From contig JAABTD010000008.1 in assembly GCA_011390065.1 (NCBI GenBank), positions 1 through 52,588 of the forward strand: 52,588 nt of DNA, read 5' to 3'. The DNA is from Desulfobacteraceae bacterium (GTDB taxonomy: Bacteria > Desulfobacterota > Desulfobacteria > Desulfobacterales > JAABSP01). Position 1 is the first letter of the stretch; each line of letters begins with the position of its first letter. Shown here piece after piece: positions 1-52,588 of the stretch. The notes under the pieces were generated by a model, which ran no database searches, was not told the origin of the DNA, and was given only the letters and a program-made list of their open reading frames with translations. The position numbers and the translations under genes are program-made.

Positions 1-1
1 T

Positions 2-814
2 CGGAACCTTGCCATCGACAAGGTGGGCATCAAAAATCTCCGCTATCCCATCACGGTGCTCGACCGGGCAAAGGGGCGGCAGCACACCGTCGCCACCATC
101 AACATGTATGTGGATCTTCCCGACAAGTATAAGGGAACCCACATGAGCCGCTTCGTGGAGATGCTCCACATCTTCCGGCAAGAAGTCTCTCTGAAGAAGT
201 TCGCCATGATTCTCGATGAGATGAAATCCCACCTGAACGCCGAATCCGCCCACATCGAGGTCACCTTCCCCTATTTCATGGAAAAGCTCGCGCCCGTCAG
301 CGAGGCCCCGGGGTTGATGGACTATACCTGTTCCATCATCGGGTCCAGCGATTCCGACGGCAATGTGGATCTCATCTCCGAGGTGGTGGTGCCCATCTCC
401 TCGGTCTGCCCCTGTTCCAAAGAAATCAGCGACGGCGGCGCCCACAACCAGAGAGGCGAGGTCCGGTTGAGCATCCGGTTCAAACGATTCATCTGGATGG
501 AGGACATGATCGAACTGGTGGAGCGGTGCGCTTCTTGCGAAGTCTATTCCATCTTAAAGCGGGTCGACGAAAAATACGTTACGGAGCGCGGATTCCAGAA
601 TCCCAAATTCGTGGAAGACATTGTCCGGGACATCGCCACCCGGCTCAAAGCCGACGAAAACATCACCTGGTTCACGGTAAGCGCCGAGAACTTCGAGTCG
701 ATCCACAATCACAGCGCCTACGCATCCATCACCAGCGGTGAAAAACTGAAGAGCAAGATCCTAATCCAGGATGTCTACGATCTCTGCGAGTGCGGCGGCC
801 AGACGCCGGGCTGA
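2..814 (+). CDS. folE2: GTP cyclohydrolase FolE2 (type IB), 5'-truncated by window edge
   Basis: Catalyses the first step of folate (and queuosine-type) biosynthesis, converting GTP to 7,8-dihydroneopterin triphosphate in the cytoplasm. The open frame runs back to base 2 with RNLAIDKVGIKNLRYPI before any plausible start, and FolE2 proteins normally begin some residues further upstream, so the GTG at 23 is probably internal. The family-specific CPCSKEISDGGAHNQRGEV stretch near the middle supplies the metal-binding Cys and His of this metal-promiscuous class, which is unrelated in sequence to FolE. A second conserved block is FESIHNHSAYA near the C-terminus. The 3' end overlaps the 3' end of the convergent dacB by 54 bases, so there is no room for a separate terminator. 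Identification is secure; only the N-terminus is missing. Confidence 0.95.
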   Translation, partial: RNLAIDKVGIKNLRYPITVLDRAKGRQHTVATINMYVDLPDKYKGTHMSRFVEMLHIFRQEVSLKKFAMILDEMKSHLNAESAHIEVTFPYFMEKLAPVSEAPGLMDYTCSIIGSSDSDGNVDLISEVVVPISSVCPCSKEISDGGAHNQRGEVRLSIRFKRFIWMEDMIELVERCASCEVYSILKRVDEKYVTERGFQNPKFVEDIVRDIATRLKADENITWFTVSAENFESIHNHSAYASITSGEKLKSKILIQDVYDLCECGGQTPG

Positions 815-1981
815 CCGCCCGGGCGTGTTGACCAGCGCCGCGAAAGGGTAGCGCGCTCCTCCCTTCGACACGATGTACCCCGCCAGCGTGTTGATTCCGC
901 TCAATGTTCCCGTTTTGAAATAAAGATTCCCTTCCCGGCGCATGAGCCGGAAATGGGGCGCAAAGGCCGCCAGAACCCGGCCCATTTCGTGGGCCGATAT
1001 CCGGTTGGCTCGGGAGATCCCCGACCCCTCCGCCAGTTGGAACCCCTCCAGATTCAGCACTTCCCTGCCGTATTGCCGGCTCGCCCGAAGCCCTTTTTCC
1101 AGGGTCCCCGGCGGGCCGTAGGCCGCGACGCCGGCGGCCGCCAGGACTTGATTGGCGATGAAATTATTAGAATGTTCCAAAAGTTTCGAAAGGATCTCCG
1201 CCAGAGTGAAAGGAGATTGGTACCGCAGCACCAGCCGGTCGGCCTTCGGATCCACCCGTCCGATTCGGACGGTTTCTCCGCCCTTCGCCCCGGCCGCTTT
1301 CAGGAAATGACGGATGAGATGGCCGGCATAAAGGGTCGCCTCGTCCGCTTCCTGTGAGAGAATAATCCGGCCGCCCTTTCCTCCCCGGGATTTGATGCGC
1401 TGGACTGCAAAATCCAGCAACGGGGTCTGGGGCTCGGCGCTGACGAGGCGGCCGTTGGCTTGCCGGAAACAGACGGTGTTGAAATTAGCGCAGAGGGCCC
1501 CGTTGGGGGCGTCATAGGGGTTGAGCGTGGAGGTGACCCCCGGTATGACGATGGGGGCGAAATGAGAGCCGTCCAACACCAGATCCCGGTACCCGGCCGT
1601 TTTCACCGCCACCTGTCGGGCCAGGTCGGCGATGACTTCGGATATCAGCAGCGGGTCCCCGTAGCCCTTGATTTTCAGATTGCGGTCCTCATCCATATAG
1701 ACTTCGGTGACGAAGCGATGATCGGATCCCAGGTAGTGCAGGGCTGTCAGGGCGGTGAAGATTTTGAGGGTGGAGGCGGGGATCAGGGGCCGGTCTCCAT
1801 TTTGGGAAAACACCACCGTTCCCTCTTCATCGGAGAGGAGAACCCCGTCTCTGGGCCCGATCCGGTTGCGAAGGGCGTCAAACGGGTCGGCCGCCGCAGA
1901 TCGGGGCGTCCAGATCATCGGCAGGAGCAGGATCAGGAGGAAGACCGCAGCGCCGGTTTTCCGAAAGGAGGAGGGGGTCAC
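761..1981 (-). CDS. dacB: D-Ala-D-Ala carboxypeptidase/endopeptidase, PBP4 type (peptidase S13)
   Basis: Periplasmic penicillin-binding protein that trims peptidoglycan stem peptides. The GTG at 1981 is chosen as start because it overlaps the dtd stop as GTGA, has a GGAG sequence just upstream, and is followed at once by a signal peptide ([20 protein letters not shown], ending near SAAA). The frame stays open further upstream, but that stretch is the dtd gene read in another frame. All three serine-transferase motifs are visible: S-T-L-K (Ser70/Lys73), S-N-N in HSNNFIANQ, and K-T-G in YFKTGTLSG. At about 406 residues it is somewhat shorter than E. coli PBP4. It is the last gene of a coupled tex-dtd-dacB operon and its end overlaps convergent folE2. 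Confidence 0.93.
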
Positions 1982-2418
1982 GGGCTCTCCACGATCAGGG
2001 TGACCGGTCCGTCGTTGACCAGGGATACGGCCATCATAGCGCCAAATCGGCCCGTTGCCACTTCGATCCCCTTTTCCGAGACTTTCCGGGCGAAGCATTC
2101 GTACAGGACCTCGGCCGTTTCAGGATCGGCCGCGTTCAGGAAGGAGGGACGCCGGCCTTTGCGGCAATCCCCCAGAAGCGTGAACTGAGAGACCACCATC
2201 ATCCGGCCCCCGACATCCGCCAGGGAGCGGTTCATCTTTCCCTTGTCGTCCTCGAAGATCCGCAGGCCGACGATCTTATCCACCAGATAGTCGACGTCCG
2301 TTTCGATGTCGCCCCTGCCCACGCCCAAGAGCACCAGAAGCCCCGCGTCGATGCGGCCGACGGTCTCGCCCCCGACGGCGACGGCGCTCTCGGACACCCG
2401 TTGAATAACAGCGATCAT
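1978..2418 (-). CDS. dtd: D-aminoacyl-tRNA deacylase
   Basis: Cytoplasmic homodimeric editing enzyme that hydrolyses D-amino acids (and mischarged Gly) from tRNA. The 146-residue length is normal for the family. The start MIAVIQRV, the SQFTL motif (residues 77-81 region) and the C-terminal NDGPVT motif carrying the cross-subunit Gly-cisPro are all present, so the enzyme should be active. Its ATG overlaps the tex stop codon as ATGA and its own stop overlaps the dacB GTG as GTGA, so the three genes are probably translationally coupled. Confidence 0.96.
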
Positions 2419-4700
2419 GATCGGTTGCCCTCCTTTCGGGCGGCTTGTTTTCCGAAGGCGTCGGCAAATGGAGTGTTGAAAGGCCGTTCCGTCCGATCGG
2501 ATTTTTTGGGGGGCTTCTTGGGCATGCCGGTCCGGACGGGGCGTTGGTCTTTCCCCGTGGAAGGGGCGTCTCCTTCATCGGGGCTGGACTTCATGGAAAG
2601 CGAGATCCGTTTCCGGTCGATGTCCACCGCCAAAACTGCAACGGAGACTTTCTGATGGACTTTGACCACCTGGGCCGGGTCCTTGATGAACCGGTCCGCC
2701 AGCTGGCTGATATGCACCAGCCCGTCCTGGTGGACCCCGATGTCCACGAAGGCCCCGAAGGCGGTCACATTGGTGACGATCCCCGGCAGCCGCATCCCCG
2801 GTTCAAGGTCGGCCATCTTCTGAACTCCGCTGTCGAAGGCAAAGGCCTCGAATTGTTCCCGGGGGTCTCGCCCCGGCTTGGCCAGTTCCGCCAGAATGTC
2901 CTGGAGCGTCGGCAGTCCCACGGCGTCGGTGACGAAATCCGGCAGTTGGATTTGCTTTCGCAGGGCTTCTTCTTTCATCAGGTCCGACACAGTGCAGTCC
3001 AGAGACCGGGCCATGTGTTCCACAACGGGATAGCTTTCCGGGTGAACGGCGCTGGCGTCCAGGGGATTTTTCCCTTCCTGGATCCGTAAAAAGCCGGCGG
3101 ACTGTTCAAACGCCTTAGGGCCGAGCCGCTTGACCTTTTTCAATTCCTTCCGGCCGGTGAAAGGGCCGTGTTCGTCCCGGTGGGTCACGATGTTTTTCGC
3201 CAGGGCCGGGCCGAGTCCGGAGACGTAAGAGAGCAACTGGGCGCTGGCCCGGTTGACGTCCACCCCCACGCTGTTGACGCAACTCACCACGACGTCGTCA
3301 AGGGACTGCTTCAGGGCGGTTGCGTCCACATCATGCTGGTACTGGCCCACCCCGATGGATTTGGGATCGATTTTGACCAGTTCCGACAGCGGATCCATGA
3401 GCCGCCGGCCGATGGAGATCGCGCCCCGAACCGTCAGGTCGAGATCCGGAAACTCTTCCCGGGCCGCCCCGGACGCCGAATAGATGGAAGCGCCGCTCTC
3501 GTTGACCATCGCCACCTGAACAGGGTGCGGAAAGGTCAGGGTCTTGAGAAAGGTTTCCGTCTCCCGACCGGCGGTTCCGTTGCCGATCGCGACGGCCTCC
3601 ACCCGGTAGGTCTCCACCAGATGGGAGAGCAGACGCGAGGCCTTTTCCGGCGCATGAAGGTAAAATACATCATGGTGAAGGAGTTTGCCCTGTCGATCAA
3701 GGCAGACGACCTTGCACCCGGTTCGAAATCCGGGATCGACCCCCATCACGCGCCTGGCGCCCAGGGGCGGGGCCAGAAGGAGCTGCCGGAGGTTCCCGGC
3801 AAAGACCCGGATGGCCTCGGCATCGGCCCGCGTCTTGGTCATCAGGCGGATTTCGGTTTCCATGGACCGGGAGAGGAGCCGCCGATAACCGTCCTCTATG
3901 GCGGCGGCCACCTGCTCGGCGTCCGGACCGGTCCCTTTGAGAAAGAGGCCTTTGAGCATTTCCAGGGCGGTCGCTTCATCCGGCGTCATGGTCAGGTTGA
4001 GGACATCTTCCTTCTCCCCCCGCCGCATGGCCAGAATCCGATGGGAGGGGGCTTCTCTGACCGGTTCTTCCCAGTCGAAATAGTCCTTGTATTTGGCGCC
4101 GTCCGCTTCAGAGGCGGCGGCCCGCACCGACCGGATGATCCCCTGCTCTGCAAAAAGCCGGCGCAGCTTGCCTCGGGCCGTCTCGTCCTCGTTGACCCAC
4201 TCGGCGATGATGTCCCGCGCCCCGGCCAGGGCCGATTCGACGGTTTCCGCGCCTTTTTCGGCATCCACGAATTCTTCGGCGGCGGCCGCCGGATCAATGC
4301 CCGTCTGTTCAAACAGTGCCCGGGCCAGGGGTTCCAACCCTTTTTCTCTGGCCATGGTTGCCCGGGTGCGTCGTTTGGGCCGATAGGGAAGGTAGACGTC
4401 CTCCAGGACCGCCAGGGTGTCGGCGGCCATGACCTTTTCCTTGAGCGGCTCGGTGAGATGGCCGTTGGTTTCCAGGGATTTGAGGATGGCTTCCCGCCGT
4501 CCGTCCAATTCGGCCAGGCTGTTCAAGCGGTCCCGGATAGACGTTATCTCGACTTCGTCCAGACTGCCGGTGACCTCCTTTCGGTAACGGGCGACAAAGG
4601 GGACGGTGGCGCCGTCTGCCAGCAGATCGGCCACGGATTGGACCCGGGCCGCATCCAGTCCCTGTTCCGCGGCGATTTTTTGAATGTGCGTTCGGTTCAT
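2415..4700 (-). CDS. tex: Tex-family S1 RNA-binding transcription accessory protein
   Basis: Cytoplasmic nucleic-acid-binding protein of about 761 residues, close to the usual Tex length. Order of parts: N-terminal helical Tex domain (from [15 protein letters not shown]), a YqgF/RNase H-like domain ([13 protein letters not shown]), helix-hairpin-helix segments around the [20 protein letters not shown] region, and a C-terminal S1 domain ([16 protein letters not shown] to LVHISQL). A basic, Pro-rich low-complexity tail of about 60 residues follows the S1 domain. The start at 4700 is preferred over the in-frame ATG at 4736 because AAGGA lies just upstream and the family N-terminus begins there. 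It is first gene of the operon with dtd and dacB; 160 bases separate it from the divergent lipoprotein gene. Confidence 0.96.
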
Positions 4701-4790
4701 GCTTTCCTTTCTTGAAATGCAATGCTGTGGGCGCATGATCTACATCAGAGAGACGGTTGAAGTCAAGGGGCGATAAAAGCGCCTTTGGAC

Positions 4791-4819
4791 TTGACCGGCA
4801 TTGGCGGCTCTGGTATTGA
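4791..4819 (+). promoter_or_regulatory. candidate sigma-70 promoter for the lipoprotein-DUF350-aminopropyltransferase genes
   Basis: TTGACC at 4791 and TATTGA at 4814 are separated by 17 bases, ending 40 bases before the ATG at 4860. The -10 box matches consensus only partly, so this is a weak call. It lies in the short divergent region between tex and the lipoprotein gene. Confidence 0.35.
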
Positions 4820-4859
4820 ACTGTAATTATAAATTGAAAAGTTCCTCAGAGGAGCATCC

Positions 4860-5573
4860 ATGGAACGAGCCAAAAAAATCAAACTGCAGGCCCTCCTGCC
4901 CATGGCGACCATCCTCCTCCTGCTGATGACGACATGGGGGTGCGGTCCGAAACAGCCGCCCCTTGCGAAGATTCGCCAGAAGCTGTCGGACGCATCGACC
5001 TACTCCGTGGTTCTGGAGAACATGAAGCAGGAGGGGACGTTTTTCAAGGATTATTATCACCAGTATGAAATCGCCACGCCGGAAAAGACCTGGGCCACGG
5101 GCTGGCTGAAAGTTCCCAAAAAATTTTACCAGCGGTACGCCATGTACCTGGGCATGACGGTCGCGGGCATGGAAAACGGAGAGCCGTCGACGGTGGCGGC
5201 GCCCCCCGGCTATCAGTATGTGGGAAATCCGCGTTACGGTCACTGGCGGTCGGGTCGGTCGGGTCAATACTGGGCGTTTAACCGGAACACCCCCCTGTAC
5301 AGCACCATGGAACTCGACTCCGACTTTCCGCGCATCTACCGGAATGACTATCGGCAGTATCGGTCCTCTCAATCCAGAGGAGTTCCCTATTTCGGCAGCA
5401 AGGGGCAATTCGGCACACAGGGGTCCTACACGAAAAAAGCCAATCCCGATTTTTTTCAGCGACAACGGGCCAAAGCGAGCATTAAGAGCGCATCCTTTTC
5501 CGAAAAGGTAAGCAAAAGCATCGGCCGGACCCGGACGGGATACAGGGGCCGGGCCGGGGGCAGGGGGAAATAG
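4860..5573 (+). CDS. putative lipoprotein of the DUF350/aminopropyltransferase cluster
   Basis: A 237-residue exported protein of unknown function. The N-terminus is basic then hydrophobic (ALLPMATILLLLMTTWGC) with Cys28 as likely lipidation site, although the lipobox (T-W-G-C) is not canonical. The mature part is rich in Tyr, Gly, Ser and Arg, and the C-terminus is strongly basic (TRTGYRGRAGGRGK). No catalytic motif is recognised. AGAGGAG lies upstream of the ATG. It ends two bases before the DUF350 gene, which overlaps the spermidine-synthase-like gene, so the three are almost certainly one transcript and probably one envelope-linked function. Confidence 0.75.
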   Translation: MERAKKIKLQALLPMATILLLLMTTWGCGPKQPPLAKIRQKLSDASTYSVVLENMKQEGTFFKDYYHQYEIATPEKTWATGWLKVPKKFYQRYAMYLGMTVAGMENGEPSTVAAPPGYQYVGNPRYGHWRSGRSGQYWAFNRNTPLYSTMELDSDFPRIYRNDYRQYRSSQSRGVPYFGSKGQFGTQGSYTKKANPDFFQRQRAKASIKSASFSEKVSKSIGRTRTGYRGRAGGRGK

Positions 5574-5575
5574 CC

Positions 5576-6424
5576 ATGATCATTCTTGACAGACTGCTGA
5601 CGGCAATCATTTACCTGGTCTTGTTTTATGTGTTGTTTTTCATCGGCAAACTGGTCCATCGGCTGCTCCACCGGGAATACGACCTGAGCGCGGAACTGGT
5701 GGAAAAGGACAATCCGGCCGTGGCCATCGCCCTGACCGGTTATTACCTCGGCATGGTTTTCGCCATCGGCGGCTCCATCGTCGGGCCCAGCTACGGCCTG
5801 GTCATGGACATGGTTTATCTGGGGATTTACGGTCTTCTGGGGATCGTGCTGCTGAACATCTCCTGGTTCCTGTGCGATCTGCTGATACTGAACCGTTTCA
5901 AAATCAGCGAGGAACTCATCCGGGATCGGAACTGCGGAACCGCCGTGATCTCGTTCGGTATGAGCTTTGCTTCGGGGCTGATCATCTTCGGCTCCATGTC
6001 CGGAGAAGGGGGCGGCATTCTCAGCGCCCTGGCGTTCTGGATTGTCGGCCAGGTCATCCTGGTGATCGCCGGGCGCGTCTACGCCGCCATTATCCCTTAT
6101 GACGTCCATGCGGAAATTGAAAAGGACAATGTTGCCGCGGGCGTGGGGTTCGCCGGGGCTCTGATCGGCATCGGGATCGTGGTGGGTCTGGCCGCCCAGA
6201 CCGAGTTTCAGTCCTGGGCCGAGAGCCTGGGGTCCTATGTCGTCATCGCAGTGGCGGGCCTGATCCTGCTGCCGGCCATCCGTTTTCTCACCGATCTGGT
6301 CCTGATCCCCAACGTCAAGCTGACCGATGAGATCGCCAACCAGGAAATCCCCAACGTGGGGGCCGCTTTCATAGAGGCCTTCTCGTATATTGCGGCGTCC
6401 CTTGTCCTTCTCTGGTGCATCTGA
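5576..6424 (+). CDS. integral membrane protein with two DUF350 repeats
   Basis: A 282-residue protein of about eight membrane segments that reads as two tandem DUF350 units: each has a conserved E-K-D-N then Ala/Gly-rich helix (EKDNPAVAIALTGYYLG near residue 43; EKDNVAAGVGFAGALIG near residue 182). E. coli YjfL is a single-unit relative. DUF350 proteins occur in other genomes beside aminopropyltransferase/spermidine-synthase-like and PspA- or ATP-grasp-related genes (established genomic context for the family), and the same link is seen here, since the next gene overlaps this one by 35 bases if its TTG start is right. The molecular function of DUF350 is not known. Confidence 0.9.
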   Translation: MIILDRLLTAIIYLVLFYVLFFIGKLVHRLLHREYDLSAELVEKDNPAVAIALTGYYLGMVFAIGGSIVGPSYGLVMDMVYLGIYGLLGIVLLNISWFLCDLLILNRFKISEELIRDRNCGTAVISFGMSFASGLIIFGSMSGEGGGILSALAFWIVGQVILVIAGRVYAAIIPYDVHAEIEKDNVAAGVGFAGALIGIGIVVGLAAQTEFQSWAESLGSYVVIAVAGLILLPAIRFLTDLVLIPNVKLTDEIANQEIPNVGAAFIEAFSYIAASLVLLWCI

Positions 6425-7970
6425 TTCCCGCAACTTCGGTCTGGTGCTGAAGGTTGCGCTGTTTGCCACCGGGTGCGCGGGAATCGTCGCGGAATTCGTC
6501 CTGTCCACCCTGGCCACTTATCTGCTGGGAAACGCCATTGTGCAATGGACCGTCGTCATGTCGCTGATGCTTTTCGCCATGGGCGTCGGCAGCCGCATCA
6601 GCCGGTTTTTCCACACCCGCCTTCTGGACGTTTTCGTGGCCATTGAGTTCGGTCTTTCCATCTTGTGCGCCGTTTCGGCCATCCTTGCCTACACACTGGC
6701 GCCCTTTGTGGACTACTACAACCTGATCATTTATGGCGAAGCCTTCGCCATCGGGGTGCTCATCGGACTGGAGATTCCGCTGGCGACCCGGATGAACGAG
6801 GCCTACGAAGTGTTGCGGGTCAATATTTCCGGCATCATGGAAAAAGATTATTACGGCGCCCTGGCCGGCGGGCTGCTGTTCGCCTTTTTCGCACTCCCCA
6901 ACCTGGGCCTGACTTACACCCCCATTTTGCTGGGATCCATCAATTTTCTGGTGGCTTCGGTCATCCTGTGGCGGTTTTTCGATCTCCTGGAACGGCGGAA
7001 AACCCTGGTCTCGGCTTTCGGCGCCACCCTGACGATCCTGATTTTACTGGGCGTGTTTGCGGAACCGGTCATAACCTACGGCGAGCAGCGGAAGTACATC
7101 GACAAAATCGTCTACGCCGAGCAGACCGCCCACCAGAAAATCGTCATCACCCAGTGGAAGCGCCACTACTGGCTTTACATCAACGGTCAGGAACAGTTTT
7201 CCACCTTTGATGAGGAGCGCTATCACGAGCCGCTGGTCCATCCGGCCATGGTCCTGTCCGCAGATCCTTCCCGGGTGCTGATCCTGGGCGGCGGCGACGG
7301 TCTGGCCCTGCGGGAGGCGTTGAAATACCCGGAGGTGACCGCGGTCACGCTGGTCGACCTCGACCCGGCCATGACCGAGCTGGCCAGAACCCATCCGGTT
7401 CTGCTGACCATCAATGACGGGGCTTTGAACGATCCCCGGGTCACCGTGGTCAACGACGACGCCTACCGATTTCTGGAAGAGAGCGACACATTGTTCGGCG
7501 TTATCATTATCGATTTGCCCGATCCCGACACCGTCGATCTGATGCACGTCTATTCCGTCAGTTTCTATGAGCTGGCGCGCCGTCATCTGATCCGGGGAGG
7601 GGCGGCGGCGACCCAGGCGACCAGCCCCTATTTTTCGGGCCGGGCGTTTCGCTGCATCTTGAAAACCATGGCCGCCGCCGGATTTTCCGTCGCGCCTTAC
7701 CACAATCAGGTGCCGACCATGGGGGAGTGGGGCTGGGTTGTCGGCGTCCGATCCGATGAGGCGGACCCCCCGCTTGTCAAAAAGAGGCTTATGGCGTCCG
7801 ATTTTTCTAAGATCGATTCCCGGTTTCTGAATCGGGACGCCATGGTGTCCATGCTTCATTTCGGGAAAGGGGTTTTGGGAACAGATCTCATGGAAGAAGT
7901 TGACATTAATACGAAAATCAGCCCGGTTCTCTACCGGTATTATCAGGAGGGCGCCTGGGGCGTTTACTGA
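6390..7970 (+). CDS. membrane-anchored spermidine synthase-like aminopropyltransferase
   Basis: The N-terminal ~230 residues hold about six or seven membrane helices; the C-terminal ~280 residues form a Rossmann-type aminopropyltransferase/methyltransferase domain. Visible binding motifs are ILGGGDGLALREALKYP (nucleotide-binding Gly loop), VTLVDLDPAM (acidic ribose-binding end of beta 2) and IIIDLPDPDTV (D-x-P-D type catalytic loop). The start is uncertain: TTG at 6390 overlaps the DUF350 gene by 35 bases; GTG at 6444 is the main alternative. Real spermidine synthases are soluble and about 300 residues, so the substrate here may be a lipid- or envelope-linked amine rather than free putrescine (inference). 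Confidence 0.88.
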   Translation: MRRPLSFSGASDSRNFGLVLKVALFATGCAGIVAEFVLSTLATYLLGNAIVQWTVVMSLMLFAMGVGSRISRFFHTRLLDVFVAIEFGLSILCAVSAILAYTLAPFVDYYNLIIYGEAFAIGVLIGLEIPLATRMNEAYEVLRVNISGIMEKDYYGALAGGLLFAFFALPNLGLTYTPILLGSINFLVASVILWRFFDLLERRKTLVSAFGATLTILILLGVFAEPVITYGEQRKYIDKIVYAEQTAHQKIVITQWKRHYWLYINGQEQFSTFDEERYHEPLVHPAMVLSADPSRVLILGGGDGLALREALKYPEVTAVTLVDLDPAMTELARTHPVLLTINDGALNDPRVTVVNDDAYRFLEESDTLFGVIIIDLPDPDTVDLMHVYSVSFYELARRHLIRGGAAATQATSPYFSGRAFRCILKTMAAAGFSVAPYHNQVPTMGEWGWVVGVRSDEADPPLVKKRLMASDFSKIDSRFLNRDAMVSMLHFGKGVLGTDLMEEVDINTKISPVLYRYYQEGAWGVY

Positions 7971-8097
7971 GGAAAAGCGGGATCGGGGAATGAAAGTAGA
8001 GAAATCCTACGCGTGAATACGACCATTCACCCATTGCCGATGTGTGGGGTTTTTGAGATACACGCCTTGATCCGTCAGCGTTTAAAAGCAAAATTGC

Positions 8098-8126
8098 TTG
8101 ACAATCAAGAGACTTTTCAATAATTA
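8098..8126 (+). promoter_or_regulatory. candidate sigma-70 promoter of the putative export locus
   Basis: TTGACA at 8098 is followed after 17 bases by TAATTA at 8121 (or, with 15-base spacing, AATAAT at 8119). The surrounding 100 bases are clearly more AT-rich than the coding DNA on both sides, as expected for a promoter. It lies about 90 bases before the ATG of the TolC-SPOR gene in the 246-base gap 7971-8216, which holds no other recognisable feature. Confidence 0.55.
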
Positions 8127-8216
8127 TCAAATAGTAAATTAGGGAAATCGAGGGGGCGGTTTGTGGCGCCGAACATGACAACAAAAACGCCAGCATAGAA
8201 AACGGAGAGGGTTCTA

Positions 8217-10259
8217 ATGGTTAAGAGAGAAAAAGATTCCGGTAGGATGGTGTTGCGGTCGGCATGGAAGAAGCTGCTGCTTCTCTCCTGTGTGCTGCTG
8301 CTGATCGGCGGCTGCACCAAGATTCTCAATGATGCGGAACTTGCCGATCATCGGGAGAAGCAGGCCAGGAACGATCTGGAAGTGCTCAAGCCGCCCATGG
8401 ACATCAATTTTGAACAACCCCTTACCCTCGACGACGTCATCCAGATCGGGCTGCACAACAACCTGGAGGTCCGGATCGCCAAGCTGAACCAGGAGATATC
8501 CGACAAGGAGACGCTGGCGCAGCGCCTCAGGATGCTGCCCGGTTTGACGGCGGACGCCCGGTTCGAATATCGGGATCGGCTCCGGAAAAGCGACGTCTAC
8601 AATTGGCGACTGGATGAAGACCAGAAGGATTACACCGTCTCCGAACTCAAGGACAGTCTGCGGGGCAACCTCTCCCTGACCTGGAACGTCCTGGACACCG
8701 CCATGGCCTACGTCCGATCTAACGCCCTGGAGATGCAGGAACAGGTGCTGGAACGGAAACGGATCCGACAGGCCCAGCAATTGGCGCTGGACATTACGGA
8801 AGCCTACTGGCAGGCGGCGGCTCTGGAAGATGCCCTCGATTACGTTCATGCGGTCGAAAAGCGGCTCAAGGCCGTGAAGCGGAAAATCGACAGCGCGGTA
8901 GACGCCAGGGACCTTGATCGCATGGATGCCGCCGAGGCGGAACTTCGCCTCAAGGAACTGGAGTTGACCATCCGGCAGTTGCAGGCCAACCTCTCCTCCT
9001 CCCGGCTGGAACTCTCCCGGCTGCTGGGATTCAACCAGAACGTCCAGTATACGCTGGCCCGGCCGCCCATCAAGCCCATCGTGGCGGCCCTCCCGCATAC
9101 CAAGGAGCTGGACATCGACTCCCTGGAAGAATACGCACTGATCCACCGGCCTGAACTCTATCAGAGCGACATCCAGGTGATGATCCAGAAAGAGGAAGCC
9201 AAACGGGCTTTCCTCAACCTGTTTCCAGGGGTCAGCTTTTTCGCCGCTACGCATTATGACGATAACCGGCTCCTTTACGCCAACACCTGGAATTCGGTGG
9301 GGGCGGGCGTCGGATGGAATCTTCTGGAAATTCCCGCCAACCTGGCCCGTTTGAAGGGTCAGGAGAAAACCATCGATATGGCCGAGGCTCAGCGCCTCAT
9401 GATGACCGTGGGCGTCATTACCCAGGTCCACATCGGGTTGCTGGATTACGCCATCAAGGTGGATCGTTTCCGGTTGCTGGAGGAAACCTATCAACTGGCG
9501 GCCAATCTGCTGGATATGGCCGAGGCCAAGAACAGCGCGGGGCGCCTGCCCGAACTGGCGGTAACACAGCGATATCTTGAGGAGATGGCCGCGAAATTGA
9601 GACGGGACGAGGCGGTGGTGGATATGCTGGTGGCCCATAAACGACTCTGCGTGAGCGTCGGCATGGCGCCCCAGGAATGCGACGGCGCCATGCTGGCCGG
9701 CGGGGCCGGCACTGAATTCGATACCACCCTGGCCGGGGACTTCACCTCCGGTACTTCGACGGATCTGTATGGATCAGAGACCGGGGGGTTCAACAGCACC
9801 GACCTTGGCAGCGGCGATATCGGAACCGGCGCGGGCGTCAGCAACCCGTCAGGGGCTGGCGCCTGGTCGGACAGTTCCGAGTTCGGCGCCGATCTTCCGC
9901 CGGCGGAATGGGAACGTTCCGCAGGCGCGGGTGAAGCTGCGGCCGGATCGAGGTCGGCGGATATGAACGATGAAGGATGGGCCAGCGGCGCATCGGACCG
10001 GTTTCTGTGGAAGGTTCAGATGGGCGCTTTCACTCAGCCCGGGGGCCCCAGCAAGCGGATGGACCAGATCCAGAATATGGATTTACGGTTGCTGGACAAC
10101 CGGGATGCCCGCATCACCACCAAGCGCCTCGGCCCCAGTTTGTTCAACCGGGTCCGGGTGATGGGGCTGACCGAACCCCAGGCAAAAACGCTGGCTCAGG
10201 ATCTGCAGCAAAAGGGGATGGAGTACTGGGTCATCCCGCCGGACAGCAAGCACTGGTAG
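8217..10259 (+). CDS. TolC-like outer membrane efflux protein with C-terminal SPOR domain
   Basis: Outer-membrane channel component. The N-terminus is a signal sequence ending in LLLIGGC (lipidation at Cys33 region). Residues about 60-505 are the TolC/OEP fold: LTLDDVIQIGLHNNLEVRIA is a standard OEP opening and the long helical heptad segments follow twice. Residues about 505-595 are a Gly/Ser/Asp-rich linker. Residues 598-677 (WKVQMGAFTQPGGP ... RVRVMGLTEPQAKTLAQDL ... YWVIPP) match a SPOR domain, which in other proteins binds glycan strands lacking stem peptides at division sites. The OEP-SPOR fusion is unusual. Start: GGAGAGG is upstream of the ATG. The giant repeat protein starts 78 bases downstream. 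Function as conduit for that protein is an inference from adjacency. Confidence 0.92.
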   Translation: MVKREKDSGRMVLRSAWKKLLLLSCVLLLIGGCTKILNDAELADHREKQARNDLEVLKPPMDINFEQPLTLDDVIQIGLHNNLEVRIAKLNQEISDKETLAQRLRMLPGLTADARFEYRDRLRKSDVYNWRLDEDQKDYTVSELKDSLRGNLSLTWNVLDTAMAYVRSNALEMQEQVLERKRIRQAQQLALDITEAYWQAAALEDALDYVHAVEKRLKAVKRKIDSAVDARDLDRMDAAEAELRLKELELTIRQLQANLSSSRLELSRLLGFNQNVQYTLARPPIKPIVAALPHTKELDIDSLEEYALIHRPELYQSDIQVMIQKEEAKRAFLNLFPGVSFFAATHYDDNRLLYANTWNSVGAGVGWNLLEIPANLARLKGQEKTIDMAEAQRLMMTVGVITQVHIGLLDYAIKVDRFRLLEETYQLAANLLDMAEAKNSAGRLPELAVTQRYLEEMAAKLRRDEAVVDMLVAHKRLCVSVGMAPQECDGAMLAGGAGTEFDTTLAGDFTSGTSTDLYGSETGGFNSTDLGSGDIGTGAGVSNPSGAGAWSDSSEFGADLPPAEWERSAGAGEAAAGSRSADMNDEGWASGASDRFLWKVQMGAFTQPGGPSKRMDQIQNMDLRLLDNRDARITTKRLGPSLFNRVRVMGLTEPQAKTLAQDLQQKGMEYWVIPPDSKHW

Positions 10260-10337
10260 GCCGGATGTTCGTCGTAAGTACTCAAGGCCGGAAAATGGGC
10301 CAGAAAATATTAAGCCATAGGGAAGGGAGGAGTCGCC

Positions 10338-13300
10338 ATGTTGCACCTGATGAAACTGGAAGACAGGATCGTCCTGGACGGAGCCGCGGTCGGAGAGGCG
10401 ATCGATCACGCCATCGACCACGATGCGGTACAGGCCGAAGCGCAGACGGACGCGTCGTTCTTTCCGGATGAGGGGCCTGAAGCGACTGCATTCGCTGAAG
10501 CGGCCGCAGGCGCCGCGGCGCTCCTGGCTGATCCCGAACCTGCGGCGGAGCCGGTGGAGGTGGTGCTGATCTCCGACGACCTCTCCGATGTCGACGCACT
10601 GGCGGACGCCGTCGATCCGGATGCCGAAGTGATCGTCTATGACGCCGACGGGGAGACCGCCGAGGAGGTCCTGGGCCGGGTGACCGCCCTTTCGGAGGAA
10701 TTGGGTCGCCCCATCGAATCCGTCACCATCCTCTCCCATGGCGGCGACGGGACGTTCCGCCTGGGCGCCGACGATATCTCGGCGGACACATTCGGCGACG
10801 CTGAAGGGGCATGGCGACAGTTGGGCTCGGTGCTGGCGGAGGAAGGACAGATCTATATCTATGGGTGCAGCGTCTCCGGGTCCGGCCATGACCTGCTGAC
10901 CTCCCTGGCCGACGCCACCGGCGCCAGCGTTTACGCTTCCGACGACGTGACGGGCGCGGGCGGGGACTGGCAGTTGGAGGTCGAAACCGGGCACAGCGCA
11001 GGCGCCGACGCGCCGATCAATATCGCGGCCCTATCCGGCTACACGGGAACCCTGGCCTCTCCCACCATCAGCGGCGCGCCTCCCACAGTTGTTCAACAGG
11101 GCGAGGGCTACAGCTTCACACCCACCGCCGACGATGCGGATGGCGACATCGACCAGTTCATCATTTCCAATCCACCCTCCTGGGCGGATTTCGATCCCCA
11201 GACGGGCGCCCTGTCCGGCACGCCCGGAAACGATGATGTGGGGCAGGACTATTCGGATATCCGAATCGGCGTGGTGGACAGCGAGGGGAACGTCGCCCGG
11301 CTCGATCCCTTTTCCATTACGGTGACCAACGTCAATGATGCCCCCACCATTAGCGGCACGCCCGCGGAAAACATTCAGGAGGGGCAACTCTACTCCTTCA
11401 CGCCCAACGCCGCTGATCCCGATTTCAAGGTGGACCCCGACGAGGAGCTGACCTTCAGCATCGACCTGGACGCGGGCGCGCTGCCCGCTTGGCTGGCTTT
11501 CGACGCCGCCACGGGCCGGTTGCAGGGGACGCCGCCGGTGGGACTGGCGGATACGACCTATTCCAATATCGTTATCAGGGTCACGGATGCGGCCGGCGTA
11601 TCCGCTTCTTTGAGCGCCTTCGACATCACGGTGACGCAGCTCAATACCGAGCCCACCATATCGTTACCCGCCGGGAGCGATCCGACAACCGCCACGGAAG
11701 ACAGCCTCTATTCCTTCACCCCCCTCGCGGACGATGCGGAGGACCCGGACAGCGCCCTGAGATTCAGCATTTCCAATCAGCCGAGCTGGGCGAATTTCAA
11801 CGAATTGACCGGACAACTGTCCGGAACGCCGGACAACAGCGATGTGGGCGATTATAACAACATCGTCATTACTGTCGTAGATTCCGGAGGGCTCAGCTCT
11901 TCGTTGGCGCCCTTCGACATCACAGTGGCTAATGACCCGGATGCACCGACCATCAGCGGCACCCCCGCGAAAACGATTCAGGAAGGGACCGACTTCAGCT
12001 TCACCCCCACGATCACCGATCCGGATGCAAATGAATCGTTCGATTTCTCCCTGCGATGGGGAACTGAGCCGGCGCCGCCCGCCTGGGTGACGTTCAATCC
12101 GGACACCGGCGCCATCAGCGGCACGCCGGCGGATGCCGATACCGGCCAGTACAATGATATCGAAATTACCGTGACGGATAAAGACGGGTTGACCGACTCG
12201 ATGACATTCGACCTCACTGTCGTTGATAAAAACAACACCCCCACCATCAGCGGCACGCCGGATATGAGCATCGATCAGGGCGAAGCCTACAGTTTTACCC
12301 CCACCGCCGACGATGTGGACGGGGATGCGCTGGAGTTCAGCATTTCCAACCTGCCGGCGTGGGCGGATTTCGATCCCACCGACGGTACACTCTCAGGCAC
12401 GCCGGAAAACAGCGATGTGGGGCTGTATGAGGACATCGCCATCACAGTGACCGATGAGACCGGATTGAGCGCCACCCTGTCCTCTTTCAGCATCACGGTC
12501 AATAATGTCAACGATGCCCCCAGGATCACCGGAACATCGAGGCAAACCGTCCAGGAGAACTCGGATTACAGCTTCACCCCGACCGTAAGTGATATCGATA
12601 TGCAGGTCGACCCTCAGTTCTACCAGGAAGAGTTGACCTTTTCGATTAACCAGGAAGCATTGCCGGGGTGGCTCAGCTTCAACCCGGAAACTGGAACCCT
12701 GTCGGGGACGCCGACTCCTGATGATCAGGGGCTTACCGATCCCATAACAATTACTGTAGAAGACAAGGCCGGGGCGACGGCGCAATTGACATTTCAGATC
12801 AACGTGGTTCCGCTGAATACGCCGCCGACCATTGAAGGAACGCCGGACGTCACCGTCGACCAAGGCGAGACCTATCGTTTCATTCCTCAGAATGTGTCTG
12901 ATCTGGAGGATCCGGATGAATTTTTGAGGTTCAGTATATCCAATCAGCCCGCCTGGGCTGAATTTAACCAGGAAACCGGAGAACTGTCCGGGGCCCCCAC
13001 CAACGACGACGTCGGCATTTATCGGGACATCGTCATTACGGTGACCGACACCGGCGGCTTGGGCACTTCACTGGACCCGTTCACTCTTGAGGTCGTCAAT
13101 GTCAATGACGACCCGGGAATCAAGGGCGTACCCCAGAACAAAATCCGGATTGGCAATGAATACGTTTTCATCCCTACAGGGTTTGACGTCGACCTGAATC
13201 AGAGAGCCGGCGATGTGCCCGGCATCATCGATCCGGATGAGACCCTTCGGTTCGAGATCGAAAATCTGCCGCCCTGGGCGACATTCGACGAGACCACAGG

Positions 13301-15020
13301 TCAGATTCTCGGCACACCCGATATGGACAATTTAGGCGCTGAATACCTGGTGGATGATCAGACCAACATCGTCGCGCGTTATCCCATTACCATTACCGTG
13401 ATCGACGCCGATGGGGCCACCGCAGAACTTGTATACAATCTCGATGTGATCGCCGGCGGACCGAACCTGGGTCCGGGAAATACCGCCGAGTACATAGAAA
13501 ACGGCGATCCTCTGCTCGTCCATGATCTTATCACCATTGAAAACAGCGCCGGCATCAACATCACCGGATCAACCATTCAGATTTCAGATGGTTATCAGAT
13601 GGACCCCGACAGCGCCGACAAACTGCTGTTTGGCGGGATGGGGGCGGGCGACAATCAGTTCGCCCTGGTCTTTGATGATACGGGCAATGCCATAACCGGC
13701 GTTTGGGATGCAACCACTGGCGTCTTGACGCTCGACGGCAGGGCTACGGCGGCGGAATACGAGACGGCGCTGCGCTCCGTCAGATATGTCCATATCGGAG
13801 AGGATCCGGTTGATGGCGCGCGTGAACTGACCTATACGCTTACCGATGCACTGGGCGACACCTTTACGTCCGCAGATGATCCCGCCGTTCAGTTCATCGT
13901 CGATGTGGACGCCATCAACGATGCCCCTGACCTTGAACCCGAGACCCGGACGATTTTCTACACCGGGACCGGCGAGATCGTATCGGTCGCGCCTGAAATC
14001 ACTTTGACGGATGTGGACGATGAGCAGATGACCCGGGCCGTCATCACGATTTCCGACGGCACATTTCGCGCGGGCGAAGACGTCCTCGATTTCGCCGCAA
14101 CCGACGGCATCATCGGCGTTTGGGATGCCGCGTCAGGGACCCTGACATTGACGGCGTCGGGCGGGACGGCCGACATCAACACATTCCAGAATGCATTGCG
14201 GACCGTGACCTACCAGAACATCAGCGGTTCCCCGGATCAGGGCGTCCGGAACGTCACCATCACCGTTACTGACAATAATTCCGGAGGAGACGGCTCGGGA
14301 AGGCTGTTTGGCGCACAGGAATTGGGCGGCCCCATGAGCGATGATGTCCAGCGAGCGCTTAATGTCTCCATCTCGCCTCCTCACCGTCCCCCCTACGAAC
14401 CGCCCCCCTTCGAACGCCCCCCCTTCGAGCCCATCAGCCGGCCCGAAGGCGAAGGCCCCGACGGGCCGGGTCTCGGCCCGGTCAACTTCCCCGGCGACGT
14501 CCAGGACACCGGCCAATTACAGGATGTGGTCCGTGCATTGTCCGCCCCCTGCGGCGACGACGTGCTCTACGAGTGCTGCACACTGGAGGAAGCCCTGCGC
14601 ATCGGGTGCCGTTTCGCTCCGGCCATCGATCCCGATTCCCGACTGTGCAACATCACCTGGGACTATATGACCAACAGCCTGGGATGGGAAGATCCCTTTG
14701 TTCCCCGCATCGACGGTCGATATTTTAACGAAGAACTCGACCTGTTCAACCGGCTGTTTATGAAGGATGTGGAAGGCGATCCCGGCTTTCACCTTGAACC
14801 CGGCGCCTTTGCCGAGGCCTTCGGCATGACGGAAGAGGTTGAATTCGCAAAGTATAACCGGGATGAAGAACACGATGTCTATTCCCAGTTCTCCATGCAG
14901 GAAGCCCAGGGCTTCAACGACATGGCCCCCGGCGAACTGAAGGCAGCCTTTTTCAAGGGACGGGAAGGACTGGATAAGCCGTCCCGGTGGGATAACGACA
15001 GTGATGCCAGCGAGTGCTGA
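10338..15020 (+). CDS. giant surface/secreted repeat protein: LEDR leader, DUF4347-like domain, Ig/cadherin-like repeats
   Basis: A 1560-residue acidic protein and the probable cargo of this locus. Residues 7-16 read LEDRIVLDGA, resembling the short LEPR-type N-terminal motifs of other large exported bacterial proteins; no hydrophobic Sec signal follows. Residues about 74-217 match DUF4347, with H134 in SHGGDG and C177 in YGCSVSG and an ending TGAGGDWQLE. From residue 242 come eight repeats of about 93-119 residues with the putative-Ig (He_PIG/cadherin-like) signature P-x-W-x-x-F-x-x-x-T-G-x-L-S-G-T-P. Two longer repeats of another cadherin-like type follow (VWDATTGVLTLDG; VWDAASGTLTLTA). After a Pro-rich linker the last ~160 residues hold Cys at 1405, 1413, 1414, 1424, 1437 and the terminal Cys1560. 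No RTX nonapeptides. Start supported by GGGAGG upstream. Confidence 0.9.
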   Translation: MLHLMKLEDRIVLDGAAVGEAIDHAIDHDAVQAEAQTDASFFPDEGPEATAFAEAAAGAAALLADPEPAAEPVEVVLISDDLSDVDALADAVDPDAEVIVYDADGETAEEVLGRVTALSEELGRPIESVTILSHGGDGTFRLGADDISADTFGDAEGAWRQLGSVLAEEGQIYIYGCSVSGSGHDLLTSLADATGASVYASDDVTGAGGDWQLEVETGHSAGADAPINIAALSGYTGTLASPTISGAPPTVVQQGEGYSFTPTADDADGDIDQFIISNPPSWADFDPQTGALSGTPGNDDVGQDYSDIRIGVVDSEGNVARLDPFSITVTNVNDAPTISGTPAENIQEGQLYSFTPNAADPDFKVDPDEELTFSIDLDAGALPAWLAFDAATGRLQGTPPVGLADTTYSNIVIRVTDAAGVSASLSAFDITVTQLNTEPTISLPAGSDPTTATEDSLYSFTPLADDAEDPDSALRFSISNQPSWANFNELTGQLSGTPDNSDVGDYNNIVITVVDSGGLSSSLAPFDITVANDPDAPTISGTPAKTIQEGTDFSFTPTITDPDANESFDFSLRWGTEPAPPAWVTFNPDTGAISGTPADADTGQYNDIEITVTDKDGLTDSMTFDLTVVDKNNTPTISGTPDMSIDQGEAYSFTPTADDVDGDALEFSISNLPAWADFDPTDGTLSGTPENSDVGLYEDIAITVTDETGLSATLSSFSITVNNVNDAPRITGTSRQTVQENSDYSFTPTVSDIDMQVDPQFYQEELTFSINQEALPGWLSFNPETGTLSGTPTPDDQGLTDPITITVEDKAGATAQLTFQINVVPLNTPPTIEGTPDVTVDQGETYRFIPQNVSDLEDPDEFLRFSISNQPAWAEFNQETGELSGAPTNDDVGIYRDIVITVTDTGGLGTSLDPFTLEVVNVNDDPGIKGVPQNKIRIGNEYVFIPTGFDVDLNQRAGDVPGIIDPDETLRFEIENLPPWATFDETTGQILGTPDMDNLGAEYLVDDQTNIVARYPITITVIDADGATAELVYNLDVIAGGPNLGPGNTAEYIENGDPLLVHDLITIENSAGINITGSTIQISDGYQMDPDSADKLLFGGMGAGDNQFALVFDDTGNAITGVWDATTGVLTLDGRATAAEYETALRSVRYVHIGEDPVDGARELTYTLTDALGDTFTSADDPAVQFIVDVDAINDAPDLEPETRTIFYTGTGEIVSVAPEITLTDVDDEQMTRAVITISDGTFRAGEDVLDFAATDGIIGVWDAASGTLTLTASGGTADINTFQNALRTVTYQNISGSPDQGVRNVTITVTDNNSGGDGSGRLFGAQELGGPMSDDVQRALNVSISPPHRPPYEPPPFERPPFEPISRPEGEGPDGPGLGPVNFPGDVQDTGQLQDVVRALSAPCGDDVLYECCTLEEALRIGCRFAPAIDPDSRLCNITWDYMTNSLGWEDPFVPRIDGRYFNEELDLFNRLFMKDVEGDPGFHLEPGAFAEAFGMTEEVEFAKYNRDEEHDVYSQFSMQEAQGFNDMAPGELKAAFFKGREGLDKPSRWDNDSDASEC
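11061..13470 (+). repeat. eight diverged in-frame repeats encoding Ig/cadherin-like modules
   Basis: Units start at 11061, 11343, 11652, 11946, 12240, 12519, 12825 and 13113, giving lengths of 282, 309, 294, 294, 279, 306, 288 and about 350 bases. Each begins near a PTISGTP-like segment and carries YSFTP, FSI, WAxF, TGxLSGTP and ITVTD blocks. The DNA has diverged well beyond simple tandem copies, so this is an old protein-level array rather than a recent expansion. Confidence 0.9.
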
Positions 15021-15060
15021 TGTAACACTTTTTGAACATTGACGATTGTTGTGTTTTAAG

Positions 15061-15101
15061 GGGAGTTCAGGATCATTGTGTTTGTTCCTGAACTCCCTTT
15101 T
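15061..15101 (+). terminator. rho-independent terminator after the giant protein gene
   Basis: A perfect 12-bp stem (GGGAGTTCAGGA at 15061-15072 with TCCTGAACTCCC at 15086-15097), a 13-base loop and a TTTT tail. It lies 40 bases past the stop codon, so transcription from the 8.1 kb promoter should mostly end here, before the M50-HlyD genes. Confidence 0.93.
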
Positions 15102-15268
15102 GTTCAAGCTTTCGGCAAGGAATTAAAAGCTAAACATTAAGAAAAAAGTTGATTTTTAAAAAATTAGGAAAAATTTTAAAAACAGATATATGAAATCAGG
15201 ATAGAACGTCGTGCCAAAAAAAAACTCAAACATAACATACGGATAATTAAAGAATTTTTGCTTTTATC

Positions 15269-15547
15269 ATGAAAGTTAACCTTACAAATAAATATTTTCT
15301 TTATCGACTGAGAGTAAGGGAATATGAGTTAGAAAAAGTTGAATCGATTTTAAGAACATCTTCAGAGGTTTATTTTGATAGCGACACTGGGCGCAATATT
15401 AAGGTTGGCAAACATGACAATGTTTTGATTATTGTTGCGTATGATGTCGAACAAGATGGCTCAACAACACCTGTGACAGTTTATCAAACTTCCCGAAAAC
15501 AAATAAATTATTACCTGAAAAAAGAGAGGTTCCATGTCAAAGCATAA
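15269..15547 (+). CDS. small protein, candidate toxin of a DUF2283-linked pair (DUF4258-like)
   Basis: A 92-residue protein with a charged helical N-terminus and the pattern SSEVYFDSDTGRN ... GKHDNVLIIVAYD ... PVTVYQTSRKQIN ... LKKERF. This resembles small RelE/BrnT-like or DUF4258-type proteins found beside DUF2283 genes, but the family call is tentative and no catalytic residue is certain. The downstream DUF2283 gene overlaps it by 14 bases. Codon use is AT-rich, unlike the neighbouring operon. No clear ribosome-binding site precedes the ATG. Confidence 0.6.
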   Translation: MKVNLTNKYFLYRLRVREYELEKVESILRTSSEVYFDSDTGRNIKVGKHDNVLIIVAYDVEQDGSTTPVTVYQTSRKQINYYLKKERFHVKA

Positions 15548-15755
15548 AATGAATTATTTTTCCGACGAGGATGTGTTGCACATACTTATAGAAGAAGGAC
15601 GAGAATCGGAATGTCGAGAATTGGCTCCCAATATAACGGCGGAATTGAATGAACGAGGTGAATTGATGGGTATTGAAATCTTAAACGCGAGCGAGTTCAT
15701 ACAAAATATTGTGCTTGAACAAGCTGGTTTAAAAGATTTAAAGATGGCAAGCTGA
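15534..15755 (+). CDS. DUF2283 family small protein, candidate antitoxin
   Basis: A 73-residue protein whose centre, ELAPNITAELNERGELMGIEILNAS, fits the DUF2283 core (x-x-x-D/E-x-x-G-x-x-x-G-I-E-I-L-x-A-S). DUF2283 proteins are common beside small toxin-like genes. AGAGAGG lies upstream of the ATG, inside the preceding gene. The next small ORF begins two bases after the stop. AT-rich codon use marks it as part of the foreign-looking segment. Confidence 0.75.
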   Translation: MSKHKMNYFSDEDVLHILIEEGRESECRELAPNITAELNERGELMGIEILNASEFIQNIVLEQAGLKDLKMAS

Positions 15756-15757
15756 TT

Positions 15758-15916
15758 ATGGAATGCGCAATTAAAAGCTCGCAATATTGTAAAGAATTTT
15801 CCAAAGAATCGTTTGAAAGCCAAATTATTGCCGACCCTCCGTTATATCCGCAAATCAGCGCCGCGGACAGGCGAACGCTGAGGCGGTCGGAATGGGAAGA
15901 AGTTGATTTCGGGTGA
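15758..15916 (+). CDS. small chimeric-looking ORF (52 aa) overlapping the M50 gene start
   Basis: An ORF of 52 residues that starts two bases after the DUF2283 stop and ends in GGGTGA, overlapping the GTG start of the M50-HlyD gene by four bases. The first half (KSSQYCKEFSKESFESQII) is AT-rich in codon use; the second half (SAADRRTLRRSEWEEVDFG) is GC-rich like the export genes. The second half could be what remains of an original small gene upstream of the protease, its 5' part replaced by the AT-rich insertion. No family was recognised and it may only serve as a translational coupler. Confidence 0.4.
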   Translation: MECAIKSSQYCKEFSKESFESQIIADPPLYPQISAADRRTLRRSEWEEVDFG

Positions 15917-18057
15917 AAGAAGCACCCAAAAAACTCAAAGACCACCTCAAAACCCCCTGGCGCGGCCTCCGCCGGGACCTGATCCTCCATCCCGGTCCTT
16001 TGGACCGCGACGGCCACCGCTCCTGGGTCCTGGAAGATCCGGTCCGCGGCAACAACTATCGTCTGGGGTATGCGGAAGGGGAGCTGATCTACCGGCTCAC
16101 CGTGGAGCCCGACCTGGACAAGGCCGTGGCCAATCTCTACGCCACTACGCCCCTGCGTCCGTCCGTCGAGGAGATCCTCTCTTTCATCACCATGCTCCAG
16201 AACGAATCGCTGGCGCGGCTCTCGGAAGAAGAAGTGGTGAGACGGGAGTCCGCCCCGGGAGCGGGCCGAAAGCCGTCTTTTTTTCAACGCATTCTCCAGG
16301 GCGCCATTTTTTTTCGCGTCCCCCTCATCCGGCCGGACCGGTTTCTGAGCCGGACGCTTCCCTACGTCTCAACCCTCTGGTCCCCGGCGGCCCGGTGGTG
16401 TTATCTTTTGATCGGTCTGTTCGGTTTGATCCTCACCCTGCCGGAACTGGAACTCTACCTCTCCACCGTCAATTATCTGTTTACGCCCCAGGGGGCCGCG
16501 GCCTTTGTCCTGTGTCTGGCACTGCTGAAGATCGGCCATGAATTCGCCCACGGCTTTGCGGGCAAGGCCATGGGGCTCCACATCCGCTCCATGGGGATCT
16601 TCTTCATTGTGTTCTGGCCACTGCTCTATACCGACACCACCGATGCCTGGAAGATCCCCGACCGGCGGCGGCGGATGTGGATCAGCGGGGCCGGGGTCCT
16701 CTTTGAACTCACGGTGGCGGGCATGGCCCTTTTTCTCTGGGCTCTCCTGCCGGACGGCATCTTCCGGAGCCTGATGTTCTTTCTCTCCGGGACCTCGCTC
16801 GTCTCATCGGTCCTGATCAATCTCAACCCTTTCATGCGGTACGACGGCTATTACCTGCTCATGGACTGGTGGGGCATCGACAACCTCCGGTCACGGGCAT
16901 TCGCCATGCTGCGCCATGCCCTGCGGCGAAAGCTGCTGGGGTGGAAAGGACCGATCCCGGAAATTCATCCCCATCGCCGGAGCTTGATCGTTTATGCCGT
17001 TTTCGCCCTCATCTACCGGCTTTTCGTGGGGATCGCCATTGCCCTGGCGGTTTATTACCTCTTTTTCCCGGCCCTGGGGGTGCTTGTTTTCCTCGTGGAG
17101 ATATGGATGTTTTTTGTCCGGCCCGGCATCGGCGAAGTCAAGGCGGTGATCCAGAACCGGCATCTCATCGGATCCAAAACCCGGACGGCGGCCACCGGCA
17201 TTGCCGCAGCTTTATTGGTGGCGCTGGTTTTCGCGCCCCTGCCCCGTTTCCAGCACCTGCCCGGCCTGCTGCTTTATCACAACGCCTCGGCGGTGACCGC
17301 GCCAGCGGACGGGCGGATCGCCGCTCCCATGCCGGCTGAGAACCGGGCCGTAGATTTCGGCGAGCGGATCATCCACATCGAAAACGATCAGTTGCGCCAT
17401 GATGCCGACAACCTGAAGTTCGATCTGGATTCACTCCAGGCCCGGCTTCGGTCGGTGGGCGGCGGGGGGGAGCAGGGCGCCTACCGGGCCTGGCTCCAGG
17501 CGGAACTCTTTCGGGTGGAAGCGGCCAAAGAAAAGCTGGATGAAGCCATTGCCATGCTGGAGATCCACGCCCCGCTGGGCGGCCGCATCACGGATGTCAA
17601 CCCGGACCTTTACCAGGGCGCTTTTGTAAGCAAGGGGACGTATCTGTTTTCCGTCGGAACCCCCCGACACTGGGAGCTGGAGGCCTACGCCCATGAGGGG
17701 AAGGCTGCTCATCTGAAGGATGAGATCGACGCTTCGGTGAGGGTTCGATTGCCGAACCCGGAGGCGCCGGCGATCCGCGCCAGATTCCGGAACCGGAGTC
17801 GATTTCCGGTTTATCGGCTTCCCAACGAGAGTCTCCTGGATGTGGCCGGGGGGCCCATTGTTTCAGATGGGGATCGGAATGGAAATCGTCCCAAAGACGC
17901 GCATTTCGCCCTTGCTTTCGATATCCTTCAACCGCTTCCGGAATGGCTGCCCCACGGGACCCCCTGCTGGATCTGGCTCCGGGGCGAAAGCGGGTCGCTG
18001 GCGGGACGGTTTCTGGGCGACCTGTGGCGGAATGTGACCGAAAGAGGACTTTTTTAA
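15913..18057 (+). CDS. M50 (site-2) metalloprotease fused to HlyD-like periplasmic adaptor domain
   Basis: Inner-membrane protein of 714 residues. The N-terminal ~120 residues are cytoplasmic and resemble a PqqD-like/winged-helix region (WVLEDPVRGNNYRLG ... LYRLT). The membrane core carries the M50 zinc site H209-E-F-A-H213 and third ligand D311 in NPFMRYDGYYLL, so catalytic residues are intact. After a final helix near residue 440 comes a periplasmic barrel-sandwich/HlyD-like region (SAVTAPADGRIAAPM ... IHAPLGGRITDV) split by a short helical hairpin. GTG start at 15913 overlaps the small ORF by four bases; no ATG alternative is nearby. Similar M50-HlyD proteins occur beside TolC and adaptor genes in other bacteria, but substrate is unknown. 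Confidence 0.9.
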   Translation: MKEAPKKLKDHLKTPWRGLRRDLILHPGPLDRDGHRSWVLEDPVRGNNYRLGYAEGELIYRLTVEPDLDKAVANLYATTPLRPSVEEILSFITMLQNESLARLSEEEVVRRESAPGAGRKPSFFQRILQGAIFFRVPLIRPDRFLSRTLPYVSTLWSPAARWCYLLIGLFGLILTLPELELYLSTVNYLFTPQGAAAFVLCLALLKIGHEFAHGFAGKAMGLHIRSMGIFFIVFWPLLYTDTTDAWKIPDRRRRMWISGAGVLFELTVAGMALFLWALLPDGIFRSLMFFLSGTSLVSSVLINLNPFMRYDGYYLLMDWWGIDNLRSRAFAMLRHALRRKLLGWKGPIPEIHPHRRSLIVYAVFALIYRLFVGIAIALAVYYLFFPALGVLVFLVEIWMFFVRPGIGEVKAVIQNRHLIGSKTRTAATGIAAALLVALVFAPLPRFQHLPGLLLYHNASAVTAPADGRIAAPMPAENRAVDFGERIIHIENDQLRHDADNLKFDLDSLQARLRSVGGGGEQGAYRAWLQAELFRVEAAKEKLDEAIAMLEIHAPLGGRITDVNPDLYQGAFVSKGTYLFSVGTPRHWELEAYAHEGKAAHLKDEIDASVRVRLPNPEAPAIRARFRNRSRFPVYRLPNESLLDVAGGPIVSDGDRNGNRPKDAHFALAFDILQPLPEWLPHGTPCWIWLRGESGSLAGRFLGDLWRNVTERGLF

Positions 18058-18088
18058 CAGTGGCGGAAACACACGATCAAGGAAAGGC

Positions 18089-18865
18089 GTGAAAGATATG
18101 AAACAGCGATGGAAGGTCATTTTTACGGCAATGATTCTGGCGACCTGGGGATTGTCTTCCGCCCTTACGGCGACAGCCCAGCTTCAGGAAGGTCAGGAAA
18201 CGGCATCCGGCGAGGCCTATCCGGCCATCTTCGAAGCGACCCGGCAGGCGGTGCTGTCCGCGGAACGCGCCGGAGTGCTCAGCAGCCTCGCTTACGAGGT
18301 GGGATCAACCGTCAAAAAAGGAGAGATCATCGCTCAGGTGGAAACCGGCGAACTGGCCCTGCAGAAAAAACGGGCCGAACTTTCCCGCAAACACCTGGGC
18401 GTCAAAGTGGACAATCTGACCCGGCTCAGCAAACAGGGGCTGGCGACCAACGAAGAAGTGGCCGAGGCCCGCATGCAGCGGGACGTGGTCCGGACCGACA
18501 TCGACATCATCCAGCGTCAGATCGCCAACTCCTACATCCGCGCGCCTTACGCCTGCATCGTGGTCCGCCGTCACGTTCAACCCCACGAGTGGGTGACTGC
18601 CGGTCAGCCGGTGGTGGAAGTGGTGGACATAAAGCAACTGCGGGCCGTGGCCAATATCCCGTCCGCTTCGGCAGTGCGGTTGAACACCGGCGATGAGCAT
18701 TCCTTTTACGTTCATGATCTCGACAGAACCGTGACCGGCGTCGTCCGGGCGGTGGTTCCGGTGGTGGACGAATTGAGCAATACGGCCGAGGTGGTCTGGA
18801 CGATCCAGGAGACCGGGGACGCCCTGCTTTCCGGCATGAAGGGGGAAGTGCTCATTGACCGCTAG
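18089..18865 (+). CDS. periplasmic adaptor (HlyD/membrane fusion protein family)
   Basis: A 258-residue exported protein with a signal peptide (VIFTAMILATWGLSSALTATAQ) and no lipobox. It contains a lipoyl-like half-motif AGVLSSLAYEVGSTVKKGEIIAQV, a short coiled hairpin (about residues 95-150), a second lipoyl half (NSYIRAPYACIVVRRHVQPHEWV) and a beta-barrel domain. This is the compact architecture of membrane fusion proteins that bridge an inner-membrane component to TolC. The GTG at 18089 has AAGGAAAGG at ideal distance; ATG at 18098 is the alternative. The next gene starts inside this one. Confidence 0.9.
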   Translation: MKDMKQRWKVIFTAMILATWGLSSALTATAQLQEGQETASGEAYPAIFEATRQAVLSAERAGVLSSLAYEVGSTVKKGEIIAQVETGELALQKKRAELSRKHLGVKVDNLTRLSKQGLATNEEVAEARMQRDVVRTDIDIIQRQIANSYIRAPYACIVVRRHVQPHEWVTAGQPVVEVVDIKQLRAVANIPSASAVRLNTGDEHSFYVHDLDRTVTGVVRAVVPVVDELSNTAEVVWTIQETGDALLSGMKGEVLIDR

Positions 18866-20288
18866 CCCCGCGACGCCGGACATGGACGCCGGGCAGAACG
18901 GCCCGCAACGCATCTCGACAGGATCCGGCCAGCAGGGACCGGTCCACACCGGCATGCGGCCGGGCAGCGACAGGGTCCTGGCCCGCTTTATCCGGCTCTG
19001 TTCGGCGGTGCTGGCGACGCCTGTACCCCAGGAAGCCGCGGCCCTCATCGTCAACCGGATTGCCGAAATCGCCCCCATGGATCGCGCCGTGCTGGTGCGC
19101 CTGCATGGCAAGGGCGCCATCCAGGCGGTGACCGGGGGCGGAAAAACAGCCCAGGACAGCCGCTTCGCCGATGCAGTGGAAAGCGTCCGAAAACAGTACC
19201 GGGACCGGCAGACGGCTCTGATCCTGCCGCCGGCGGCCGACGGAGGCCGGATGAACGCGGCCCTGCACACTGTCCAGTCCGCCATGGGGGGAACCCAGAT
19301 CCTGTGGCTTCCGCTCTGGATGGACCGGGAGGGGACGGCGCCCCCGGCTTACGCCCTGTGGCTGGAGCGGTGGCGGAACCGGCCCTGGGAGAAGTCGGAC
19401 GTGGAACTGCTGGGTCATGCGGCCCTGTTCATGGCGCATGGACTGGCCCGGCCCCGGGCCGAGGCCAATCGGTCCAGGAAGCGGTGGGTCCGGTCCGCGG
19501 CGGCCTTGTTGCTGATCCTGCTGATGGCCCTGCCCGTGACCTCCAATGTGACGGCGCCGGTGCGGGTCGCTCCGGATCGTCCCCACCACATTTTCGCTCC
19601 CATGGACGGCATCCTCAAAGAACTCCATGTCCAGCCGGGGCAGTGGGTCAAAAAGAACGACGTCCTGTTTCGCTATGACGCCCGGGTGCTGGAAAAGCGG
19701 CTGGACGAAGCGCATCGGAACGTGGCCGTGGCCCGGGCCAAGCTGGCCAAGCTGGAGGGCGCGGCCCATCGGGACCGGGAGGCCCGGGCGGAACTGCCGG
19801 TCCAGCGGCTGGAGGTGGAAAGAGCCGAAGCGGATGCCGCGTTTTACGCCAGGCAGCGATCCCGGGCCGCAGTGCGCAGCGGACAGGCCGGGGTCGTTGT
19901 ACTGGATGATCCCGATGCCCTGGTGGGCGCGGCGCTTCAGACCGGTCAGGCGGTGCTGAGCGTGGCGGATCCGGATCGGACCAAGCTCCGGCTGTGGGTT
20001 CCGGCCAGCGATGTGGGGTTTATCCGGAAGGGCGCCCGGGCCGCCGCCCGGTTGGACAGCGCGCCGTTTCGCAGCATTCCGGCGGTGATCGCCCGGGTGG
20101 GCTTCGACATTCAGCTGTCGCCGGAAGGGGTCCCATCGGTCATGGCCGAGGCCATCTGGACCGGGGAAGGCGCAGAGGTCCAGCCGGGTCAGAAAGGCGC
20201 CGCCAAAATTTACGGGGATTCCACCTTCCTCGGAATGCAGATTCTCAGAAAGCCCCTGATTGCTTTACGGTCGCTCATCGGGTTTTAG
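18855..20288 (+). CDS. GAF-like cytoplasmic domain fused to HlyD-type adaptor
   Basis: A 477-residue inner-membrane protein. Residues about 40-190 form a GAF-like domain (RFIRLCSAVLATPVPQEAA ... ILWLPLWMD), then one membrane helix (SAAALLLILLMALPV, near residue 220) and a HlyD-type periplasmic part with lipoyl halves (IFAPMDGILKELHVQPGQWVKK; GQAGVVVLDDPDALVG), helical hairpin and beta-barrel. TTG at 18855 overlaps the previous gene by 11 bases and has AAGGGGGAAG upstream; ATG at 18882 is the alternative. A cytoplasmic sensor fused to an adaptor suggests regulated assembly or opening of the export complex (inference). It closes the locus; no ABC ATPase, RND or MFS pump gene accompanies it. Confidence 0.88.
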   Translation: MTASPATPDMDAGQNGPQRISTGSGQQGPVHTGMRPGSDRVLARFIRLCSAVLATPVPQEAAALIVNRIAEIAPMDRAVLVRLHGKGAIQAVTGGGKTAQDSRFADAVESVRKQYRDRQTALILPPAADGGRMNAALHTVQSAMGGTQILWLPLWMDREGTAPPAYALWLERWRNRPWEKSDVELLGHAALFMAHGLARPRAEANRSRKRWVRSAAALLLILLMALPVTSNVTAPVRVAPDRPHHIFAPMDGILKELHVQPGQWVKKNDVLFRYDARVLEKRLDEAHRNVAVARAKLAKLEGAAHRDREARAELPVQRLEVERAEADAAFYARQRSRAAVRSGQAGVVVLDDPDALVGAALQTGQAVLSVADPDRTKLRLWVPASDVGFIRKGARAAARLDSAPFRSIPAVIARVGFDIQLSPEGVPSVMAEAIWTGEGAEVQPGQKGAAKIYGDSTFLGMQILRKPLIALRSLIGF

Positions 20289-20339
20289 AACCGAAACAGG
20301 GGGTTTCGGGACGCCGGATCGATTGAAAAGGCGCATTGC

Positions 20340-20368
20340 TTGACAAAGCCGGAAGATGCCGGTAGGTT
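20340..20368 (+). promoter_or_regulatory. candidate sigma-70 promoter for yqgE
   Basis: TTGACA at 20340 and TAGGTT at 20363 are 17 bases apart, about 45 bases before the yqgE ATG. Just upstream, 20291-20309 contains a 7-bp hairpin (CCGAAAC/GTTTCGG) without a T tract, which may slow read-through from the export genes. Confidence 0.5.
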
Positions 20369-20413
20369 GGCCTGAAAAAGAGGATGATCGTTTAGCGGAA
20401 GTGGAGGAACCTC

Positions 20414-20983
20414 ATGGAAAACGCATATCCGGCCTCGCTGAAAGGCCAGTTTCTCATGTCCATGCCGGGCATGTTGGATCCGAATTTCTCACGGACCGTC
20501 ACCTGCATCTGCGAGCACACGGCCGAGGGCGCCGTCGGCATCGTCGTAAACCGCGCGCATGAATTTCTGCACGCCAAAGAGATGTTCGAGGAATTGAACC
20601 TGTCCTATATGCCGGAAAGCGCCCGAATGCCGATCTATGTCGGCGGTCCGGTCCACACCAACGAGGTGTTTATCCTGCACGGCCCGCCATTTGAATGGGA
20701 GGCTTGTCTGGCCATTACCCCGACCCTGGCCATGAGCAACAGCATGGACATCCTTCGGGCCATCGCCAATGGCTCGGGCCCGACGTCTTCGGCCATCTGC
20801 ATCGGATGCGCCGGATGGGGTCCGTTCCAACTGGAGGGGGAACTCCGGCAGAACGCGTGGCTGAATGGGCCGGTTGACGAAGCCCTGATTTTTGATATCT
20901 CCGTGGAACTGCGATGGGAGGAGGCGATCAAGGGAATCGGCATCGATCCGGCATTGCTGTCGGATACGGCCGGCCACGCCTGA
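20414..20983 (+). CDS. yqgE: YqgE/AlgH family protein (DUF179)
   Basis: A 189-residue cytoplasmic protein of the widely conserved YqgE/AlgH family, whose molecular role is unsettled. Family blocks are clear: LKGQFLMSMPGMLDPNFSRTV at the N-terminus, GAVGIVVNR, YVGGPVHTNEVFILH and CAGWGPFQLEGEL. GGAGG precedes the ATG. It appears to have its own promoter and is not obviously linked to the adaptor genes before it. Confidence 0.95.
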   Translation: MENAYPASLKGQFLMSMPGMLDPNFSRTVTCICEHTAEGAVGIVVNRAHEFLHAKEMFEELNLSYMPESARMPIYVGGPVHTNEVFILHGPPFEWEACLAITPTLAMSNSMDILRAIANGSGPTSSAICIGCAGWGPFQLEGELRQNAWLNGPVDEALIFDISVELRWEEAIKGIGIDPALLSDTAGHA

Positions 20984-20996
20984 TATCCGGTCGGCG

Positions 20997-21272
20997 CTAT
21001 TCGGGTTTTTCTTCAGCATCAGCCTTTGACTTCGGTCGGGGCTTTTTCTTTTTAAGGCAGGTTTTGTCCCTTCTGGCGAACGCACAAAGTTTGGGGTTGT
21101 GATATTCCTTGCAGTTCAAAGGATTATATAGGGGACATTCGGGATGTTTTTCTGACATAAATGAGTCGGTTCCTTGTGCATCTGAAAGCAATTGCCGTGG
21201 TGAGATGTTTTGTAACACAGAAACGGCGTATTCACAAGGGGGCTGCCGGCGCTCGCAGTCCTTCAAGATCAT
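20997..21272 (-). CDS. small Cys-rich basic-tailed protein of unknown function
   Basis: A probable 91-residue protein starting MILKDCERRQPP. It has seven Cys in a plausible metal- or disulfide-binding layout (CERRQPPC, then ECPLYNPLNCKEY, KLCAFARRDKTC) and a Lys/Pro/Glu-rich tail. The frame stays open to 21362 with another ATG at 21320, which would overlap the divergent DksA-like gene; no start has a convincing Shine-Dalgarno sequence. No known family was recognised. The regular Cys spacing argues for a real gene. Confidence 0.5.
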   Translation of the reverse strand: MILKDCERRQPPCEYAVSVLQNISPRQLLSDAQGTDSFMSEKHPECPLYNPLNCKEYHNPKLCAFARRDKTCLKKKKPRPKSKADAEEKPE

Positions 21273-21318
21273 CAGAGGCGCGGCGTCACGCGGCAATTCG
21301 ATCTGAAAGGAGTGAATC

Positions 21319-22110
21319 ATGAGCGAACAACCGGATATGGCGAAGTTGAAAGAGCGCCTCATCGAGCGGCGTCAGGAGATATTCGAACGACGGCATCAGC
21401 ACCAGGATACATGGGAACGGCTCCATGAGGCGGAAAACGAGTTTGAGGAGACCGCCCAGAAAGCCCATATGTCCCAAGGGCTGGCCCAGCTGGATGCATC
21501 GGAGAAAAACGAGATCGAGGCCATTGACCGGGCCCTCGGCCGGTTGGAGACCGGCGATTACGGGGTCTGCCAGGGATGCGGCGGCCGCATCGCGTTGAGG
21601 CGGCTGGAGGCCCTTCCCTTTGTCCCCTATTGCACGCGGTGCGCCGAACGGCTGGAGCAGGGACGGCCCCTTCCCAGCGAGGAGGTGGAAACGGAGGAAA
21701 TCTCGGATCTGCTGCCGCCGGATTATGCGGGGATGACCGATGACCAGCTTGCCGATGCGGTCTACGACGAACTGGAAAAGGACAGGCGGGTGGAACTGGA
21801 TGAACTCGACGTCAGCTGCGACGAGGGCGTGATCCATTTGACAGGAGCGCTGCCATCGGAGCCCAAGCGGGAAATTCTGCACGAGATTGTGGAAGATGTC
21901 ATGGGGCTGCCGGAGGTGGTGGACCAGATCCGGATCGATCCGACCCTCTGGCAGCGGGGGGAATCGGTGACTCCGGCGACGGGGAAGCGGTCCAAAGCCG
22001 GTATTCTGATGGAGGGAGAAGAATCGGAGGACGAGGGAGAGGACGTCTATGCGGCTGAGCGGGACGGCGACCCCCTTCGGCCCCCGGACGAAATGGTCCC
22101 GGAACGTTAG
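21319..22110 (+). CDS. DksA/TraR-type zinc-finger protein fused to a BON domain
   Basis: A 263-residue protein. Residues 8-75 form the coiled coil of DksA-like proteins; the zinc finger has C84, C87, C105 and C108 (VCQGCGGRI ... YCTRCAE). Residues about 140-207 match a BON domain (DDQLADAVYDELEKD ... VSCDEGVIHLTGALPS), normally a membrane-associated periplasmic module, here with no signal peptide. The C-terminal 50 residues are acidic and low-complexity. DksA proteins modulate RNA polymerase; whether this one does is not shown, as the coiled-coil tip lacks a clear acidic D-x-x-D-A pair. GAAAGGAG is upstream of the ATG. Confidence 0.87.
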   Translation: MSEQPDMAKLKERLIERRQEIFERRHQHQDTWERLHEAENEFEETAQKAHMSQGLAQLDASEKNEIEAIDRALGRLETGDYGVCQGCGGRIALRRLEALPFVPYCTRCAERLEQGRPLPSEEVETEEISDLLPPDYAGMTDDQLADAVYDELEKDRRVELDELDVSCDEGVIHLTGALPSEPKREILHEIVEDVMGLPEVVDQIRIDPTLWQRGESVTPATGKRSKAGILMEGEESEDEGEDVYAAERDGDPLRPPDEMVPER

Positions 22111-22203
22111 AGGGCCGTTTCAACCTGACGGGGGACCGATTCTCCGGCGGTCGACCCGGCCCCGCCCGTACGCCTGCTGCCATTTCACTGCGATTTCAAC
22201 TAA

Positions 22204-22806
22204 CTATCGACTCCGCCCATTGACAATGAGCTTCTGGCCCGGACGGATCAGTGCGCCGGCTTCGAGGTTGTTCAACCGGCGGACTTCTTCGACCGAAATA
22301 TCATACCGGCGGCTGATCTGATAAAGGGTCTCTCCGGCCTTGACTTCATGATAATCAACCCTGGTTTTAGGGGTGGTGGGGCGCTTGACCGGCGGCGCGG
22401 CCTGGGATGCGGACGTGTCGCCATCCCCTTCTTTTTTGGTGATCGTTTTTTTTTCGGGAACCGCTTCGGTTTTCCCTCCGGAACCAACGAGTTGTTGCTG
22501 AAGGTTGGCCAGCTGCTTTTCCAGAGCGTCGATCCGTTCGGGCACGGCGTCTTGGATGAGATTCACTTTATGGGTCAGCATCTCGATGACGTCGTCCTGC
22601 TGACGGATGCGGGAAACGGCCTGATTCATTTCCTGAATTCGGATCTCCAGGGCGCTGACGGCATTTTCCAGGCGCATCAGTCGATCCTCCTCATTCGGAC
22701 CCCTTGTGAGAAAGACCCCGATGATGATGACGAGAACCAGCAACGCGGAACCTGCCAGGATCAGCGGCATCTGAGCTTCGCTGAGGGGGCGTTTTAATCG
22801 GTTCAT
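22204..22806 (-). CDS. membrane-anchored LysM domain protein
   Basis: A 200-residue bitopic protein. MNRLKRPLSEAQM is cytoplasmic, residues about 14-35 are a membrane helix (ILAGSALLVLVIIIGVF), then a coiled coil (about 42-105), a charged Pro/Thr/Lys linker and a C-terminal LysM domain (YHEVKAGETLYQISRRYD ... LIRPGQKLIV), which binds peptidoglycan. The start at 22806 is chosen because the family-like N-terminus and a purine-rich GAGAAGAAA precede it; the open frame extends to 22866. It is transcribed away from the PDZ-kinase pair. Confidence 0.9.
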   Translation of the reverse strand: MNRLKRPLSEAQMPLILAGSALLVLVIIIGVFLTRGPNEEDRLMRLENAVSALEIRIQEMNQAVSRIRQQDDVIEMLTHKVNLIQDAVPERIDALEKQLANLQQQLVGSGGKTEAVPEKKTITKKEGDGDTSASQAAPPVKRPTTPKTRVDYHEVKAGETLYQISRRYDISVEEVRRLNNLEAGALIRPGQKLIVNGRSR

Positions 22807-22962
22807 TTTCTTCTCTTGGATTTGGTGGTTTGTGAATACAATCAGGGGCTGCGGCCCATGGGCCATCCATTCTCTTGCAAATTCATACCATTTGTTTTAT
22901 TGTGGTTTCAAGCTTTTTTCGGGGCAATAACCTTCATTCGTAAAGATAACAGCGGAATAGAG

Positions 22963-23721
22963 ATGCGAAATAGTGAAACCATAAACATCGGGAAAAGGTC
23001 GCAGACGCGCATGGTCCCTGTTCCCTGGCGATGGTGGATGTTGCTGCTGGTCGCCCTGGCGTGGTTGCCGTCCATCGGGTTCAACCCGTCCGTCGCCGCC
23101 GCCGATACCGATCTGACCGTGGACGTCAAAGGGGGGAGACTGACGATCATGGCCGAAAAGGTTCAGCTCAAAGAGATTCTGGACGGCATCTACGACGCCT
23201 ATCCTCTGACCGTGACGGGCCTGGAGGCGCGATCTAGTGAAATCATTGATTTTAAAGCTGAAAATCAGCCCCCGGAAAAGATGTTCAAGCGGCTTTTGCG
23301 ACAGCTTGGAGAGAAAAACTACGCCTTCGAATTCAAGGGGCAGCGACTGAGCCGGATCTCGGTCATGCCCGAAGCCGGCGCCGGCGCCGCGCCGCGGCCG
23401 GTCCCGCCCCGGGAGACCCCATCGGTTCCGGCGGAAGACCTCGTCTCGGTGGTCCGGGTGGATCGCGTTATCGACGGGAGCCAGGCTCAGGATATGGGCG
23501 TTCAGAGCAACGATCTGGTCATTGAATACGACGGAATCAAGATCTCTCAGCCCGGCGACCTCATCCGGGAGGTGAAGCAGAAATCCGACAGCCCCAGCGT
23601 CGGCATGGTGCTGTTGAGGGACGGCGCGCCACTCCAGTTGACCCTCGCCGGCGGCTTCATCGGCATCCACATCGTTCCCCATAAAGTGCCGAGAGAAACG
23701 GTGGCGGGTTATATCGACTGA
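22963..23721 (+). CDS. exported PDZ-domain protein with STN-like N-terminal region
   Basis: A protein of about 252 residues. A long N-region leads into a hydrophobic segment (WWMLLLVALAWLPSIGF) with likely cleavage near SVAA. Residues about 50-125 (VQLKEILDGIYDAYPL ... ISVMPE) resemble the short secretin/TonB STN fold, followed by an Ala/Pro linker and a PDZ domain (IDGSQAQDMGVQSNDLVIEYDGIKI). The frame is open from 22816, but ATG 22963 gives a sensible signal peptide; 23011 is an alternative. The kinase gene follows after 32 bases, suggesting a shared operon. Confidence 0.8.
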   Translation: MRNSETINIGKRSQTRMVPVPWRWWMLLLVALAWLPSIGFNPSVAAADTDLTVDVKGGRLTIMAEKVQLKEILDGIYDAYPLTVTGLEARSSEIIDFKAENQPPEKMFKRLLRQLGEKNYAFEFKGQRLSRISVMPEAGAGAAPRPVPPRETPSVPAEDLVSVVRVDRVIDGSQAQDMGVQSNDLVIEYDGIKISQPGDLIREVKQKSDSPSVGMVLLRDGAPLQLTLAGGFIGIHIVPHKVPRETVAGYID

Positions 23722-23753
23722 AAACGCCGATCTAAATCCAAGGAAAAGACGAG

Positions 23754-25583
23754 ATGGGAAAATCGACCAAAGACGACGCGACAGACGACGTTCGCGCCAG
23801 CGGTCAGGACACCCCCTACCAGGAAACCGTGGTGCTTTCCAAAAGGGAAGAGACGCCATTCGTCGGCGACCGGTCCGGCGAATCCGTGGACGACTACCAG
23901 GCTACGGTGGCGCTTCCCCGGGAAACCTATGACGTCGAAAACGACGTGACGGTGAGAACCCTCGAAGACATGCACCAGGAGACGGTTGCCATTTCACGGG
24001 AGGCCATGGGCGTCCAGCCGGATGCAGGGCCCGAAGATTTTTCAGCCACGGATACGGAAAAGTTTTTTTTCCGCCGTCTGGTGGCCAAGAATCACGGGGA
24101 CCGCAAATATCGTTTTTTGGGGAAGCTGGTGGCCGGCGGCATGGGGGCGATCCTCAGAGTGCTGGATCAGGATCTCCAGCGCACTTCGGCCATGAAGGTG
24201 GTTCTGCCGGCTTTCAAAAACCGGGAGGATGCCTTGACCGGGTTTATCGCCGAGGCCAAGATTACCGGATTGCTGGAGCATCCCAACGTTATCCCGGTCC
24301 ACGAACTGGGACTGACCGAGGATGAAGGCGTTTACTTTACCATGAAGCTGGCCCAGGGGGAAGCCCTCAACGAGATCCTCGATCGACTCCGGTCAGGGGA
24401 TCCCGAAGCCCTCGAAACCTTTACCACTTACCCCCTTCTGAGCATTTTCAGAAAGGTGTGCGACGCCGTCTCTTACGCGCATTCCAAAAACATTATCCAT
24501 CAGGACATCAAGCCGCACAACATCATGGTCGGGCAATACGGAGAGGTGCTCCTCATGGACTGGGGCCTTGCGCGCTACATCGGCGATCCGGACAAAGAAC
24601 CCGATCCCGGACAGCGGGAGCTGATCAAGGACTTTCTCGGCATCCTCAAAAGCGACGACGACGTTATAAAGGGCTCTCCGGTCTATATGGCGCCGGAACA
24701 GGTGATGGGCGTAGGGGCCGGCCTGGATAAGCAAACGGATATTTTTTTGCTGGGCGCCGCCATGTACCATGCGTTCACCCTGACCCCGCCTTATTTCGGC
24801 GGCAGCATCCAGGCGGTTTTTGAGAAGGCCCGGAACGTCGACCTGATCCCGCCCGACCGCAGAACGCCGGAACGCCAGATTCCGGAAGAGATCTGCCGGA
24901 TCATCCTCAAAGCCATGGCCGCCGACAAAGCCGACCGGTACGAGACGGTGGAGGCGATGGGCGAGGATATCGACGACCTCATCGCCGGCAAATGGTCCCG
25001 ACAGGAGAAAAAGCGTTTCGCCGCCGGCGAGACGCTCATGACGGAAGGGGAGGTCGGAAACGAAGCCTACCTCATCCTGAGCGGCAAAGTCCAGGTCGTC
25101 AAAGGGACGGGGGAGGGCGCCGTTGTTCTCTCCACCCTCGGTCCCGGAGACATTGTGGGCGAAATGTCGCTGATTGCGCAGGCGCCCCGCTCGGCGGGGG
25201 TCAAGGCCCTGGAGGAGACCGAGGCGGCCGTGCTGACGCAGCATCTGCTGACCCAGAACCTCAAGAAGCTGCCGCCCTATATGGAAAAGATCGTTGCCAC
25301 ATTGACCGACCGGCTCCGGATTGCCAATGAAAACATCCATCCCCATGCCGCCGCCGACCCAACCGGCGTGATCATCAAGCAGCTCCGCCTCCTCCTGAGA
25401 TACCGCGCAGGAAATGGGCGGAAAGCGGCCTTGGCCCCTCTGATGGAGATGGTTCAGGAGATCGCTCATGACTTGGGTCTCCCGGGTTCCCGGGTGAAGG
25501 AGGTTCTGACCCGGGCCGGTGAACAGGGCCTCATCATCGTCCGCGGGGACCATGTCGCTCTGGATGATGCCGCAATCCTCTGA
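23754..25583 (+). CDS. Ser/Thr protein kinase with C-terminal cyclic-nucleotide-binding domain
   Basis: A 609-residue cytoplasmic protein. The N-terminal ~90 residues hold four T-V motifs (QETVVLS 23-29, QATVALP 49-55, DVTVRTL 64-70, QETVAIS 75-81). The kinase domain spans about 118-415: Gly loop VAGGMGAI, ATP-anchoring Lys in AMKVV (K148), catalytic HQDIKPHN (249-256), DWG in place of DFG (269-271) and APE (313-315). HQD instead of HRD makes it a non-RD kinase. Residues about 420-505 form a cNMP-binding domain (FAAGETLMTEGEVGNEAYLI; phosphate-binding cassette GEMSLIAQAPRSAG), followed by a C-terminal helical region that may be a winged helix. AAGGAAAAGACGAG precedes the ATG. Confidence 0.94.
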   Translation: MGKSTKDDATDDVRASGQDTPYQETVVLSKREETPFVGDRSGESVDDYQATVALPRETYDVENDVTVRTLEDMHQETVAISREAMGVQPDAGPEDFSATDTEKFFFRRLVAKNHGDRKYRFLGKLVAGGMGAILRVLDQDLQRTSAMKVVLPAFKNREDALTGFIAEAKITGLLEHPNVIPVHELGLTEDEGVYFTMKLAQGEALNEILDRLRSGDPEALETFTTYPLLSIFRKVCDAVSYAHSKNIIHQDIKPHNIMVGQYGEVLLMDWGLARYIGDPDKEPDPGQRELIKDFLGILKSDDDVIKGSPVYMAPEQVMGVGAGLDKQTDIFLLGAAMYHAFTLTPPYFGGSIQAVFEKARNVDLIPPDRRTPERQIPEEICRIILKAMAADKADRYETVEAMGEDIDDLIAGKWSRQEKKRFAAGETLMTEGEVGNEAYLILSGKVQVVKGTGEGAVVLSTLGPGDIVGEMSLIAQAPRSAGVKALEETEAAVLTQHLLTQNLKKLPPYMEKIVATLTDRLRIANENIHPHAAADPTGVIIKQLRLLLRYRAGNGRKAALAPLMEMVQEIAHDLGLPGSRVKEVLTRAGEQGLIIVRGDHVALDDAAIL

Positions 25584-25606
25584 CGCGGACCCGCCGACCT
25601 GCGCTT

Positions 25607-27007
25607 TCAGCTTTTGAACGCCTCTTTCTGGATATCGTACTTGAGAAGGAGTTTGTGGAGCTGACGGGTGCTGATGCCGGCTTCCGTGGCGGAGCGGTTG
25701 ATTTTGCCCCGGTTCCGGGACAGGAGATCCATGAGATATTGCTGCTCGAAGGCCTCCACGGCGGCTCGGCGGGCGTCCGCAAGGGGGGCTGAGGCGTCCA
25801 CAGGCATCCAGGCGCCGGCCTCCCGGGCGAACAGTTCTGCGGGAAAGCTTTCCGGGGTGAGCACCGGAGACGTTTCCAGGATATAGGCCCTTTCGACGAG
25901 ATTTTCCAGTTCCCGTATATTGCCCGGCCAGTCATACTCCTTCATCGCCTCGATCACATGGGGATGGACTTCCCGGATATCCTTCTGGATATCCCGGTTG
26001 AGCCGTTTCAGGAACACCTCCACAAACAGTGGGATATCTTCCCGCCGCTGCTTGAGCGGCGGAATCTCGATGGGGAAGACATTCAGGCGATAGTAGAGGT
26101 CCTTCCGAAACGACCCTTCCCGGCTCATTTCCCGGAGGTTCTCGTTGGTGGCGGCGATGACCCGGGCGTTGCTTTCGAGCATCTCTTCACCCCCGAGACG
26201 GCTGAAGGTATGGTCCTGGAGCACCTGCAGGAGTTTGGCTTGAGCCGCCGGCGTGATGGTGCCCACCTCGTCCAGAAAAATGGTCCCGTTCCGGGCGATT
26301 TCGAATCTTCCCAGCTTGCGCTTGACGGCGCCGGTGAAAGCGCCTTTTTCGTGGCCGAACAATTCGGCTTCCAGCAGCGTGTCGGGGATGGCGCCGCAGT
26401 GGACGCTGATGAACTGGGCGTTCTCGCGCTGGCTATGGCGATGGATGAGACGCGCCAGGACGCCCTTGCCGGTGCCGGTCTCCCCCGTTAACAAGACGAT
26501 GGTGTTGGTGGGGGCCACAGACCGCACTTTTTCGTAGACCCCCTTCATGATCGCACATTTGGTCTGCACGAGGCAGAGGCTGTCGGCTTTCCAGAACTGT
26601 CCCCTGAGATAATCCAGTTCCGATTGGAGAAGGACGGTATTCTGTATGGTTTCGATCACAAATCTTATCTCTTCCGGATCCAGAGGCAGGGACAGGTAAT
26701 CCCTGGCCCCCGCCTTGACGGCCTGAAAGGCCAGTCGGACCCGTTCCCGTGACGATATCACCACAATCTCCATGGCCGGATAGATGTCCCAGAAGAATTG
26801 CAGCGTCTCCTTGACAGGTCGTTCCGGACGGGTCAACTCCGACATTTCGAGATCCAGCATCACGATGTCGTAACGGCGGTGGTGCAGCTTTTCTCTGGCC
26901 CCTGCCAGATGCCCTGCCCGTTCAATGCGATTGCCGACCGACAGAAGGGATTGTCGGATCAGATCGTATGCGTTGTCTGCTGCTGTGACCACCAAAAACG
27001 ACCGCAT
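25607..27007 (-). CDS. sigma-54-dependent response regulator (REC-AAA+-HTH)
   Basis: A 466-residue NtrC-type activator. An N-terminal receiver domain has the likely phosphoacceptor Asp in DIVMLDLEM. The AAA+ domain shows Walker A GETGTGKG, the sigma-54-contacting GAFTGA loop and Walker B IFLDEV. A C-terminal Fis-type helix-turn-helix reads INRSATEAGISTRQLHKLL. The ATG at 27007 is preceded by AGGAGAAGG; a GTG directly before it is less likely. It converges on the kinase gene with 23 bases between stops. Possible phosphodonor is the nearby hybrid kinase, but the EamA gene lies between them. Confidence 0.96.
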   Translation of the reverse strand: MRSFLVVTAADNAYDLIRQSLLSVGNRIERAGHLAGAREKLHHRRYDIVMLDLEMSELTRPERPVKETLQFFWDIYPAMEIVVISSRERVRLAFQAVKAGARDYLSLPLDPEEIRFVIETIQNTVLLQSELDYLRGQFWKADSLCLVQTKCAIMKGVYEKVRSVAPTNTIVLLTGETGTGKGVLARLIHRHSQRENAQFISVHCGAIPDTLLEAELFGHEKGAFTGAVKRKLGRFEIARNGTIFLDEVGTITPAAQAKLLQVLQDHTFSRLGGEEMLESNARVIAATNENLREMSREGSFRKDLYYRLNVFPIEIPPLKQRREDIPLFVEVFLKRLNRDIQKDIREVHPHVIEAMKEYDWPGNIRELENLVERAYILETSPVLTPESFPAELFAREAGAWMPVDASAPLADARRAAVEAFEQQYLMDLLSRNRGKINRSATEAGISTRQLHKLLLKYDIQKEAFKS

Positions 27008-27059
27008 CACCTTCTCCTCATGCGGAGTTGTTCATCATAAAATCCTGACCGGCCAATGG

Positions 27060-27977
27060 TCAGGGGCGACGCGCAGCGCCCGCAAAAAAACCGAGTCGGA
27101 TTTGAAACTGGGAGAGAAGCATGCCTCCCAGCATCAATGCGCACCCTGTCAGGCCGCGCAAGGAGAGCGTCTCACCCAGGATCATCCACCCCGCCAGAGC
27201 CGCGAATGCGGCTTCCAGGCTCAGGATGATGGCTGCATGGGTCGGATGGGCCTTTTGCTGGGCCACCACCTGAAGGGTATAGGCCACGCCCACCGAGCCG
27301 ACGCCCCCGTAGAAGATCGGGACCGCCGCCAGGCGGAGCCCTTCCAGGGCGATGGTCTCCGTCGCCGCGGCGGTGATCAGACTGATCAGTGAACAGGCCA
27401 CGAACTGGCAAAAGGCCAGTTGAACGGCATCGACCCGGGGGGAGAACCGAGCCAGGATGTGAACATGGGCCGCCCAGAAAAATGCACCGATCAGCACCAG
27501 GAAATCGCCGAAGGCGATGGAAATCCCCTGGGTGATGCTCAACAGGTAAAGGCCCCAGGCGGCCAGAACCGCCCCGATCCAGGTCCCCAGATCGGGCCGC
27601 TGGCGCCAGATCAATCCCATGATCGGCACGATCACCACGTAAAGACCGGTGATGAAGCCGGCTTTTCCCGCCGTGGTGTAGACCAGCCCCACCTGCTGGA
27701 GGGAGGCCCCGAAGTACAAGGCCAGCCCGGCGATAATGCCGCCGGAAAGAAGGGTCCCGGCGCCGGCGGCAGGGGGATCCGTTTGACGTCCTTTTCGCCG
27801 GAGATGATTGAAAGCCATCAAAGGAAGGAGAGACAGGCTTCCCAGGGCGAATCGTACGCCGTTGAAGGTGAAAGGCCCCACATGATCCATGCCCACCCGT
27901 TGCGCGACAAAAGCGGAACCCCAAATGGCGGCGGTCAGCAGCAATAGGCAATTGGCTTTGATTGTTTCCGGGTTCAT
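27060..27977 (-). CDS. EamA/DMT superfamily transporter
   Basis: A 305-residue inner-membrane protein with about ten helices made of two EamA repeats (LLLTAAIWGSAFVAQRVG and LVLIGAFFWAAHVHILARF start the halves). Such proteins move metabolites or amino acids outward; the substrate cannot be read from sequence. ATG at 27977 is chosen for its GGAGAGGG; the frame extends to 28022. It sits between two signalling genes on the same strand, but no functional tie is visible. Confidence 0.92.
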   Translation of the reverse strand: MNPETIKANCLLLLTAAIWGSAFVAQRVGMDHVGPFTFNGVRFALGSLSLLPLMAFNHLRRKGRQTDPPAAGAGTLLSGGIIAGLALYFGASLQQVGLVYTTAGKAGFITGLYVVIVPIMGLIWRQRPDLGTWIGAVLAAWGLYLLSITQGISIAFGDFLVLIGAFFWAAHVHILARFSPRVDAVQLAFCQFVACSLISLITAAATETIALEGLRLAAVPIFYGGVGSVGVAYTLQVVAQQKAHPTHAAIILSLEAAFAALAGWMILGETLSLRGLTGCALMLGGMLLSQFQIRLGFFAGAARRP

Positions 27978-28043
27978 TCCCTCTCCAGCCGATCTGATGT
28001 CAACGTTATAGAGGCAGTGCAATAACGCGATTGTCGCCTGTCG

Positions 28044-30575
<2,532 letters not shown>

Positions 30576-30662
30576 GGTATGGTGAATTGACGGATAAACC
30601 TCAATATGAAGCCCATTCTATACATCTTCTGTAAAAATCATTCAATAGGAGAGGGGGAGGAA

Positions 30663-31454
30663 ATGAGTGAGCGACCTGTTGTGATCGTGACCGGCGCATC
30701 CCGGGGCATGGGGGCCGAGGCGGCCCGGTGGCTCGGCAGGGCCGGCGCCGCCGTGGCGTTGACGGCCCGGAATCAGACAGCCCTCGATGAAGTGGCTGCG
30801 GATCTGGCCCAACACGGCGGGGATTCCATGACCCTTCCTGCCGATGTATCAGATCCTGCATCCTGCATCCATGTGACTGAGCAGGTCCTGGAACGGTTTG
30901 GCCGCCTGGACGGCCTGATCAACAACGCCGGGATCCTCGAACCGGTGGTCCCTGTAAGGATGGCGGATGTGGGCGCCTGGCGGCACAACATCGAAGTGAA
31001 TCTGATGGGCTCTTTCTACATGATATCGGCCGTCCTGGCTCCTCTCCGCAAGCGCCGGGGCCGGATCGTCAATGTCAGCAGCGGCGCTGCGGTCAACGCC
31101 GTGGCCGGATGGAGCGCCTACTGCGCGGCCAAGGCGGGCCTGACCCATTTCACCCGGGTGCTGGCCGTGGAAGAACCTGATGTGACGGCCATTTCCCTCC
31201 GACCGGGGGTGGTCGATACCCAAATGCAGGGCGTGATCCGGGAGAAGGGGCCCGGCAACATGGACCCCGACAAAACCGATTACTTCCAGAATCTGAAGGC
31301 GGAGGGGAAGCTGGCGCCGCCGGAGATCCCGGCCCGGTCCATGGCATGGCTGGCGCTGCGGGCGCCCGTGGAATGGAGCGGCCGGTTTATGGAATACGAC
31401 GACCCCGAGATCCTCGACCCGGCCCGGGAAATGCTGGGGGAAAGTTTGCGCTGA
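30663..31454 (+). CDS. short-chain dehydrogenase/reductase
   Basis: A 263-residue NAD(P)-dependent oxidoreductase. Cofactor-binding TGASRGMG (residues 10-17), the NNAG motif, catalytic Ser in VNVSSGAA and the Y-x-x-x-K pair in YCAAK are all present. The ATG at 30663 has GAGAGGGGGAGG immediately upstream, so the longer open frame from 30606 is not used. Substrate unknown. It may be cotranscribed with the flavoredoxin gene 82 bases downstream. Confidence 0.94.
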   Translation: MSERPVVIVTGASRGMGAEAARWLGRAGAAVALTARNQTALDEVAADLAQHGGDSMTLPADVSDPASCIHVTEQVLERFGRLDGLINNAGILEPVVPVRMADVGAWRHNIEVNLMGSFYMISAVLAPLRKRRGRIVNVSSGAAVNAVAGWSAYCAAKAGLTHFTRVLAVEEPDVTAISLRPGVVDTQMQGVIREKGPGNMDPDKTDYFQNLKAEGKLAPPEIPARSMAWLALRAPVEWSGRFMEYDDPEILDPAREMLGESLR

Positions 31455-31536
31455 CGCGGCCGGCCATGTATACTGAATGGAGACACGGTCGGTTTTCAAT
31501 TGACATGAATCGCAGCGGAACCACAGGAGGCATTCC

Positions 31537-32106
31537 ATGAAAAAATCCATCGGCGCCAAGACCCTTCTCTACCCCGCCCCCGTTCTGGTGGTGGGGACCT
31601 ACGACGACAAGGGGCATCCCAACGTGATGACCGCCGCCTGGGGCGGGATTTGCTGTTCCAAGCCCCCCTGCGTGATGGTCGCCCTTCGGAAGGCGACCTA
31701 CTCTTATGCCGGCATCGAGGGCAACCGGGCTTTTACCATCAGCATCCCCTCGACGGCCCACGCCAAAGAGGCGGATTTCTTCGGCATGGCTTCCGGGAAA
31801 AACACCGATAAATTCGCCAGATCCGGGCTGACGGCGGCCCAAAGCGATCTCGTCAACGCCCCTTACGTGGCGGAATTTCCCGTGGTGCTGGAATGCGAAC
31901 TGCGCCACGCCTTCGAGTTGGGCCTCCACACCCAGTTCGTGGGGGAGGTCATGGACGTCAAGGCCGACCCCGAAGTGCTGGGGGACGACGGTCTGCCGGA
32001 TATGGAAAAAATCCAGCCCATGCTCTTCGCCCCCGAATCCCGCAAATACTACGGCGTCGGCGCCATCATCGGCGAGGCCTTTTCCATGGGGAAAGGGATT
32101 GGATAA
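31537..32106 (+). CDS. flavoredoxin / flavin reductase family protein
   Basis: A 189-residue FMN-binding protein of the flavin reductase-like family. Family blocks are the N-terminal PAPVLVVGTYDDKGHPNVMTAAWGG and the following CCSKPPCVMVALRK, plus FVGEVMDVKAD. Flavoredoxins in sulfate reducers act as electron carriers or transfer electrons to other proteins. CACAGGAGG precedes the ATG. The MTH938-like gene follows after six bases, so they share a transcript. Confidence 0.93.
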   Translation: MKKSIGAKTLLYPAPVLVVGTYDDKGHPNVMTAAWGGICCSKPPCVMVALRKATYSYAGIEGNRAFTISIPSTAHAKEADFFGMASGKNTDKFARSGLTAAQSDLVNAPYVAEFPVVLECELRHAFELGLHTQFVGEVMDVKADPEVLGDDGLPDMEKIQPMLFAPESRKYYGVGAIIGEAFSMGKGIG

Positions 32107-32112
32107 TCCGTC

Positions 32113-32454
32113 ATGTTGAAAAACTATCGTTTTGGCAGCATCGAAGCCAAAGGCAAAACCTACACCGACGACATCAAGGTCATCGACGGCGAGGTGGTCC
32201 CCGACTGGTGGCGGAACAGCGGGCACCGGCTGGCTGCGGCCGACATCCAGGACATCCTCACGGCCGATCCCGATATCCTGGTGATCGGCAAAGGCAATTC
32301 CGGCAACATGGCCGTTCCGGATTCGGTGGCGGACAAGATCCGGGAAGCGGGGATCGAGCTGGTCGCCGAAAATACAGGCTCGGCCGTGGAGACCTTCAAC
32401 CGGCTGCTGGACGAGGGAAAAAATGTCGCCGGCGGCTTTCACCTGACCTGTTGA
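32113..32454 (+). CDS. MTH938/NDUFAF3-like domain protein (DUF498)
   Basis: A 113-residue protein of the MTH938 fold, recognisable from FGSIEAKGKTYTDDIKV, the Trp-rich VVPDWWRNSGHRL and the conserved DPDILVIGKGNSGNM stretch. The mitochondrial homologue helps assemble complex I, but bacterial stand-alone members have no firm role. It follows flavoredoxin directly. About 107 bases with a large palindrome separate it from the selenoprotein gene. Confidence 0.92.
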   Translation: MLKNYRFGSIEAKGKTYTDDIKVIDGEVVPDWWRNSGHRLAAADIQDILTADPDILVIGKGNSGNMAVPDSVADKIREAGIELVAENTGSAVETFNRLLDEGKNVAGGFHLTC

Positions 32455-32477
32455 CCCCCTGTTTTTGTGGGGAGCGG

Positions 32478-32504
32478 GTAGGGGCGAAAATTTTTCGCCC
32501 CTAC
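32478..32504. repeat. perfect 27-bp palindromic element (REP-like)
   Basis: A 13-bp inverted repeat (GTAGGGGCGAAAA and its exact complement) around one central base. The arm sequence resembles the GTAGGGGCG-type palindromes dispersed between genes in many bacterial genomes. It can also form a strong hairpin with the T run in one arm and may attenuate transcription between the MTH938-like gene and the selenoprotein gene. A short T-rich stretch follows at 32531-32538. Confidence 0.75.
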
Positions 32505-32561
32505 GGTTACCCGGTCCAAAATGGGGGGTGTTATTTTTCATGCATTCCAAAGGAGACATAG

Positions 32562-33197
32562 ATGACAGATCCCGCGGCGCTGGAAATCTTTTCGGACTAT
32601 ATCTGACCCTGGTGCTATTTCATCACCGGGCGTGTTGAGAGACTGAAAACCGAATTCGAGATCGATGTTCACTGGGTCGCCTTTCCCCTCCACCCCGAAA
32701 CGCCGGAGGAAGGGCGGTCCCTGGAGGACCTGTTCGCCGGCCGGCCGGTGGACATCCCGGCCATGCTCGACCGGCTCCGGCGGACGGCCGAGGACCTGGG
32801 ACTGGCTTTCGGCGACCGAACCGTGATCTACAACAGCCGCAAGGCCCAGGAGCTGGGAAAATGGGCCGAGGAGAAGGGAAGAGGGGACGCATTCCACCAC
32901 GCCGCCTTCCACGCCTATTTCGCGGAAGGGAAAAACATCGCCAAGATGGACGTGCTCACGGATTTGGCCGAAGCGGTGGGCCTCTCCGGAGAGGAGGCCC
33001 GTCGGGCGATGGAAGATGGCCGATACCGTGCGGCGGTGGACGCCGACTGGAACCGGTCCCGGGAACTGGGCGTTACGGCGGTCCCGACCTTCATCCTCGA
33101 CGGCCGGCGGCTGGTGGGGGCCCAACCCTACGAGACATTGGAGAAACTCCTGGACGACAACCAGGTAGCGAGGCGCGATGGATCCGACACAACTTGA
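32562..33197 (+). CDS. DsbA/FrnE-family thiol oxidoreductase, selenoprotein (Sec-Pro-Trp-Cys active site)
   Basis: A 211-residue DsbA-fold protein with an in-frame TGA at 32604-32606. The frame reads MTDPAALEIFSDYI-TGA-PWCYFITGRVERLK, so TGA falls exactly where FrnE-type proteins have the first Cys of C-P-W-C; reading it as selenocysteine (residue 15) gives a U-P-W-C redox centre. Downstream is a complete family sequence including the cis-Pro loop VTAVPTF, so this is not decay. The ATG has AAAGGAG upstream. No Sec signal peptide: cytoplasmic, like FrnE. It overlaps the M3 peptidase gene by 20 bases. A gene caller that stops at TGA would start it wrongly at 32748. Confidence 0.9.
32618..32640 (+). 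promoter_or_regulatory. candidate bacterial SECIS hairpin for the DsbA-like selenoprotein
   Basis: Beginning 12 bases after the TGA, 32618-32622 pairs with 32636-32640 (one G-U), then after one T-T mismatch 32624-32626 pairs with 32632-32634, leaving loop CGGGC. The first loop G is 22 bases past the TGA, as expected for a bacterial SECIS. A competing hairpin at 32607-32630 (CCC and GGTG pairing with CACC and GGG) is also possible. Confidence 0.6.
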
Positions 33198-34662
33198 GGC
33201 CCGGCTTCTCGACCTCAACTACCGGTGGAGCGCCGACGCCCTGGACCTCTGGCGGGGCGTTTCAACGCCCAAAAACGGCTACCGAATTTACGACGAGGAA
33301 GGGGATCTCCTCCGCATCGAGAACCTTGCGGTCATCGACGCCTCGCCCGACGACGGCGCGTCGACGATGTATCGATCCCGCCTCAAACACGCCCTGATCG
33401 ACCATTATCTCCAGCGGACCATGCTGCCCCACGAGCTGGAGATGCGGACCTGGATGCGCGGCGCCAGGGCCGTGGTCAACGGTGAGCGGATCACGTTCGG
33501 GGAGATCATCCCCTGGTGCCAGAAATCAAGCACTTTTGAGACCCGCCGGATCCTCCAGAAAGAAACCGGCCCCCTCTGCAAATTTCTCAAGCCCTTTGCC
33601 CTCAATTACTGGACCCTTGTCCTGGAGATGCTGACCGGGGAACTGGGATTTGCAAACTACCTCGATTATTGCGGTCGGAAAAAAGGGATCGATTACGAGC
33701 GGTTTTACACTCTGGCCGGAGAATTGCTGGAAAAGACCGACGCCGTCTATTTCCCCGTCATGGCGGCATGGACCCGCCGCCGGTTCAACCGGCCCCTATC
33801 GGATCTCAACCGGTTCGACAGCATCAAACTGCTGTGTCTGGAGGAATTCGACGATCGATATCCTGCTTCCGATCTGAGGGCATATCTCCTGTTTTTTGAA
33901 AAATGGGGCATCGATTTCGCGGCCTTGCCCAATCTCCGGCTCGAATTGGGGGCCGAAACCGAAAAAACCGCCCAAGGCATGAGTTTTTTCCTGAAAGTGC
34001 CGGAGGAAATCCATGTGCTGATGCGGCCCGAAGGCGGGTGGATCGATCTGGAGACCCTGTTTCACGAGCTGGGCCATGGTCTCTCGGCGGTCTACACCTC
34101 GCCGGCGCTCCCCGCCGTGGACCGGAACATGGCCACCTCCTTCAGCCTCTCCGAGGCCTTCGCCTTCCTACTTCAACGCGCCGTCCTGTCCCGGCCGTTT
34201 CTTACGGAGGTCATGGGGTGCGACGAGAGGACGGCCGCGGCCCTCGGCTATCACCGGACCCTCCGGGATCTCTCGGCGTTTCGCCGGTATGCGGCCAAGT
34301 TCATCTCGGAATACGAGATGTTTTCCGGCACGGATCTGGCCGACGGCCGTCCCTATGCCGATCTCATGGCCCGACATACCGGCTTCTATCACCAGCCCGA
34401 ATCCCACCTCTTCGACCTGGTCCCCGAATTCTACAGCCTCGACTATATGCTGGGCTGGATGGGGGCGGCCATGATGGAGGAGACGCTAAAGGCCCGGTTC
34501 GGAAATCGATGGTTTTTCCAGGCCGAGACGGGAGATCTTCTGAAAAGGTGGTGGTCCCAGGGGAATCGGTGCGACATCTTCGGGTTTCTGGAGAAAAACG
34601 GGTTGGGACCGCTGACCCCGGCCCCGTTGCTGACGCGCTGGCAGGACGCGCTCGGACCCTGA
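33178..34662 (+). CDS. M3-family (oligoendopeptidase F/thimet-like) metallopeptidase
   Basis: A 494-residue cytoplasmic zinc peptidase. The zinc motif H296-E-L-G-H300 is followed 26 residues later by E326 in FSLSEAFAF, the expected third ligand. The C-terminal half (FISEYEMFSG, FYHQPESHLFDLVPEFYSLDY) follows M3 peptidase layout. It is shorter than PepF (about 600 residues) because the N-terminal region is reduced. The ATG lies inside the end of the selenoprotein gene with 20 bases overlap, suggesting coupled translation. Confidence 0.88.
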   Translation: MDPTQLEARLLDLNYRWSADALDLWRGVSTPKNGYRIYDEEGDLLRIENLAVIDASPDDGASTMYRSRLKHALIDHYLQRTMLPHELEMRTWMRGARAVVNGERITFGEIIPWCQKSSTFETRRILQKETGPLCKFLKPFALNYWTLVLEMLTGELGFANYLDYCGRKKGIDYERFYTLAGELLEKTDAVYFPVMAAWTRRRFNRPLSDLNRFDSIKLLCLEEFDDRYPASDLRAYLLFFEKWGIDFAALPNLRLELGAETEKTAQGMSFFLKVPEEIHVLMRPEGGWIDLETLFHELGHGLSAVYTSPALPAVDRNMATSFSLSEAFAFLLQRAVLSRPFLTEVMGCDERTAAALGYHRTLRDLSAFRRYAAKFISEYEMFSGTDLADGRPYADLMARHTGFYHQPESHLFDLVPEFYSLDYMLGWMGAAMMEETLKARFGNRWFFQAETGDLLKRWWSQGNRCDIFGFLEKNGLGPLTPAPLLTRWQDALGP

Positions 34663-34666
34663 TACG

Positions 34667-35953
34667 TTATTCGAAAAGCAACAGGTTCCCGGCCTCATCA
34701 AAGGGCAGGGGACTGCATTCGAGGATCTCCACTCCCGGCGCCGCTGCGATCTCCTTCTTCAACGCCGGGCTGGCCCAGATGTCGGCCAGATGTCGGGTGT
34801 CCCGGATGATGAAGGCCCGCACCGTCTCCGGCGCCTTGGGGCCGATGGTGGTGAAGCAGGCCTGAATGGCCTTTCGATCAGTGGGCAGCCGCACCGGGAT
34901 GGCGGCCTTGCGCAGGGAGACGCCGGTGAGCGCGTTCATCACCGTGGCCTCATAATCCATGGCCTGCCAGACTTTTTCGGTGATGATGTCGGCGTTTCCC
35001 AATCCGATGGCGTTGCCCTTGCTTCCTTCCGACAGGTTCAGGATCGCCACTCGTGCGGCATTGAACATCCCCGAAAAATCGCTCTCCATCAGATCGTAGG
35101 CCCGGCCCGTGATGTTGGGATCCATGCCCGCCCCGGAGATCTCCTTGCCGATTTTTCCAATCACCAGCACGTCGGCGGTTCGCGCCGGCAGACGGGGCAG
35201 GTGATCTTCGGCCATCCGCAGCAGGGCCTCTTCCCGTGAGAGGATGTCCGGCGGCATCAGGGCTTCGATGTGGGTCGGCTGGTCATGACCGTCCTCCACC
35301 ACCGCGATCCCGAAGCGGAAATTGCTCTCCCGGACGACCGTATCGCCGACGGCCGACAGCAGGGGAAAGAAACCGAATTTCAGGGCGCAGCGATGGAAGG
35401 CCAGCGCCCCTTCATGTTTGCCCATGCCGATGCAGAGCATTTTCAAGATCCCGCTTTCGGCAGGGGCCTTGAATTTGGTGTGGGGCTTGATCCGATTGAT
35501 GCAGACGGCGTGGTCGGCGTTCAGGGCGTCTGCCGAGAACAGGACCGGCATTTCCTCCAGGGCGGTCCCGATCCGCCGGACCGAGAGATTGGACCGAATC
35601 GGCGCGCCGCAGGCCGATTCGGTAACGCCCAGAGATGCCAGCACCGCCGCCTGCCCGGTTTCCGTCGCCCCGCCGTGGCTGCCCATGGCAGGCAGAATGA
35701 AGGGTCGGGCCCCCGACGCTTTCAGGCAGTCGCAGACCGCTCGCACCATTTCCGGCAGGCGGGTGATCCCGCGGCTGCCGACCCCCACGGCCACTGTATC
35801 GCCCGGGGAGACGGGGTGTTTTTTCAGGGCCGCCGTCATGGCCGTTTCCACAGCCGCCGACGCGTCGGGAAGGGGATCGCTCCGGCGGGTCACGCGGATC
35901 CGGTAAAAATCCGGAAATTCGAAATCGGCTTCGATGTAAGGCGGATATCGCAT
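34667..35953 (-). CDS. LarA-like protein (lactate racemase N-domain family, DUF2088)
   Basis: A 428-residue cytoplasmic protein. The N-terminal half carries GVGSRGITRLPEMVRAVCD and the conserved PAMGSHGGAT, plus CINRIKPHTKF, as in LarA-type and DUF2088 proteins. True lactate racemases use a nickel-pincer cofactor and contain characteristic His/Lys residues that cannot be assigned here with certainty, so racemase activity should not be assumed. It converges with the M3 peptidase gene (4 bases apart) and follows the nitroreductase gene by 29 bases. Confidence 0.75.
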   Translation of the reverse strand: MRYPPYIEADFEFPDFYRIRVTRRSDPLPDASAAVETAMTAALKKHPVSPGDTVAVGVGSRGITRLPEMVRAVCDCLKASGARPFILPAMGSHGGATETGQAAVLASLGVTESACGAPIRSNLSVRRIGTALEEMPVLFSADALNADHAVCINRIKPHTKFKAPAESGILKMLCIGMGKHEGALAFHRCALKFGFFPLLSAVGDTVVRESNFRFGIAVVEDGHDQPTHIEALMPPDILSREEALLRMAEDHLPRLPARTADVLVIGKIGKEISGAGMDPNITGRAYDLMESDFSGMFNAARVAILNLSEGSKGNAIGLGNADIITEKVWQAMDYEATVMNALTGVSLRKAAIPVRLPTDRKAIQACFTTIGPKAPETVRAFIIRDTRHLADIWASPALKKEIAAAPGVEILECSPLPFDEAGNLLLFE

Positions 35954-35982
35954 GGCGACGTTTCCCTGGTCCGGCGCCGACG

Positions 35983-36525
35983 TCAGAACCGGTCGTGGTG
36001 GGTGAACTCGTCGATTTCCCGGCGTTTGGGGACTGATGATGTTTTGGCCGGAAACCCCATGGGGATGAGCACAACCACTTCATGGCTGTCGGGGACCCTC
36101 AGCACGGCTTTCGCCTTGTCGTGATCGAACAAGCCGACGATGACGGTTCCCAGCCCCTCGTTATGGGCGGCCAGGCAGAGGCTCTGGGTGGCCAGTCCCA
36201 TGTCGAAGAGAAACCAGTCGCCGAATTTGGTGGTGACCTGATCTTTATAAAACCCCGAGGTCCCCAGCTTGCCGCAGAGGGCCAGGACCGCGGGCGCGCC
36301 GCTGATGGCCTTGGTGGCGGGATTTTTCGGGGCAATGGTCTCCTGAAGCTTTTCCTTCATGGCCGGGTCCTTGACCACCACCACCTCCCAGCACTGGGTG
36401 TTGGCCCAGGAGGGAGACCATCGGACGGCTTCCAGGACGCGATTCAAGGCGTCTTCGGGAATCGGCGTTTCCTCGTATTTTCGGATGCTGCGTCTTTCCT
36501 TGATGATCTCCATGAGATTCGTCAT
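35983..36525 (-). CDS. nitroreductase family FMN oxidoreductase
   Basis: A 180-residue flavoprotein with the family opening EIIKERRSIRKYEETPIPED, the RWSPSWANTQCWE substrate/FMN region and the C-terminal GLGTVIVGLFDHDK. GGAAAGGAGAAG precedes the ATG at 36525; the longer frame to 36561 is not needed. Substrate unknown. It belongs to a minus-strand run with two small Cys-rich genes upstream and the LarA-like gene downstream. Confidence 0.93.
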   Translation of the reverse strand: MTNLMEIIKERRSIRKYEETPIPEDALNRVLEAVRWSPSWANTQCWEVVVVKDPAMKEKLQETIAPKNPATKAISGAPAVLALCGKLGTSGFYKDQVTTKFGDWFLFDMGLATQSLCLAAHNEGLGTVIVGLFDHDKAKAVLRVPDSHEVVVLIPMGFPAKTSSVPKRREIDEFTHHDRF

Positions 36526-36547
36526 GCCTTCTCCTTTCCGTTTTCCG

Positions 36548-36712
36548 TCAGGATGTTTCATCTTCCCGATAACAGTTGCAATGGGTTTCGCCGCACTCCT
36601 TGCAGACGAACCGCACCGGTTTTTCTTCCGACGATTTCGGTTGCGACAGAAGACGCCACAGGAGCAGTCCTCCGACCAGGGCCCCCGCCCCGACCATCAT
36701 CCAGACGATCAT
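36548..36712 (-). CDS. small membrane protein with C-terminal Cys cluster
   Basis: A 54-residue protein: one membrane helix (IVWMMVGAGALVGGLLLWRLL), then a short tail with VCKECGETHCNCYRED. The four or five Cys could bind one zinc ion. The ATG at 36712 has GGAGGTG upstream, giving good support despite the small size. It lies between the nitroreductase gene and another Cys-rich gene; no family was recognised. Confidence 0.7.
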   Translation of the reverse strand: MIVWMMVGAGALVGGLLLWRLLSQPKSSEEKPVRFVCKECGETHCNCYREDETS

Positions 36713-36740
36713 TTGTGCACCTCCACATCCAACCGGGCCG

Positions 36741-37052
36741 CTAACCCGGAAAAGGGATAATTTTGCAGGCCGTTCTCCGGCGTTTGCGCATTGGAGATTT
36801 CCATCCCTGACACCGACAGAAGATCCAGACATCGCCGCACCTGGGGCACCGTTCCACCGTACATCCCACATGGTGGAAGCCGCCCGGCTTCACATTGCAG
36901 GATGGGCAGCGGCGTTGGGCCGGTTGAAACACCGTGTGCGGTTTTTCAGGATAAGGGATGGGGGCGTAGGCCCTGCCTTCAATGAGAAACCGGCTTTCGA
37001 TGCAGGTCGCCGCCCCGATGGTTTCCTTCCCGCACATCCGGCATCGGGCCAA
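36741..37052 (-). CDS. zinc-ribbon-like protein of unknown function
   Basis: A protein of about 103 residues with two Cys clusters: CRMCGKETIG near the N-terminus, then RCPSCNVKPGGFHHVGC and ERCPRCGDVWIFCRCQG. The second half fits a family widespread in bacteria whose members pair C-P-x-C with G-x-H-H-x-G-C, function unknown. The best start is TTG at 37052, seven bases after AAGGAG; there is no suitable ATG, and the longer open frame to 37382 is antisense-like to the epimerase gene region. It follows the epimerase stop by 11 bases. Confidence 0.75.
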   Translation of the reverse strand: MARCRMCGKETIGAATCIESRFLIEGRAYAPIPYPEKPHTVFQPAQRRCPSCNVKPGGFHHVGCTVERCPRCGDVWIFCRCQGWKSPMRKRRRTACKIIPFPG

Positions 37053-37063
37053 AATGGCGCTCC

Positions 37064-37966
37064 TTATCCGTTGACGATATCGAGCAGTGCGGTTTCCAGG
37101 TCCGGATACCGGAAGCGATACCCCTCGGCAGTGAGTCCCTCCGGAACGGCCCGCTGGCTGCTCATAAGGACTTTGCCGAACTCGCCCAGAAACGTCTTCA
37201 GCAGGAATCCGGGGACCCGGAACACTGCCGGACGATTCAGAACGCGGCCCAGGGTTTTGACCAGTTCCCGGTTCCGGACCGGGTAGGGCGCCGTGAAATT
37301 GAAGGGGCCTTCTGCCGAGGGCGTCTCCAGTATAAATCGAGCCGCCGCTGTCAGGTCGGCCATGTGAATCCAGGGGAACCACTGGGAGCCGTCTCCTATC
37401 GGGCCGCCGGCAAAGGCGCGGAACGCGGGGATCATCTTGGCCATGGCCCCCCCGCCCTTTTCCAGCACGATGCCGAAGCGCATAAGGGCCACCCGCGCGC
37501 CTTTGGTTTCAGCCTGGCGGGCCTCTTTCTCCCAGTCGACGGCAAGCCGGGCGAGAAAATCGTCGCCGGGGTCGCTTTCTTCGGTCAGCAGCGCGTCGCC
37601 CCGGTCGCCGTAAAGCCCTACCGCGGATGTGCTGCAAAGGGCAAAGGGTTTGCCATCAGGGATGGCGGCCACCAGATTCCGGGTGGTGAAAATCCGACTG
37701 TCGTAGATCTCTTGTTTGACGCTGTCGGTCCAGAGCGTGAAAATGGACCGCCCGGCAAGATTGACCGCGCCATCCATATCCCCGACGATCTTCTGCCAGT
37801 CGCCTTCTTTGGCCGCGTCAGCGGAGATATAATGGAAATTGTCGTGGCCGGGACCATCGAACTCCGGACGGGTTCCCAGGGCCGTGACCTCATGGCCGTG
37901 TTTCAGCAGATGTCGCGACAGATGGGATCCGACGAAGCCCGAACCGCCGGTGATTAATATCTTCAT
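37064..37966 (-). CDS. TIGR01777-type sugar-nucleotide epimerase-like protein (YfcH family)
   Basis: A 300-residue NAD(P)-binding extended-SDR-like protein. It opens with the Rossmann motif MKILITGGSGFVGSHL and carries the family blocks AVNLAGRSI, SAVGLYGDRG, RFGIVLEKGGGAM and the C-terminal domain starting GEFGKVLMSSQRAVP. The family is large but the biochemical role of bacterial members is poorly defined. GAAAGGGGGCGGAG precedes the ATG. First gene of the minus-strand group down to the LarA-like gene. Confidence 0.94.
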   Translation of the reverse strand: MKILITGGSGFVGSHLSRHLLKHGHEVTALGTRPEFDGPGHDNFHYISADAAKEGDWQKIVGDMDGAVNLAGRSIFTLWTDSVKQEIYDSRIFTTRNLVAAIPDGKPFALCSTSAVGLYGDRGDALLTEESDPGDDFLARLAVDWEKEARQAETKGARVALMRFGIVLEKGGGAMAKMIPAFRAFAGGPIGDGSQWFPWIHMADLTAAARFILETPSAEGPFNFTAPYPVRNRELVKTLGRVLNRPAVFRVPGFLLKTFLGEFGKVLMSSQRAVPEGLTAEGYRFRYPDLETALLDIVNG

Positions 37967-38012
37967 CTCCGCCCCCTTTCATTGCGCGCCGAAGGCCGTC
38001 CCCCGTGCGGTG

Positions 38013-38729
38013 TTATCCGATATGAAACTCTTCCGATTCGATGTAAGGGATGTCCGCCACATCGATGGCATGGACAATGTCCTTATAAAGTCGGGTTTTG
38101 AACTCCTTGACAATGGGCCGCTTCTTGTTGAGCATTCCGGCAAACGCCAGTGCACGATCCATCAGTTCGTTCCCATGACAGGCGTCGGAGACGATGTGGT
38201 GGGTCTTGCATTCTTCGGCCGTCAGCCGCACGCCCGTCAGGATCATCTCCTCCATTTTATATCGGGGGATGGCCCGGCCCAAAAGGGCCTGCATACCGGG
38301 CAGAAACGGGATGCCCAGGTCGATTTCAGGAAAACAGAAAAACCCCCGATCGGTTCGCATGAGGCGAAAGTCAAAGGCGCAGCACCAGATGGCGCCGCCG
38401 GCAAATGCATGGCCGCTGATGGCGGCCACCGTGAGCAGGGGCGACGTCAGGGTCCGCTTGAAGAGGGTGTTGAGGCGGTAGAAGAAGTCTTTGGCGGTCG
38501 CCATGTCCCCTCGCTGGATCACCGGGGCCAGCCATTCCAGGTCGATGCCGTTGGAAAAGATTTTTTCGTGGGAAGAGGCGACCACCAAGGCGGCGGCATC
38601 GGCGTCATTTTCAACGGCGTCCAGCACATCGACGAAGGCCTGGATAAAATCGGGGTTGAATCGGTTTTCGCCATCATTCAGTGTGATCAGCGCTACCGTG
38701 TCCTCTATGCGATAATCGATCCGCGTCAT
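38013..38729 (-). CDS. enoyl-CoA hydratase/isomerase family protein
   Basis: A 238-residue crotonase-fold protein. The oxyanion-hole segments are LVVASSHEKIFSNGIDLEWL and ISGHAFAGGAIWC. The usual catalytic Glu positions are altered: the segment after GGAIW reads CCAFDFRLMRTDRG, so dehydratase activity is uncertain and isomerase or other crotonase activity is possible. AAGGATG precedes the ATG. The short length resembles fatty-acid delta-isomerase-type members. Confidence 0.87.
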   Translation of the reverse strand: MTRIDYRIEDTVALITLNDGENRFNPDFIQAFVDVLDAVENDADAAALVVASSHEKIFSNGIDLEWLAPVIQRGDMATAKDFFYRLNTLFKRTLTSPLLTVAAISGHAFAGGAIWCCAFDFRLMRTDRGFFCFPEIDLGIPFLPGMQALLGRAIPRYKMEEMILTGVRLTAEECKTHHIVSDACHGNELMDRALAFAGMLNKKRPIVKEFKTRLYKDIVHAIDVADIPYIESEEFHIG

Positions 38730-38780
38730 GTCAGCATCCTTTTATACATTATATCATCGATGAGCGTCCGGCGCCCCAAT

Positions 38781-38813
38781 AAAAAAAGCAGCACCCCTTG
38801 GGATGCTGCTTTT
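38781..38813 (-). terminator. rho-independent terminator of the HesB-like selenoprotein operon
   Basis: On the minus strand an 11-bp stem (AGCAGCATCCC with GGGGTGCTGCT, one G-T pair) is followed by a run of seven T. It lies 36 bases after the HesB-like stop codon. Confidence 0.9.
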
Positions 38814-38848
38814 GATATTGCTGTGGAATCGCCATCCGGGATGGCGGA

Positions 38849-39166
38849 TCAGCAGCAGGCGCCGGTGGTGCCGCAACTGGTGCAGCTGGCGCCGGCGCCG
38901 AAATCCATGTCGGAAGAAACCTTGAACCCGAAATAATTGAAATCCACTTTGACGGGCTGGATTTTCTCGTAGAAATCCTGGTCAACAATGTATTTGAAGC
39001 CATCGATGTCAAACTCTTTGTCGCTCTCTTTCGGCTCATCCAGAGCCATGGCCAGCGAGGGACCGCCTCACCCGCCTTCGTTGAGAAAGATCCGGATGGG
39101 AGCGACCTCTTTGCCTGTGAAATATTCAGAGATCTGCTTTGTGGCTTCGGGTGTTACCTCGATCAT
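38849..39166 (-). CDS. HesB/IscA-like selenoprotein
   Basis: A 105-residue protein with an in-frame TGA at 39068-39070 (codon 33). The frame reads MIEVTPEATKQISEYF ... IFLNEGG-TGA-GGPSLAMALDE, where ordinary HesB/IscA proteins have Cys in the G-G-C-G-G context, so the residue is almost surely selenocysteine. HesB-like selenoproteins with this G-G-U-G-G context are known from Deltaproteobacteria. The C-terminal SCTSCGTTGACC adds Cys that differ from the classical C-G-C-G of IscA. AAGGAGG is ideally placed before the ATG. Without Sec decoding only the part from 39049 would be called. Role in Fe-S or redox metabolism is inferred. Confidence 0.92.
39032..39048 (-). promoter_or_regulatory. candidate bacterial SECIS hairpin for the HesB-like selenoprotein
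   Basis: On the minus strand, 20 to 36 bases after the TGA, TGGCTC pairs with GAGCCG (outer pair T-G) around loop TGGAT. The loop G is 27 bases from the TGA, matching the bacterial SECIS layout of a short stem with an apical G. Confidence 0.7.
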
Positions 39167-39199
39167 AAACGCCTCCTTGAAGATAAAAGATAAGGCCGA

Positions 39200-39341
39200 T
39201 CAGGTCGGCCGAAACTGATCATACAATACCCATTCAAATAGATTTGTCAACATGCAGCCGGCGCCGGAAAATTCCACCTTCATCCAGGTGATGTCGCCCT
39301 GAACGACTTCGATACGGTCGAGGATTTCTTTGTTTTCCCAT
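39200..39341 (-). pseudogene. small ORF with one-base frameshift at its start codon
   Basis: On the minus strand AAGGAAAGCGCC precedes ATGGGAAAACAAAG. Reading from that ATG ends after about 36 codons in an Arg-rich nonsense-like peptide, but removing one G after the ATG gives a coherent 46-residue protein starting MENKEILDRIEVVQGDITW and ending LFEWVLYDQFRPT, in the gap between the FmdB-like and HesB-like genes. Either a sequencing error, a true frameshift mutation, or slippage on the G run is possible. The stop is 34 bases before the HesB-like ATG. A TTGACA-like box inside this stretch (39246-39251 on the minus strand region) might also drive the HesB-like gene. Confidence 0.5.
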
Positions 39342-39384
39342 GGCGCTTTCCTTGTTCATGAACTGTTTTGAACTGTGATTCAAC

Positions 39385-39876
39385 TTAGAGGTCGTACAAG
39401 GTTTCGTCCCGGAAGGGGGCCGGCTTCCGGGCTCGGGCCGCCCGGCCTTTTTGGCCCGGCAGAATGAACGGGTCCTCGGACTCCAGCAGGTCGCCCATCT
39501 CCTCTTCGATCGCGTCCGGGTCCTCGCCCCGTTCCATCCGCGCCCGAGCCCCTTCCATGCCCCCGCCGAGCTGGATGCCGGTCATGTCCGACAGCTTCCG
39601 CATCAGGTTGGCGGCCTGGCGGGGGTCGTTCTCGTCGATGTTGCCGGCTTCCCGCTCCAGAACGTGCATGGCCTGTTCCATTTTGGATTCATCGAAGGGC
39701 AGGTCGTCATCGCCTTCCTCCTTCGCCCGCCCGGTGACGGCGAACAGGGAAACCTGCCGGCTCAGGGAGGGGTTGTCGCATTTGGGACAGGCGGGAACTT
39801 TGTCGGTGTTGATGGTCCTGGAGAAGAAGTTGAAGATGGTGTTGCAGTCGGTGCAGAAAAATTCATAGATGGGCAT
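39385..39876 (-). CDS. FmdB-type zinc-ribbon regulatory-like protein
   Basis: A 163-residue protein opening MPIYEFFCTDCNTIF with a second Cys pair in ACPKCDNPSLSRQ: a four-Cys FmdB-like zinc ribbon at residues about 8-42. The rest is acidic and helical (EQAMHVLEREAGNIDEND; GGGMEGARARMERGED), with a Met/Gly-rich stretch. FmdB was first linked to regulation of formamidase/amidase genes, but most members are uncharacterised. It is first gene behind a strong promoter, ahead of the small frameshifted ORF and HesB-like selenoprotein. Confidence 0.9.
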   Translation of the reverse strand: MPIYEFFCTDCNTIFNFFSRTINTDKVPACPKCDNPSLSRQVSLFAVTGRAKEEGDDDLPFDESKMEQAMHVLEREAGNIDENDPRQAANLMRKLSDMTGIQLGGGMEGARARMERGEDPDAIEEEMGDLLESEDPFILPGQKGRAARARKPAPFRDETLYDL

Positions 39877-39916
39877 GGCCGATTATCTCCTCAATGGGTC
39901 GAATTTTTTGGGTAAA

Positions 39917-39945
39917 ATAATAGGATCATCCCCCTGGTTTGTCAA
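39917..39945 (-). promoter_or_regulatory. sigma-70 promoter of the FmdB-HesB operon
   Basis: On the minus strand TTGACA (39945-39940) and TATTAT (39922-39917) are separated by exactly 17 bases; eleven of twelve positions fit consensus. It lies about 41 bases before the FmdB-like start codon. Confidence 0.85.
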
Positions 39946-40082
39946 CGTCTATCAACCCGTGCGGTTTAAGTTGGAAAAAAGCGCTTTGCCTTATAGCCGC
40001 GCGGGTTTGGCTTGTCAATCCCTTGAAAATCGGATAAGTCCAACCCCATGAGAATGATGGGAAGCGATTCGAGAGGGCGGGG

Positions 40083-42785
40083 ATGCTGACGTCCCATTTG
40101 GGCGGGATCGGAGACATCGGGTTCCTTCACCTCCATTGCGGGGTGCGGGCGGACCGCGGCAACCGGGTTTACGAGACGGCCGCCCTCCGCCTCGATTCCG
40201 GGGGCGCAGAGCGGTCCTGCCATGCCGTCGTCCGGTACGGGCACTTTGCGGAGCGGGACCGGCGCCGGTCGGGGCTGTCCGCCCCGGCCGTCGGCAAAGG
40301 AGCGTCGCCTGAAGCGGCCTGGCGCGAACTCGGGGCCTTTTGGGCCGGCGTCTCCTGCGTCTTTTTGTTCGACCTGTCCGGGGGGCTGGCGGTGGTCCGG
40401 GAGCGGTTCCCGGAAATTCGATTCATCGATCTCGGATTCGCCGCCGAATATTTCCTCCCCGACCTGCCGTCCCACACGCCCCGGCGGATCTGGGAGCATC
40501 TGGCCGGGAAAGAGCGCGACCGGGTCGGGTTTTCCGCTGAGGAAATGGCGGCCCTGGGAAAGGACCTGGTGCGCCACATCTGCGGGACGATCCTCAATGA
40601 CGGGCTCAACCCCAAGGCCCCGGCCCTCCGGTTTTACCTGAACCACAGCGAAACTCTTTTCGGGGATGCGCTGGTCCATCTGGCGCGCCGGTTCCAGTCG
40701 TATTTCGGCGGGCTCTTCAACCCCTGCGCCCTTCCGGACGCCGAGGGCTGGCGCCGGTTTCTGGAAAAGGCCGCGCCGGTTCCGCGCAAGACGCCGGACG
40801 GCGGGTCGTTCATAAAAGTCGGGCGGGACGAACTGGCCGCCCTTTTCCGCGGGCTGTCAAAGGGCGGTTACGCCTTCCGCGAGGTCCAGCTCGATTACGC
40901 CTGCCATGTGGCCGAGGCCCTCAACGACGGGACGGTCCTTTCCATCGAGGCCGGCACCGGCACGGGCAAGACCCAGGGGTATTTGATTCCGGCCCTGGCC
41001 TTTTTGCGTCGCAACCCCCAGGCCCGGGTCGTCATCTCCACCTACACCAAACAGCTCCAGGAGCAGGTGCTCAACCGGGAGCTGGCCTTCACCCGGAACG
41101 CCTTTCCCGGCCTCTACGACGCCATTCCGGCGGCGCTGCTCAAGGGAAAGTCGAGCTACGTCTGCGCCCGGAAGCTGGACCATCTCCTGGAGCCGGGCAT
41201 GACCGGCGCCCGGATGCTGGCCTGGCTGTATCTGGTCAACATCATTTTTCTCTTCCGCACGGCCGAGGCCGACGCCGCCGGCGACCGGGTCAAGCGGATG
41301 CTGGACCCGCACCTGGCGGTCATGCGCAACGAGGCCTCGGCCCGAAGCGGATGTCCGCCCCGCCACAACCGGTGCCCGGCCCAGGTGGTGACGGCCGAGG
41401 CGGCCACGGCCCGGCTGGTGATCACCAATCACCACAAGCTGGCCCTCATGGACAACGATCCGGTGCTGACGGGGCTGTTCCGGAACTACGTCATCGACGA
41501 GGCCAACCATTTCGAGGCGGCGGTGAGGAACGCCTTTGCCGTGGAGGTCGGTTCCCGGGAAATCCGGGAGGCGGTCCGGCATCTGGAACGGACGCTCCGG
41601 CCCATCGCGCGGCGGGCCTCCGGAAAGACCGCCGGCGACACCGCCAAAACCCTCAAGGCCGCGGCCGATCTCCGGGAGGCGTTGGGAATGATGCGGACGA
41701 TCCTGGAAACGCGGTATCCCGGCGCCGCCTCCGGCGTTGTGGCGGAGCTTCGGGCCGACGATCCGGCCCGGGGTTTCGGGGAGATCAAGGAGCGGCTCGA
41801 CGCAGCCCTGTCGCCCCTGGAGACGATCGGCAAACGGATGAAGTGGATCCGGGACCCGGACGTCTGCCGCCTCCTCAAGGTGCAGGAGCGGACCGTTCAG
41901 CGGATCAAGAGCGTCCTGGCCCAGGCGGCGGAAGCGGCCGACGCGGCCCGGGAGATCCGGAACTGCCTGGATGCGGACAACCGGGTGTCGACCTGCCGCC
42001 TCTACAGCCGGAACTGGTCCCTCATGAGCCAGTCGGTGGAGGTGGGGCCCCTCATCTCCCACCACATCTACGACGACAAGGACGCCGTCGTCTTCACGGC
42101 GGCCACCCTCTGCCACGGGGGCAGCTTCCGGACCTTCCGGTCCATCGTGGGCATCGACGGAGCCGCCGGACCCTTCGACGCCCACACCGGCGACGAGCGG
42201 TTCCGGTTCCGGATCATCCCGTCCCCCTTCTCGAAGGATCAGATGACCATCGTGACGCCGGACCGGGCGGTCAACGGCAAATACGGCAACAAATCCCAAT
42301 GGATCGCGGCCGTCACGGAACTGATCCCCGAGCTGATTTCCGAAAACGGGGGGCGGACCCTGGTGCTGTTTGCCAGCTACGCCGACCTGGAGGCCATCGT
42401 CCCCCAGGTCGCCGGCGCCATCGACGGAGCCCGGCACCCGCTGCTGGTCCAGCAGCGGGGGATGCCGACCCTGCCCCTTTGCGACGCCTTCCGGACCATC
42501 AAAGAAAGCGTCCTGTTCGGGGTGGACACCTTCTGGTACGGGGTCGATTTCCGGGGCGACACCCTGACCCAGGTGATCATCACCCGGATCCCCTATCCCT
42601 CCCCCGCCGACCCCATTCAGGCCGCCCGGAAGGGGATGCTCCCGCCCTCCGAATTCTGGAACCGATACCGCTACGAGACCGAGATCAAGCTCCGCCAGGG
42701 CATCGGCCGCCTCATCCGGTGCCACACCGACCGGGGCCGGGTGGTGATCCTCGATTCCCGGTACCGCCAGTTCGCCGCCCCTTGA
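40083..42785 (+). CDS. DinG/XPD-type ATP-dependent helicase
   Basis: A 900-residue superfamily 2 DNA helicase. Residues about 289-297 are Walker A in EAGTGTGKTQ; Walker B is D472-E-A-N475 (usual form D-E-A-H). Four Cys between them (SYVCARKL; SGCPPRHNRCPAQ region) match the iron-sulfur cluster insertion of XPD/DinG helicases, though only three are certain. C-terminal motifs include TLVLFASYADLEAIVPQ and the motif VI-like LRQGIGRLIRC. The N-terminal ~260 residues are unusual: they are not a clear DnaQ-like exonuclease, although an early stretch (FIDLGFAAEYFL) is suggestive. ATG preceded by GAGAGGGCGGGG. Confidence 0.9.
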   Translation: MLTSHLGGIGDIGFLHLHCGVRADRGNRVYETAALRLDSGGAERSCHAVVRYGHFAERDRRRSGLSAPAVGKGASPEAAWRELGAFWAGVSCVFLFDLSGGLAVVRERFPEIRFIDLGFAAEYFLPDLPSHTPRRIWEHLAGKERDRVGFSAEEMAALGKDLVRHICGTILNDGLNPKAPALRFYLNHSETLFGDALVHLARRFQSYFGGLFNPCALPDAEGWRRFLEKAAPVPRKTPDGGSFIKVGRDELAALFRGLSKGGYAFREVQLDYACHVAEALNDGTVLSIEAGTGTGKTQGYLIPALAFLRRNPQARVVISTYTKQLQEQVLNRELAFTRNAFPGLYDAIPAALLKGKSSYVCARKLDHLLEPGMTGARMLAWLYLVNIIFLFRTAEADAAGDRVKRMLDPHLAVMRNEASARSGCPPRHNRCPAQVVTAEAATARLVITNHHKLALMDNDPVLTGLFRNYVIDEANHFEAAVRNAFAVEVGSREIREAVRHLERTLRPIARRASGKTAGDTAKTLKAAADLREALGMMRTILETRYPGAASGVVAELRADDPARGFGEIKERLDAALSPLETIGKRMKWIRDPDVCRLLKVQERTVQRIKSVLAQAAEAADAAREIRNCLDADNRVSTCRLYSRNWSLMSQSVEVGPLISHHIYDDKDAVVFTAATLCHGGSFRTFRSIVGIDGAAGPFDAHTGDERFRFRIIPSPFSKDQMTIVTPDRAVNGKYGNKSQWIAAVTELIPELISENGGRTLVLFASYADLEAIVPQVAGAIDGARHPLLVQQRGMPTLPLCDAFRTIKESVLFGVDTFWYGVDFRGDTLTQVIITRIPYPSPADPIQAARKGMLPPSEFWNRYRYETEIKLRQGIGRLIRCHTDRGRVVILDSRYRQFAAP

Positions 42786-42856
42786 AAAGCGTCGGAAAAT
42801 CGTTATTTTGAGGGAATGACTGGCGATCTCATTGTGAAAAGGAGGAAAGGAATATC

Positions 42857-43252
42857 ATGACCACTGAAACGGTGGAAGGATTGAAGAAAGTGGCGCTGAC
42901 GGTCCGGGCCGGCAGCGCGCCGGGAGAATCGGATCTCACCGGGGGGCCCGTCCCCATGTCGTTTATCTTCGGGCTGGGGGTGGAAGGGCTGACCCCCTTC
43001 GAATACAGCCTTGCGGGAAAAAAAGCCGGCGACGAGGTGGCGGCGCCCATCGGTCCGGGCGAGATGGGGAAGGTCTTCTGCCACCTCAACCCCAAGCTGC
43101 CGCCCATTTCAGCCACGGGCGGAACCTTCTACGTCACCGCCCGGGTGGACAAGGTGGCGCCGGCCGACAGCCGCGAGGTGGTCCAGGCCATGGCGCTCAT
43201 GAGCCAGTGCGGCGGCGGGGAAGGCTGCGGCTGCGGTTGCGGCGGCCACTAA
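42857..43252 (+). CDS. SlyD/FKBP-like protein with Cys/Gly-rich metal-binding tail
   Basis: A 131-residue cytoplasmic protein. PMSFIFGLGVEGLTPFEYSLAGKKAGDEV (residues about 33-62) matches the SlyD-like FKBP layout, but several active-site aromatic residues are absent so isomerase activity is doubtful. The C-terminus ends MSQCGGGEGCGCGCGGH: four Cys and a His in Gly-rich sequence, probably a metal site as in SlyD. AAAGGAGGAAAGG precedes the ATG. Its neighbours (helicase, AzlD) give no clear functional hint. Confidence 0.75.
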   Translation: MTTETVEGLKKVALTVRAGSAPGESDLTGGPVPMSFIFGLGVEGLTPFEYSLAGKKAGDEVAAPIGPGEMGKVFCHLNPKLPPISATGGTFYVTARVDKVAPADSREVVQAMALMSQCGGGEGCGCGCGGH

Positions 43253-43265
43253 GAAGGGCAGGGCG

Positions 43266-43595
43266 CTACAACAGCTTTCCGGCCAGCCAGAACAGGGCCA
43301 TCCCCACCACCACCGTCCCGCCCAGGGACCGGGTTTTCAGGGCGAAGAGGAAGGTGGGCAGGGCCACCCAGAGTTCGGGCCGAAGGAAGGTCAGGTGCCG
43401 ATCCGCGCCGGAGGTGAGCAGAATGGGCGCCAGCAGCGCGCTTAAAATCGCCGCCGGGATGAGGTCCAGCCATTCCGCCACGACCGGCGGCAGGGTCCGC
43501 CGGGAAAGGAACGCCAGGGGCAGCCAGCGGGGCAGGTAGGTGACCAGGGCCATGCCCAGGAGCAGCAAAAGATAGTCTTGGTTCGTCATATCCAC
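43266..43595 (-). CDS. azlD: AzlD family branched-chain amino acid transport protein
   Basis: A 109-residue membrane protein with about four helices and the AzlD pattern YLPRWLPLAFLSRRTLPP followed by PAAILSALLAP. AzlD works with AzlC in export of branched-chain amino acids in Bacillus. Start is ambiguous: GTG at 43595 or ATG at 43589, neither with a good ribosome-binding site. It follows azlC by 42 bases containing short repeats. Confidence 0.9.
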   Translation of the reverse strand: MDMTNQDYLLLLLGMALVTYLPRWLPLAFLSRRTLPPVVAEWLDLIPAAILSALLAPILLTSGADRHLTFLRPELWVALPTFLFALKTRSLGGTVVVGMALFWLAGKLL

Positions 43596-43600
43596 AGGTT

Positions 43601-43636
43601 AATCACGATAAATCACAAAAATCACAAGAATCACAG
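43601..43636. repeat. four short AATCAC-type direct repeats
   Basis: AATCACGATA, AATCACAAA, AATCACAAG and AATCACAG follow one another with 9-10 base spacing. They fill the azlC-azlD junction. Similar AT-rich mini-repeats are frequent between genes in bacteria and may be slippage-derived. Confidence 0.6.
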
Positions 43637-43637
43637 T

Positions 43638-44324
43638 TCAAGATAATTTGCGCCGAAAGATCACCCCCGCCGCCGCGGCCAGCACCGACGCCAGCACAAT
43701 ATGAAGGTTGCCGGGCATCATCATGGCCAGGCCCACCGACAGGGCGGCGGCCATGAGGGCGGCGAGGACGTATCGGGCGCCGTTGAGCTGGAAGACCAGC
43801 AGGCAGATGAACATGGCGATCAGCGCGTAGTCGGTGCCGAAGGCCCCGGGCGGTATGTATTGGCCCCCGTAGCCGCCGGCCACCGTGCTGGCGATCCAGG
43901 CCAGGTTGGCGGCGTGGTTGACCGTCAGGGAGCGGTTGGTGTTCCAGAAAGTCTCCCGGTATTTGGAAAAATTGACGGCAAAGCTCTCGTCGGTGACGCC
44001 GTAGGCGAAAAGGGCCAGACGGCCCTTTTTTTCGTTTTTCACGAACAGGCTCAGGGCCGAACTCATGAGCAGGTGGCGTAGGTTGACGATGAAGGTGGTG
44101 ACCACGATGGACAGGGCCGCGGCGCCCGAGGCGATCATGGACACCGCGATGAACTGGGCGCTGCCGGCGAACACCAGCGCCGACATGAGCCCGATTTCAA
44201 GAGGCGTCAGCCCCGCCTGCCGGGCGATGACGCCGAAGGCCATGCCGATGGGCGCGTAGCCCAGGCAGATGGGCCAGGCGGCGGCCATCCCCTGGCGGAG
44301 GTCCTGTTTCAGATCCGTTGTCAT
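43638..44324 (-). CDS. azlC: AzlC family branched-chain amino acid transport protein
   Basis: A 228-residue membrane protein of the AzlC family with about six or seven helices. Family signatures are ICLGYAPIGMAFGVIAR near the N-terminus and LVFAGSAQFIAVSMI followed by NLRHLLMSSAL. Forms an exporter with AzlD, the next gene. The 343 bases between azlC and fusA (44325-44667) hold the fusA promoter but no further gene. Confidence 0.95.
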   Translation of the reverse strand: MTTDLKQDLRQGMAAAWPICLGYAPIGMAFGVIARQAGLTPLEIGLMSALVFAGSAQFIAVSMIASGAAALSIVVTTFIVNLRHLLMSSALSLFVKNEKKGRLALFAYGVTDESFAVNFSKYRETFWNTNRSLTVNHAANLAWIASTVAGGYGGQYIPPGAFGTDYALIAMFICLLVFQLNGARYVLAALMAAALSVGLAMMMPGNLHIVLASVLAAAAGVIFRRKLS

Positions 44325-44509
44325 TCCGTCGCCGATTTTCCTATCCTTTGGTCGTCACTGCCTCCTTGCCGGCGTGAGATTCAAGTAAGCATTCAAAGTT
44401 TGAGACGCCGTGAGCATAGCCCGATTTTCCGAAAAAATAAAGCGGCTTTCGGCCTCGATCTTCCGATCCTCTCAGTTCGGCGTTCCGGGCCGTCGGCATA
44501 TAAAATATA

Positions 44510-44538
44510 TTGACAACCCTTTATATGGATATTATATA
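44510..44538 (+). promoter_or_regulatory. sigma-70 promoter of fusA
   Basis: TTGACA at 44510 and TATATA at 44533, exactly 17 bases apart in a distinctly AT-rich stretch; eleven of twelve bases match consensus. The probable transcript start is about 120 bases before the fusA start codon, leaving a long leader of unknown function. Confidence 0.85.
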
Positions 44539-44667
44539 TATCGGTTTATATGACGGAAGGCAGCGAATCCCTATCGGAGCGGTTTCCGAATGAGGGATTT
44601 TTTTATTCCTGAAAAAACGGTCCTGGATCGGGATCGACGCTTCAGCGAAAAGGGAGTGAAGAAGAAG

Positions 44668-46752
44668 ATGATCAGCAATAAAAACGTCAGGAACATCGGC
44701 ATCAGCGCCCACATCGACTCCGGCAAGACCACATTGACGGAACGGGTGCTGTTCTACACCAAACGGATCCATGCCATCCATGATGTCAAGGGGAAGGACG
44801 GCGTCGGCGCCACCATGGATTCCATGGAGCTGGAGCGGGAACGGGGCATCACCATCGCCTCGGCGGCCACCTTCTGCGAATGGAATGGCCATGAAATCAA
44901 CATCATCGATACGCCGGGCCACGTCGATTTCACCATCGAGGTGGAGCGGGCCCTGCGGGTCCTCGACGGGGCCGTTCTGGTCCTGTGCGCCGTGGGCGGG
45001 GTCCAGTCCCAGTCCATCACGGTGGATCAGCAGATGAAGCGGTACCGGGTGCCCCGCATCGCCTTTATCAACAAATGCGATCGGAGCGGCGCCAATCCCT
45101 TCCGCGTCGTCAAACAGCTTAAAGAGAAGCTGGGTCACAACGCAGTGGCCATGCAGATCCCCATCGGCCTGGAGGCCGATTTCAAAGGCGTCGTCGATTT
45201 GATATCCATGAAGGCCCTTTTTTTCGAGGGCGACAACGGTGAAATCGTCCGGGAGGCGGAGATCCCTGAAACACTGCTGGATGAAGCCCGGGAGCGACGG
45301 GAAGAACTGGTGGACGCGGCCTCTCTTTTTTCCGACGAACTGACCGAAGCGATCTTGGAAGAAGCGGATATTTCCGAAGCGATGATCGCCGATGCGGTGA
45401 AGAAAGGGGCCCTGGCCCGGGAGATCACGCCGGTCTTTATGGGCTCGGCTTACAAAAATAAAGGGGTCCAGCCGCTTCTGGACGGCGTCGTCCAGTTCCT
45501 GCCAAGCCCCGACGAGGTCAAAAACTTCGCCCTGGAAATGACAGACCAGGAAAAAGAGGTGGCCCTGACCTCAGACCCCGCGGATCGCCTGGTTTCCCTG
45601 GCGTTCAAACTCGAAGACGGTCCCTACGGCCAGCTCACCTACGTCCGGGTCTACCAGGGAACCCTTGCCAAAGGCGATACCATCTATAACGTCCGCACCG
45701 GCAAAAAGGTGAAGGTGGGACGTCTTGTCCGGATGCACGCCAATCAGATGGAGGAGATCGAAACGGTTCCCGCCGGCTTCATCGGGGCGATGTTCGGCAT
45801 CGACTGCGCGTCCGGCGACACCTTTGTTCACCAGGGGATGGAACTGACCATGACCTCCATGTACGTGCCCGAGCCGGTGATCTCCCTGGCCATCGTCCCC
45901 AAAGACAACAAGGCCCAGATCAACATGTCCAAGGCCCTCAACCGGTTTACCAAAGAGGACCCCACCCTCCGGACCTACGTCAATGACGAGACCAATGAAA
46001 CCATCATTTCAGGCATGGGCGAACTCCATTTGGAGGTCTATCTGGAGCGGATGCGGCGGGAGTATAACGCGGATGTGGACACCGGCATGCCCCAGGTGGC
46101 TTACCGGGAAACCATCACCCAACTGGCGGAGTTCAATTACATCCATAAAAAGCAGACCGGCGGCGCGGGCCAGTTCGGACGGGTGGGGGGCTATATGGAG
46201 CCGACCGCTGAAGCCGATTTTATCTTCGAGAACAAGGTGGTGGGCGGCGCCATTCCCACCCAGTTCATTCCGGCCTGTGAAAAAGGATTTCGGAACTGTC
46301 TTCCCAAGGGGCCCAAGCTGGGCTTTCCGGTCGCCAATGTCAAGGTGGTGATCAACGACGGATCCTCCCATTCGGTGGATTCTTCGGAAATGGCCTTCCA
46401 GGCGGCGGCTCGGGGGGCTTTCCTTGAAGGATACAACAAGGCCAAGCCGGTGATCCTCGAGCCCATCATGAAAGTGACGGTGGAGACTCCCACCGAATTT
46501 CAGGGCGCCGTCATGGGAACCCTGAACCAGCGACGGGGCATCATTTTAGGAACCCAGGACGAAGGCCCTATGTGCGTCATCGAAGCCGAGGTTCCGTTGT
46601 CCGATATGTTCGGGTATTCCACGGTGCTGAGATCCTCCACCCAGGGCAAGGCCCAGTTCACCATGGAGTTTTCCGCCTATAAGCAGGTGCCCAAGTCCAT
46701 CGCCGAGGAACTCATCAAAAAGGCGGCAGAGGGAAAGAAGCACGTCGCATAA
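44668..46752 (+). CDS. fusA: elongation factor G
   Basis: GTPase that drives ribosomal translocation (or, for some paralogues, ribosome recycling). The 694 residues match standard EF-G length. [19 protein letters not shown] carries the P-loop, with RGITIASAA and DTPGHVDF switch regions and NKCDRSGAN for guanine binding. The [16 protein letters not shown] form resembles the spirochaete/planctomycete/delta (spd) and mitochondrial EF-G1 group rather than classical EF-G (V-D-A-G-K-T). ATG at 44668 is chosen because the family N-terminus begins there; the open frame extends to 44590. It is not in a str operon, so a second EF-G gene probably exists elsewhere. The next gene overlaps as TAATG. Confidence 0.97.
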
Positions 46753-47522
46753 TGGCCGACGTCATCCACTTGAGAGAAAGGTTTTTCAGCATGTTGAAGA
46801 AGGATCTGATTTTTCGGAACCCCCTCCGCGCGATGGGATCCGAAGACCATGACCCCAACGAGGAGATCCTGCCCGTTGGTGGTTTCGGGGCTGTTCTGGC
46901 CAGAGCCGGGCTGGGCAAGACCTCCCTGCTCGTTCAACTGGCCCTGGACGGTCTGCTTCGGGGACGGAATGTGCTCCATGTCAGCCTGGCGGACCCGGTC
47001 CGGAAGGTGTGCCTCTGGTACGAGGAGGTGTTCCGGAACATCGCGGCCCAGTATCGCATTCAGCAGATGGAACAGATGTGGGAGACGATTCTCCCCCATC
47101 GTTTGATCATGACCTTCGGCAAGGGGGGGTTCAGCGTCCCCAAGCTGGAAGAGCGGTTGTCGGATCTGGCGGAGCAGGATATTTTTCTCCCCAAGATCAT
47201 GCTCATCGACGGTCTCGCCTTTGAATCCGACGATATTGCGGGAACGCTGTCTGAGTTGAAAGCACTGGCGGCGGCCTATGGCCTTCATGTCTGGTTTGCG
47301 GTCCGCACCCATCGGGACGACCCGCCAGGACCTGACGGCATGCCGGCCACCGTCGGCCGTGTGGCGGATTTTTTCGATGTGGCGTTTCAATTGAAGCCGG
47401 ACGGATCTTCCATACTCGTCCAGCCGCTCAAAGGAACCACGAAGGATGCGGATCGATCGGACCTGATACTGGACCCGTCCACCATGTTGATTCGGGACCT
47501 TGCCGCCACCCAGAGCGCCTGA
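46752..47522 (+). CDS. RecA/KaiC-like P-loop ATPase
   Basis: A 256-residue cytoplasmic ATPase. Walker A is ARAGLGKTSLLVQLA (near residue 50) and Walker B is KIMLIDGLAF. The RecA-like core LLRGRNVLHVSLADPVRKV is typical of RecA/KaiC-type folds, and AAAYGLHVWFAVRTHRDD follows. No DNA-binding domain or second ATPase copy is evident. The ATG shares one base with the fusA stop, so translation is coupled, an unexpected pairing. Converges with the FHA gene, with 143 bases between stops that contain nothing recognised. Confidence 0.8.
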   Translation: MADVIHLRERFFSMLKKDLIFRNPLRAMGSEDHDPNEEILPVGGFGAVLARAGLGKTSLLVQLALDGLLRGRNVLHVSLADPVRKVCLWYEEVFRNIAAQYRIQQMEQMWETILPHRLIMTFGKGGFSVPKLEERLSDLAEQDIFLPKIMLIDGLAFESDDIAGTLSELKALAAAYGLHVWFAVRTHRDDPPGPDGMPATVGRVADFFDVAFQLKPDGSSILVQPLKGTTKDADRSDLILDPSTMLIRDLAATQSA

Positions 47523-47665
47523 CCGCCCAGTAAGATGAGATATCGGCAACAGGCCGAACCCCGACAACGCGTCTCCGTTTGGAGGACCGCTTCGAGGACT
47601 ATGAACGCTCGGACGGGGACGCGACGGGAGGGAAAAGGGGATTTACAGGAGGGGGCGCCGATGGG

Positions 47666-48145
47666 TCAGGAGGGGACGACGGAGAAATGGATCGCCTCCG
47701 GCGAATCCGGGGCCACCTTCCTTCCGAGTCCGAAAATGCCGCTGCCCTGAAGCAACAGTTCATTCTGTTTCAGGTTCATGCCTTTTTCACCTTTTATGAA
47801 CACATAGGTGCCGTTGGTGCTGTGATCGATAAGGACGAACTCGTTCTGCCGAAAGACGATGCGGGCATGGGACCGGGAAACCCGGCTGTCTTCCACGACC
47901 AGATTGTTGTGACTTTGGCGCCCCATGGTGATGCTGGGACGGGACTGGCTGATTTCCATGGCGGCGTCGCGGAATTTAAGTTCCAGGCGCGGCCCCTTTT
48001 TCTGGGAGATGCTTGATGCCGCAAACGGCGACCCGTGGAGCACCAGAACGGTATTGCAGCTGTCGCACCGGGGGGCGGCGCCTTCCTTGGCTGCTTCCGC
48101 ATCGACGATATTCCTCGAGCCGCACTCCTCACAAAAGACAATCAT
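47666..48145 (-). CDS. zinc-ribbon plus FHA domain protein
   Basis: A 159-residue protein with an N-terminal zinc ribbon (FCEECGSRNIVDAE ... PRCDSC) and a C-terminal FHA domain at about residues 65-150 (SITMGRQSHNNLVVEDSRVSRSHARI and DHSTNGTYV carry the phosphothreonine-binding Arg, Ser, His and Asn). FHA domains bind phosphothreonine, so an upstream Thr kinase is expected; the window contains one. It ends the minus-strand Roadblock-MglA operon. Confidence 0.92.
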   Translation of the reverse strand: MIVFCEECGSRNIVDAEAAKEGAAPRCDSCNTVLVLHGSPFAASSISQKKGPRLELKFRDAAMEISQSRPSITMGRQSHNNLVVEDSRVSRSHARIVFRQNEFVLIDHSTNGTYVFIKGEKGMNLKQNELLLQGSGIFGLGRKVAPDSPEAIHFSVVPS

Positions 48146-48234
48146 TACGGATGCTCTCCAGGCTGGATGCTGTCAACAAAGAGATGGCCCCTGATGGCCC
48201 CTGCGTTCATGGAATGGGTTGACGACGTGAAAGA

Positions 48235-49047
48235 TTATTGTTTAAGGGCCTTCAGTTCTTCTCTCAGGCCCCGGAACTCTCGTTCAAGGGTCTGCTGGAT
48301 TCGGATCAGCGCATTCAAAAGGTCTCGGTTGGTGGCCGGGGCGTCCGGGTCTTCGTCCATATAATAATCTGCGTCGTGCGCCACGACAGAGGGCTCGGAG
48401 CCGCCGGTTTCCGCGACGTCGACCTCCACCGCTTCTGCACGGGTGGGTTTGGGCGCAGGGGATTTGGGCGGGGTTTTTTTCTTTTTGGGCGCCTCTTTGA
48501 TGTGTTCCTTCAGCTGCTTGTATTTGTCCAATTCGACCATGAGCATTTTTTTCTTTTCCGCTTCGCTCATGTCCTTCGACAGCATCGAATTCTCCAGGCT
48601 CTCATATACGGAATTAATCAGCCCGATGGAATCAGGATGGGCGTCGGCCTGTTTTTTCTGGATATATTTACCCAGCGCTCCCATCAACTGGAAATAGGCC
48701 ACCGAGATCTTGTCGGCTTTGTGCTTTTTTTCAAGATGGGCGATTTCTTCCACAAGGCGGTTCATCACCTCCTCGCTGATTTCCCACTCCAGCGAAAGAA
48801 TGATCGATTGCAGATTCTTGAGCGGAGAATTTTCGACATCCATTGCTTTTATACCCGTTCCGGTTTTGGGGTTGTGATTTTTTTCGGCGCCGTCCTCGTT
48901 CTCGCTGAAAAACGCATCCAATCGGTCATCGACCTCTTTGACCTTCCCGGCGTCGACAGGGCCGCGTTCGGCGTCGTTGTCTCCAAAAAAGTCGTCCAGC
49001 CGGGTATCCAGTTCGGCATCGGCATCTTTTTTGTCTTCAGCGCCCAC
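48235..49047 (-). CDS. acidic coiled protein of unknown function in the MglA operon
   Basis: A 270-residue cytoplasmic protein of no recognised family. Residues 1-50 are acidic with two copies of an R-L-D-x-F-F motif (RLDDFFGDND, RLDAFFSENE). A central helical region (about 75-185) includes QSIILSLEWEISEEVMNRLVEE. A Lys/Pro/Thr-rich linker follows and the C-terminus is a short coiled coil (LIRIQQTLEREFRGLREELKAL). GTG start at 49047 with GGGGGAAG upstream. Thirteen bases separate it from the Roadblock gene before it, so it likely works with MglA; the paired motifs could be binding sites for a partner (inference). Confidence 0.75.
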   Translation of the reverse strand: MGAEDKKDADAELDTRLDDFFGDNDAERGPVDAGKVKEVDDRLDAFFSENEDGAEKNHNPKTGTGIKAMDVENSPLKNLQSIILSLEWEISEEVMNRLVEEIAHLEKKHKADKISVAYFQLMGALGKYIQKKQADAHPDSIGLINSVYESLENSMLSKDMSEAEKKKMLMVELDKYKQLKEHIKEAPKKKKTPPKSPAPKPTRAEAVEVDVAETGGSEPSVVAHDADYYMDEDPDAPATNRDLLNALIRIQQTLEREFRGLREELKALKQ

Positions 49048-49060
49048 TCTGCTTCCCCCT

Positions 49061-49483
49061 TTATTCCCAGATGGCGTTGATCTTCTGGATGGCTTCCGCT
49101 ACCTTCAGCCGGAGAATGCCGAGGGTCACATCCTTGCCGAAAATCGTGATGAGCAGGAATTCGGCATTCACCTTGCTGAAGTGGATGTTTTCGCTTTCCC
49201 CTTTATGAAAGAGCAGGGAGAACTCCTCCTCGCCCACGATTTTCGCCATGGTGTCCACGGCTGCAAAATTGGCTGAGGCCAAGGCTGCCAGAGAATACAG
49301 ATCGTGATCGCAGTTGCCGTTGTCCAGCTGCGAGATGATGTTGCCGGCCATATCGATCACCATGACGCTGTGCACGCCGCTGTCGATCAGTTCCTCTTGC
49401 AGAACGCTCTCAATGGCCTCCAACTGCTCCGGCCCAAGTGAAAAGTCGGAAAAAGAGGCGTTGTCGTCATAATCGGAGCCCAC
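49061..49483 (-). CDS. Roadblock/LC7 domain protein, copy 1 (MglB-like)
   Basis: A 140-residue Roadblock/LC7 protein (core ELIDSGVHSVMVIDMAGNII to TIFGKDVTLGILRLKVAEAI). MglB-type Roadblock proteins are dimeric activators of MglA GTPases. It is clearly a paralogue of the gene at 50175, with most of the residues identical, so a duplication. GTG start with GGAGGA upstream; it follows the GTPase gene by 11 bases. Confidence 0.93.
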   Translation of the reverse strand: MGSDYDDNASFSDFSLGPEQLEAIESVLQEELIDSGVHSVMVIDMAGNIISQLDNGNCDHDLYSLAALASANFAAVDTMAKIVGEEEFSLLFHKGESENIHFSKVNAEFLLITIFGKDVTLGILRLKVAEAIQKINAIWE

Positions 49484-49494
49484 TGTGTATCCTC

Positions 49495-50094
49495 CTATTT
49501 TAAAACGTTTTGCAGGGAAGCCATGGTAGCGGATATGATCTTTTTGAGGGTCGGCACCACGTTGTGTCCCGTGACGGCGCTCGCCTCGAAAGAGGGGACT
49601 TTGAGCTGGCTGTTGAGGTCCTTTTCCATTACTTCAACGGGCAGGAGCGGCACGTCGTTCAAATCCCTTTTATTATACTGCAATACCAGGGGCACTTTAA
49701 ATATGCTTTTCTTGTAAGCAGCAAGATTGTCCTGCAGGTTTTTCAGGGCGAGGACATTTTTCTTTCTCTGCTCCACTTGTGAATCCGCAACGAACACGAT
49801 GCCGTCGACGCCCTTTAACACCAATTTTCGAGTGGCGTCGTATTTGACCTGCCCGGGTACGGTGTACAACTGCACCTTTACATCGTACCCCATGATCTTT
49901 CCGATGTCAAAAGGGAGGAAATCGAAAAAGAGCGTCCGGTCCCCATGCGTCTTGATGCTGACCATCTCGCTTTTGATGCGTTCCCGAAATTTTCCATAAA
50001 TGTATTCCAGATTGGTTGTTTTCCCGCCCCTTCCAGGACCATAAAAAACGATTTTCGCCTGGACCTCCTTCGATTTCATATTGACGAACGCCAA
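49495..50094 (-). CDS. mglA: MglA-type small Ras-like GTPase
   Basis: A 199-residue cytoplasmic GTPase. P-loop GPGRGGKTTN is followed by FFDFLPFDIGKI, the MglA-specific TVPGQVKYDATRK in place of D-x-x-G-Q, and the guanine-binding NKRD. MglA with its Roadblock partner sets cell polarity and motility in Myxococcus; in other Deltaproteobacteria roles vary. TTG start with GGAGGGAT upstream. It lies between two paralogous Roadblock genes. Confidence 0.95.
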   Translation of the reverse strand: MAFVNMKSKEVQAKIVFYGPGRGGKTTNLEYIYGKFRERIKSEMVSIKTHGDRTLFFDFLPFDIGKIMGYDVKVQLYTVPGQVKYDATRKLVLKGVDGIVFVADSQVEQRKKNVLALKNLQDNLAAYKKSIFKVPLVLQYNKRDLNDVPLLPVEVMEKDLNSQLKVPSFEASAVTGHNVVPTLKKIISATMASLQNVLK

Positions 50095-50174
50095 GATGAT
50101 CCCTCCTACCCGCTAAGTTTTCCGTTTTTTAGGTCTAATTGTGAACATGAGGAGAAACACAACGCCGATTGCCG

Positions 50175-50597
50175 CTATTTCTGGACTATTTTATTAATTT
50201 TATCAATTGCTTCTGCTACTTTCAAGCGCAACAGACCGAGCGTTACCTTTTTTCCGAAAATGGTAATCAGAAGGAATTCATTGCTGACTTTGCTGAAGTG
50301 GATATTCTCATTTTCTCCTTTATGAAACAGGAGGGAAAACTCCTCTTCTCCGACAATCTTCGCCATGGTGTCGACCGCTGCGAAGTTGGCCGACGCAAGG
50401 GCCGCAAGAGAGTAGACGTCGTGATCGCAGTTTCCGTTATCGCGATGGGCGATGATATTGCCCGCCAGGTCGATCAATAGAACGCTGTGGACGCCGCTTT
50501 CCACCAGTTCATCCTGTAAAATCGTCTCGATGCGGTCTAGCTGCTCCTGGCCCAGGGCAAATTCCGAAAAGCTGTAATCATCGTAATTGGAACCCAA
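50175..50597 (-). CDS. Roadblock/LC7 domain protein, copy 2
   Basis: A 140-residue Roadblock protein (ELVESGVHSVLLIDLAGNII; ALASANFAAVDTMAKIVGEE) nearly identical over its middle to copy 1 at 49061. The start is TTG at 50597, preceded by GGGAGAA. First gene of the operon, 80 bases before the GTPase gene. Two Roadblock copies may form heterodimers around MglA or act as separate activators (inference). Confidence 0.93.
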   Translation of the reverse strand: MGSNYDDYSFSEFALGQEQLDRIETILQDELVESGVHSVLLIDLAGNIIAHRDNGNCDHDVYSLAALASANFAAVDTMAKIVGEEEFSLLFHKGENENIHFSKVSNEFLLITIFGKKVTLGLLRLKVAEAIDKINKIVQK

Positions 50598-51041
50598 TTT
50601 CTATTCTCCCATTGCTTGGTCGATCCTCGAAGTTCTCAAATTTATCGCGGCCGTTGCTGACAACAGCATGCAGCGCAAACTGTCAAGGCCGACATCGTAT
50701 ATTTTTTTACCCATGGCGGGGCACGGGGAAATCCGTTCCGGTGCAGTTTGCGTTAACAGAACTTTTTATCCGAAAAATTGTCCGGCTGTCAAAATATTTT
50801 TAGAAAAATCAGCCAAATTGAGACGAAACCAGGCTGGATAATACCAGCCGCACCCACCCCTGTCAATAACTACGCAAATCGAGAAAAAAGGCTTCCAGAC
50901 GGCGGCGGACATTGCCGACCCATAACCGGTTAAATTCACTCCAAAGGCCGATATCTTTTCGGTGCTTGACGCCGATTTTTTTTTGTGATAGAGGTTTTCA
51001 TTCGCGCTTATCAGTGTTGGACACGCAATTCAGGAGACCTC
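50598..51041. other. intergenic region between divergent Roadblock operon and pgi
   Basis: 444 bases with no convincing gene. It contains a 9-bp inverted repeat, CGCAAACTG at 50674-50682 and CAGTTTGCG at 50744-50752, 61 bases apart, which could be an operator or form a long stem. For the minus strand a TTGACA at about 50685 has no good partner -10 box. For pgi a TTGACG at 50966 with weak TAGAGG at 50989 is the best candidate. Promoter assignment is uncertain for both genes. Confidence 0.4.
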
Positions 51042-52588
51042 ATGACCTTGCGCCAGTCAGCGAGAACGACAGATCTCACGGAATGGACCGGTTTAAGGCA
51101 GTATGCTGAAACCTTCAGCCGTCCGGAAAAGCATCTGAAACATCTTCTTGCAGCAGAGGATCGGTTCTCCGGATTCTCCCGGAGCGGCGGAGGGCTCTTC
51201 TTCGATTTCAGCCGTCAACGCATCGACGCCGCCGCTGTCCGGCGCTTGGTGGATCTGGCCGGCAGACGGGGGGTCTTGAGACGGTTCAGGGAGATGATGG
51301 CGGGCGCCGTCGTCAACACTACCGAAGGGCGGGCCGCGCTCCACACCGCCTGCCGAGATTTTTCCGGACAACCCGTCACTGTGGCGGGAGAAGATGTGAT
51401 GCCGGAGATCCGACGGGTGCGGGAGGAGATCCGAGAGTTTTCCGAGGCCGTTCGAGGGGGCCGCATCACGGGATCCACGGGCAAACCTTTCAGGGACCTG
51501 GTGGTGATCGGCATCGGCGGTTCCTATCTGGGGCCGCTGTTCGTTTCAGAGGCCCTGGGGGCCTATGCCTCCGGGGGATTTCGTCTCCACTACCTGGCCA
51601 ATGTGGACAGCCACAATTTCGGCAGAATTGCGCCCCGCATCGATCCGGAACAGACCCTGTGGATCGTGATCTCCAAAAGCTACACCACGCCGGAAACCCT
51701 TGCCAATACCCGTCTGGCTTACGATTTCATGGCTGAAAAAGGTCTCGATCCCGCCAGGCATGTCGTAACGGTCACCGCAAAGGGCAGCCCCGGCGACGAC
51801 CCCTCCAATCCGGTGCTCAAGGCCTTCCACATGTTCGATTTCATCGGGGGCCGGTACAGCGTCGCTTCGGCGGTGGGGGGCGTTCCCCTGAGCCTTTACC
51901 TCGGCGATGACGTCTTCGACCGGTTTCTGAAAGGGGCCCAGGAGATGGACGCCCATGCCCGGGACGCCCAGGAGCAGGACAATCTCCCCCTTCTGGCCGC
52001 TCTCATCAGCATATGGAACAACAATTTTCTGGGATACCCCGCGCAAGCCGTCATCCCCTATGCCGATCCTCTGAGCGAATTCCCGGCCCATATCCAGCAA
52101 CTCTATATGGAAAGCAACGGCAAATCCGTGACCGACGACGGCCGCCCGATGGACGCGTCGACCGGGGTGATCCTTTTCGGAGAACCGGGCACCAACGCCC
52201 AGCACTCCTTTTTCCAGCTGGCCCATCAGGGGCAACCCTTTCCAATCGATTTCATCGGCGTGGTCAGACCCCAGTACGGGCCTTGCTCCGTTACATCCAA
52301 AGGCGTGACCAACCACCAGGAACTCTGGGCGAATCTGATCTCCCAGCCCATGGCGCTGGCCATGGGAAAAGAGGATGACAAACCGGAGAAAGCCTTTCCG
52401 GGCAACCGTCCTTCTTCAACACTGGTGTTGCCGGACCTTTCGCCGGAAAGCGTCGGCCGTCTTCTTTCGTTTTACGAGGCCCGGACCGTCTTCGAGGCGT
52501 TCATCTGGTCCATCAATCCTTTCGACCAGTTCGGCGTCGAATTGGGCAAGACCCTGGCGGCGGATATCCGCGGAGAAATGGCGGCCAG
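51042..52588 (+). CDS. pgi: glucose-6-phosphate isomerase, 3'-truncated by window end
   Basis: Glycolytic enzyme interconverting glucose-6-phosphate and fructose-6-phosphate. The frame is open from the ATG at 51042 (CAGGAG upstream) to the end of the window, at least 515 residues. Family blocks are VVIGIGGSYLGPLFVSEAL, VISKSYTTPETLANT, FIGGRYSVASAVGG, YMESNGKSV and EPGTNAQHSFFQL. No stop is reached inside the window, so a C-terminal part is missing. Confidence 0.96.
   Translation, partial: MTLRQSARTTDLTEWTGLRQYAETFSRPEKHLKHLLAAEDRFSGFSRSGGGLFFDFSRQRIDAAAVRRLVDLAGRRGVLRRFREMMAGAVVNTTEGRAALHTACRDFSGQPVTVAGEDVMPEIRRVREEIREFSEAVRGGRITGSTGKPFRDLVVIGIGGSYLGPLFVSEALGAYASGGFRLHYLANVDSHNFGRIAPRIDPEQTLWIVISKSYTTPETLANTRLAYDFMAEKGLDPARHVVTVTAKGSPGDDPSNPVLKAFHMFDFIGGRYSVASAVGGVPLSLYLGDDVFDRFLKGAQEMDAHARDAQEQDNLPLLAALISIWNNNFLGYPAQAVIPYADPLSEFPAHIQQLYMESNGKSVTDDGRPMDASTGVILFGEPGTNAQHSFFQLAHQGQPFPIDFIGVVRPQYGPCSVTSKGVTNHQELWANLISQPMALAMGKEDDKPEKAFPGNRPSSTLVLPDLSPESVGRLLSFYEARTVFEAFIWSINPFDQFGVELGKTLAADIRGEMAA

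Follow-up and report, generated by a model that had tools for sequence, protein, structure and literature searches.

We describe a gene in the window (the whole stretch of 52,588 nucleotides that was analysed) in which a TGA codon at the catalytic position is very probably read as selenocysteine (Sec). With a probability of roughly 95%, we infer that its product belongs to the FrnE subfamily of the DsbA family and acts in the cytoplasm as a thiol-disulfide oxidoreductase, with Sec as the nucleophile of what would otherwise be a C-P-W-C centre. The recoding itself is supported computationally by the reading frame, by the catalytic position and conservation of the TGA, by the complete Sec machinery of the genome and by hairpin pairing that is found only in the TGA-containing homologues.

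Results

A FrnE-like frame interrupted at its active site

The gene and its features are collected in Table 1; on re-reading the DNA, the sequence and extent (32562–33197) given in the preliminary description proved right. The ATG at 32562 is preceded by AAAGGAG (local sequence AAAGGAGACATAGATG), with 6 nt separating AGGAG from the start codon. The frame contains one internal TGA only and is open up to its stop codon, TGA 33195–33197. Directly 3' of the internal TGA, at 32604–32606, the codons CCC TGG TGC encode P-W-C. If the TGA is not recoded, GTG 32748 is the start of the longest ORF that the frame offers (149 aa), so that 62 codons and with them the whole redox centre are lost to ordinary gene callers, the very truncation that had been foreseen.

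Table 1. Features of the selenoprotein gene and of the gene downstream, in window coordinates.
Feature	Position	Strand	Remarks
AGGAG, likely ribosome binding site	32551..32555	+	by inspection
CDS, Sec-containing FrnE/DsbA-family protein	32562..33197	+	211 residues and TGA stop; internal TGA read as Sec
In-frame TGA, Sec, residue 15	32604..32606	+	first position of U-P-W-C; recurrent in homologues
TGC, Cys18, resolving cysteine	32613..32615	+	invariant in 42 homologues
Bacterial SECIS hairpin (candidate)	32618..32640	+	stem 32618–32626/32632–32640, loop 32627–32631 (CGGGC); comparative pairing
Pro175 codon, cis-proline position	33084..33086	+	invariant in 42 homologues
Downstream gene, 494-aa protein with HELGH (HExxH), M3-like metallopeptidase candidate	33178..34662	+

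The translated protein matches the Pfam family DSBA (PF01323) with an E-value of 1.8e-36 and 126 bits (cut-off 25.6) over residues 7–197. This match runs across the TGA, bearing out the earlier claim that the codon stands exactly where the first cysteine of C-P-W-C is expected and that the frame is intact on either side. Chance is ruled out as the origin of the frame because of this spanning match and because 16 of the 21 genomes with a match, as well as further contigs, have TGA at this very codon (see below). The codons of the gene differ from those of a 91%-identical relative by 11 synonymous and 17 non-synonymous changes, too few to argue for selection from this pair. When the window was searched mechanically for further frames of this read-through type, 13 candidates emerged; a Pfam scan of six of them found no domain extending across an internal TGA. 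On the opposite strand, an ORF of 226 aa (32538–33218, −) was rejected as a shadow of the high GC content, the DSBA domain lying on the + strand. Since the antisense ORF extends over the entire gene and exceeds the truncated sense ORF in length, a gene caller might pick the wrong strand.

Among proteins of solved structure, the closest by phmmer is FrnE of Deinococcus (E 2.1e-28), followed by SCO1869 (1.5e-13) and a third hit at 8e-4, and the C-P-W-C of Deinococcus FrnE aligns on the U-P-W-C of the selenoprotein. An AlphaFold2 model built with 42 homologues has a mean pLDDT of 95.9, and FrnE structures occupy all of the first five Foldseek ranks against it (TM 0.85–0.87). Sequence and fold thus agree on the FrnE-like subfamily that had been proposed at the outset. 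Six columns of the 42-row alignment are invariant, namely D12, Y13, C/U15, P16, C18 and P175; the exchange between U and C is confined to the single column of residue 15, across which the Cys homologues align exactly. Pro175 is presumably the cis-proline of the thioredoxin fold, facing the active site. Cys18 is the sole ordinary cysteine of the 211-residue translation, in which a C-terminal CXXXXC, the second Cys pair, was not found. By inspection alone, the N-terminus (MTDPAALEIFSDYI), with the first strand of the model beginning at residue 5, has no room for a signal peptide. Judged from sequence and model, the selenoprotein is thus predicted to be a cytoplasmic-type DsbA-domain protein that is closest to Deinococcus FrnE.

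The TGA is conserved in Desulfobacterales and marine Alphaproteobacteria

A search of 40 genomes, including that of the window, returned a match in 21, and in 16 of these the frame contains a TGA, which on inspection occupies the same codon in each. Searching genome collections added further TGA members from Desulfobacteraceae, Desulfocarbo indianensis and marine Alphaproteobacteria, bringing the homologous frames with TGA at this codon, the window included, to 31 across Desulfobacterales and marine Alphaproteobacteria (28 of them are distinct over the SECIS region, and a few may represent one organism present in two collections). Members with cysteine, whose codon here is TGC or TGT, come from Desulfosarcina cetonica, Desulfobulbaceae, Geobacteraceae, Chloroflexota and others.

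On a tree of the family the Sec label requires four changes, against a mean of 18.5 when labels are shuffled. The alphaproteobacterial TGA members form one well-supported clade, separate from those of Desulfobacterales. One TGA member, L048, which has U-P-F-C, clusters with the Cys members and away from the other TGA members, which suggests a separate change from Cys to Sec; this placement is consistent with more than one Cys–Sec exchange, on a tree that does not separate its deep branches and gives no order for the deeper Sec and Cys lineages. Three relatives carry two TGA-containing copies each (L036 and L048 in G005, L032 and L046 in G027, L028 and L047 in G006). The selenoproteins of the marine Alphaproteobacteria L060–L063, L065, L067 and L070, several of which are MAGs labelled Rhodospirillaceae, have a CGUGC loop in the hairpin discussed next.

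Comparative pairing supports a SECIS hairpin downstream of the UGA

The hairpin that had been noted 12 nt downstream of the TGA, with GGG in its loop, does begin at that distance, and its loop is CGGGC. Its arms, TTTCATCAC and GTGTTGAGA, form nine stem positions, comprising eight pairs and one U.U mismatch; the loop starts 21 nt past the UGA and has a G at its second position. Published rules for bacterial SECIS elements (bSECIS) specify a G within the first two loop positions, 16–37 nt between UGA and loop, a loop of 3–9 nt, an upper stem of 4–16 bp and a minimum free energy of −7.5 kcal/mol or lower (PMC13188914). The position, loop and stem of the CGGGC-loop hairpin all lie within these ranges. 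In this sequence the hairpin alone reaches −5.6 kcal/mol rather than −7.5, a threshold that belongs to the search program and does not define the protein family; the corresponding hairpin does reach it in the homologues L034, L050 and L057. Folding of the single sequence is uninformative on its own (z = +0.35 for a 60-nt fold, so that the hairpin alone is not significant), and an Rfam scan of the window gave no match above threshold.

Support for the hairpin as a SECIS element therefore comes from a comparative pairing test and not from single-sequence folding. In the TGA homologues 84.5% of cells are paired, compared with 55.0% (sd 2.1, maximum 62.3) under a synonymous null in which codons are redrawn and relatedness is ignored, whereas the Cys homologues, at 53.9%, are close to their own null of 50.7% (sd 2.2). 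When the pairing partners are slid by one to three columns, pairing falls from 84% to 31–51%. As evidence, the synonymous null is less safe than this slid-partner control and the difference between TGA and Cys homologues. Compensatory change is also seen, alignment pair 21/31 occurring as U-A, C-G and A-U.

A second hairpin, at 32606–32633, lies right behind the UGA and overlaps the SECIS candidate. It could be that Sec is inserted under the direction of this early hairpin (GACCCUGGUG...CACCGGGC), or of a switch from one hairpin to the other, rather than of the CGGGC-loop hairpin alone. The early hairpin is the predicted minimum-energy fold both in the window sequence (−10.9 kcal/mol) and in many homologues, and among the TGA homologues it is paired in 93% of cells against a null of 74%. 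However, the W-C codons dictate much of this pairing; the loop of the early hairpin, CUAUUUCAU, comes too soon after the UGA (9–17 nt) for the bSECIS model and, contrary to that model, neither of its first two bases is a G; and in most alphaproteobacterial members it is the CGUGC-loop hairpin that is stable. We regard this arrangement as unlikely and take the CGGGC-loop hairpin as the probable SECIS, though we are less sure of the exact RNA element than of the recoding.

The genome encodes a complete Sec machinery

The source genome is a draft of 5.04 Mb in 464 contigs, 98.6% complete, with the window as contig C39. SelA (610.5 bits), SelB (373.8 bits) and SelD (379.7 bits) were all found in it above their curated cut-offs, along with a single selC, a tRNA-Sec with anticodon TCA scoring 76.5 bits, above the gathering score; the check for selA, selB, selC and selD that had been proposed thus returned all four. 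The selD gene (L020:1408-2529, on contig C182 of the same genome, G000) has an in-frame TGA of its own (VAGAGUASK), and the genome therefore contains at least one further selenoprotein gene. On the same contig, selD is followed by a TusA/YedF-like gene.

Decoding of the TGA as ordinary Cys or Trp, whether by a variant genetic code or by a near-cognate tRNA, draws its sole support from the Cys that homologues have at this position, and is highly improbable in a genome with this complete machinery and a Sec-type selD and in a gene that is itself terminated by TGA (33195–33197).

Two remaining explanations would deny the recoding altogether, and we give next to no weight to either. The first is that the TGA arose as an error of sequencing or assembly, or that the gene is a pseudogene whose Cys codon has mutated to a stop: single-base errors do occur and the assembly is a draft of many contigs, but the same codon is TGA in every one of the 31 homologous frames, from assemblies of both Desulfobacterales and Alphaproteobacteria, and outside this codon the frame is both unbroken and conserved. 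The second, in which the TGA is a true stop and translation restarts to give a shortened protein with no active site, could make use of the 149-aa ORF from GTG 32748, but this restart would delete the first strand and the entire redox centre, few positions of the family are as conserved as those that flank the TGA (D-Y and P-W-C), and the synonymous choices after the TGA preserve the hairpin in TGA homologues only. Recoding of the TGA as Sec is left as the reading that we adopt.

The selenoprotein gene overlaps a candidate metallopeptidase gene

Upstream lie a flavin reductase-like gene (31537–32106) and then a DUF498 gene (32113–32454). The gene downstream overlaps the selenoprotein gene by 20 bases and is probably translationally coupled to it. 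Its 494-aa HELGH product scored above threshold with no Pfam family (Peptidase_M3 reached only E 0.05), no relative of solved structure was found for it by sequence, and an AlphaFold2 model built from three sequences was not usable (pLDDT 39); from its sequence it may possibly belong to an undescribed M3-like metallopeptidase family. The two genes adjoin in three genomes of one family, namely that of the window, one of the same genus and one other of the same family, whose HELGH proteins are 90% and 60% identical to that of the window; this conserved adjacency makes co-expression of both genes probable in that family. Other relatives have different neighbours, as far as the fetched flanks extend. 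One could imagine that the hairpins 3' of the UGA are mutually exclusive and that their exchange, for instance on SelB binding or ribosome arrival, regulates Sec insertion and thereby couples the overlapping HExxH gene to selenium supply, a scheme that we consider very unlikely.

Discussion

The selenoprotein gene is very probably real and is well supported; it adds one more member to a family known since 2005 and is not new in kind. Sec-containing DsbA-like proteins (COG2761, UxxC) were described in that year (Zhang et al., PMC1088965), and DsbA-like selenoproteins were also found in complete genomes, including that of the deltaproteobacterium Anaeromyxobacter (PMC1794560). A listing from 2016 gives counts of 41 and 45 (PMC5029168), read here as 41 organisms and 45 sequences, and a listing from 2026 includes a 'DsbA-like protein form 1' (PMC13188914). 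The gene shares with this family (PMC1088965, PMC13188914) the PF01323/COG2761 domain, Sec as the first residue of UxxC and a downstream bSECIS with a G in its loop, and at the level of published descriptions we see no difference in kind. What it adds is a further sequence, with U-P-W-C, from a Desulfobacterales genome; the expectation that it would be one more example of the reported DsbA/FrnE-like selenoproteins was correct.

FrnE of D. radiodurans (DR_0659; PDB: 5CNW, 5CO3, 5XWH) has the same fold, about a third of its residues in common and the cytoplasmic type that is predicted for the selenoprotein, but carries Cys in place of Sec and has a C-terminal CXXXXC; the selenoprotein has neither a second Cys pair nor a C-terminal extension. 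The CXXXXC of Deinococcus FrnE has been proposed to regenerate the active site, and the FrnE proteins of Streptomyces roseofulvus and D. maricopensis, which differ from the selenoprotein in having Cys rather than Sec, also do without it (PMC8945050). The motif is thus present in many members but does not define the FrnE subfamily (cd03024). The Rcas_1661 family of thioredoxin-like (seleno)lipoproteins (NCBIfam NF041057) matches in part, over the C-terminal part of the thioredoxin-like domain, but these are lipoproteins, and with 49 bits, far under the family cut-off of 190, the selenoprotein is not a member.

In the mechanism that we envisage, SelB with Sec-tRNA(Sec) and GTP would bind the hairpin with the CGGGC apical loop, and Sec would be inserted at the UGA. 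In the folded protein, Sec15 would attack substrate disulfides or other oxidised thiols, at a rate increased by the low pKa of Sec, and Cys18 would resolve the mixed selenenylsulfide. The oxidised centre would then be recycled by an outside reductant or thiol system, which would be required in a protein with neither another cysteine nor a C-terminal CXXXXC like that of Deinococcus FrnE. By analogy with Deinococcus FrnE, and given the predicted cytoplasmic location, the enzyme likely works as a reductase rather than as an isomerase or oxidase.

The gene is thus very probably a true selenoprotein gene of the kind that standard callers miss. It belongs to a Sec-FrnE group that extends across Desulfobacterales and marine Alphaproteobacteria and whose SECIS has unusually clear comparative (covariation) support. 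For the biology of these organisms it would be one more cytoplasmic thiol-redox selenoprotein, which leaves the picture of Sec use unchanged.
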